Shown here: positions 1-64,000 of the stretch, in pieces
How positions within the stretch are numbered: the first letter of the stretch is position 1
Layout: the number at the start of each line of letters is the position of its first letter
Assembly: GCF_032118995.1 (NCBI RefSeq)
Contig: NC_092656.1
Coordinates: forward strand, 11,909,761 to 11,973,760
DNA: 64,000 bases
Source: Asterias amurensis
Lineage: Eukaryota; Echinodermata; Asteroidea; Forcipulatida; Asteriidae
Direction: 5' to 3'
Program-made: the position numbers and the translations under genes
The notes under the pieces: model-generated
What the model was told of the DNA's origin: nothing
The model's database searches: none
What the model saw: only the letters and a program-made list of their open reading frames with translations

Positions 1-2029
1 CTGAAATGAAGGACTTGACTTTAAAAGTGCCTTAACATAAAACTGTAATAATATAGTGAAATTTCAGCGGCAGCTTAATATATTATTGCATTGCTCTGGC
101 CGCCATATTGCCCTTTTTTATTCTTGTAAAGTACATCCCTTTATTTTTCTATTCCGTTGAAATACATTCTTCTTCTTTTGTTGAAAACATCAGTTTAACA
201 AGTTATGATACTTATTTTAGTTTAAAAAGGTTTGTGTTTGAATTGGTGGCTACGGCTGGAGTATAGAAAGCATAGCAATGGCCGAGTCGTAGCCACCAGT
301 TTTGGATACGGCCTTAGAACCAAGAGTTTGACAAGATCTTTGATAGTTCCCTCATGGACTGGTGGAATATTTTTTGACTCTTTTACCTTTTATGATTACT
401 CGACTCTTACCTTTTATGATTGCAATCATTGGATTCGGTAGCAAAATAATCAAAACAAGAAAACATCTGAGTTTCGCTATTGGCCACACATCATATGATT
501 TCTTCTTGATTATTAACAAGTGATTGTTGCATTTCTCGCATTTTTAAAGTTTTGTTTTTGTTAATTTTGTTTATTCCAGGGTTTAAGATCTTTAGTTTAT
601 GGTTACAATGTAGACGAGTCATATGAGAAAGTCACAAAATAAATACAGCAATGTGTCTGTAAACTTCCAGCAAAGATAAAACTGTGTAACGCTGTTCTCC
701 TTCCTGGCAAGACAATCTCGTTTTAAAAATGGCAATTTTGCTATTTTCATATTATATATTTTTTTATGAATGAGTCTTACTCGGTCTTATCTTTATCCAA
801 GCATCAGTCAGAAATGTGATTGAAATTTGACAGATTCCAACTAAAATGTCTATGGACAAAACACATACATTTGTGATCCAGAAATGTCCCTGGGAGAACC
901 TAGCCAAGGACCCAATTTCTTAAAGCCTGTAACCACAAAAAGGTGATAAGTGCAGAAACATCTTGCTCAACAGAAACTAGGTATGGTACCAGCCAAAATT
1001 CCATCAAGTTGACTTTGTTGAAATTCAGATGCCCCACTCATGTTTTTTTTTGCTGAGCAAGTAAATTTCTGCTCAACAGCTTTATGAAATTTGGCCCTGA
1101 TAGGATGCGATTTGCAGCGGAGGAGTTCAACCTGGGCTTGGGAGAACCTTAGAAACCCAATCGCCGTCTGGGGAATGGATCAATTATGCTGTAACTGAGA
1201 CTTCCTACAGATAAGAACCATTGAGAGGAAATAACTTATGAGTGACCTGGGCCCAATTTCTTCTCTGCTTACCGCAAAATTCTGCGCTTACAATCACCAT
1301 TCTCTGACACCACTAAGGGTAGAGACGCGACTTATTTTGACCCTACTTTCATAAGGACTTCATCTAATGGATAAATAAGTGCATCACAAAACTGAATTGG
1401 ACCTACGAGCCCCTCTTTAAATTTCTAGACCACTGCAGGGCTGAGTGGTCACTAATTCCGGTATTGGATTGTCTACCAAGTTTTACCAATACAACTACAG
1501 TACGCATTAAGTAACAGACAAATTAAGTAAATGACTGTACCATGACACATGTAACTTATGAACTGCACATTTATTAATAAAAACGCGTAACACAAAACAT
1601 GCGCAACATTTTTTGCTACAAAAGCCAGCAAATTTAAAAATATATACAGGAATGTTTGCAAAGATAAGTGGTTGGAGGAATGAGACCTGAAGTCAAAACT
1701 GAAGTACATGTAGTTCCTACAAGTGTGAATTCAGGCAACTTGGCTCTAAATCAGTTTTCTACCAGTTGTCAAAAAGACAAAAATCGCGACATCTTGTATG
1801 CGTTAGATTTCTGCGATAAAACTCTAGCAAAGCTTCACACTTAAGACCAAATAATAACTTAACAAAAGAATCAAATTAGTTTGAGTTATTTTTGTGACCA
1901 AACCGCAAACGCTCAAAGGAAGTAAGTAGTTTGAACACCTTTTATCTCCATTTACAACATTTTATTAGAAGACCCAGTGTAAGCGACTTTGTGCACAGCC
2001 TCTTAGGTCAGGCTATCAGGCTGGTATAT
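1..2029. other. Gene-free stretch downstream of CCNB1IP1
   Basis: No coding exon could be supported here. The stretch holds the short 3' UTR of CCNB1IP1 (upper end), a MITE-like fragment at about 900-1105 whose ends resemble a GGGCCCAATTTC repeat that also occurs near 1250, 10090 and 29770, and a small hairpin at about 243-298 (arms GGTGGCTACG and CGTAGCCACC). Open frames of 60-80 codons occur but show no splice-site or protein-family support. Confidence 0.6.
1971..1976 (-). terminator. Candidate poly(A) signal of CCNB1IP1
   Basis: The plus strand reads TTTATT, which is AATAAA on the minus strand, about 55 bases beyond the CCNB1IP1 stop codon. No other canonical hexamer lies closer, so a very short 3' UTR is likely. 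Confidence 0.55.
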
Positions 2030-5000
2030 TCAAACTTTCCTGTTGCCAATCCTACGAGCGATCTCATTTGGTGTTCCTAGTTCCATACTGAAACGGTTCT
2101 GCATTTGCAGTGGACTGGGTGCCGATGATGGGACAATATTCCGGGTTGGTGTGTAGCTCGGACGCAAAACAAACTCTTCTAGAGAAAAAAAAACCAAGAG
2201 AGCAAACCATATCTTATCTCAATTTTGTTCAACATGAGATATGATTATTTCAAGTAATTTTTGTTGGTAAACTCCAAGTAATTCTCGTCTGGAAGGAGTA
2301 TAGACCTCACAGTCATTTGAGTAAGGCACCCTCGCCTAGAGGTCAAAAGGAGGTAGTTCATTAGCCAATCATGTGTGCTATGTGTACACATCTGCGCAAT
2401 TCCATTGTTGCGTCATCGGTTTACCTGTAAGATGGTGACTGGATGAGGTCCATGTATTGGTTCATTGCTTCCAAGAAGATCGGCTGTTGTCTTTTTAGAT
2501 CCCAAAAGTTATAAGTTTGACCCTTTTGGAACCAAGAGTAAAGGAAGTTTTCTATATACATTGTAGATTTATTTACTGATGCGTTTGCAATTATTGACGG
2601 GTTCTAAAAATTAATAGCAATACTTACTCTCTGCTGGTGATGTAAGTCTAGCTCGGTCACCTCCACCTCGATGACGAGTTGGATGATAAGAGCTCTCTAC
2701 AACAACAAAATAAATATCATGTCTGTCTAACTCCAATACACATTAATAACGAGATTCCGAAAACATGTGGCCTTGGATCGAGCGAGTTGGTCTATTAAAA
2801 ATCATTTGAAACCGTTTGTTATGAAATGCATACAATTAGAGAGATGTTTTAAAAGTAGAATAAAATGATCGACACAAAAATGCCTCGAAATTGCACAGTT
2901 TTCCTTATACTTTGCGAACGAATATAGCACTTCAAGATTACGATACAACCTGTCGTTGCAGCCAGGGGATCACCAAAGTTTGAACAAAGACGAATTTACT
3001 AGAGCGGGATTCGAACCAACGACCTCCGGATTAACACGCAAGCTCTCTACCAACTGTTTTCCTCGTAGTTTATTACGTCTCATGTATCTTTCTTACCTTC
3101 TCCAGATGAAATTGGAATGTCAAAGCTTGTGTTGGGGATTTGCAGCGGAGCCTGACCAACAAAACCCTCATGTGATCCGTTAGGATCCAAAGAACTTGCA
3201 CTAATTGTTTGTCTGTGAAAATAAAAATTCAAAATTCAAAGACGATGTTTTGGTGAAACTAATTGGATAAAAGTTAGTGCCTACTATGACTAGAGGAATA
3301 AGTCATTGAATTAAATCGGCCAAGATTTCTCACTTTACTTTACAGACTATTGTGATGGGTTGGGGTAGGATTATAGATTGGTAACTACCCCAAAAATTAA
3401 AGACCATACAAACTTACTTGGTGAAAAGCACTGCAGCTGTTGATAAACCTATTTTGAGAAAGGATTCCCTTCAAAGTAATATGATTTTGATAATTGTTCA
3501 GCTAAACGCATTTAGAACCAGAAAAAAACACAATGATTTCATATGCACTCCTTTATGGAGATCAGATTGGAGATCAAGAACAAAACACAAAAGGTCTCCA
3601 TAGGGGCGGTCTATTAGACTGGGGTATTCCGCAAGGAATTTTGGTTACAAAGTCCATGGGGGGTTCTTACATGTAACTACAGGGACAAAGAAAAGAACGA
3701 AGTATAGTCCACAGGGATGCAAACAAACTTAGCGTGTGTGTACTCAACTGCGAAGCATTGTTTTCAAGAACTAGACTTACCTTCTGAGTGAATCATACAG
3801 CATCTGCAAGTAGAAAAGAAAAAAGTGAAAATGAGATGACTTTGAAAACTATTTTAATGTTTTCAGATACAGTTTTCGCACATTATGACTGCACTTCAGA
3901 GAGTATATCAAAGAAAACAATTGCTTTAGTATATTAATAGAATATTAATTTTGGTTTTCACCCATACACCGGTGTGTTAGCACTGTATACTCAGTACTTT
4001 CCCCCGAGTCCTGTGAACAAATATCACAGGCATGTTACTCGGGTGGGATTCGAACCCACGACCCTTGCAATTCTAGAGCAGTGTTTTAGTTAGAATTTTA
4101 TAAACAGTCAGCTTTCAGACCTTGAGCAAATTTACCGCATACTATTTGCAATTACTCAAAATAATTGTTAGCATAAGAATGGACAGGCGTGCTAGTACAG
4201 ACAAAATGAAGGGCAACCCAGCAGGAAAATAGGTGATTCATTAACATCCTTACCTGCAGTTTCTGATGCTGTCTGCATCGTTCACCTAATTTATCGGATA
4301 ACTCATGGGACCTCTTCTTTGAAGATTCAAGCTCTTTTTTCACCGCTGTCGTGGAGTAAAACAAAAATATGAAAGTGTTGCCTATATTTATTTTCAATTT
4401 ATGATCCTCAAAATGTTATCCTCAATCTTGTGTACAGTACACTAGGATAATTTAAAGAAGCATTCTTTCAACTTGTTTGACATTTTTTGTGTTTCATGGA
4501 TAACAATAAAACAGGCTTAAAAAAACAGACAAAAATTAATTTTGGTGTGGCACAAAGTAAAGTATTATCAAGATGCTATACGTATAGGAGTTCAAGAAAC
4601 TTTGCATGGTGGGAGTATAATCAGGTGAGATAACAGAGATCACAAAGTATTCTCCTGATCATCTTGGGGAGGGGGGAGGGGGGGGGGACACATCTTCACT
4701 AAGTATCAAACTAATGTGATGCCTACAGCCGGCCAGGAATTGACTTCTTGAATTGGTGATGATGGTCATTGCTCTTGACAAGAAATGAGAGATATTGAAA
4801 ACTCACCTGAAGTTTGGTTCTTTAGGGCTGAAACATGGTTTAGGTTAAGGTCAATTTCTCCAAAATGCTGTATAAGTTTTCATACTCTTCGAACTTTGGC
4901 TTGAATTAAGAAACTTGACTAGAGCAGTCGACAGACTTGAACCTGCGACCTCCAGATTTTAATATACTTGAGTATTGTATCTAGCCCTAATGTTGTCAGG

Positions 5001-7229
5001 CTGCCTAGGTTCAAGTCCCGCTAGACATTTCTTCTTGTTCAAACTCAAAACAATTAAAACCAAGCCAGTTTCCCTTGGGGTGTAATTACATAAATCTTGC
5101 TTATATTTAACAATACCATTCTTTCAAAATTTACGAACCCTTTCTTTTAGAGCTGTATGCGAAAGTAAAGCGCAAACAATTCTGTTCACCAGAGGAAGAA
5201 AAAATAACCAACCAAAATACCAAGTCATGTGTTGAGTTTGTTTATGATCAAAAATCCCAGCTCTAAGTTTTTGTGTAGCAGAAAGTTTAATGAAGTATAG
5301 TTTTTGCTTATAATGCAGGTTTTGAAGATTCAAAACTGTTTGAAGGATACCCGCTACTTCTGCTTGTAGTTTGGTGACTGTGTGTTCATAGTATTGTTCC
5401 AACTGTGCACTGCGTTCCTTGGATTTATTTGAGACGTAGTCTTGATAGATCTTCTCTTGTTGAACCTTTAACATGGAGAAGATATTAAAAGAAAATTATC
5501 ATCTTGGGCCCCAAATCTCTTTCAACTTTTATTGAATAGCAAAAGGCAGTTAAGTTTTGTGTAGAAATTGTTAGACAATATTACATGAACATACTTACAC
5601 ATTGGAAAATTTCACATCTGGACTGACGTTTATTATTATTTTTTTATGCAAGTCGCCAGACACACAAGGCCTGAAGGCCACTTCAAGGTGTGGGCTACAA
5701 TTGTTTTATTCCAGACTCCGTTGCCACCTACTCCTAGGGCTGAAACAGGGACCCCCTTTACAGTCCATGTGGATGTAGGCTTGGGTATCTTCAATCCTTA
5801 GCCTGGCCGGTAGAGCAGAAAGCACTAGGCCCTACCTCCCTAATTGTACAAAGCAAGTGTCACGACCAGGACTCAAACCCAAACTCTGCTCTTCACCGCT
5901 CGGCCATGACACACTATGTCCGGGAAATAGGGTAAACCTTGCAGTCTTTTGCGGTTGCTATGAGCATTTTGGTATGAGCCGCTTGTGGCCGCTATGGTCT
6001 GTAAAGGATTATCGGTAATAGTTCAAACTATAGTCAGAGTCAGACAGTTTCAAACTCTAGAGTAGACGTACTAACTTTGGACAGTTCTGTCCGATGATAA
6101 CACAAGTCGCTGGTTGGAATTTTTTATACAAGACTGACCAAAGTAATCACAGACCAGCCTTTTCAAAAGTTATACCTCACCTGGTATCTCCAAAAGGCCA
6201 TGGCTCTTCCAGACACTTCTTGAATAACATCAGGCTTCTGTCCTGCTAAGACCATTGATTTGTACTGCTCCGATGGCGACAAGTCAATGCGGACAATGTC
6301 AAACTTTCCTGGTAGGTTGGTATCACCTTCAAAACAAAATCGCATTTAAATGTAGGGTCATTTAGATGCAAAACAGTCATCATTTTAATAAAGTTATAAC
6401 TTCTCTGCCATTTTCTCAAAATAATATGAAATAGTCTTGCATTGAGCGCGACAACTCATTTCTTTGTAAAAACAGCAATACAATTATTATGCTCCAACTT
6501 GGTTTAGTTTTCTTAAAATTTTTAACTATTCACCTTCAAATTTTAGCAAAGAAACAATCTCTTGCAAAACCAGAGAGAATGAGAATTTTTTATAAGCAAT
6601 AAAGTAATTTCAGCTTCTTTGTTTGTTTGCTGTAAACACAAAAACACAACATTGAGAACTTTACCCTTGCCATCCCATGACAATGAAACTAATAATTCTT
6701 TTATATTTCACCCCAGTCCCATCTCATTAAGCTTACATCTCATTTGGCTTGAACACACTGCATCTTTTATTAAATTCACTTACATGCTGGGCATGAAAAG
6801 CATCTGTTAAACTCTCTTGTACCGTCCTCGTCACAAAAAATGTCTGTAAATGGAATTCTTGTAAATGGAAAAAATCTGTCAGATGCTTGGATGTTGATAA
6901 TCTTACCTTACTAAAGATAAAAATATCTTATTTTGAACAATAATATTGATCTTGAAAATAATTTCTGAAGATTTGTTTTTACTTAACCCTTGCAAAATGT
7001 GAAAGCTGTGCCCTTCAAATCAAAACGAAATCTCAAGTCTGGGCCCCCCCCCCACCCCGGCATAAAAACACAACTTAATACTAATACATATATACATACT
7101 GTACTTACAACATAAAGTAATTTTTATAGCTGAAATAAATGCAAAAAGGATACGTGAACACGAGGTGACCCATGCAAAAGAGCTTAGCCTCTTCCTACAC
7201 TTCTTGAAATTGCAAACCATATCATCCAT
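2030..7229 (-). CDS. CCNB1IP1: E3 ubiquitin/SUMO ligase CCNB1IP1 (HEI10), 9 coding exons
   Basis: HEI10 is a RING-coiled-coil ligase of the Zip3/RNF212 group that marks and matures meiotic crossovers on chromosomes. Coding exons on the minus strand: 7154-7229, 6784-6843, 6181-6326, 5351-5465, 4254-4345, 3781-3803, 3097-3212, 2628-2696 and 2030-2178. Every junction is GT/AG and the phases join without a break to give 281 residues; the human protein is 277. Residues 1-50 form a zinc RING (Cys6, Cys11, Cys24, His26, Cys29, Cys43, Cys46). The strongest family match is residues 51-94, with LSPSEQYKSMVLAG and RAMAFWRYQ. A coiled coil follows (about 95-165, QQEKIYQDY to QHQKLQ), then LYDSLR and a Ser/Pro/Gly-rich tail ending in RRIGNRKV. 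The start Met precedes the first RING Cys by five residues, shorter than in human. Odd point: the His expected at residue 32 is Asp. Confidence 0.95.
2767..2935 (+). repeat. Fragment of palindromic TTAA MITE (family 2)
   Basis: It matches the left half of the complete copies at 14212 and 38282 (CCTTGGATCG, GAGTTGGTC, GAAATTGC, TTTTCCTT) and stops near the palindrome centre. It lies in the CCNB1IP1 intron after exon 7. Confidence 0.7.
2945..3060 (-). repeat. tRNA-derived SINE fragment (family C)
   Basis: On the minus strand it reads TTGGTAGAGAGC, then GGTCGTTGGTTCGAATCCC, the A-box region and B box of a tRNA-like head, followed by a TTGTTCAAAC tail. The same unit recurs near 47.4 and 55.2 kb. 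Confidence 0.7.
3945..4090 (-). repeat. tRNA-like repeat fragment (family B)
   Basis: It runs from TTTTGGTTTTCACCCATACACC to GGGTGGGATTCGAACCC, a reversed B box. It is truncated inside the tRNA-like part. Fuller copies are at 19.0, 48.7 and 55.8 kb. Confidence 0.7.
5635..5920 (-). repeat. tRNA-derived SINE (family D)
   Basis: A reversed head reads GCTCGGCCATGACAC with a degenerate B box (GGACTCAAACCC). The body (CACAAGGCCTGAAGG, TGTGGGCTACAATTG) is repeated in the opposite orientation at 59.12-59.35 kb, so it is a dispersed family. It lies in a CCNB1IP1 intron. Confidence 0.65.
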
Positions 7230-7436
7230 GTTTCTCTATCCTCCCTGCAAGGAAATAATCATCATGCAAAGTGCAGTGGTGAGACTGAGAAAACAAAATC
7301 TTGTACAAAACATCTGGAACACCTTGGCAGGGCTCAAATTTATCAACGACATAATTGTTTGTTGAAGAAAAATTGTTGAAAATGATACAAAGAAAACATT
7401 TAAACTTTGATATATGTGCACTATATCCTTCTGTTA

Positions 7437-7540
7437 ATACTGTTAGTGTTAGTGTTAGTGTTTACATGAGAAAAAAAAACAATGCCACTGCACAGTGTTA
7501 GTGTTTACATGAGAAAAAAAAACAATGCCACTGCACTGGC
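7437..7540 (+). repeat. Short tandem repeats: GTTAGT run and 43 bp duplication
   Basis: A (GTTAGT)n-like run leads into two tandem copies of a 43 bp unit (GTTAGTGTTTACATGAG, an A9 run, then AATGCCACTGCAC) starting at 7454 and 7497. The two are essentially identical. Confidence 0.85.
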
Positions 7541-7598
7541 ACTGGTTACTCCTAAATACGTACTAGCTAGAACTAACTAAGACTAAGACTCAGACTCA

Positions 7599-7642
7599 GA
7601 GGTCCGTTCGGCTGTCATCTCCACGACAGCCGAACGAACCTC
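7599..7642. other. Stable 18 bp hairpin in the CCNB1IP1 5' intron
   Basis: GAGGTCCGTTCGGCTGTC is followed by an 8-base loop and its reverse complement with one mismatch, which still pairs as G-U in one strand's RNA. It lies between the 5' UTR exon and the first coding exon, in otherwise AT-rich DNA. Confidence 0.75.
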
Positions 7643-8228
7643 ATAGTTCTACTAGAAGAGTATGGGCTTTTTATGGCACTAGGATCATTATGAGACATTG
7701 GGAAGCAGATGACTCCATCATCATGAATGTATTCTTTTATTACCGTTTTTTATAATATAAATCAAACCTTTTCTCTGAATTGCTTCACGAAACTCTAGGT
7801 AGTCTAGTAGTTAGTAGTAGGGCTAGCAGCTAGCCCAATTATTAAATTAATACAATACAAGTGTCATCCGACCAGGCAGATGGCACCAGTACAGTAATAA
7901 GCCTTTTTGAGATATGGCCGACACAATGCTACAACACTATAAAATTTGGGTAAATTTGTGTGTTTACATCCAAACCAAACAGTGCACTCAATCAAAGTCA
8001 AATCTTGTCCGCCATACCTCAACAAAGTAAAACTAAAAGCTTAAAATACCATCATGACCATTTAACCAAGCAAGTACTGAAGTAGTGTCCAGTGACAAAA
8101 CTGTGTACAGTGTGAGTGTTGGCAAACGAATCGGGACAAAGGCAATGACTTAATGAGCAGAAACGAGAGTTACCAACATAAATTTTCAAGTAATTGTTAA
8201 GAAAACAATAAAGAATGTCTACACTTAC

Positions 8229-8352
8229 CTTTTACGGTTGATTCTGAAATATACTACTACGTTTTTATGATTAGTTTTAGTCCGATGTAATCCGATAAAC
8301 CACCAAATAAAGTTGAAAATGTCAGCATTGCGCCCCCGGCGGCGCGATTGGC
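8229..8352 (-). promoter_or_regulatory. CCNB1IP1 5' UTR exon and core promoter
   Basis: On the minus strand a consensus donor (AAAAG then GTAAGTGT) ends at 8229 and can splice to an acceptor (TTGCAG) at 7245, fifteen bases before the start codon. Just upstream lies a GC-rich patch with GGCCAATCGCGCC, an inverted CCAAT box on the plus strand at about 8345-8352. The transcription start is probably near 8300; this is inferred from motifs only. Confidence 0.55.
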
Positions 8353-8987
8353 CAAAAGTTGATAACAAAATAAAATAACTCTAGAGGGCGCCCTCTCCAT
8401 AGGGTGAACAAAATTCCTCAAACAAAAATTAAATCTTTTAAATAGATTAGATAAAAGTAAGAATTTTGAAAACCGGTAGATTTATACTACACGAGCTTTT
8501 TGCGTAAAACAATGTATACTTATGGGGTCTTCAATTACCATTATCTTTTAAACAAGAAATGTGTGCAGTGCATTTAAATCAAACTTTAAAGCTTTCAAAT
8601 AATTTTCAACCCTCTATTGGGCATCCAAAACACCCCTCTTTTGTGAGCTTGTTTGCTAGTGAACCCACTGAGACCAATTAGGGTACCTACTTTTCTGACA
8701 ACACAAAAATACAAAAGACCTGTAAGAATGTGTTCCAACTTCATTATAAAAACAAACCACACAAACATTTCACAACTTTTCTCGTACTTGGCAAAAAACA
8801 TGTTTAATTCTTTCCTGGCATTTTCAAAACAATAATCCATCGACAAATAAAATAATTTATACACTTTTAAAGGCTCTGTAGACTCTGTACATGTATATGT
8901 TTTTTTTTTTTGGAACCCTTTGAATGTGTTAATCCTATACAAGTGTAGATCTATACAATAAAACAAACCCATGTAAATTTCATTTAA

Positions 8988-9367
8988 AGGCAGTGGACAC
9001 TATTGGTAATTACTCAAAAAAAATTGTTTGCATAAATAAAAACCTTTCTTGATGACGAGTAATGGGGAGCGGTTGATGGTCTAAAACATCATGAGAAACA
9101 GCTCCCTCTGAAGTGCCATAGTTTTCGAGAAAGAAGTAATTTTACACGAATTTGATTTTGAGACCTCAGATTTAGAACTTGAGGTCTCAAAATCAACCAT
9201 CTAAACGCACACAATTTCGTGTGACATAGGGTGTTTTTTTCTTTCATTATTATCTCGCAAGTTCGATGACCGATTGAGCTTAAATTTTCACAGGTTTGTT
9301 ACTTGATGCATATGTTGAAATACACCAACTGTGAAGGCTAGACAATTACCAATAGTGTCCACTGCCT
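8988..9367 (+). mobile_element. TTAA-flanked MITE, family 1, complete copy
   Basis: It is a 380 bp element with inverted ends AGGCAGTGGACACTATTGG and CCAATAGTGTCCACTGCCT, flanked on both sides by TTAA (8984-8987 and 9368-9371). Internally there is an inverted pair GAGACCTCAGATT and AACTTGAGGTCTC. There is no coding capacity, so it is a non-autonomous element. TTAA targeting suits the piggyBac or Kolobok superfamilies. Confidence 0.85.
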
Positions 9368-9554
9368 TTAAAAAAAAAAAAAATGCTCCGACCACTGAGC
9401 ATACAATCTCCTCCCATCAGGTCACTGAACAATGCACTGACTTATATACATGTACTCCTGAAAAATACCCCATATCATCCTGGACTGTCACAGGACATAA
9501 GCCCCGTTTCTGCCTAGGCTCATGTAGAACTTATTACAAAAACTTAAATTATTT

Positions 9555-9905
9555 ACTGCCTTGCATATAAACATACCTCAACAAACTGTATTGTTGGAAA
9601 GAGCACATCATTCTCATTACATGTATTATGTTGTTTCCCGTCTCACGCTAGCAGTGTGAGTACAAAGAAACTACACTATATACCATAGTTAAGCGCTTCC
9701 GTAGTTAGGCGCCAACAGTAGCAAGTTAAGCGCTTCCGTAGTTTAGGCGCCAACAGTAGCAATGAACATTTATTTACTGCCTTGCATACGAAAATACCAC
9801 AACAAACTGTACCAATGGAAAGAGCACCTCATTCTCTTTCTTATGATAAACATTTAGTCATGTTTCCCATCCAATATCACTAGCAGTGAGAGTACAACGA
9901 AAGAC
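9555..9905 (+). repeat. Duplicated block with an embedded 38 bp tandem repeat
   Basis: A ~125 bp segment (CAACAAACTGTA, GGAAAGAGCAC, CTAGCAGTG) occurs at about 9555-9680 and again, diverged, at 9775-9905. Between them GTTAAGCGCTTCCGTAG and GGCGCCAACAGTAGCAA are repeated twice in tandem (9689-9763). Confidence 0.75.
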
Positions 9906-10948
9906 ACTAACTGAGTTATGCACTAACAATGTTTGTATTTACTACAAGAATGCTTGTAGTTAACAGACATGGGTAAAAGAGGCAGAATCCAGGCTTAAAT
10001 ACACCAAGATGTCATCAGAATCAAGAGAAGATTCTTTATTTCATCCTTAGCTTGAGGAAATAGTGAATTGATTAAAATGCTAGAACAGGGCCCAACTTCA
10101 TATCTCTGTTTACCGCAAGCGAAGAATCAGGGCTTATAGAAGCATTGAATGATGGTAATTAGCATTATTCATCACTGTACATACTACTTTCACTGTTCCA
10201 TGAACCTTTGAGTTCTATTTCATGGGAGACAGGTGCCTCTAGAGTGGCTCTTTTTCAAGCTGTGAAAGAAGTCATTGTCCATGACGAGATACATTCATCC
10301 ATGTTCACTGTTCGCAAAAAGACAACACTACATAGCACACACTGTTAAATAGTGGACAACTCCAGTGTTTTGATAGTTTTATCTTGCATTCAGGTCAAAT
10401 TTGAAATAATTTTTTGCCCATAGCCATTGCATTAGTTTCCATGTCCTTTTACATTTTTTATTTATATATAACACTCCCTGTAGTTTTTTAACAACTTACA
10501 CTTAAACAACGATGCACAAAATGTCACTAGCACGTTTAGGCATGATACAATAATAAGTTTTAACATTAGAAACAATATTTACAAAGCCATCGAATTGCTG
10601 TTATAACTCTTTATAATACACTGGAATACCAGTGACTTCCGCCCAAGAAAAGTCGGCCGCAAGACCAGTGTTGTAGCTAGACCAATTGAAGTGGTGGGCT
10701 CAAAATCCAAATTAGTCCAAGGGTGAGCAGTTTCAACCAAATTATTTCATGTTTAGATATGGGACCATCATTGCTGAAGTGCAATCTGGGGGAAATCTGT
10801 GCTGGGCAGCATAGTGTATTTTGCTGAGAGTGCTGGGCAAAATTTGTGAGTTCTGGCAGGCCTGCCCAGCACTGCCTAGCACTGCCCAGCATGGCTACAA
10901 CACTATTCAAGACATTGCTGGGAATTTGAAAAAGAAGCACACGTCTCT

Positions 10949-13565
10949 CTAGTCTTGTTCCGTTGTGTCTGGTAGGGTTTCGTTGGATGCAGGTTGAGCC
11001 GTCTCCTTCTTTGATGCAAACTCCTCTTCCTCTTCTTCATCATCAAGTCTTGAGATTTCCTTAAAGGAAGCTGTTGGTAAGAATAGGGTAATGTAAGATT
11101 GTTAAACTAAGAAAATGTTTCACTTGTTAAAAAGGGTTTACAAGGTGCTACGGCGCATTTAGCAGCCCAGGAACATCAGGGCGAACCCCTTCTCTTTTTG
11201 ATAAGTGCACTGGGTTCTTTTACATGCATTACACAACACATGGGACCAACGGCTTTACATCCCATCCAAAGGAAGAAGCAATGGTTAAGTGTCTTGCTTA
11301 AGGACACAAGTGTCACGGCTGGTGATTCGAACCCACACTCTGCTGATCAGAAACACTTATAATAGTATCAGATGAGTGTGTCCACCATATCTCAAAATGG
11401 ATGATGACAACTTACTTGGCAAGAAGTATCTGCAGCTGTTGAAAGTATTAACTATAGAAAAGATTGCGATTCCATTTGATGTATCGCATGTAGTATGGTT
11501 TTGAAATTGCTTTCACCCATAGAGTTATATATAAGAACTAGAGCGCGCACTGGGCGATATACGCGCTCCGGCATGCGCGCAGGCAGCCATTTTCTAAGTT
11601 GACAAAACTGGCATCTCACAGCGTGTGTTTGTGCGGCCATTTTGTAAGTTGAACAAACAGCATCGCGTCAGCGTTCAATAAAAAAAAACTAAAACGTGTA
11701 TTTCATTTTCAACGCGCGTGCAGAATGACGCGCTTGTCATCATGCGGTCCCGTGGCGTTTGTGCACGAAGCATCACTCGTGCGCCCTCTAGTTCTTATAT
11801 ATAACTCTATGCTTTCACCAAAACACATTTGCATTGGAGATGAATTCTTTCTCAGAGTTCTGAGGGTTGGTGTCCTGAAATGGTGGCCAGAGATGCTGTT
11901 GGTATTCAGTACCCACTGTAACCTCACTAAACTAAAGGCGGATTGAATCAGGGTTCTTGTGAAAATACCTGTTTCTACTTATACTAACCAAAGAAGAAAT
12001 ATGTACACTATTAAAGACACTGGACACTATTGGTAATTACTCAAAATAATTATTAGCATAAAACCTTACTTGGTAACGAGTAATGGGGAGAGGTTGATAT
12101 ATATAGTTTAAAACATTGTGAGAAACGGCTCCCTCTGCAATGACGAGAAAGAAGTTATTTTCCATGAACTTGATTTTGAGACCTCAGAATTAGAACTTGA
12201 GGTCTCGAAATCAAGCATCTGAAAGCACACAACATCGTTTATGCATGTTAAGATACACCAAGTGAGAAGACTGGTCTTTGACAATTACCAATAGTGTCCA
12301 GTGTCTTTAAAGGTGGATTGATTCAGGGTTCTTGTGAAAATACCAACCAAAGAAGAAACATGTACACTAAGCAAAAGTGTACTTCATAAACCATCAAAAC
12401 ATTTTGACCATGGGTAAGGAAAGTACAAAGTACAAGAGATGAATAGCATTTTTATTCTTTATAATAGTATGCATCCACAGTTCGGCTTTTTGGCCGCCAT
12501 GTTTGCAATTTTAATATCAATAATAATATAATGAACTTACCTTCAAAAGCAACAGGATACTCAGTAGACAACTTGTCTTTAAGCACTCTAGGAAACAAAA
12601 CAAAAATATAACCAGTTAGTATAGTCCATCTTTTAACCTCGACAGTTACATGTACCCTGTGGAATATTACCCAAAGAATGACCTGTAAGAATTCAGATTC
12701 ACCAATACTTTAGTAACATGTGAAACTGCTTGTACATATATCTGAACAGGCACTTGTAAGAGAACATTTATGTCATTGGGCAAGTGTACTTCTATAGCCC
12801 CCATTTTTGTGCCCAAGTCTCAAAGAATCCATAAACGTGGGACTAACTTCTATACAGAATTGAAAGTACACTTTTGCTTATTATTGTACATGTTTCTTCT
12901 TTGGTTGGTATTTTCACAAGAACCCTGAATCAATCCACCTTTAAAGACACTGGACACTATTGGTAATTGTCAAAGACCAGTCTTCTCACTTGGTGTATCT
13001 CAACGTGTATGCATAAACTAACAAACCTGTGAAAATTTGAGCTCACTTGTTCGTCAAAGTTGCGAGATAATAATGAAAGAAAAAACACCCTTGTCACACG
13101 GTGTTGTGTGCTTTCCGATGCTTGATTTGAAAGTTGCCTTTGTGCCCTTGACACTATAATAGAAATTTACAATTTCCTCATAGGGTGCGCTTTACCAAGG
13201 AGAAAATGCCTTGGTGCCCTTCAAAAATGAAGCATACAGGCCCTGCCCATTCGTACATACAAAGCAATTGCAACAGTGCCAATTTAAACACTGCCTCCAT
13301 CTCCGTACCTGATTTTTCTGAAGACAATGTCAAGATCCCTCTTCATGTCCATCAACACCTGAGTATGTTCCTTGAATTGCTCGATTGTCTTCTCATATCT
13401 AACGGCAGACAACTTGTTAAAGTTTGAGAGTGTCTCGTTGGTTTTCTCAAAGCGACTGAGCATGTGAGTCTGAGCACGGAGGATGGCAATTGTGTCTTCT
13501 CTGTTTACCATGGAGGTGAGAGAACTGACGAAGGCATCGGAGCCTGGTGTTGCTGGCGTTGCCAT
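10949..13565 (-). CDS. KXD1: KxDL motif-containing protein 1 (BORC subunit), 3 coding exons
   Basis: KXD1 is a small subunit of BORC, the lysosome-associated complex that recruits Arl8 to place lysosomes, and it also contacts BLOC-1. Coding exons: 13309-13565, 12541-12587 and 10949-11070, with GT/AG junctions and phases that join cleanly to 141 residues (human 176). Residues 11-86 match the family: SMVNREDTIAILRAQ, RFEKTNETLSNFN, and the signature KRDL at 75-78 followed by DIVFRKIR. Exon 2 encodes VLKDKLSTEYPVAFE, and exon 3 encodes ASFKEISRLDD and an acidic EEEEEE stretch. The tail is shorter than in vertebrates. The 47 nt exon 2 lies in the loop of a long inverted repeat; skipping it would shift the frame. 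A 5' UTR exon is likely but was not found. Confidence 0.94.
11120..11362 (-). repeat. SINE relic (family A-like)
   Basis: It contains a reversed B-box-like GATTCGAACCCACACTCTGC and a body GTGTCTTGCTTAAGGACACAAGTGTCAC, shared with the better copies at 40.9 and 61.2 kb. It lies in KXD1 intron 2. Confidence 0.65.
11518..11811 (+). mobile_element. hAT-type MITE with 8 bp target duplication
   Basis: It is a 294 bp element with perfect ends CATAGAGTTATATATAAG and its reverse complement, flanked by CTTTCACC at 11510-11517 and 11812-11819. The interior is unusually CpG-rich (GCGCGC, CGCGTC) and contains CGGCCATTTT. A second copy is at 28429-28704. An 8 bp duplication is diagnostic of hAT transposases acting in trans. 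Confidence 0.88.
12015..12306 (+). mobile_element. TTAA MITE, family 1, complete variant copy
   Basis: It is 292 bp, with ends AGACACTGGACACTATTGG and its reverse complement and TTAA on both sides (12011-12014, 12307-12310). It has an internal deletion relative to the 380 bp copies. It lies 235 bp from KXD1 exon 2. Confidence 0.85.
12240..13020. repeat. Long inverted repeat around KXD1 exon 2
   Basis: About 150 bp at 12240-12390 (MITE end plus GGTGGATTGATTCAGGG and CAACCAAAGAAGAAAC) recurs nearly identically in reverse orientation at about 12860-13020. The ~470 bp between them contains the 47 nt exon 2 of KXD1 (12541-12587). Confidence 0.85.
12945..13132 (-). mobile_element. TTAA MITE, family 1, truncated, reverse orientation
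   Basis: Its TTAA-flanked end AGACACTGGACACTATTGG is followed by the reversed right half of the family. It breaks off near 13132, 175 bp before KXD1 exon 1. Confidence 0.75.
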
Positions 13566-16011
13566 GGCACTAACTTGTCCACATAACTTTTTGGTATGTC
13601 ATTGATACACTGTTTCTTCAATTATTTGGTTTAAAATTTGCTTCAAGCAGAAAATATCTCCATTTAAGTAACTTCTTGTTGTCAACAGTAGGTTCTCATT
13701 CTTCTGACGATCATGCTGAATATAATCTTCAAAGGAGTCACACACAGGTTATGTGGAGTTTAAACACCTGTACTGTATCCCTGATTAAAAATATATAATA
13801 TATATATAAAGAAATAATTAGTTTGTCTTTTAATAAGACTTTGGTGAGGATGGTTATAGTTATACATTACTTTTTTATTATTATAAAGATTTGTACCCAT
13901 CAATCCATCTGAGTGGGTGATTTTGAAAAGTTAAAGGAACATTGATTACAGAATTGGTTTTGCTAGCGAAACAGTTGCTGGCAGTGTATTAAAAGCACTT
14001 CATGTAATCCACCATATACATAAACTGACAAGCCTGTCATGTACTGTAGAAGTTTACAAAATGAGATTTCCCTTTTTGTAAAAATGAGTGAAAAAGTGGT
14101 GGCACGATACGGAAAGTTATTCCTATTGATCGCTACTGATCGCTATACCTACGTTTTGTGTACACATCTACAAAGTACAACGACAGTCAACTGAGATACT
14201 GTTCTAATTAAAGGAACACGTTGCCTTGGATCGGACGAGTTGGTCAAAACAAAAGCGTTTGTAACCGTTTTTTATAAAATGCATATGGTTGGAAAGATGT
14301 TTTAAAAGTAGAATACAATGATCCACACAAGTTTGCCTCGAAATTGCGTGGTTTTCCTTCTACTGTGCGAACTAACATGGTCGGCCATTTATGGGAGTCA
14401 AAATTTTGACCCCCATAAATGGCCGACGTGTTTAGTCGACGAGGTAAAAGGAAAACCACGCAATTTCGAGGCATGTTTGTGTGGATTATTGTATTCTACT
14501 TTTACAACAGCTTTCTACCATATGCATTTTATAAAAAACGGTTACAAAGGCTTTTCAAAGACCAACTCGACCGATCCAAGGCAACGTGTTCCTTTAATGT
14601 ATTCAAATCATGGAGAGGGGAAGTGTGACACACCACTGGCTGGCAGACAGTTTTTAAATTTTAGTCAGTGCGGTCAGTTCAGATTGAACAATTCAGTGTA
14701 TTCCTCCATCCATGCTTTTTTTATATAAATTATAAATAAACTACTAAAACAAAAGTCACAACTGAAATAAGGATTGCAATATACCACAGCAGCAAAGTTG
14801 AGCCGTAACTGGTCATCTCACCACCGAACATGCAAATTCATCCCCTTAATTAACATCATTCTTACTCAATAACGGAGCTTATATCTGTGGTTCTCTCATC
14901 AAAAAAATCAACAACAATAATCAGTGCTTTGGTTTTACATGTGTTTAAATGAACAGTATGATACCTTGTTACAGCCAACTATTTAAATTGTATAAATCCT
15001 ATTTGGACGCAAGGAAGTGAGAATGGGAGCCAGACGTTATTTACAAGCACATTCTCAATACGAGAGGGCGCCCTAACATTGTAGAAAACACCAAACTATT
15101 CTTTAATTCAAAGCAATTAAATAATTATTTCGCTTTATTCGTCATAATTCTGCAACTGAATACAAAACAACATACAAATGATGTACAAAGTGACTTAAAT
15201 GAAGTAAATTAATTTGACACATAATTGAATTGGACCACAGGTGCGCGCGCCGACAGATACTTTTGAACAAAAAAACAAAAACAAAATAAATACATCTTCT
15301 AATGACCCTTCAAAACAATTGTTTGTCAAGTTGTTTCATTTGAATCTTATCTTATTTATGTGAAATACAACTAACCTTACTATGATAATAGTTTTGCAAC
15401 TGTCCAGCCAAAACCTAACATCGCTCATCAACCATCAGTCTTGTGTGAACACTCGATGTTTACAGATAGCCCTAGCAAACCTCAACTTCCGCCGCGCCGG
15501 CCTCCTAAAAGTGGGTGGGGTTCTAGAGGCGCGGCCGAACTTTCTATTTGCATTTAGGTTAGACCGGGCCACGGACTGCCCCACTTGCCTAAGGTTCATT
15601 ATAAGCCCATGCGATCGACGGACGGGTGGAGGTATAAAACATGTAATAACCAGGTTACAATAAACTCCTTTTTATTTCTCAATCTCAAACCCTTAGGAGT
15701 ATGCAGCCTCAGCAACCACCAACCACTTGATTGAGAATGAGTGACGCATTGATTATTATTAATTTGACAACAAAGAATGCATCATGGGCACAATTTCACA
15801 AAGAATAAGATTTTAAGCAGAAAATACTGCTTGACATTAATAATTAATTTCTTTGCCAAGCAACATTAATTAGTGGGGCACCTGTCACAACAATGAAAAC
15901 TTAGGCTGATGATCATGATATAACCTGTTTCTCATGTTCTTCAAGTTTTTGTGCTTATCCCCCCCCCCCCCCCCCCCCCATATCAGAATTGGGTCATTGT
16001 TACAGCCTGGG
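13566..16011. other. Intergenic region between divergent KXD1 and UBE2R
   Basis: It contains the palindromic family 2 MITE (14212-14593), an AT-rich stretch, a C21 tract at 15959-15979, and a GC-rich patch at about 15485-15640 (CCGCCGCGCCGGCC, GGCGCGGCCGAAC). That patch could be a promoter, perhaps of KXD1 with a long 5' UTR intron, but I cannot place a convincing exon there. Confidence 0.45.
14212..14593. mobile_element. Palindromic TTAA MITE, family 2, complete copy
   Basis: It is a 382 bp near-perfect foldback. The ends AGGAACACGTTGCCTTGG and CCAAGGCAACGTGTTCCT are flanked by TTAA (14208-14211, 14594-14597), and the two halves stay complementary almost to the centre near 14403 (GTCAAAATTTTGAC). 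Another copy is at 38282. Confidence 0.88.
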
Positions 16012-16495
16012 ATTGAGCCAACGCATAACCGTCCAAAATGACTCAGCTAGTATGTTACTACAAGTAGTTGAATAACTTCACAAGATCTCCCAGTCCACGA
16101 TGTGGCAGCCGCGCCCACCATCAGTTGTCAACGAAACTTCTCCAGAATAATAATTTTATTATGACCAACCAATCACAATAGTTTCCCCTCGAAAATTAAG
16201 AAGGTTAATACTCTTACACCACAACAATATTTTTGTAGTAATTGCCATCATGGATTGAGCCAACGCATAACCGTCCAAAATGACTCAGCTAGTATGTTAC
16301 TACAAGTAGTGGAATAACTTCACAAGATCTCCCAGTCCACGATGTGGCAGCCGCGCCCACCATCAGTTGTCAACGAAACTTCTCCAGAATAATAATTTTA
16401 TTATGACCAACCAATCACAATAGTTTCCCCTCGAAAATTAAGAAGGTTAATACTCTTACACCACAACAATATTTTTGTAGTAATTGCCATCATGG
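16012..16495 (+). repeat. Exact 242 bp tandem duplication
   Basis: Two adjacent 242 bp units (16012-16253, 16254-16495), beginning ATTGAGCCAACGCATAACC, differ at one base that I can see (AGTTGAAT versus AGTGGAAT). They end about 450 bp before the UBE2R promoter motifs. Such high identity means a recent event or an assembly artefact. Confidence 0.92.
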
Positions 16496-16937
16496 TTGTT
16501 ATCAACTTTGGTACATTATTAATACCAAGGATGAACTTTGACCATGAATCATACGACTTAACAATAGGCCTATGCTTACTGTCATTGATTTGTTTTGTAC
16601 CTATAAGGGGGGAGCACAATACTACGCACTTTTGTTTTCACAACAGCGGCCTCAATAGTTCACAGAGGAATAACTGGCAAACAATACTACAGTGTCCCAT
16701 TTCTGCCAACATTGCCTTGGTGCACATTGTCAGTTTATGGATTACGAACTTGCATTGGTTAAAGAAAACATCAAAATAATTGTTATGTATTAAAAATAGT
16801 CTGTGTTTTGATATAATGTAAAACCAGCTTTATAATTTAATCATAATAATTTACTATTGTTGTCTCTTTCCAAAAAGAAGTTTAGACGCTTTCATTCACC
16901 GTACACAAGCCGATGAGGTTTTCGGCCTTGATCGGCC

Positions 16938-16968
16938 ATTTCCGGATTGTCCTTATTCTGTGACGTCA
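16938..16968 (+). promoter_or_regulatory. UBE2R core promoter motifs: ETS site and full CRE
   Basis: TTTCCGGA (an ETS-type site) is followed by the palindromic cAMP-response element TGACGTCA at 16961-16968, 165 bases before the UBE2R start codon. No TATA box is evident. The codons from about 16947 to the ATG contain no in-frame stop, but no upstream ATG lies in that frame. Confidence 0.6.
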
Positions 16969-17132
16969 TTTCTACATTCGCCATTGCAACAACAACACTA
17001 CACATACACTGGCTGAAGATCTCTAGGAAAAGAAAAAAAGGAACCCAAAAACTTGGAAGTGACGACAAGAATCGGCTGGATTTTGATCATTTGTTGTTAG
17101 CGGCGGGGAAAGGAATCGTTGAGTCACAGAAC

Positions 17133-17309
17133 ATGGCCACGACACCGCCGTCCGCTGCCCTGAGAGCGCTGAGTTTAGAACTAAAGAAAATACACGACGA
17201 GCCAGTCGAAGGTTTCACAGTAACACTACCGAATGAAGCTAATCTGTTCGAATGGGAAGTGGCGATTTTCGGACCACCGGAAACGCTCTACGAAGGGGGT
17301 TATTTTAAG
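17133..17309 (+). CDS. UBE2R: UBE2R exon 1 (residues 1-59)
   Basis: It encodes the N-terminal helix and first strands ([33 protein letters not shown]). The donor is AAG then GTAATT. It is followed by the 20.8 kb intron 1. Confidence 0.96.
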
Positions 17310-20300
17310 GTAATTTTTGTGTTTTTTCGCCCAATGTTCGTGGTGATTATTTGAATCCCTATAACGTCATTTTTTTAACCATTAAGTATCATTTTGAATC
17401 AGAAAGGTAACTTGTCTGTATCTGATGGTTTCTTTGTTTGTTAATCCGGCATTTCTTCAGTTCCATTCATTATTTGTTTACAATTTTTCCCCAGTGAAAC
17501 AGCATAAATTTCAAGGAAGGAAATTGATTACAGATTCATAGGCCTATTTCCTTGATAATTAAGTAGGCCTATCGATCATTGTAAAAAAATTCCACAGTAA
17601 AGTGAAGCGCAAGCTTTGACGTCCGAATAAGGTTTATTGCGATTCAGAACCGCAATGCATTTTGGGAAGCAATATGGGGAGGTTGCTATGCAGTTTCTAT
17701 GACTCGTGCAGGCAACGCCTATACCTTTGTGTGGGTTCAACAGCACCCTCTCTTGATATTTTTCTATTTGCGATAAACCTAAGTTAATAATGACATGATG
17801 GATGGGTTTCTACCATGACATGTTTCTACCTCCATGGATGAACTTAAACTATGGTTAAAAATCCTTGTTATTTTTTAATTTGGTTGGCTTTGTTCATTTT
17901 TTAGTGTCGTATAATTTGTACTGCCTTCATTGACTTATAAAATAAATGTACTGTCTTTAATCCTTGCTTAGAAGTTAGTTTGAGGTTGATTTGATATTTT
18001 TCAGTGGTTTTATTTAATTAAAAACAAAAGACTTCAGGCCTACTGTCTGTACTAAAAAAAAACTTAACAAAAAAACAGACATTGAAACTCACTCGGCTCA
18101 ATCACAGTTGAACTCAAACTTTGGAAACATTCTAATCATTTATGACAAGTCCATTCCACATACACTTTTTCATTCATTACGACCTCCAAAAAAGCAAAAT
18201 TTCTCTGAGTCGGAGGTCGCTTTCAATGATGCTGGTGATAAAGAGTGAAAAAGTAACAGTCATGCTACGTGTATGGCATATTTCCTGAAAATGTTGAGAA
18301 TGTAATTCTTACTTAAAATAATTATGTGAACCATACATGCTCAATAAATTTACATGCCAGGCCAGATCTTGTTCCTACAAAGTACAATGTATTACATGTA
18401 ATGTAATATGATGGAGGACGAATTTGTCCCTGCCCTGTGAATAAATGTTTAAAATTCAGTATTTGACCCATCCCTAAAAGTCAATTTTGTGGGACCACTT
18501 CTGCAGGCACCCCACCTCTTCCTCCATGGTTGTAACCTGTAAGAGCACGACACTTTTTCTCTAGGGGCACCAAGGCATTAACAAGGAACATTGGCAACAT
18601 GGAGCATAACCTGCTGTTGGTGTAAGCATCATGCTTGACCATGTTATTCTCTGCAGCACAGGTGATAGAGTGTTATAAATAGTGGCAGTACATTGTATAA
18701 TACAAGTCTTTGTTTAGAAACCAAAGATGTCTGCACGAGGGTTGACTTTTTTTGTCTTTGTTAAAGTCAAAATCTACTGATGTACTGAACAAACTGACTA
18801 GGCCTGCTGGTCCGTTCACACGTTGAAACTTTTTTGGATGGTTTCAGAGTTTTTTCCCTTGTATGTTGGAAAAAAATGTTGTTGTGAAGCATTGATGAAT
18901 GCGTTGTCATGTGTTTCTTGTTGTCCATTACTGCTTGTAGAGTAGCATTTGTATGAAAATATACATTGGGAGTATAAGCCTATAAACATTTTTATAACAT
19001 GTGTGCAATTTTAATTTTGGTTTTTACCCATACACCGATGTATGTTAGCATTGTATACTCAGTACTTTCCCGAGTCCTGTGAAAAAATATCACAGGCATG
19101 TTACTTGGGTGGGATTCAAACCCACAACCCTTGCAATTCTTGAGCAGTGTCTTACCAACTACATGTAGACTACTGAGGTTGCCCGGTAGCTAGAGGCAGT
19201 TCGAATCCTATGTTTTGGCATCGGGTAAAAACCAAAATTAATATTCTTTATCCCCGATGCAAATTTAATATGTGCGCAATTGTCGAGAACTGGGCGGATT
19301 GTTTGGACATTTTAAACATTTTACATCATGCGAGTGTAAACTGTAAAGTACAGTCAACCCTTTAGAGCTTATAAATATTTAAACATGAGTTATGCAGTGC
19401 ATTTTAACCAGTTTGCTTCCGAGAATACAACAAGCAAGACTCTTGTAAACAAAACATGTTAAAAATGTTACAAAAAGACCCAAAACCCCCAAAACAGTCC
19501 TTCCCTTCAAATAGGTGGAAAAGTGACTCAGTCATGTACATTGTATATATAACTTTGCGGGGTCTTCTTGGTCATGTCATTCTTTTGTTTTCCCTGATTC
19601 ATATTTTGATAAGATTTCCTGGAACAGATCACTGTGAATTTAAGGAAGTACAGTTAGTTTCCACGACTAGTTTCTGGCATCTGTGTGACGTGAATACACA
19701 TTACATACATCTTTTTTATGGTACACTGTAAACTAAGATTATAGACAGTAAATTTTTATTTTGACGGTGACCCTGTACTTGATACAACTGTAAACACAAT
19801 GTAAAGCACACCAATTTAGTACACCAATTTAACACAAATTCGCCATACAAATTAACCACACCTATTTTTTATACATGAACCATTTTTATACCACCAGTTA
19901 ACACAGAATAAACTGTCATGTTATAAAAGGTACATGTACATATGTAACTATTTTATAAACATGACCCAGTTCAGAAAAATGTTTTTTTACCCATCACACG
20001 CTTGAACTACACAAACATATACAGTACGTGACGCACACTCCCTTTAAAAAAAAAATGGCTGAGGTTCTGCGAACTTTGCTTGACTGTACTCATGTACTAC
20101 ATGTAGGGTGAATGTGAATCATTTGCCTGGAGCCAAGCCAGGAGACCTGGAGAGAGAGATAGAGAGTAAAGGGCAAGCCCTCCAAGGGGAAATGCCCTCG
20201 TTAAGGATCCAAGCCAACCACGGCTACTGGGAGATAGCTTCTTTAATGACGGTGTACAGTAGCAGGGACTAATGTGTGTGTACATGTACATGTACGTATG

Positions 20301-23300
20301 CATCAAGAAGCTAAGGATGCATCATTTATTAGTCATTGAATTTTGACAATGTGTTCAGGCCTGAGTGATGGCTGGCTTTATACTGTTAAATCAAATTCAC
20401 TTAGTTTCATACTCATAAAAGTTTAGTTTTAATTTGTGGATCTAGTGAATATTGAGATTGTACGGCGTGCTGACACTAAATGCTGGTAGTAAATTTACAG
20501 TTGGCATAAATTTTTAGCACAGTAACATGATTGTACAGCTTTGTCACTAATGCAATGAAAAACTTCACAAGGCGTTTTTACAGTATCTGGATACGGAATA
20601 ATAAAGCGGAATGTTATGATTTAGAGCAGATGGTTTTGTATTTATGCATGATTTTTTCGATGATTTGCATTATATTGTGTTTTAAAAGCACTGGAAACAT
20701 TCGGTACTTTCCCCTCGAGTCCTGTGAACAAAACATTCTTTTGGTGGGATTTGACCTCGACCTTTGCCTTTCTTGAGCACTAGACTGCTCAGCTTGCCGC
20801 GCCGGTAGCTAGTATATTGGAATAATTCATTGTATGTTTGATTACTTTTTTTTTTACATAAAGTATTCAATTACATATGTTGTATCACAAAGGGAATGTT
20901 AATAAACATGACTTTGGAGCAATCTTATTGTTAATGAAATGTACGGTGGATGTGTCTGGAGAATCTATGTCTTTCTCTTTATCGTTATAGTTTGCATTAA
21001 ACTGAATATAACCAATAAAACAATTTTAAAACGGTGTCATCGTGTAACCTCATATGATCCCCTTGGGCATCGGTGAACTGAAGCATATTGTAATCTGAAT
21101 TTATGCATTAGTATAGGCTCAGCATACACGGTTCCATATTCAGTTGTTTTTATAATGAACGTCATAGTCATGGGGTATTTGTGCATGTTTTTACACAAAT
21201 GTTTTCAGAAGTGTCTGTACATGTATGTACGACCCATGTCGTTAAAATAAAATGTGATGTTACTTTGTGCAGATGATTTTCTTTTTATTCTGTTGCCCTT
21301 GGAAAAAAAAGAGGATTTTAATAGCCTGAATGTCTATAGCCATATGAACAAGCAGGACTCAAAAACATAAAAGTGTACATCATGTACAAATGTACACCTC
21401 AGTGTATGAAAAAAACAAAAACCAGTCAATGTTGTATTACTCTTCAATTCAAGTATTTTGGGATCATGCACATGTACAATGTACAAAAGTGTAGCCTAGC
21501 TGTATTTGAAAATGAACACTCACATTATTATATTGTCACCAGACCATCTACATGTACTTACACTTTGTACCATACGTACATTGTACCACTACCATTGTTA
21601 GTGTTTTTTCCCCAGTGTATTATTAGGATCGTTTATTATGAAAGTTCATGGCTAAATTTATTGATTTTAAAGGGCCACCAGATGCTGGGATTTCCCTTGT
21701 GGCATCAGTTCATGTATTGTCCACAAAATGTACCACAAGAGATTTGTATTTAATGAGGTTAATTCTTTTCACCATAATTGAGTAAAACTTTTTCCTTTAA
21801 AATTTATGTACACACCCTTACCCAATCCCAAATCCTTTTAAAAATGTATCCAATTGCCAAAATGATGGATTCAGAAACTGGGACCAGTTGGTCTCAATGA
21901 TACATACACGTACATGTTCGTACATTGTATAGCTCTTTGTATTTCAACAATTTGAAAGAAGAGTTACCGATGCTTCTAAGATTATTTGTATTCCGATTAG
22001 AAATTGTTCTTTCTGCGCAGACATACTCACTCCGGATTTTCCGCAATTTTATCTCAAAAAGAAAACGTGACCACCTTTTGAAATCAATATTGTATGGACT
22101 AGTTTTAAGGATTGAAACAATCTAAGGGTTTCAATAAACAAATGTAAACAGACACTTTGAGGGTTCTAATTTAGGGCTGTCCTCAAGGCATGTTTACACT
22201 GTAGTCATGCATTGAATTTCATCTTTGTGAGGGCAAGGTCTTTATTATTTTGTGCAGGGCTTTTCTATTGAAAATAAGTCTTTGGGGATCATTTATTAAA
22301 GGGGCACTAAGGCCAAGACCAGGGGCAATAGAGAACTTCGTGTAACTCCATGCTTGCTGTAGTGTAACAAGGAAGATTTATGAAAAAAACAAAACAAGTG
22401 TTGTCATTCCATGGAGGAAAGAAATAACTAGTTATTTATACATGTTTTACAGTTTACCAAGGAATTGTCGCTTGTTGAGCTTGCAACCCCAACGTGTTTT
22501 ACCAAGGACTTTTCACAAGTAAAGTGTAATATATTTCTTGGCACACAGTACTCATGATGCTGGTGTTGATTGGATGCAGTAGAGCTACAACTGTGTAGAG
22601 GCATGAAATTTTGCCCTTCAGCACTTGGGCACTTACTGTCATAACAAGACTTGATGTTTCCTGATAAAGCAAGGCATGTCACAATCAATTAGTAAAGTCC
22701 TTTGTCTGTGGGGAACAACTGAGAATGAGAGTGACTTTACATATAAAAGCATGATCCGAAACCATTGTCTTTTTGGCTCCTGGAAATCTCCTTTTGATTG
22801 GATTTATCAAAACCAAAGGAAATTGATGGATTAGAAAAACTGTTTTAAAAAGGTGAACAAAATAGAGAATAACACATATCTTCAATTAATAATGCTATTT
22901 AAAATGAATGTCAGTGAGCAAGTTGGATTTTGTTAAAATTGTTAAAATTTTCAAAACACATTAGACAGTTTTGGGTCAGCAGTTACTCTGATTATGCAGT
23001 CATAAAGTATATCCTTGCCCTTTAAAAAACTAAGCATACATGCTGTAGGCTTTTCTGCATTGTCAGTATTTATGGGGAAAAGCAAAACACTTTTTAATCT
23101 GCCAGATTTTTATGGATAAATCCTTGGACTTGCAGAAGATTTTCAGTGCTCATTACACAAAATCGTGTAAAATCTTAGATAAGCTGCAGCAAAGCTCCTT
23201 TTTATGCATTGCTTTAAAATTAAATTATGTACAGTGTAAATTGTAATATAAGGAGGCGTTACAGTACTGGGTCAATTTTAATAAAGTCGTTGAGGATTGA

Positions 23301-26300
23301 CCACCATTTTACCTGACCTCTTGGTTCGGTTTTGGATTGAAGAAAATTTGAATTGCAGGAACATGGCATTTTCATTTAAGTAATCTGTAATTTATGTTTA
23401 TAATTTCATTCTTCGTTGAGTACTACAATGATGAAAACTTCTGGAAAGGTTTTATGTAAGTTTTGAATTTGAATGGTTGAACAGGAAATGTTCATTATGC
23501 CTTTGGAATAATGAAAACGGCACTTGAAACGAAGATCAAATGTGAATAAAAGAATCCCCCCCCCCCCGATTTCCTTGTTGAAATATTTAGAACTGTTGAT
23601 AATTATACTTTCTCAGTTATACAGGAATAAACTACTCAATGTGTGAAGCTATGTTTATTACATAGCTAGTTAGGGCTAGATTTGGTTTGTTTCTTGGGTG
23701 AAATACTTTCAAGTATCGTTTAATGCCTCCTGTCTCGCTTATTCTTTCTCAGTTCTACAGGAATTAACTACTCCATGTATGAAATGTTTATTAGCTAGTT
23801 AGGGCTAGATTTGGTTTGTTTCTTGGGTGAAATACTTTCAAGTGTTGTTTAATGCCTCCTGTCTCACTTGAAGTTTGTCTATTGGACTCTCATTTCCTGT
23901 TAGCATAAAGGGAAAGTACAAAATGCATAGCGTCATAATTTACAAAGTGAACTCATAAACTTAATTACATGATGTTTGTAAAGGATGTGAATTGGAAATT
24001 GGAAATTCTGTGAAAAAAATGTAATGCACTGTTTATTATGATGTAATGCATTGGATGTATTGAATGTCAACACAATTTGATCAATGGACGTTCAACAGTT
24101 AGTTTTCATTGTTTTGTACATAATGTACAAAAAAATGAAAACTAACTGTTGAATTTCCATTGATCAAATTGTGTTGACATTCAATACGTCCAATGCATTA
24201 CATCATAATAAACAGTGCATAGACCATGTGAAGCATAGGTTGCTCAGTACACAGTACAAATACCTCATGCACAGTGCATTTAAGCACAGTGTACATGGTG
24301 TACAATACCTTTGTTCCTTTTGACCAGCTGACCATGTTGCTCAGCTGATGTGGTTTTAATCCTAGTGTTTTGATCTTTGTTGTGATGTCTCTGGTACATG
24401 TTGTAATGGTCTAGGGCTTTTACAGTGCTGACTGGTGATCCATAAACTTGTTTATCTAACCAAAGAGTCCTTGCTACACAGTGTACAGTGTATGATCTAG
24501 CCCACTCTTAATAGCCCTACGTACCAGTACAAAGTGAAACTACTTGTCAATGTTTCTGGTATAATTATTAGTTGGCCAACTTCTTTTTTTGTCTATCTGC
24601 TCAGACTTATGAATGAAAATTACGTATTCAGTGAATGAACTAACATGCTGGCATTGAAAGTTTGTAACATTACTTTTATGATTTTGAATTGTAAAGAAAA
24701 TTTGATTCCCAGAGCCAAAATGTTTGCATCCTGAAAACCTGCAGTGCATACTTTGTATGATAATCAAAATGATATTAATTTTACACAGGTTTTGTTGTTC
24801 TTTGCTTTCCATTGATGTTCAATGAACCATGCTGTGTTGTTATGCAGAAACTTGTTCTGTTTGTCCTTAGGACAAACAATGGGCTTACCACATACACCTG
24901 GGTCTACCCATTTACTCTATGGTCTACCCATACCTCCATGGTCTACTCAATGACATTGTCATTGAAATGCAAATTTTGTGAATCCAAAATTTACACAGGG
25001 TGCATTGAGTATTCCTGGTGTTTTTTTCATGTAGATGGTGTCAACAAAGGAAACAGTGAATTTGTTTTCACGATGTACCCTAAAGTACATTGTATGGTTT
25101 CATGGTCCAATTGTAAATGTCTGACACAATTTAGAATCATTGTGGAAAAATCCATTGTCTATTGAAGTTGTCTGCTTTAAGCTTGGGCGATATCACGATA
25201 TTATCGCATATCGCGATACTATTTTGGAAACGATTTCGATATCGGATCAATTTGGTTTTTATCGAAATATCGATATATCGTGATATATCGCGATATATCG
25301 CGATTATCGCAATATCGATTAAATATCGCAATTTCGGGATGTATTTTCTAGCTGAGACAGCATGCACCCCATAGATTTGGAGTAAAACCAGAAGAATAGG
25401 TCATTAGAACACCTCTCTTATGCTGTGACTGTCTCTTCTACAACTTTCACTGGGAGTTTGAAGACTGATGATGTCAAATTTAATTAATCGCGATTATATT
25501 GAATATTGCGATTATATCGAATATCGCGATTATATCGAATATCGCGATATATTGTCGGCGATAGATCGTGAATAAAATAAATCGATATCGCCAAAGCTTA
25601 GTCTGCTTCCATCTTTTGGTATTGTACAGACATATGGAACAAGCGACAATGCTTTTAAATGCAGTGGACACTACAATGTATTGGTAATTACTCAAAATAA
25701 TTATTAGCATAAAACCTCACTTGGTAATGAGTAATGGGGAGAGGTTGATAGTATAAAACATTGTGAGAAACGGCTCCCTCAGAAGTGACGTAGTTTTCGA
25801 GAAAGAAGTAATTTTCCACAAATTTGATTTCGAGACAGCAAGTTTAGAATTTGAGGTCTCAAAATCAATCATCTGAAAGCACACAACTTTGTGTGACAAG
25901 GGTGTTTTTTTCGTTCATACACTAGTTATCTCGCACCTCCGACGACCAAACGAGCTCAAATTTTCTCAAGGGTGGATACACCAAGTGAGAAGACTGGATT
26001 TGGACAATTACCAATAGTGCTTTAATAAATATGACAATTGTCTGCTACGCAAAAATGAGCAGGATACCAGCCACAGTTTGTGTCATGTTAGTTTGGATGG
26101 TACCTTCGTACCCTTTTGTTGTACTTGCATAATCTTTACTGGAAAAACAATTTTTTTTAGCGGCTTTACATTTACTCCATGATGACATTGTGCCCAGCTA
26201 GCAAGAATGGCTGACCAAACTGGTCGGTTGTTATACTTTAGCCATTGTGTATTGTAACTAAGTATCTGAGACTTTTTAAACTAAGCATAATTTGTTTCCA

Positions 26301-29300
26301 TTCACTACAGAATTTTGTTTTTGTTTTACTCAGTGTCAGCAGTTTGTTTACAGACAATACCCATATTTGGACATGCACTTCAAATCTAAAAATACCTTTA
26401 TAAATTAAGTTACTGCCATCAAGCAGTATAAGTATGGAAGTTTCTATTGTGCTTGCGAGATCAAATTGTATTGAGAAATTGTGGTAAATTTCTGATTTTA
26501 CAGTTTGTACATTATATACGTTCACAGAATATCAAGTTTCATCTTTTTTAATGGACTATTTGTGCTTGACAGTGACATTACAGCATAATAGTGTAAAAAC
26601 CTGTGTCACATTTATATGCAGTAAAAACTGCTACAAACCATGGAGGTAGAAAGGTCGTCCATACGGGCGGCTCTGGCTCTGGCTCTGGCTACTGCTGTTG
26701 CTAAGGGTGTTACTATGGGAAACCTAATGTTGATGCATACACGTACACAGGGCCTGAGGCTTTTTAAATTTGCCTTGGAAGATCTGATGCAGGCAATAGT
26801 GCTTTAAAAACAACCTACATGTGATGCTGAGCAAAAAATATGCAGGATGTCAGTGAAAACAGAACATTGGACGTTGTGTTTTGCTGGATGTAACACTAAC
26901 AGTAGCCTTTTTCCTGGAAAGCACCATTGATTTGTGTTCAGTTGTTTTTCCGTGCTTACTACGGGACAAAAGTGAAATCAGCTCTGTGACAATTGGGCCC
27001 TGGTTTCAGTTCAAGCCATATTCCTGATAGTTCAAATCTTTCAATATTTTTATTCAAAACATTTTTAGAAGGCATACATTCAGTGTACAACCTAAATAGA
27101 AAACACAGAGGTACAGAACTATGTACAGTGTATGCCTTATAATATATTGGCTGTAAAATACGTGTATTATAGCAGCCTTATTGTTCTCTGGCTGTAATTT
27201 GGTTATTTTGTACCCTAACAACGTAGGTCATTTTACCTTATATATAAGGTTGCAAGTCATCACCTCGTTCGCCAAGCTTATTTCAGGTACTTGTGTCCTC
27301 TTGCCTATGACGTGTGCACCATCATACATCGTGTATGTAGAGGTGGGCCGTATCCGAATTGTCAGCTGCCTTACACTTCAAAGCATGATGATGCGGCAGT
27401 CAAGCCAGGGCCACAACTCTAGCCGCCAATTCAGCATCCGTTACTTTGTGGGAAATGCTACCTTTTTTAGAGAAGTAAAAAAAAAAGAAAAATAATAATA
27501 ATAATAATAATAGTAATAATAATATAGGTTTTCTCGGTCAAATTCGGCAAATGAGCAGTCAATTTCATTTTCATGCGTTTGAATTAAAGCTGTTTTGCCT
27601 CTCCAGTTGTAACTTTGCATTTCAAATTCAGAATTCGGCCATTCAATTTCGTTTAGAGTCGAGTCAAACTCCTTTAGCACTCTGTTCAATTTAGCGTACC
27701 GTCATTCTTTTTCGTGACACACCCGCCTCAAGAAGCGTCTGTGAATTTGAATGCTGCTTTGATGAATTTTAAATTGAATGACTATTTCGGTAAATCGAAT
27801 GACGCAACATTACATAAAACGAAATCGAATGACCTTTTTCAGTAGCATTCGATTTCGAAATTGACCGAGAAAACCTATAATAAAAAAAAGATTAAAAAAA
27901 AGTATTGTTACACAGCTGAAATTAATCAATTCAATTCAGTTTATTGGTTTAACTGGGGGGAAATTTCCTTGCATTAGACATGCAATACACAATATTACAT
28001 ACCCACACTTCATTTGTAATACTTCATTTGTTATACTGAATATTGAATGATGACAGTAAACAAGTCCTTGACTGATTATAAACACAGAGATCAGTGAATG
28101 CCTAAAAACACACTGCAAATAATATAAAACTGATATTACGTGTACGTACATTATCAGAAGTTGTTGTTATGTTCTGCACAGTGCCTGATTCATTGTCGTA
28201 TATTTTGATTATGTCAATGTGTCATACTCCACCCATGTTGCTACCACCGAGTGGTACGCTGAATATTATCGGGGTCATAGGAATGTCATCGGGGTTGTAC
28301 CCTAGTCATCAAGCATACCATTGTACACAAATCAACTGTTATGATCCCAACCATTGCATGACTAAGAATGCCATTGGTGTATGTATTTCATCTCATGTAA
28401 AGTTATGCATGGAGAATGTACATGTAAACAATAGAGTTATATATAAGAACTAGAGGGCCCACTGGTGATGCTGCTTGCACAAACGCGACAGAACCGCAAG
28501 ATGACAAGCGCGCCATTCTGTAAGCGCGTTGAATATGAAATTACACGTTTGAGTTTTTTTGGTTGAACGCTCACGCGATGCTGTTCAATTTATAAAATGG
28601 CCGCACAAACACACGCTGTGAGATGGCTGTGTTGTCAACATAGAAAATGGCCACCTGCGCGCATCCGGGGTGCGTATATAGGCCAGTGCGCCCTCTAGTT
28701 CTTAGGTAATTTTCAGCTAATCTAACAAATGGGATGCACATTGCTACAAAACCTGTCCGGCATCTTCTCTTTTGGGAAGTTTTTGATTATATGTAGGCTA
28801 TTACATTGAGATCCTGGCCAGATTGGCCTGGATATTTTGTCTTCTTTTTCTTTTGATACCAGTGCGCCCTTTAATGCTAATTTTTTGAAGTTTTTGTCCC
28901 ACATCTAAAAATTGAATTTCTATCTTCAATTTATTTCTTCACACTTTCCCACACTTTGGAACAATTTTGACAAGATCCTGAATGGCCTCCTTGAACTGTG
29001 AGAATCTCAATACATGTATGCTTGCTGCATGTGTATGCTCACTGTTGGCCTCTCCAGTTTCTGTAGGCCTACATGTAAACCCATTGCGGAAAGGTACTTG
29101 ACATCCACGAGTTGATCATTTAAAGTGGGCCAAATTGCATGGCTCTGCTTTTTACCATTAAAGGCAGTGGACACTATTGGTAATTACTCAAAATATGTAA
29201 TGTAGCATAAAACCTTACTTGGTATTGAGTAATGGAGAGCTTTTGGTAGTATAAAACATTATGAGAAAACGGCTCCCTCTGAAGTAACATAGTTTTCGAT

Positions 29301-32300
29301 TATGAAGTAATTTTCGGGCAGATTGATTTCGAAACCTCAGATTTAGAATTTGAGGTCTCGAAATCAATGATCTAATCGCTCACAACATTTCGTGACAAGG
29401 GGTTTATTCTTTTCATTATTATCTTGCAACGTTGACGACCAATTGAGCTCAAATTTTCACAGGTTGGTTATTTTGTGCATATGTTGAGATACACCAAGTG
29501 AGAAGACTGGTCTTTGACAATTACCAATAGTGTCCATTGTCTTTAAGCAAAGAATCAGTGTTTGTGGAAGCAGTGAACTCTGAGCTAACATTGTTCGTCA
29601 AGTGTATTTCATAGGTTAGTGGGGAAATATTTTTTTTGCTTGTTTGCGTGTGTGCTGCTTGTAACTCGAGGCATCTTCGCCACAGCTAGCGCACAAGTTT
29701 GGCGCAAGCTTGTACATCAAGCTGAGAATGGTGATCGTAAGTGCAGAATTCGGTGGTAAGCAGAGCCATGAAGTTGGGCCCCGATGTCTTGCATTTTTCC
29801 GCCATTAGAAAATTGTTTTTTTTTAGTTCAATAAATCAGTTCAAGTTTTCTTTTTGGTAGCTTGTCTTTTTTCTCCAGGTTTACATGGTAAATTACATAA
29901 ACATGTGAAAACAATGCCATGCCAAGACCAGGGGTTATGAGATTGTTTTCATTCCTGTGTGTGCATTAGTGAAAATTTTTCAAAAAATGCGTTCAGGGCC
30001 CCACTGGAAATCGGAAAAGGGCACGTCTTGCATATCAAATACCCGGAGATTTACATCAAAATGTTCCCTTTGAAATCTGACATTTGTACATTGTACATTA
30101 CATGTAATATTCAGTGCTGTCATGCTCGTAGGGGGTTTCGAAAGCATGTGTTGTAAAATAAATGGAAATTTTAGAATACACCAGTTTGGATGTCTGTAAC
30201 AGGATACAAGTGCCTCAGGGCACTATATTGGGACCTTTTTTTTTTTCTTTTTTTTTTTTGGGTGGGGTAAAATTACTGCAGGAACAAAAGAAGGAATTCT
30301 GCTGCTATGTTATTTGATTAATTACCTCCCGAGGTAAAGTTTTGATGTTTACCACGGGATCAGCTGCAAGTTGTCCATCTTATTTCGGACCAAGATTCAT
30401 TGTCCACTTGACCCAATCATCAAGGTTGTTTGACCATGGAGGTGGCAGGGATAGAGAGCACACCTTGGTGCTAGGGCAGAAGAATGATGATTCATAGTGT
30501 TGATCAAACTATCCCTGTGTGTGTGTGTGTTGTATGAATCATACTGGATAGTAGGGTCATATCTTTGGATTCCGTGACCATTTTTTTGCTACCTTTTTTT
30601 CTCGATGGATTTGGCTTCAGGAACCATTTAAAAGGAAAATTAGCTCCTATGAACCTCTGAAATGTGATAGGAACTTTTTTTATTGCGCAATATTCAAAAT
30701 GGCCGCCGACGCCATCTTGAAAAACATAAATTGTAATAGCTCTGGCACCAGATGACCTAGATGGACAAAGGAGATGTCCTTTTCCACTATATCTGGCATG
30801 ACAAATACACTGGAGTGGTTATTGTTAGGTTTAGGGACCATCTTGACCTCTAAATCCAATATGGCCGCCGGACGCCATCTTGAAAACCATAACTTTTGTT
30901 AGCTCTGGCACCAGATGACCTAGACGGACAAAGGAGATATCCTTTTCCACTATATCTGGCATGGCAAATACACTGGAGTGGTTATTGTAAGGTTTGGGGA
31001 CCATCTTGACCTCGAAATCCAATATGGCCGCCGGATGGCATCTTAAAAAACATAACTTTCATTAGCTATCGCACCAGATGACCTAGATAGACAAAAGATA
31101 TGTCATTTTCCACTAAATTTGGCATTACAAGTCTACTGGAACGGTTATTGTAGAGTGTGGGGATCATCCTAAACCCCAAATCCAAGATGGCCGCTGTCAC
31201 CATCTTACAAATTATGAATTGTAATAGCTCAGGCACAAGAAGAGCTGTACAAACAAATATGGTGTAATTGTCCACTATTTCTGGCATTACAACTGATTTT
31301 AACTGATTCAAGCACTCTCGATACATACGGGCAAAGAACTCGCCGTGTAATCCTTGCATTGGCCCAGGGCCAAAGATGACCAAGTGAGACCTAAACCAGA
31401 AGAACAGACTGTGCCAGGGTTTTCAGGGCTTCAGCCAAAACCAGAGGAAAGTCGAGCAATTTCATACGACTTACCCCAACCCACTTGATAAGACGATTTA
31501 TTTGATGTGATGTGTAAACTTGGAAAGCCAATCAAAGAGAAAAAAAATGCCTTTCGCAATAATTGTTGGTGACCATCCTGTAAACTTTCCACAAAATCAT
31601 ACCTTTCACGGGACCTTTCCACATAAATATGTCACTCATCTACGCTATATTCAAGAGGTTTAAAGGGATCTGGCATCTTAGATGTTTTGGTTGCAGCGGG
31701 TGTCATTGCAGATGGTTCTGTTATTCGGGCCCTTCGTGGGAAAAGAGCGGGTTCGATGCCTGTATAACTCTACTACGAGACTGTTCCGTCATGCCAGGAC
31801 AAAAACACATGACTTGAAGCGTATTTGCTAAGCGTATTGAGGCTTTCTTGCTAAGCTCCGACTTTCAAACAGTGTTCAAGAACTTTCAGATTCACATGAT
31901 GAACTTAAGTACAATGCTGATCTGATTGACCTACATGATTGTAGTTGACACTCTCTTCAAGGACTTTGAGGGTTCCCAACAAGCAGAATACTGGATTTCC
32001 TTCATGGAAATGGTGGAGATTCTGACTCAAAACAAGCAACTGGACAGAGTTCAAGTCTTCACTCAACCTCATGCTTCCATGGATGTGAATCTATGACAAT
32101 GACACGTATGGTCGGCATCTTCCCGATTTTACGAGTTCAAGTCTTCACTCAACCTCATGCTTCCATGGATGTGAATCTATGACAATGACACGTATGGTCG
32201 GCATCTTCTCGATTTTACGGCAGTACTTGATACCCTTCCTGAAGACCAGGCTGCATTCAAGGAATATGGTATGTTGCGCACTCAATGATTGGAAAACCAT

Positions 32301-35300
32301 TCATGTGTCGCCCTTGACATTTGGATAGAGCCAACAATGAATAAGGGCTCTAAGCTGAAATCTAAGCTGAAATCTGGATGACTGGCAATTCCAAACAATG
32401 AAAAGCAACTCCTTTCAAAGACTCGAAATAGCAAGCATCAGAACTTTTCAACTCGAGAATTGCAGTAAGGATGGAGGAAATGGAGTGTAAAGCTTTGGCC
32501 TCTGTTCTCTGGCTGGTCGAAACGAGTGGTGCCCAATCTTGAAGACATCCTGCAGCATCGTGTTGTGCCTTGCAATCTTCAACGTCAATGGAACCATGCG
32601 TAAGACACAGAAAAGCAAGCTCCCGCAAAAATCTTACTTCGATTGCCATTCCAGAGCCTGATGTATTCACATAGATCATCGATATGGGCCTCATATGGCG
32701 CTTGACCATTCCTACCACTGAAGACAAACTGCCAATCAGCAATGTTTTCATGAAATCAGAAGATTTCCATGCTCTCCTGAGCACACGTGAGAACAAGGCA
32801 ATATCCGCCTTCAAGTTTTCCTCCAAGAAGCTTTCCTGAGAACAGCAGAGTCAACCAGTATTGAGATCATCTACGTGTAGTAGGCAGCACTGCTAAGAAT
32901 CTCGCAGGCAGTCTGATGCCAGAGCTTAATATTGTGCCCATGCAGAGGCAGACGCTGCCATATTCACCATTTACATTGTGCTTTGTTCTTAAGGCTACTC
33001 AGAAGCAGTCATTTTTGATACTGAGAACACTGACAACTTTGTACAAGTGGCATATAATTCTCAGAATACATCAGGGCTCATGTGTGTGTACAACGCAAAC
33101 ATCAGCTAATCAAGCCACTTCCATCATACCACTTTATGTTCTTTGGGTGTGACAATAACTCTGGTTTCTATGGATCAATCGGGTTGAAAAGTCCAAAGAG
33201 GCACAAGACCTGCTAGCAGTATTAAACAGCTCCCTGTGACACAAAAGATTATCAGCAATTTGGAGCAATTTGTCATACGTGTATGGCGATTGTAAAAGCA
33301 AGACCCTGGGAGAAGTCCGAGCTGCCAAGTGAAGAGTGCAGGAAAAAGAGCACTATTTGGCTTGTGCCTGATTTGGACAGTCTCTGTCCACACTTGGAGC
33401 GTGCATACTTACTAAGTTAAGAAGTCACCCCCTCACCAATAGGCCATGGGTTGCATCTTGCAAATGGCTTGTGTCTGCCAATCCGTTATACTAAGCCCCC
33501 CATTCCCTGATCCATGTCCCTACCAACAAACCCGCAGACACATGACAACAGTGATAGCGGCAGCGTAAGTGAAAAGTGAGATAGGTTGTGATAGTGAAGC
33601 TGCTATGATGTGAATCTTGGATTTAGAGGTAAGGATGACTCCAGAACTATGAAAAACATTTAAAAATTAGTTTGTAATGCCAGAAATAGTGGGAAATGAC
33701 ACACTATTTGTTCTTATAGCTCTTCTTGTGCCACAGCTTTCACATTTTAAATTTTGAAGATGGCGTTCGGTGGCCATATTGGATTTCGAGGTCAAGATGG
33801 TCCCTTATAATTAACACTCCAGTGTATTTGCCATGCCAGATCTAGTGGAAAAGGATATCTCCTTTTGTCCTTCTAGGTCATCTCGTGCCAGAGCTAATGA
33901 AAGTTATGTTTTTCAAGATGGCGTCGGCGGCCATATTGGATTTCGAGGTCAAGATGGTCCCCAAACCTTACAATAACCACTTCAGTGTATTTGCCATGGC
34001 CCATGCCAGATATAGTGGAAAAGGATATCTCTTTGTCCGTCTATATAGGTCATCTTTGTGCCAGAGCTAATGAAAGTTATGCTTTTCAAGATGGCTTCCG
34101 GCGGCCATATTGGATTTAGAGGTCAAGATGGTCCCCAAACCTTACAATTACCACTCCAGTGTATTTGTCATGCCAGATATAGTGGAAAAGGACATCTCCT
34201 TTGTCCGTCTAGGTCATCTGGTGCCAGAGCTATTACAATTTATGTTTTCAAGATGGCGTCCGGCGGCCATATTGGATTTAGAGGTCAAGATGGCCCCCAA
34301 ACCTTACAATTACCACTCCAGTGTATTTGTTATGTCAGATATAGTGGAAAAGGACATTTCCTTTGTCCATCTAGGTCATCTGGTGCCAGAGCTATTACAA
34401 TTTATGTTTTTCAAGATGGCGTCGACGGCCATTTTGAATATTGCGCAATAAAAAAAGTTCCTATCACATTTCAGAGGTTCATAGGAGCTAATTTTCCTTT
34501 TAAATGGTTCCTGAAGTCAAATCCATCGAGAAAAAAAGGTAGCAAAAAAATGGTCACGGAATCCAAAGATATGACCCTACTAGGAGGTACAATTTAATTG
34601 TACAAGGGAAGCTCCACACACACAGAGTCCCATTATGATGCATGTCACTGTGTAAGATGATACAGTGATGGTCCAGTAAGGTGTTTCGGTCTTACAATAA
34701 TCAAGTTTTTATGCTTCAATTCCCTCGTCTTTGTTTTTATACAAAATATGATAAATAAGGAAATTTAAAAGACGGGCATTTATTTGTAAGCTGCTTTGTA
34801 GCAGAAATGATTACAGTACTTCTAAGGATTCTGCATCTAGGAAAATTAAGCGGGGGACCAGGCGTCTGGTAACCTTCTGCTGGTACCAGTAGGCCTACAC
34901 GTTCTTTATGATTTTGTTTGTGCTTCAGCTAGATTGTAAAATCGTTTGTGCGTAAGCAACTAATGAACTGGACCCAAGTTATAGATGAAGGGTACACAAA
35001 TGTACATGATGTATGTACACATAATAATTTGTTGGCCCAAATTTTCTGGTTTTATCCAATTTATTTTGGTTTGCTTCGTATGAGCTTCAGCTAGATTGTA
35101 AAATCGTTTGTGCGTAAGCAACTAATGAAGTGGACCCAAGTTATAGATGAAGGGTACACAAATGTACGATGTATGTACACATAATAATTTGTTGGCCAAA
35201 TTTTCTGGTTTTATCCAATTTATTTTGGTTTGCGTGTATGAGTTTTTTTTTTGTGGAATCCATATTAATGTCAGGGCTGTGAAACTATGTACATTATTTA

Positions 35301-38300
35301 GTTTGTGTGCATTTCATTTCTTGTACAAATACTTCTTGCTGAAACCTGTAAACCAAGCTCAAAAACCTGCTGAAAGTCTGGCTCTCAACATTACTATTAA
35401 ATGGTGATCATAAACTATGTAAATTGTGATCAAATGTATTTTAGACACCAAGTTTCACACATTGTCATGTTTTTCACCATGCAATCTACTTCTAGTGCTA
35501 GGTCAAGTCAATTCACTGTAAAAAAAAAAAAAAATCCCTAGGTGCGAAACTGCAGCGGAGGTGGAACAGTACAACATATAAATCATGGGTTCTGTATTAT
35601 TTAGTCACATACATTAAAAACACCACCATTTTGCTTCCAATTTTTCCCCTGTGACCAACTGTAGGATTTAAGGCTGTATCCAAATTAGCTTCTACAGCCA
35701 CGGCTTTTGTTAAAACATTTTTTTATATTTTTTAATGAGGGTGTTGCTCACAATTTCTTGATTTGTGCAGTTCATAATAATAGACGTTGAGAGGGTCTGG
35801 ATTGGGTGTTACCAGCTTGGCGTTTACAAACAAATAAACAAACAAAGAAATCTCAACGCATGATGAAACAGAAATCCAGCTGTAGCCCTACATGTACGTA
35901 TGTAGCTGTAGCTGCCAATTCAGACCAACCTTAGAAACACTTGCTCGGCGCCCTCTTTTTAGTGCTAGCCTTGATTGGCAACACTTGGTTAGTTACAAAA
36001 CGACTATAGCACAACATTAATTACTGGAGCATGAGATATCTTTTATCAAAGGAATATTTGTATCAAACATTCATCTGCATCAAAATGGATTTCTTGATAC
36101 TTGTTGCACTTGGACCCACCCAAAATCATCATCATCATCATCATCATCATTCGGCAAAGACGTGCGTCCGTGGCAGCTTCATCCTCAAATTGTACTGGGG
36201 GCTCACTCAGCTGGAGTTGTTGCCATACTTTATATTTCGAAAAGAAATTTTGCAATTTTTTTTAAACCATGGTATATTCATGGTACGCAGTATGCAATAA
36301 GGTAATGAAATTCCTGCATATTATAGGCCTACCTGTGAATTTTCATTTCTATGGGGCCAAGTGACCCAACTCACCTGTCGTTTTCATCAAGGAGTAAAAT
36401 CCTAGGCTGTCTGCAACATTACAACTCAGGCTTCCACTTCAGCTCAGGCGACCCTAGTCCCAATATTATCATTTTGTATTGTAATCTACAACCATTTGCA
36501 CTTGGTTGCTATTAAATGCCTCATTGCTCTGTCCAGCCCATTCCATGGATAACAAAACTTGCACCTGTTGTTAGAGCCACCATGATAAGTATACATTGTA
36601 CTGTGCATCATCCATGTCACCATACTCACGGAAATGTCAGCACCCTTTTCAATAAAGTTTGTATAGATTTATTAGTTTATGTGCATTTTAAATCTACACA
36701 ATACAGTGTACAGTGTACATGAGAGTAGACTGACTATAATCGTAGAGAAAGGACAACAGTGGAGGAAGGAAATCCACCGACTGTGTACGCTTAAATTGAA
36801 ACAAAACCAATAACTGTCGCCTGACGATGACTTGAGCAAGCTAGTCGAAACAGTGAGACCAACCCAAGAACTGACTCAGCGGTAGTACAGTTAATTACGA
36901 TCCTATAAGCTAAAGTAGTAGTCCTAGCCTATTTCTATACTATCCGCCCAGGTAATAGTTAATAAGCAGAACAGTTCTTTTCAGAACTGAGAAGTCTCCC
37001 GTACACCCAAATAATCTACTCCGCGATAGTAGAATTAAGCACAGTTCTCTAAGAACAAACTCTACCTGGCAAGTAGATACTCACATGGTGTAACCGCAAA
37101 CCAATAAAACCAATAACCTAAAATAAACGACACTGTGTACTCTTGAAAATGTCAGCACCTTTTTAATGAAGCTTGTATCTAGATTTATTGTTTTATGTGC
37201 ATTGAAAATTTACATTATATGTAAGACTGATTATAAATTACTGGAGTGTGTGACACGCAATACTTTGAAACAAAAACAATCCTAAAACCAATAATATTAT
37301 GATAGAAATTAAACTGTATTTCTGTACTATTTTTTATTCACCATATTGGTTACTGAATCTAAAAATCTACCTTAGACAGACATCATGGTTACAATTTGAT
37401 ACAAAAGAAAAGACTGTTTGTTTGTGTTTTTCTTGTACCAAAACCATAGTCCGTTATAGAGCCACCCCATGTGGATCAGAAGATAAATGTCTATTGAAAC
37501 AGGAGGGTTTCAGTTTTGATTCCACTGGAAAAGAAAACAACCGGCTCACCCAGTGGTTATTATTTTAAACCTCACCTTGATTGCTATTTGGGATTTCACT
37601 TACCACATACATTGTTGTACATGTACTGTACAACATGTGTGTTCATGTATCATTGAGCAATAATCTAGTTTATTGCTCCATGCGTACATGTATGTAATTG
37701 GGTTTCTTAAGGATGTGCACAAAATTGGTAAGATTTAAATGTCCATCTTCAAAGGTTTTCAGAAAGATTTGCCAAAAGCCATTTTATGTCATCATTCACC
37801 CGCATCATTTTTTTTTTTTGTGAGCTCCATTTGTTCTGCTTTGTTGCAACTTGTAAGAGGTATTTGTTTTTTAAAAGCATCACACGAATGACGTCAAAGT
37901 ATTGTCTTTTAGACGCATGCCATGGATGGCAGAAGTGTAGTTAAATCAAAACTGTGAGGTTAGGGCCTAATTTGTTGTTCGATAATTAACAAAAAAGTGT
38001 GAAAATATCACATTAAAAATAAGTAAAATAGACAATAACCGTTAACAATTCTGCTCAAATACGTAGCTGTTTACTATTTATTGCTTGTTTTTATTTTATT
38101 TCCGCAGGCAAAAATGAAGTTTCCACACGACTATCCTTATTCACCGCCAACATTCAAGTTTACCACAAAAATGTGGCACCCTAACATTTACGATGTGAGT
38201 ATTACACTTTAATAAACCACTGTTCACCTTCCATCAAATGTGAAATGCTCAAAATGTAATGGACAGACTTAAACATGTTAAAGGGACACGTTGGCTTGGA

Positions 38301-41300
38301 TTGGACGAGTTGGTCTTTGAAAAATGTTGTTTGTTTATGCTTTATTTTTAATAAGTACATTGTGGTTAGAAAGATTTTTTTAAAAGTAGAATGTAATGAT
38401 CCACAAAAGTATCACTCAGAATTGCACATTTTCCTTTTACGTCGCGAACTAACACGATTGGCCATTTTATGGAGTAAAAATTGACTCCACAAAATGGCCG
38501 ACCGTGTTTCTTTGCGGCGTAAAAGGAAAACCGTGCAGTTTCGAGGCATGTTTGTGTGGACCATTTTATTCTACTTTTAAATTATCTATCTTACCATTTA
38601 CCATTTGCATTTCATAACAAACGGGTTCAAACGCTTTTCAAGACCAACCCGCCCGATCCAAGACAACGTGTTCCTTTAATTGTCACTGTTTATTATTACG
38701 ACTTCGCGTTTCAAGTGCACTTTTACAAATGTCACACCCACTTGGAGTGTACGCATTTTGTCCAATTTACTCAGTCCACAATTCCCACTGCTCGTAGTGC
38801 CACATTGATCTGGGAGAAAAAATGCATTGCCTCTTGAAAATCAGATAATAATAATTTTGAATTTTTGTTCTGAAACACCTCTTGTATTTAATAGTAACAC
38901 CCATCTCAGTCTATAGGTTGTCGCTGTTATAATTTGAAAGGATCTTTTTTACATTGTATTGTAATCTAATTATCCATCGGCCTGCAGATCCTTAAAGAAA
39001 CACAGATCTTCACACTTTCAAATTACGGTCTGCTGTTTAGCACCTTGTAGTGTTGACTTTGTCAATCTCCTCTGTTCCTAGCACTATTACCTTGAGTGCT
39101 TTTATCTCGATCACACAAGTATGTACGATCTCTTTAAAAGAGTAAGATACAATGCAGTGCACTAGTGCTGGGCGAATAGTGAAATTTTGTTATTCGGATA
39201 CCGCTGGCCAACTATCCGAAATTAACCGGATATTCGAATAGCTTTTTCGCCGCAAGAGGGCGCTATTTAAAAAAAAAAAATAAAATAATAATTTTATTTT
39301 ATTTTTTTTGCCGCTAGAGGGCGCTGTTCGTTTGTGAATGAGATCTTATGGGCGGATTGATATTAGTTTTAGACAGTGTCACTCGGTTCATTCATAATAA
39401 TGACCGGATCTAATTTAAAGATGGCGATTTGCTTTTTGTTTTGATCGTGATTGACTCTACGTGAAGGAAAACTTTTGTAATCTTTGAACAAATTACGTGT
39501 GAAATGTCATTGTTTTAACTCTTCACGGAGGTGAGCAAAGTTAAATACTTAATTTATGCTGTTTTATGCTGTCTTTTAATAGAAGTCTCATAAGAATTCA
39601 GACAAAACATTCATATCAGTTGTGGCCCGACGTCCGCGGATATTCGGATATTAAAGAATATCCGGTTACTCGGTTGTAATTACAGAATTATCCGGTTTGT
39701 AAATAGGTATTCGCGCCCTATGCGGATATCCGGTTAAGAAAAAAAAGGCATTCGCGGTTACGGATAGGAAAACCTATTCGCCATTAACCGGATATTCGAA
39801 TAATTCGCCCAGGCTTACAGTGCACTGACCTTCACCCGGCCTGTCACAGCGATAGGGTTTTTGTAGGTCTCAGGCTTTTTTTTCTTCTTTTGGCTTTTAG
39901 CTGGTAGAGGGTATGAAACATTCCACAAAGGTATTGCTTCCAAGTAAAAGTCAAATGGAGACTAAAGCCCGATTGATATTTCCATCGAATGCGAAGCGAA
40001 TTTTGATTCACAAATTCGCACAGGAAGTATTTACATCAGTTGAAATGTGCTTTACTCTTGCAAAACAATCGCTGCAAAAACAGCTCTGTGACGTCAAAAC
40101 TTGTAATGCATCCGCATTCGGAAATTCGGAAGTATGAAATTCGCATTCGGAAGTATGAATCAGCCTTAAGTAGTCTTCAATCTAGGCCTAGTCTTCAAGA
40201 GGTGATACAAAAGGGGTGGAGTTGGGTGTAAATTAATACAAAAACCTTAGAAACTTAATGCATTCATATTTCTGTAACGAAATAATTAGTTAATTGTCAT
40301 AGTATTTGGGTTAAATTTATTAAATATGTTTCTGTGATGTTCGAATCTCACTCTGCTTGAACCACCAAGAAGTAGTATCCTAGTATCGTACTTGTTTACA
40401 AGAAAGTTGTTACATAATGTAAATAATAATTTTGTGTACAGCTCTGTATGGGCTCAGGGGTCGATTTCACAAAGAGTTAGGAATATTAAAAACGTATGGC
40501 TAGTCCTACATGTAAGTTAGGACAAGACACTCGTCCTAACAAGAGATACATGTAAGACTAATCTTAACTCTTTGTGAAATCCACCCCAGGTATATCAAAC
40601 TTCCAAAGTATCCTGTTTCTTCTTTGATAATTGTTTTTAAGAAACAATGAACTTATTAAAAGTTCTATTCGTACTGTTAAAATCCTTGTTGTAATTTGTA
40701 AATATTGTCTTGTGTTTGTCATTCAGCAAACCGGTGACGTATGCATATCCATCCTTCATCCCCCTGTGGATGACCCACAGAGTGGCGAACTACCCTCGGA
40801 AAGATGGAACCCCACACAAAGTGTCAGGTATAAATAGCGGATCTTGCTGGTCATAAGCACAAACATGCTCACCAGATAGACTGTTCAAGTCTTGCGCAAA
40901 ATCACATGTTAAAAAAACATTGCAATGTACTTTGTAGAGTGTCATGGCCGAGTGGTTATACATTGTAAGAGCATCAAATTCAAGTTCTGGTGTTAAGTCA
41001 CCAGAGTGTTGGTTCGAATCTCGGTCGTGACACTTGTGTCCTTGAGCAAGATACTTTACTATAATTGCTTCTCTTCACCCAGGGGTATAAATGGATACCT
41101 GCGAGGGTGGAGATTGATATTGTGAATGAAAAAGCCTTTGGAGCGGTATAAACTGTTGTCCAGGTTGTATACTCCCAAGGGAGCTGTGAAACATTAAATG
41201 GGATGTTATTGGCCCTATGACCAGGGCACTAATGTAAAGCGCATTGATACGGTTATTGTGAAATGCGCTATATAAGAGTTACTCATTTATTATCAAAATA

Positions 41301-43639
41301 ATGTCTTTAAAAAGTGCCAGTGTTGTTTTCTTCGCACGTTAAAGAATATTACAATGTACGTGGAAATCTGAGGTAACCAAAAATGTTCAATCAGATGAGG
41401 TTGGCGGTAGCACCATGTGTAAATATCTTTTGTTGAGTAGACATGAAGAGATAATGTAAATCTGCGTTGGATGGACTAACACCTGAAAGAAAAGAAGTTT
41501 ACGCTAAACAAAAGAGTTAACTCTGGCAATCTGCACATTCTACGAAAACCATCAATTCCACATCATGGTAATGTCAATTGTCATGCATTACATTGTAAAT
41601 GTACATGACCACCACTCTAAGTGTCTCATGTGTATTCAGAACCGTCTCCTTAGTCCTTCCAATACAATTGCAGACAACGTGCACTGCAGCCTCGATGCTC
41701 AAAATCCAATCTCAAGAAAAAACCTCTTATTGAAAAACTAACCTCATGTACTGAACAATTGTCCGGGGCCCCAGATGGTTGTTACATGCACAGTGGCAGT
41801 TATTAAGTTTGCCTTTTTGCATTCTCTCGTAGCCACTTTGCCTTTTCTTGCTCACTGAATGTCCTTAATCCAATCAAGCTGGCCAGTAGCACCAAGCCGA
41901 GTGTGACGTCTCGAGAAACTAAATCACTCTGGAGTCAAATGAGAACTATCAACAACAATAATACCAGAGAAGAGAAACGTGTGATGAATTATATTAGAGT
42001 GATTGTGTCATCTTGTTAATGGTCTGACAGCGTAAGAGCAAATGCGACCGGCCTCACATTAAATTCATTCTGGATTATTAGTTTGCAAGGAGGTGAAGGA
42101 GACAAAATGTTCTTAGGATTAGGATTAAGTCTCATCTGCAAGACTTGTATGGACCTTGGTGTCTTGCAGACGAATGTTTATCTTACAGTACTTACAAATT
42201 TTTTTTTTAGTAAATGCCATGCGATAAAACCCACGAGCAAAATGGGGTGGATTTATGGGCTATAAATATTTTGATTTAAGTTTTGATTTTTGATTTTTTA
42301 AACTATTTTGGAAAAGAATTCCCTTTGAAGTAATATGGATAATTGTTTTCACCTACAACATTTAAATCTGAGAAACAATTTATACATGAAGCCTTTTTCA
42401 GATTTCTGAGGGTTTGTGTCCGTTCGCGAATGCTGCGGCCAGCTGGTCATGTTAGTATATGATGTCACCTCGCTAAACGCGTTTGGATTTAGGGTTCTTG
42501 TGAAAATACCGTGACAGTGATTTTGCCCTTTTCTCAGCAAGTAGACACTGTATTGAGCTGAAACTTTCACATGTAATTTTTATTGTATCTTTCTTGATCA
42601 TTTTGGCAACAACAACCAATCTACAATGTTTCATGTATGACCCTACTACCCTTATGTGTATCACTAACATTTTTTAATTTTTTTATTTTGTACTCCTGGC
42701 AGAACAATTCTACTTAGCGTCATATCACTCCTTAACGAGCCCAACACATTCTCTCCTGCCAACGTTGATGCCTCCGTCATGTACAGAAAGTGGAAAGATT
42801 CCAAAGGATCTGATCCTGAATACCCAAATATAATCAGGTAACAACAAAAGCTGCTAAGCAGCCAGCAGATTAGCTGATTTTTAGCTTGGAACCAGACACA
42901 GTTCCCACAATGATTGTTTGGCTGTTTGATTTTAACTTTCATTTGTGACCCGCTACGTCATACGTGAAAATGAGTCAGATGTTGACAATTTCAAGGATTG
43001 AGTTATATGCATGGCTGGAAAGAACACACCAACTAGCTCCACATACACGTTCCTTGCAGGAAAAAATATACTGGGTGCTTTTATATGCCCCTTAGGGGTG
43101 ACCTGATAAAGTACATGTATTTTATAAGAACCTGGGGTGGATTTCACAAAGGTAGTCCTAACTTAGGACTAGTCCCAGGCAATAGAACTATTATTTTTCT
43201 TTCAAACTGTTGTTCATAAAATGGACTTGGAAAAAAATGTGTACACATGATTGTAGCTGTGCATGTTTATGTAAACCAATATGAATCAATGAATGAATGT
43301 AATAATAAGCCCATAATCAATTTCAACTGAAGTAATTAAATGTCTAGGCTCTATACCTTGTTTCATTAGATGATGTATTTTTGTTTTGTTTTCCCTCTTA
43401 TTCACAGGAGACAAGTCTCCAAGACGAAAGCTGAAGCCCAGAAGGACGGTGTAAAAGTTCCCCTGACGCTGCAGGATTACTGCATCCAGCACAAAGCGCA
43501 GACGCCCTCGCACAGCTCCCAAGACCTGACGGATTTCTACGAGGATGACGACTACGCGGACGACGGCGATTACGAGGAGGAAGAGGAAGATGGTTGCTAT
43601 TTTGACGACGAGGATGACTCCGGGAACGGGGAGTCATGA
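17133..43639 (+). CDS. UBE2R: Ubiquitin-conjugating enzyme E2 R (CDC34/UBE2R2), 5 coding exons
   Basis: This E2 receives ubiquitin from E1 and builds Lys48-linked chains on substrates held by SCF and other cullin-RING ligases. Coding exons: 17133-17309, 38108-38194, 40727-40827, 42703-42837 and 43408-43639. All junctions are GT/AG, and the 732 nt reading frame gives 243 residues, close to human UBE2R1/2 (236-238). Visible motifs: WEVAIFGPP (41-49), HPN (83-85), catalytic Cys94 in [10 protein letters not shown], the acidic-loop insertion [18 protein letters not shown] that defines the CDC34 and UBE2G types, [10 protein letters not shown], and a C-terminal acidic tail ([26 protein letters not shown]) that in CDC34 docks to the cullin basic canyon. 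One residue more than usual precedes Cys94 (IYD-Q-TGDVC). It is equidistant from the two vertebrate paralogues, so it looks like a pre-duplication UBE2R. Confidence 0.96.
19010..19245 (-). repeat. tRNA-like repeat with inverted ends (family B), nearly complete
   Basis: It begins TTTTGGTTTTTACCC and ends GGGTAAAAACCAAAATTAAT, so it has true inverted termini. The interior, on the minus strand, holds a tRNA-like unit with GGCAACCTCAGTAG and a B box (GGTTTGAATCCC). Confidence 0.75.
20690..20815 (-). repeat. Family B fragment
   Basis: It contains GGTACTTTCCCCTCGAGTCCTGTGAACA and TTGGTGGGATTTGACC, diverged from the 19.0 kb copy and missing the terminal inverted repeats. Confidence 0.55.
23611..23875 (+). 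repeat. Tandem duplication, period about 146 bp
   Basis: Two diverged units start TCTCAGTT at 23611 and 23757 and share GCTAGTTAGGGCTAGATTTG and GTTTAATGCCTCCTGTCTC. The second is shortened by small deletions. Confidence 0.85.
24024..24220. repeat. Near-perfect 197 bp palindrome
   Basis: The arms run from ATGCACTGTTTATTATGATG to CATCATAATAAACAGTGCAT and remain complementary to a centre near 24122 (TTGTACATAATGTACAA), with only a few mismatches. It is probably a foldback MITE, but no clear target duplication is visible. Confidence 0.88.
25178..25600. mobile_element. hAT-type element rich in ATCGCGATAT palindromes
   Basis: The 423 bp element has inverted ends TAAGCTTGGGCGATATC and GATATCGCCAAAGCTTA and an exact 8 bp target duplication GTCTGCTT at 25170-25177 and 25601-25608. 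Both arms are runs of overlapping ATCGCGAT, ATCGATAT and GATATATCG words. It has no transposase and is mobilised in trans. Confidence 0.9.
25659..26021 (+). mobile_element. TTAA MITE, family 1
   Basis: It has ends TGCAGTGGACACTA and CCAATAGTGC flanked by TTAA (25655-25658, 26022-26025), with the internal GAGACAGCAAGTTT and TTTGAGGTCTC pair. The ends are slightly decayed, and a small insertion lies inside the left end. Confidence 0.82.
26026..27522. other. UBE2R intron 1, no clear feature
   Basis: No gene or complete repeat is visible. At 26639 the sequence CCATGGAGGTAGAAA matches one arm of the palindrome at 63739, and a short GGCTCT run (26669-26690) follows. An (AAT)n microsatellite ends the stretch. 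Confidence 0.5.
27525..27877. mobile_element. TA-flanked MITE with inverted ends
   Basis: The 353 bp element runs from TAGGTTTTCTCGGTCAA to TTGACCGAGAAAACCTA with TA dinucleotides on both sides, inserted in an (AAT)n microsatellite. Degenerate ATTCGATTTCG words recur inside. The TA duplication suggests a Tc1/mariner-type mobiliser. Confidence 0.78.
28429..28704 (-). mobile_element. Second copy of the CpG-rich hAT MITE, right end broken
   Basis: It begins ATAGAGTTATATATAAGAAC and ends CCCTCTAGTTCTTA, where the outer 16 bases of the terminal repeat are missing. The interior is the reverse complement of the 11518 copy. Confidence 0.8.
29162..29542 (+). mobile_element. TTAA MITE, family 1, complete copy
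   Basis: It is 381 bp, with ends AGGCAGTGGACACTATTGG and CCAATAGTGTCCATTGTCT and TTAA on both sides (29158-29161, 29543-29546). It is the same length as the 8988 copy. Confidence 0.87.
30549..34582. mobile_element. 4.03 kb DNA transposon with long satellite-like inverted arms
   Basis: The ends read TAGTAGGGTCATATC and GATATGACCCTACTA. The outer ~150 bases of the two arms are almost identical when inverted (for example CCGTGACCATTTTTTTGC and TTCTCGATGGATTTG). Each arm continues into tandem units of about 162 bp, four on the left (landmark GGCC at 30701, 30863, 31026, 31189) and five on the right (33771, 33929, 34103, 34265, 34427). A GGA trinucleotide flanks both ends, a possible 3 bp target duplication. 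The 2.3 kb core holds a decayed gene. Apart from the GGA, nothing assigns a superfamily, and I do not recognise a transposase. Confidence 0.85.
31303..33660 (+). pseudogene. Decayed plus-strand gene inside the 4 kb transposon
   Basis: No intact frame exists, but the plus strand carries family-like blocks split by stops and frameshifts: [18 protein letters not shown] (about 31.98 kb), [16 protein letters not shown], stop, [21 protein letters not shown] (32.94-33.05 kb), a frameshift, then [10 protein letters not shown] (33.15 kb), [34 protein letters not shown] and [13 protein letters not shown] (33.42-33.50 kb). From memory, a similar order, with an acidic DTE/DTD block and a TGCDxxSGFYG block, is found in multicopy uncharacterised proteins of marine invertebrates. 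A tandem 86 bp duplication (from 32047 and 32133) interrupts it. Function is unknown, and a role in transposition is only inferred from location. Confidence 0.6.
34922..35236 (+). repeat. Tandem duplication, period 172 bp
   Basis: Two adjacent copies start GCTTCAGCTAGATTGTAAAA at 34922 and 35094, differing by a few small indels and substitutions. It lies 340 bp right of the 4 kb transposon. Confidence 0.9.
35237..38107. other. UBE2R intron 1, distal part
   Basis: No exon is supported. It contains an A14 run near 35521, an (ATC)n microsatellite at 36125-36150, and a diverged pair of ~75 bp repeats at 36627-36710 and 37148-37222 (AATGTCAGCACC, TTTATGTGCATT) enclosing an unrelated 430 bp block. 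The acceptor of exon 2 ends it. Confidence 0.55.
36125..36150 (+). repeat. (ATC)n microsatellite
   Basis: Eight or more perfect ATC triplets. They produce His-rich and Met-rich spurious frames on the two strands. Confidence 0.9.
38108..38194 (+). CDS. UBE2R: UBE2R exon 2 (residues 60-88)
   Basis: It encodes [16 protein letters not shown] and WHPNIYD with the conserved HPN. Its acceptor is TTTCCGCAG and its donor is GAT then GTGAGT. It is followed 87 bp later by a palindromic MITE. Confidence 0.96.
38282..38675. mobile_element. Palindromic TTAA MITE, family 2
   Basis: It is 394 bp, with ends AGGGACACGTTGGCTTGG and CCAAGACAACGTGTTCCT and TTAA at 38278-38281 and 38676-38679. It folds back across its length with moderate divergence and lies in UBE2R intron 2. 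Confidence 0.85.
39163..39817. mobile_element. hAT-type element with exact 8 bp target duplication
   Basis: The 655 bp element has ends TAGTGCTGGGCGAAT and ATTCGCCCAGGCTTA and the duplication CAGTGCAC at 39155-39162 and 39818-39825. Its arms are rich in GGATATTCGAATA and CCGGATA words, and the centre contains GCCGCTAGAGGGCGC. It is non-coding and lies in UBE2R intron 2. Confidence 0.9.
40453..40590. mobile_element. Small palindromic MITE (CACAAAGAGTTAGGA family)
   Basis: It runs from CAGGGGTCGATTTCACAAAG to CTTTGTGAAATCCACCCC with AGTTAGGA-type inner repeats. A longer copy is at 61919, and one end alone is at 43132-43190. It lies 137 bp before UBE2R exon 3. Confidence 0.75.
40727..40827 (+). 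CDS. UBE2R: UBE2R exon 3 (residues 89-122), catalytic exon
   Basis: It encodes [20 protein letters not shown] and the acidic loop up to WNPTQSVR, with catalytic Cys94. The acceptor reads TTCAG then CAAACC, one base away from a tandem CAGCAG acceptor, and the first codon adds one Gln compared with human IYETGDVC. The donor is CAG then GTATAA. Confidence 0.95.
40939..41295 (+). repeat. tRNA-derived SINE (family A), complete
   Basis: The head, TGTCATGGCCGAGTGGTTA, an anticodon-arm-like stretch and a long variable-arm-like hairpin, then GGTTCGAATCTCGGTCGTGACA, folds like a class II (Leu/Ser-type) tRNA with intact A and B boxes. The body is CTTGAGCAAGATACTTTACT and ACCCAGGGGTATAAATGG, with a TTATTATC-type tail. 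It lies in UBE2R intron 3. Confidence 0.82.
42703..42837 (+). CDS. UBE2R: UBE2R exon 4 (residues 122-167)
   Basis: It encodes [20 protein letters not shown] and [20 protein letters not shown], the C-terminal helices of the UBC fold. Its acceptor is CTGGCAG and its donor is CAG then GTAACA. Confidence 0.96.
43408..43639 (+). CDS. UBE2R: UBE2R exon 5 (residues 167-243), acidic tail
   Basis: It encodes [27 protein letters not shown] and the Asp/Glu-rich tail, ending GNGES and TGA. The opposite strand is also open because of the GAN-rich codons; that frame is a shadow. Confidence 0.96.
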
Positions 43640-44069
43640 TGTTTTTACTCAGGCCGATGAGGCCCACTGAACTCTTTGTATAGACTACTAACATTTTTGG
43701 AAGACATGTCTCTTTTTTTGGGGGGGGGGGAGGTAATGTTATTTGGTTGTTTTTTATTTGGGATGTTTTTTTAAGTTTTATTTATTGTTTTTTAGGGAGG
43801 GAGGGAGGCTGGGTGGGCTTGGATGTAACTATTTGAAGATATCTATAAATTGTTAGGGGACATTTTGCTTTGTTGTAATGATGACTTGTTAAATAATGTA
43901 TGCATACTATGCAGACAATGTGGCTTTCCTATGTTAAATAGACCTTAACATAGCCATATTATTACTGTCACACCTTACCAAAAATCTAGCAAAATTCAAA
44001 GGGTATTTACTGTGTTAGGTTGAACTCTGTAAATAATCCATTATTCCTTGTAGAAATTGAATTTTGACG

Positions 44070-44645
44070 CCATATCTTGTTAGTTGATGTCATATCGTGT
44101 TGGTTGATGTCATGTTTGTTTGAGGTCATATCATGAGCGTTGCGGTCATGTGATGTCATAACAAGATATGATCTAAGTACAACCTTGTGTATCATCATGA
44201 TAAGATACGACCTTGTGCATGATTATGAAAAGATACAACCTTGTGTATCATCATGATAAGATATGACCTTGTGTATCATCATGACAAGATACAACCTAGT
44301 GTATAATTATGACAAGATACAGCTTTGTGTATCATCATGACAATACACGATCTTGTGCATCATGACAAGATACGACCTTGTGCATCATGAGAAGATATGA
44401 CCTTGTGCATAATCATGGCAAGGTTTGACCTTGTGTATCATCATGACAAGATACGACCTTGTGTATCATCATGACAAGATACGACCTTGTGTATCATCAT
44501 GACAAGATACAAACTTGTGCATCATCATGGCAAGGTTTGACCTTGTGCATCATCATTGCAAGGTTTGACTTTGTGTGTCATGGCAAGGTATGACCTTGTG
44601 TATCATCATGATAAAATATGACCTTGAGCACCATCATTACATCGA
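44070..44645 (+). repeat. Minisatellite, ~28 bp unit, in UBE2R 3' flank
   Basis: About 18-20 diverged units of the form CATCATGACAAGATACGACC followed by TTGTGTAT, with some short (~22 bp) units lacking one ATCAT. It starts about 430 bases after the UBE2R stop and ends before the AATAAA at 45072, so it is probably transcribed in the 3' UTR. Confidence 0.85.
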
Positions 44646-45071
44646 AGCAATGATCTAAAACATATTATGGACATCTTCACTTTACAAAATGTATTAGCTT
44701 GTGGAAAATCTCTTTGTTTACTTTCAACCATTCTTTACTGGAGTTGCACGACTTTTGACAGCGGTGTCGACAAGAAGAGAAAATCAAAAATCAACATCAT
44801 CATCGTCTCATGTGTGCTCCGAGTGAACTGCGGGATTACGAAGGTGTGGCACTAGATACTCACTTCAATAGGATACGTGAATACCTCAACGATATTATTT
44901 CTTGCAGTTATGGTAATTGTACGCTCTCAATCACTTATTAAGAAGACAACTCTTTGTGTTTTTGTCAACCCTTTACTTTTATCACGGATAGAGAGGTGTA
45001 TAACATTTTTGTACTAAACCTATGAAGAAGAAAAAAAATAGTAAAAACATGATTAACTGCTAATTATGCAA

Positions 45072-45077
45072 AATAAA
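45072..45077 (+). terminator. Candidate poly(A) signal of UBE2R
   Basis: AATAAA lies 1.43 kb after the stop codon in an A-rich context. It is the first canonical hexamer I can find on the plus strand downstream of the gene; use is inferred. Confidence 0.4.
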
Positions 45078-45371
45078 AAGCAACTGTTTTAGCTTGTGGT
45101 ATAATGCATCAGCTATGATACAAGTGTAATATTTCACATTATTAAAGTAAATTCTCTTACCAGGGGACTGGTATAAATTGGAAATTTTAAAACGTAAAGT
45201 AATAGGTCATGACATGGCAAGTCAAAGTGGTCCCATTGCTCGAGTAAAACAATTTGGTTTGTTTGGAATTGATGGCTTCGGCAAGGGGCTACAGCTGGAA
45301 CGCTGGAAAGGCCTATACACTCAACAACATAGTCATTGAGGTCAAAGGTCACAGCCATAGCCATAGCTAAA

Positions 45372-45740
45372 GTCGCTTGATTTAGAAACGGTCTTCATCT
45401 ACCCTAACATCAGTCAGGGCACCAGTTATGTAATACTTCCCTGATAGTTTAGTTGCACTTAAAAGGATACCAGTCTAACTGACCATTGCAGTCATTTAGA
45501 AACGGTCTTCATCTACCCTAACATCAGTCAGGGCACCAGTTATGTAATACTTCCCTGATAAATCACTGCATTTGAGAGGACACCAGTCAAAGGTTATAGC
45601 CATAGCCGGAAGTCGCTTGATTCAGAAACGGTCTTAACCAATCCTCATATCAGTCAGAGCACCAGTTATGTAATACTTCCCTGATAGTTTAGTTGCACTT
45701 GAAAGGATACCAGTCTAACTGACCATTGCAGTCATTTGTT
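45372..45740 (+). repeat. Triplicated 114-126 bp tandem repeat
   Basis: Units begin AGAAACGGTCTT at 45384, 45498 and 45624 and share CACCAGTTATGTAATACTTC and CCTGATA. Units 1 and 3 also share the GTTTAGTTGCACTT tail and the preceding AAGTCGCTTGATT. Confidence 0.88.
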
Positions 45741-46673
45741 TTTGTCTGGTATCAATTTTTTTTTTTTTTTCACGAAGGCTGTGTCTAATTTGCAGAGCTA
45801 TTTGTTGTACAACACTATTTGGTATGTTGGCTGGGAGAGACTGGTGCCTTTGAAATTTTAAGATGCATCAATGTAATTATTGACTTGCATTTTGGAATTT
45901 AGCGACATACTGGCGACAAATGGAGGGTATTTTCATCAGTTTTAAGCAGAAGCACACAAAATGCTCGGCATCCTTCATTAGTGACCAACCTATCGCTCTA
46001 TCTAATTGGTATTTAAAATGCTTATGCTAGCTTACGAAATACTTCATGTTCAAATAGACTTGAAGCAGTGTGGACCACTTGCCAACATTTTATCTTAATT
46101 TGAGTTTATCAAATGTTAATTATCAAAACGAATAATAATCGGATAAAAGCTGTACAAATTTGAAGTTGATACTGGTTTAGGCTAATGTTTTTTGTTAATG
46201 GAGGCTTATGTATTCATTTTGAAGTGTGTTTTTAAAAACAAACGCTACGGCATTAGACTACACATACATGTACTTGTTCAGCCTTGCACTTACTCACTCA
46301 TTTCTGAACCTGACTCAAAGGTAAAAATATTAACACTATAAAGTTTGATTAAAATTGGAAGTTGATATGGGGTTTTCTCAGAGAAAAAAAAAGTAGATTT
46401 TGTTTGTATGTGTGTATTTTTTCGTGATGGTGGAAATGTGTTAAATGGTTACATGGAAAATCCCAAGAGTGGAAGTGGGTTTTTCAGAGATCGGTTGAAT
46501 GTTCACGTTTCATGGGATATGTGCAAGTCAAGTCTGTTTTACATGATGTATTGGGTTAAAAAAAAAAAAAAAATATTGAATGCATTTGAAGGAGCGAGCT
46601 GTTGTTGTTTTTTGTGGTTGTTTTTATAAGTAAAGTGAGCATTTGGTGCTCAATACTATGTCGCATGGTGTAA

Positions 46674-46821
46674 CCCCCCCCCCCCCCCCCATTGTGTCTG
46701 CACTGTGTTGTGGGCATGGGCATCTTAAGAACCCTTCTGAGGATTTTAGGGGGGGGGGGGGGCGTCATCTAGGCAAGAGGAAAAAGAGTGTTACAGTAAA
46801 GAACATTGGGGGGGGGGGGGG
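46674..46821. repeat. Cluster of C17, G14 and G14 homopolymers
   Basis: C17 at 46674-46690, G14 at 46749-46762 and G14 at 46808-46821 lie within 150 bp. The C17 and G14 runs can pair with each other or form four-stranded structures. Confidence 0.9.
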
Positions 46822-47369
46822 TTGACACTATCTGCCACATATTACGCATGGTATATAAGAATAGAGAAAAGAATTAATGTGCAAACAACATGATCATTAT
46901 TTTATTGAGTGCTTGAGGATTTGTTCATACATTGGAAAATGTATTTCTTTTTTAAATTGTTGTTGGTAAATCTCTCTACAAAGTGGACACACTATCTCAT
47001 TGGTGAAGACGTCTTTACCGATCAAGGGCGACCTCATTTTTACCCCACACCTTTTTCCTTCGAACTAAGCAGAGATAATATTATTGTCTCAGTGCTATAA
47101 TTACGAATTGCATATTCATAATGTCCTCATGTTGTTAATAAAAAATGCGTATAAATGGAAAGAAATCTGCAAATAATGGCTTTACTTTGGAAAATTATTG
47201 TCTCCTTTTGCCGCACAATTACTTTGTAGACCACTCTTGATCAATAAACTCCATCGTCAAGGAGCTCCAAAAAATGCAAAACAAGTATTGCACAAACATG
47301 GTCCTGGACGGCGATATTTTCTTCATATCAAATTATGAGCTTACCGGGGTTGCAAGATCTAAGTTTATT

Positions 47370-47510
47370 TATTTGGGGTTGAATAAAGACAAGAGTGGGA
47401 CTCGGAGCTACTCTGATTAATGTGCCGGCGCTCTACCAACTGAGCTATCTAGCCCTATGTTGGCGGTGTCCCTTTTTTGTCAATATCTTCGTTCGGGGGT
47501 GCGGAACACT
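47370..47510 (-). repeat. tRNA-derived SINE (family C)
   Basis: On the minus strand it reads CACCCCCGAACGAAGATATTG, GGGCTAGATAGCTCAGTTGG, TAGAGCGCCGGCAC and then a decayed B-box region and TTCAACCCC. It matches the 55150 copy over its whole length. Confidence 0.8.
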
Positions 47511-48727
47511 AAGACAGGATGCAGAAAATGAACCAAACGGAATGTGTCATATCAAGGGAGTGTAGTCAAGATGCAAGACCGTAGTGGGTGTTTAACTTTA
47601 ACAGATTTCAATTGAGATTATCAGTTTGAAAAATTGGTCAACACTTCATCATCTCATGACCATATTGTGGTAGCTCTTTTTGCAATCAAAGATTAGGCTT
47701 TATTCTTGAACAAGTTGTGTACAATTTAACCAGAGGGCATGTTGAACATGATAAAACAAATTGCAATCTTTTTTATTTTAATAATATCTTATAATTAAAA
47801 TGCAATCCAGCACTTCTTGCTTTTAGTTGTCTCCAAAAAAAACTATTACCTTTTTTTTCCAATTTAAGAAAAAAAGTAATTTAACTGTGACTTCTTTGGG
47901 CAATCTTTTCTCGTTTTAAACACATGAAAACCAATTGTATGTTAGAAATTTTAAGTACAGTCTTGATATTTTTTGCTATCTTTTAGTCCCTATATAACTC
48001 TAAATTATTTAGCTTTCTACAATAAATATGTACAAGTAGCATTATAGAACTTAGGGACTAGTTAAATAGTAAATAAATGTGAAAGAGATTGGGCATTCCA
48101 CTTGATCTGTTCTGTATAAAAAAAAATGTGTTGTTTTGTCTTATTTAGCATCTTGCCTATAAATAACCAGCTTTTGTGTTTGTGCAACATTGTGGGACGA
48201 TGTTCTTGGGGTGGCACATAGTCTTGAAGTCAAGACGGTGTAGTTACAGCGCGGCGTAGCTACCAAGAGGATACACACACCCTCGATCCCAGTATGTGTG
48301 TGTGGGTCAGTCGCAATTAGAGCTGCCTCGCGCTACCTACGACTGTTGCATGTGTAACATCGCACTGTGACTGTTGCATGAAAGGCAGACAAATAGGCAG
48401 CGCCTAACAACTTGTCATCAAGTCTAGGGTGGCAGGGGTGCAAAGGGGTGCAGGGGTACATTTGTTAAAACAATGTAGAAGTTTTATTTTAAATCACATC
48501 TTAACTATGTGAAGTACCTTTTAATAGATGATCAATTTGCATCGGGGATAAATGAAGCAGTTAGGAGCAGGCCGAGTCTAATGACCCTACGTTAGGACAG
48601 ATGGGTGGCGTTTTTTACTTGCACTTTTCCCACCTGTAAAATAATACATGTAGAGGATGTTGTGTTCCTGATCGCACATTTTGCACCTTACAGTACGACT
48701 ATACTCTACTACAAGAGGAAGATATTA

Positions 48728-49260
48728 ATTTTGGTTTTACCCTTACACAGATGTGTGTTAGCACTGTATACTTGGTACTATTCTCGAGTTCTGTAAAAAA
48801 AAAAAACAGGTATCGGGTGGGATTCGAACCCATGACCTTAGCAATTCTAAAGATTGCCGATGACTTGAGGCAGTTTTGAATCCCATGTTTGTGCAGTGGG
48901 TACCGCAGCGAGATGTTAAGTTTACATCAGGGATACAAGAATATTATTTTGGTTTTACCCTTACACCGATGTGTGTTAGCACTGTATAGACGATGTGACC
49001 AATGTTTACATTTGAACCGCCCTCTGTTGACAAAACACTATATACGTCATGTTTCGCCGGGCACTGAGTTGCGTAGTTGTAGTAAGATTGCGTACACTTT
49101 CTAGCTGGCTGCCAAAACACAAAAGTTTTGCCCGGCGGTATGCGCGCGAATCATGTTATGGTTTTCGTGTGACGTCAGAGGTCACATCGACTATACTTGG
49201 TACTTGTCCCTTCGACAATTTATCTGAAGAGAACAGTTGTTTTCAGAATTAACTGTAAAA
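48728..49260 (-). repeat. Family B tRNA-like repeats split by an insertion
   Basis: A first copy starts ATTAATTTTGGTTTTACCC at 48728. A second start (ATTTTGGTTTTACCC, 48943) leads to AGCACTGTATA, is interrupted by the element at 48984-49196, and resumes with TACTTGGTACTTGTCCC. Confidence 0.7.
48984..49196. mobile_element. MITE nested in a family B repeat
   Basis: It has inverted ends GTATAGACGATGTGACC and GGTCACATCGACTATAC around a CpG-rich core (CGCCGGGC, GCCCGGCGG, TGACGTCA). The host repeat continues on both sides, which fixes the boundaries; the shared TATA is a likely target duplication. Confidence 0.8.
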
Positions 49261-50394
49261 TTAACCAAATGTTCTCACCAAGATTTTGTCTGTTTGTCTT
49301 TGTAAGAAATAAGCTTGGCTTTAAAATAATTGAATGCTTCTATTAATGTACAAACAATCCATATATAAAGTTACCAGTTTGAAGAAGTTTAAATACTGAA
49401 GAGTCAAGACACAAACACAGAATTTAGGACAAGGCATTTCTATGCGATATAATGTTCATTTATTGTTCATTTAGCGTTGCATAACACCCAGACTACGACA
49501 GATAATAAAGTTACTCTAAAGAGATTTGACATAATTGGTTAAAAGGCAATGTATTGACCCCTAGCACGCACGTCACATGTGGCGACTGCCCATGTTCACC
49601 ATGTTGGTGGGCATTAGGTTATTGTGTAAATGCTGCGGCGCCTAAAATGCGCACTTCACTGAATAACGCACAGTGACATTGCCCACCAGTATGGCGCATC
49701 CATGATTATTTTGATGATGACGTCAGGTGAATTGAGTCAATACCTTTGTTTTTTTAAACAATTTTTTTGATTGTTTTATTCCTAATATGAATATCCATGT
49801 AGTTATAAAATTAACGTGAAAATTACATTTCAAATGGTGGTCGCATTTTTTAGATATTGCTGAACTCCGGAGTGAATATGTCCACACAGGAAGAATAATC
49901 CGTATAGGAATACACAATCTGAGAAGTGTTACCGCGGTAACGCTTCTTATATATTCAAATTTTGGGAGGATAAAAAGTTAAATCTTTTTCAATGACCGTG
50001 GTACTTCTAAGTGAAATGTTTCTCGAAATGCATTATGTAATATCCGAAGCTGGTGTACAGTACTTCTTACCCCATAAGTTTTTATTGCCATTCATTTTTA
50101 GAGTTGAACCCAACCTCTACGTACCCTTTAAAACCCAATTCAAATTTTCAAAATAATCCTGCCCTTGTTTGTTTAGTCACGATTGGAAATTAGATGAACT
50201 GTTCAAAAATACATTGTTTTTTATTGGATAGCTTTCCTTTACAAAACTTGGTACCAAATCATGATGTCTATGAAATATTCAGCCTAAAATTTACCTAAGG
50301 AGAACTTTTGTTGTTTCAGTTTGCTATAAATCTACCTAAGCTGCATGAACATGCCAAAAATGTACTGCTCTGTTGCGCTTACAAAATATTATTA

Positions 50395-53300
50395 ATAGAC
50401 CGTGGGATGATCATCAAAAAGGGCTCTAGTTTTCGAGTTTTGTGGTCTACCCTCTGCAACTACCTGAATTTTTCCCCAGATGTTCTTATGGTAGTCCTGA
50501 ATAACATGTGAAAGTCGTCAAGGGCAAAACTTGCACAGTAATGAGTTATTTTAATTAGAAAATAATTATAGAAAAATAGCGCCCTCTATTGGTCAAAACT
50601 GGAGAACTATGCACAAACTCTATGGGCAAATCACCAAGTGCACAAACGAATGGGGAAAATATACTGGCTTATTTATTTTGCTTTCATTTACAGGTTTTCA
50701 GCTCTTTTCTCCCAGATTAATTAATTATTTAACATCCCTGGACATCAATCATTTCCCCAATTGAGTTATTTCAATTGTTTCAAATTAATGTCACTAACAA
50801 ACTTTCTGGGCCTCATTTTGGTCATTTACTAAGTTTTCAGAGCTTAGACAGGCCTTAATTAAATTGTAATCGATTGAATGAATGAACTTGACAAAAAAGG
50901 ATATTGTTGACATTAAGATTTTTTTAATTTCTTCTCTTCATATCATAATGACACATTTCTAGTACAATACTCATTGTTATCATGATGAATTATGTTACTT
51001 TCTTGAAAAGGCCCTTTTAAATTCCCCAAACAATTCAATTTAAAACAATAATAAATCCGTTTATGTGCCGTATAACCTATGCCTGGCGTATCCCCAAAAA
51101 GTCTTGACGTATTCTCACGTATCCACCTGTAACATACATAACTTCATTTTAAGTTAGTGATACGCTATCAATTCATTAGTCATACGCTTTGTATACGTTC
51201 AGTACGCTATGGATGCGATTCTGGGAAGTTGGGCACTCTTGAACTTTTAAAATGCTCGAACTAGTTTCTGTAGGCCTATACGCCGGCATACGTTAAGGCG
51301 ATACACCATGGTGTGACAGGGCCGTTAACAATTTCAAAGATATAAAGATTTTACAAAATTGAATGAAAATAATATAAATCTAGTTCCCAAACTGTCTTTC
51401 TGGTACCACAGTAACTGATGGGTTAATTCAATTCTCAAATATTGTTCCACATTTATTTTAAGGTTTATATTTTGGTAAGCCAAAAGCTTACTTTTTACAC
51501 ATTGTACTTGTGCAGAATTCTCTTCTTGTTTTTTCTACTTTTCTATTGAAAATGATGATTTAGACAACATTTTGTTTAAATTAGTTATCATCAGAATAAA
51601 CATCCCCGTCCGAGTCCTTTAAAGCCACTCCGCAACTAGCACAAAAGCATAAGTCTGTGCAGGGGAAATTGATTTGTTGACAGGAACATCTGCTGTGTGA
51701 TATTTTCCTTTACATACTTTCTTCTTCAATCTGCATGATACACTGTTCGGGGAGCACGTTCAGCTGAGGCGTTTCAGAATCACCAGTGTCAGAGCGTAGC
51801 AACCTTTTGATCGTGGTTCACCTTCAGTTGTCTCGTTGCTAATGGCATCACTATTCTCGCGTTCTGCAAGCGAATTATAAAAGCATACTCGATGACTGAA
51901 CAGACAGTACACAAAATAAAAACAATTTGTAGGAAAAGCAAACATGTACAGTTTTGGTGAAGGTAGATCAACTCATTGTTCCTTAATTGTAGTACACATC
52001 CAATCCAAAGTTTATTTAGGCAGTATGAATTTCTCATATCCAAGTGGCATGCCCTCATACCCTAGTCAACTTGTGCCCAACTACTAAAGGTCAATCCATA
52101 CAAAACGTATGATAAAGAGCACTGGAAAGCTTTTGATATAAAGAGGACATTTTTACCCAATACTTTGAACTTTTCATTATCTTGTAGCAAATTCTTGCAA
52201 AAATTTACACAGATTTTATATATAGATTTTTTTATTTAATAGGGATACTGGTCCTGTTCACAAATACCAACAGTTAACCATATATTCATTTGAGTTTTTT
52301 CTCTCGTTTTCCTGAAAACAAAAGAAAAAAAGGTTAGAAGGTTACGCACAGTATTTCTTCTGGTGGACGAGAGTAATGAACAAGTTATTTTTTTTTACCT
52401 TCAACTTTTGTTCTTCTTTAGCTTTCTCAGATTAGTTTCTGCCTTTCTTTGTTTCTCCTACTACCTGCACGCTTCATTGTCAGCGAAAAGTGTTGATATA
52501 CCACTAACCCAGAGCGGACATGTCATACTGAAAAGAAAAGAAATACAAATAAATGAGGCCCTAGTTTACTCATCTTATTTGAAAACAAAATTAGGCTTGT
52601 TCCCCTTAGTTTAAATACAAAATTTTAATTTTAATACCACATCTCAAAGAAATCTGGTTGTTTGCCTCTAGAATTTTAAGAATAAAGATGGGGATGTTAT
52701 TTATTATTATTCAAGCATACTTCATCACGTGATTAGTATGGGGGTCTTGGGGTACGTGTATGTACCCTTGCCTTTCCTCCACTTCAGTGTTTAGTAAGTA
52801 AGGGCCAATTTAATTTTTCCTGAATCGTGTACATTTTTAATCGGCCTAGTGCATTGAATATTTAATGTTTTTTGATTTTTCATACTGTAGTCTGTACATG
52901 TAATTGTAATTACTAATTGTAACAGTGCATGTATGAATATGATGTATGTTTTTTGTTATTAATTCAAGTATTAAGTAAATAACTAAAACCGATGTGTGTC
53001 ATCATCATGATTCATCACCAAAATGTGTATCCTCATCATGTGATCGTGACTCTGATTTCGTTTCATATATTTGAGAGATCGGAGCATTTCATTTTGTTTA
53101 ACTTCATGACTTGACAAAAAAAAAAAAAAAAAAAAAATGATTAACTGCTTTGCTTCGAATTGAAGCACAACTTATTCTGGAAAGAAATGTTGCCTAAATA
53201 CCTTCAACTTCCACTAGTACATCCACGGTACTCCAACCAGCAGCTGCCGCTGTGCTTTCTGGTGAAATTGGATCGGAAGGTCTTGTCTTTTGTAGGTCGC

Positions 53301-54002
53301 TGTCATGTCATCATCCATGGCGTCCAAGCATACACATTTTCACATGTCATGATGATCATGATGTTTTTCCTAACCACTGCTGGGCCAACGAACTCCTGCC
53401 AGCGATAACTATTTTCCCGAACTAGCTCGGATTAAATTTATGTTGTTTTCATGTAACATAAAACGGGCCGATCTTCGCAACTTTCTTCCCTTCACACAGG
53501 ACGAAGTTTCCTGAGAAGCGTAGACGACATCTTTCTGAAATCCTTCTCGAAACCACGGCTTCGGCTCCGCATGCTAGCTTGGCCCCGCGGTTGTTTTGGC
53601 AATTGTGCGTACTTTGCGTACGCACTCAGTCAGGGCTTCAGACGAGATAAGGGAACCTGAAGCTGAATCCAACGCAGGCGCCGTCGTTTCGAAAAGGGCC
53701 ACAAAACCACAGGACTTCGAAACAAGCTCTTTCATTGGTCCACACATCCGCATGCATGTCATATGCGCTATGATTGGCCGAGCTTATAAGTCATCTATTT
53801 TTTTGTTGCACGTTCAGCCATTTATTCTCGCTGTATTATTGTGCTTCATTTCGCGAATAAATCCATACTGTGCAAGTTTTGTGCTTGACGACTTTTTTTG
53901 GGTGGTAAGTTGAATTTTCTTCAAATTTTGAGACCAAATGTAAGTAGTTGTGTAGGGTAGAGCACTGAAAAGCAGAATTTGGAGCATCATCCCACGGTCT
54001 AT
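50395..54002. mobile_element. Candidate 3.6 kb terminal-inverted-repeat element
   Basis: ATAGACCGTGGGATGAT at 50395-50411 reappears inverted at 53986-54002, and weaker similarity (CTCTACCCT, CAACTAC) continues for about 60 more bases. A Cys-rich decayed coding fragment lies within, on the minus strand, and a GC-rich promoter-like patch near 53.5-53.8 kb lies at the right. No clear target duplication is seen, so the pairing of the two ends is a hypothesis. Confidence 0.45.
51595..51880 (-). pseudogene. Decayed Cys-rich coding fragment
   Basis: On the minus strand a frame-shifted stretch reads KKKVCKGKYHTAD, then, one base off, CSCQQINFPCTDLC, FCASCGV and ALKDSDGDVYS. Cys-rich tails of this kind with a following Asp/Ser-rich end occur in multicopy transposon-linked proteins. 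Stops and shifts prevent a full model. Confidence 0.4.
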
Positions 54003-54199
54003 AAGTTATTACGTAACCTCTTCGTCTGGAGGTTGGAATAACAAAAACCAAGGGCCCAGAGTCACCAAGCTGCTGTAGAAAAAATACTTAAAAATTAAAT
54101 TATAAAATCATGATTTTCATTACGACTCATTGATCAACTAAATAGCCTTAAAAAGTGGCAGTCTGTAAAACTCAAAATTCTTAGTAGTTCAGTTCTGGG

Positions 54200-54484
54200 T
54201 AAACCTGGGCGAGTAGTGCGACTATTGTCGCAGTTGCGACTACAGTTTTTTCAACTGCTCGTTTAATAGTGCCACCAAGACTACTACAAAAATAGTTGAG
54301 ACCTGCTTGGTGAACTAATTTTTTTTTACTGACTGGTGAAGCACAATCAGACATAGGTGACACAATCCTTCAATATGCCCCAATGCATCTTAGCAAGTAA
54401 AAATTAGTTGCAACTAGTGTCGAAGTTGCGACTATTTGAAAGGCAACTAGTCGAGTAGTAAATTTAACTGGTCGCCCAGACTTA
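54200..54484. mobile_element. hAT-like MITE, decayed target duplication
   Basis: The 285 bp element has ends TAAACCTGGGCGAGTAGT and TGGTCGCCCAGACTTA, the same TGGGCGA terminal core as the 25178 and 39163 elements. Flanks GTTCTGGG and GAACTGGG match at 6 of 8 bases. The arms are rich in GTTGCGACTA and CGACTAGT. Confidence 0.75.
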
Positions 54485-54884
54485 GAACTGGGTACTTGTA
54501 ATCAATAAAGCTTCAATTTTTTTTCCCCGAAGGTCAAGTACCTGTATGCCTGCATGAGTATCAAGTCCTCAAAATAAAAATATTTTCAATAAAAAAATCA
54601 CTTATTTTGGCAATAAATAATAGCACACTTCATTTTAGAATAGAAAATCTTTACAAATTTACAATAGAGCACCCTGTCATAATATTCAATTACCATAATA
54701 TAGACAATGTGAATTAATGAGTACCATTTTAATACCACTTCATAAATCACATTGAACAAATGGAATGCAAAATTACCAGGATTTGATAAAACATTTCGTG
54801 ATCTTTTCAAATTAAAGGAAATTATCTCCTTCAAAATCAATCGATCAATCATTGTCTGGCATTTGTAGAGCACAGTAACTTCCG

Positions 54885-63987
<9,103 letters not shown>

Positions 63988-64000
63988 ATTCACGACACAA

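What the first reader, a model, noticed from the sequence alone, without database searches (positions are those of the whole stretch)
30549..34582. 4 kb transposon whose terminal repeats are tandem 162 bp satellites
Both arms begin with the same ~150 bp sequence and then run into four (left) or five (right) tandem ~162 bp units in opposite orientation, around a 2.3 kb core. The terminal segments are nearly identical while the core gene is broken, which suggests recent movement driven by an intact relative elsewhere. Satellite-built arms of unequal copy number are uncommon and could be bound cooperatively by a transposase or seed satellite arrays. I cannot name the superfamily.
Basis: partly seen in the sequence, partly recalled or inferred. 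Interest (0 to 1): 0.75.

Follow-up and report, generated by a model that had tools for sequence, protein, structure and literature searches.

The report
Foldback-type transposon with tandem-repeat arms
This is a jumping gene that lost its own enzyme and whose two ends are built from short repeated blocks; it belongs to a family of similar copies in this animal genome, a known body plan found here on a less studied enzyme lineage.

Summary
Window 30549-34582 is one copy of a DNA transposon family: 143-bp inverted terminal domains differing at one base, then 4 (left) and 5 (right) ~162-bp units in opposite orientation around a ~2.3-kb core with a broken gene. A 31-base end pattern finds 59 ends in the genome; 48 form 24 facing pairs, 21 of these 3.6-4.6 kb long. 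Of 18 independent insertion sites read, 15 have 3-bp and 1 a 4-bp target duplication (window GGA/GGA). Seven cores differ by 0-1.5% and share stops, so the gene was dead before these copies moved: they were moved in trans. Near-intact relatives in the same genome (~1,510-aa protein, related ends TAGTTGGGTCAT, 3-bp duplication with an empty site) show the source lineage. The inner units keep a fixed order on each arm; the number of outer units varies. Most units (143 of 197, up to 1 mismatch) carry an inverted 13-bp copy of the relative's terminal sequence, so extra transposase binding sites are the likeliest role (inferred). No free satellite array of near copies was seen. The body plan is known (Tetris, Galileo). 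Superfamily: AcademX-like by duplication length; nuclease not confirmed. New variant of a known kind.

The parts
30546..30548 (.). left target site duplication GGA
   Evidence: GGA|TAGTAGGG ... CCCTACTA|GGA
30549..30691 (+). left terminal domain (143 bp), begins TAGTAGGGTCATATC
   Evidence: its first 31 bases have 59 matches in the genome
30692..30853 (+). left unit L1 (type A)
30745..30757 (-). example of the inverted 13-bp end-like motif (GGTCATCTGGTGC on the - strand) inside a unit
   Evidence: read
30854..31016 (+). left unit L2 (type B)
31017..31179 (+). left unit L3 (type C)
31180..31292 (+). left unit L4, degenerate innermost (type E)
31366..33507 (+). broken gene remnant: pieces match residues 568-913, 1037-1128 and 1302-1477 of the ~1,510-aa protein of near-intact relatives, with stops and frame changes
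   Evidence: tblastn
32047..32218 (.). 86-bp tandem duplication inside the gene remnant, shared by 7 copies
33615..33784 (-). right unit R5, degenerate innermost (type D); inner border approximate
33785..33941 (-). right unit R4 (type B)
33942..34115 (-). right unit R3 (type B)
34116..34277 (-). right unit R2 (type A)
34278..34439 (-). right unit R1 (type A)
34440..34582 (-). right terminal domain (143 bp)
34583..34585 (.). right target site duplication GGA

Best explanation
A non-autonomous, foldback-type cut-and-paste DNA transposon. It derives from a lineage that encodes one large (~1,510 aa) protein and makes mainly 3-bp target duplications (AcademX-like). Its gene was disabled in an ancestor; copies kept spreading because an enzyme from a related element recognises the ends TAGTAGGGTCAT... 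in trans. Shown: element boundaries, target duplications, the family, shared lesions, near-intact relatives with related ends. Inferred: that a relative of the TAGTTGGG family (or an unseen closer one) supplies the enzyme; that the arm units work as additional binding sites (most outer units carry an inverted copy of 13 bp of the relative's terminus, and a GGCCGCC palindrome block also found twice per arm in the relative); that outer-unit number changes by unequal exchange or slippage while the inner units keep an order specific to each arm.
For: 59 end-pattern hits, control 0; 24 facing pairs. 19 two-ended copies read: 16 with 3-bp duplications, 1 with 4 bp, 2 without; L020 and L022 share one site, so 15+1 of 18 independent sites. 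Seven cores 0-1.5% apart with the same stops at seven places and the same 86-bp duplication. Near-intact relatives: frames of 1177 and 1016 aa, elements C10:19060845-19067520 and C12:11006291-11012971, about 420-bp inverted repeats at 92%, duplication CTG and an empty site in the surrounding 325-bp tandem array; ends 23 of 31 identical to the window's, reached by 0 of 200,000 random sequences. Window gene pieces match that protein at E 9e-20 (3e-25 without composition correction). Unit motif twice per arm in the relative, 151 bp apart. 13-bp end match in the unit consensus, reached by 0 of 3,000 shuffles; within 1 mismatch in 72 of 72 A, 25 of 33 B, 16 of 17 C and 10 of 10 F units.
Against: The two near-intact relatives read each carry one frame break and their ends differ from the window family at 8 of 31 bases. 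The 13-bp motif matches the relative's end, not the window family's own end (longest own match 7); it was noticed after the fact, is inverted, ranks only 24th of 149 stretches in conservation, and is absent from the innermost D and E units (0 of 34). L013 and L024 lack a matching duplication. Target duplications lean to T-N-A (6 of 15) and TAA/TTA (4 of 15), more than window composition gives (P 0.001 and 0.005); such a leaning recalls PIF/Harbinger. XPG_I does not hit the relatives, a profile of four relatives finds no nuclease in the PDB, DUF6589 is a sub-threshold Pfam hit for one relative lineage and absent for another (L074).
Confidence: 0.8

Rival explanations
1. The same transposon, but the unit arrays are passive: by-products of replication slippage and unequal exchange in long inverted repeats, with no role in movement.
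For: Outer A units vary from 1 to 3 per arm; a 30-bp minisatellite of about 100 copies grew inside another copy, L020, with no evident function; arms of 2 units exist (L024 and one arm of L022).
Against: Every arm of the TAGTAGGG family that I read carries at least part of an array, including sister families with core pieces mostly 80-84% alike (L072, L073) and diverged copies (L078, L079); most lone ends were not read. Units are more alike by position between copies (88.6%, 3,235 pairs) than within an arm (79.3%, 347 pairs), so arrays are old and inherited. The inverted end motif exceeds shuffles.
Confidence: 0.35
2. A PIF/Harbinger-type element, or another superfamily with 3-bp duplications, rather than an AcademX-like one.
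For: Harbinger elements also make 3-bp duplications (abstract of PMC2213677 in the listing); duplications lean to T-N-A, 6 of 15; AcademX membership could not be tested by sequence. I raised this from 0.15 to 0.2 after counting the T-N-A leaning.
Against: 9 of 15 duplications are not T-N-A, the window's GGA among them, and the relatives have CTG and CAC; no Pfam transposase domain in the relatives' proteins; proteins of ~1,510 and 1,544 aa, longer than I recall for Harbinger.
Confidence: 0.2
3. A Mutator-type foldback element like Tetris or FB.
For: Same body plan: outer domain, tandem units within the inverted repeats, inner region, variable unit number.
Against: Target duplications are 3-4 bp, not the 8-10 bp given for Tetris; no MULE match in Pfam for window pieces or relatives.
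Confidence: 0.03
4. Two satellite arrays that happen to flank an unrelated gene fragment, not one element.
For: Arms-only copies exist (L024, L078).
Against: 24 end pairs with common boundaries, with target duplications where read; no unit-motif hit outside element copies (93 of 93 inside).
Confidence: 0.01

Closest known systems
Tetris (Drosophila virilis foldback transposon, PMC4079207; abstract and part 1 of 2 of the Discussion read)
   Same: Non-autonomous; outer domain plus ~220-bp tandem units inside the inverted repeats; units share a stretch (37 bp) with the outer domain; copy number varies.
   Different: 8-10 bp target duplications, assigned to Mutator; no coding partner found; large satellite arrays formed. 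Here mainly 3-bp duplications, near-intact relatives in the genome, no free arrays of near copies seen.
Galileo (P superfamily, PMC3573991; passages read, start of abstract in the listing)
   Same: Foldback-like; tandem units in the inverted repeats (subfamily F) vary independently in the two arms; units reported to hold secondary transposase binding sites in one form.
   Different: P superfamily by its transposase; here another protein family and 3-bp duplications.
AcademX lineage of the Academ superfamily (one passage of PMC10045372 read; the AcademH paper itself not held)
   Same: 3-4 bp target duplications; the passage links AcademX to a nuclease, and the relatives here show a FEN1/XPG-like motif order (EADT, DTDV, TGxD, GKK; the resemblance is recalled).
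   Different: No comparison with an Academ protein was possible; nuclease profile tests were negative; I found no report of tandem-unit arms in Academ in the searches (of the 26 papers I saw the listing of 20 and passages of three: PMC4298943, PMC10294476, PMC3573991).

Membership tests
Foldback-type DNA transposon | long inverted terminal repeats containing tandem units | tested here: met
Foldback-type DNA transposon | unit number variable between arms and copies | tested here: met
   both arms of 4-6 units in 16 of the 18 two-ended copies longer than 3 kb; L020 and L022 have one arm of 3 and 2; the 867-bp L024 has 2 and 2
Cut-and-paste DNA transposon | common ends and target duplication of set length | tested here: met
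   15 of 18 independent sites 3 bp, 1 of 18 4 bp, 2 of 18 none
AcademX | 3-4 bp target duplications | tested here: met
   relatives CTG and CAC (read). Not specific: Harbinger also makes 3 bp
AcademX | XPG-type nuclease domain | tested here: inconclusive
   motif order present, but the PF00867 search of the genome did not hit the relatives (6 hits elsewhere) and Pfam scans and a PDB profile search gave no nuclease
AcademX | Academ DDE/D transposase domain | tested here: inconclusive
   only a sub-threshold DUF6589 hit in one lineage (E 0.01 and 4.8e-4), none in L074; no paper in the library names DUF6589
AcademX | clusters with Repbase Academ proteins in a tree | not testable with these tools
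   no Academ reference sequences at hand
Mutator foldback (Tetris, FB) | 8-10 bp target duplications | tested here: not met
PIF/Harbinger | Harbinger-type transposase domain | tested here: inconclusive
   no Pfam transposase hit in ten window pieces or in the relatives, but these proteins match no transposase model at all, so the test is weak
PIF/Harbinger | TWA target duplications (recalled) | tested here: not met
   4 of 15 are TAA/TTA; the other 11 are not

The most novel reading that the evidence does not exclude
Another transposase lineage (AcademX-like), beside Mutator and P, independently evolved foldback arms, and the arms are selected multi-site docking arrays: outer units re-use an ancestral terminal recognition sequence in inverted orientation, so the element kept the old binding sites in its arrays after its own extreme end had changed, and dead copies compete for enzyme by carrying more sites than the coding relatives, which have two motif copies per arm.
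Probability: 0.3. Interest if true: 0.6.

Novelty: new variant of a known kind. Interest (0 to 1): 0.42.

Why it matters
According to the Tetris paper most foldback elements seem to be Mutator elements, with exceptions. Here dead copies, sister families and near-intact coding relatives with related ends lie in one genome, with enough copies to order the steps: gene dead first, then spread; inner units fixed, outer units variable. That makes the idea that such units are extra transposase binding sites testable, and would extend this convergence to another enzyme lineage.

Tried and rejected
Promoter and terminator scans were not run (bacterial tool, animal DNA). A Pfam scan of ten window frames gave two frames with weak hits (E 0.09-0.21), nothing meaningful. 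Viral collection: a 19-base end pattern had 0 hits; protein and profile of the relatives found no relative. Genome contigs: one hit, a contig filed under a mussel gill symbiont (L077), probably host DNA (inference); its frame is broken and it was not folded. Structure prediction was not used: its stated rule names window sequences and loci from other tools, not loci from the genome search or the fetch from genomes. PDB searches: single proteins 0, 0 and 3 chance-level hits, four-member profile 9 weak non-nuclease hits. NCBIfam: none for three proteins. Rfam at gathering threshold: one tRNA. DNA folding of one unit: z -2.88, 1 of 200 shuffles as stable, not pursued. Rows dropped before counts: L011 from the core comparison (deletions); L024, L027, L028 from the unit-pair averages; L024, L027, L028, L072, L073 from the motif-by-type table. 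The 35-base unit pattern misses diverged arrays (L078, L079), so 'no free satellite' applies to near copies only. Mutator, Harbinger and satellite-only readings: see rivals.
Full report
Setting. The window is G000:C9:11909761-11973760 of an unnamed 491.5-Mb, 23-contig genome, animal in character (inference).

Observation. The coordinates are right to the base. The inverted ends start TAGTAGGGTCATATCTTTGGATTCCGTGACC at 30549 and mirror at 34582. The 143-bp terminal domains differ at one base. Then come units of ~162 bp, L1-L4 on the left and R1-R5 on the right, in opposite orientation: L1/R1 95%, L1/R2 96%, L2/R4 94%; L4 and R5 are degenerate, 60-70% to the others. The core between them is ~2.3 kb.

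A family. The first 151 bp gave 71 candidates, 40 of them scored, 40 matches, a lower bound. A 31-base end pattern with up to 3 mismatches gave 59 ends (28 forward, 31 reverse), control 0. They form 24 facing pairs and 11 lone ends; 21 of the 24 pairs span 3.56-4.57 kb, the others 867 bp, 6.5 kb and 14.6 kb. I fetched 20 places; 18 of the 20 show both ends (L027 and L028 show one), 19 two-ended copies with the window. Sixteen of 19 have a 3-bp duplication (TTT, TAT, CTA, TAA, TTA, TCA, TTT, ATG, AAA, AAG, CAT, TTA, CAT, TGA, TTA, GGA), L026 has 4 bp (TACG), L013 and L024 have none. L020 and L022 share site and flanks (98.5% alike over 4.6 kb; a segmental duplication by inference), so the independent count is 15 + 1 of 18. 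The 15 duplications are AT-rich (18% G+C against 38% in the window) and lean to T-N-A, 6 of 15, P 0.001.

Dead before it moved. Seven copies with a full core in one piece (window, L009, L010, L012, L013, L014, L016) differ by 0-1.5% and share stops at positions 734, 764, 811, 831, 869, 896 and 1110 of the relative's protein, 7 of 7, and an 86-bp duplication. Upstream of these the window's stops align differently from those of the other six. L011, close but deleted, was left out. Their sites differ; two of the seven (L009, L016) both have TTT and one (L013) has no duplication. So the gene was broken in their common ancestor and they moved in trans. L013 and L016 have identical cores. In the other copies the aligned core pieces are mostly 90-97% like the window's (L011 97-100% with deletions, L028 87% over one short piece), and L017, L018, L021 and L025 have an inner inversion.

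Coding relatives. A read-through piece of the window's remnant, X at its stops, found frames of 1177 aa (C10) and 1016 aa (C12) at 46-48% identity. The C12 element runs 11006291-11012971, has about 420-bp inverted repeats at 92%, ends TAGTTGGGTCATCTGGTGCAATCCCGTGACC, and CTG on both sides; it lies in a 325-bp tandem array whose uninterrupted unit reads ...CTCAACCTGGTCG..., the empty site. The end pattern of this family gives 6 ends, i.e. 3 copies; the third (C10:8695266-8701252) has several stops. The protein is ~1,510 aa; the C10 copy has a stop after residue 332 of the frame and the C12 copy a frame change further on, so neither copy read is fully intact. Window gene pieces match residues 568-913, 1037-1128 and 1302-1477 at about 27-32% identity. 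The two end sequences agree at 23 of 31 bases; 0 of 200,000 random sequences do as well. More distant relatives (22-26% identity) have long open frames, two of them 1544 aa; one of these (L074) has ends TAGACTGGGTA and CAC on both sides.

The arrays. 197 units from 23 places were aligned. Units at the same position of different copies are 88.6% alike (3,235 pairs), at the same position of the two arms of one copy 86.4% (84 pairs), within one arm 79.3% (347 pairs), three one-ended or very short copies left out. Clustering at 8% distance gives strings, outer to inner: one arm A(1-2)BCE, the other A(1-3)BBD or A(2-3)FD; the window is ABCE and AABBD. L020 and L022 have one arm cut short (ABC, AL). 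So inner units are old and fixed for each arm, and the number of outer A units varies. Sister families L072 and L073 have arrays too (AMH/AAIJ, AAGKH/AAAGIJ). The C12 relative's arms hold the unit's starting motif twice each, 151 bp apart (E 3.7e-6 and 0.004 left; 2.7e-6 and 0.058 right), the second copies being weak: a possible starting point for tandem growth (inference).

A 13-base run GGTCATCTGGTGC of the relative's terminus lies inverted in the unit consensus; 0 of 3,000 dinucleotide shuffles reach 13, one reached 12. It is exact in 120, within 1 mismatch in 143 and within 2 in 144 of 197 units. By type (18 copies; within 1 mismatch): A 72/72, B 25/33, C 16/17, F 10/10, D 0/18, E 0/16. 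This stretch of the unit ranks 24th of 149 in conservation, above the median but not at the top. The window family's own end has no such match (7 at most). I noticed the match after seeing the data. In Galileo and Tetris, units in the arms have been read as extra transposase binding sites.

Satellite seeding. A 35-base unit pattern with up to 3 mismatches has 93 hits, control 0; 88 lie in paired elements and 5 in the one-ended copies L027, L073 and L028. It misses diverged arrays: L078 and L079 hold units it did not report. A different, 30-bp minisatellite has grown inside the core of L020 and L022.

What family. The body plan is foldback. The Tetris paper (abstract and part 1 of the Discussion) says that most foldback elements seem to be Mutator, with exceptions; Tetris has 8-10 bp duplications. 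Here they are 3-4 bp, which the passage that I could read gives for AcademX; the AcademH paper is not held. Four relatives align with invariant EADT, DTDV, TG.D and GKK motifs, in the order that I recall for FEN1/XPG nucleases, but XPG_I does not hit them, nor do PDB or Pfam searches name a nuclease. Pfam's DUF6589 is a sub-threshold hit (19.4 bits, cut-off 27) and absent in L074. I therefore say AcademX-like, not AcademX, and keep Harbinger or another 3-bp superfamily as a rival, raised from 0.15 to 0.2 because of the T-N-A leaning. 'Academ' with 'foldback' found 0 papers; four terms around Academ, subterminal and tandem repeats listed 20 of 26 papers holding at least three of them, of which I saw passages of PMC4298943, PMC10294476 and PMC3573991.

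Noticed in passing
L020 (C1:10763481-10771019) and L022 (C1:10722200-10727769): Two copies with the same flanks at the insertion (98.5% alike over 4.6 kb); both hold a 30-bp minisatellite grown inside the core, roughly 100 versus 40 copies.
   Followed up: partly
C6:1790392-1805001: End pair 14.6 kb apart with the first unit-motif hit 11 kb inside: probably another insertion near the left end. Not fetched.
   Followed up: no
L070/L071 (C12:11002500-11014200): A 325-bp tandem array (11.6 units on the left side alone) surrounds a near-intact relative and gives its empty site.
   Followed up: yes
L078 (C7) and L079 (C11): The right flank of L078 and the left flank of L079 are the same 13 bases in reverse complement, so these two may share a site or sit in a common repeat.
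   Followed up: no
L077 (NZ_CAHJWD020000426.1): A contig filed under a mussel gill symbiont encodes a broken relative of this protein family; likely host DNA in the symbiont assembly.
   Followed up: partly
window 34913-35005 and 35075-35167: A 93-bp block repeated at a spacing of 162 bp just outside the right end; the spacing equals the unit length but the sequence looks unrelated.
   Followed up: no
window 44126-44662: 28-bp tandem repeat array in two blocks.
   Followed up: no
window 57928-58518 (-): 196-aa frame that resembles the C-terminal end of LINE reverse transcriptase proteins (recalled, not tested).
   Followed up: no
window 55193-55265: tRNA match by Rfam, 44.9 bits; part of it lies in an inverted repeat with 47415-47502, so possibly a tRNA-derived SINE.
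   Followed up: no
C1:27763430, C1:27945885, C7:13474336: Three end pairs of exactly 3,561 bp sharing one mismatch in one end: a recent sister subfamily or duplicated copies. Not fetched.
   Followed up: no
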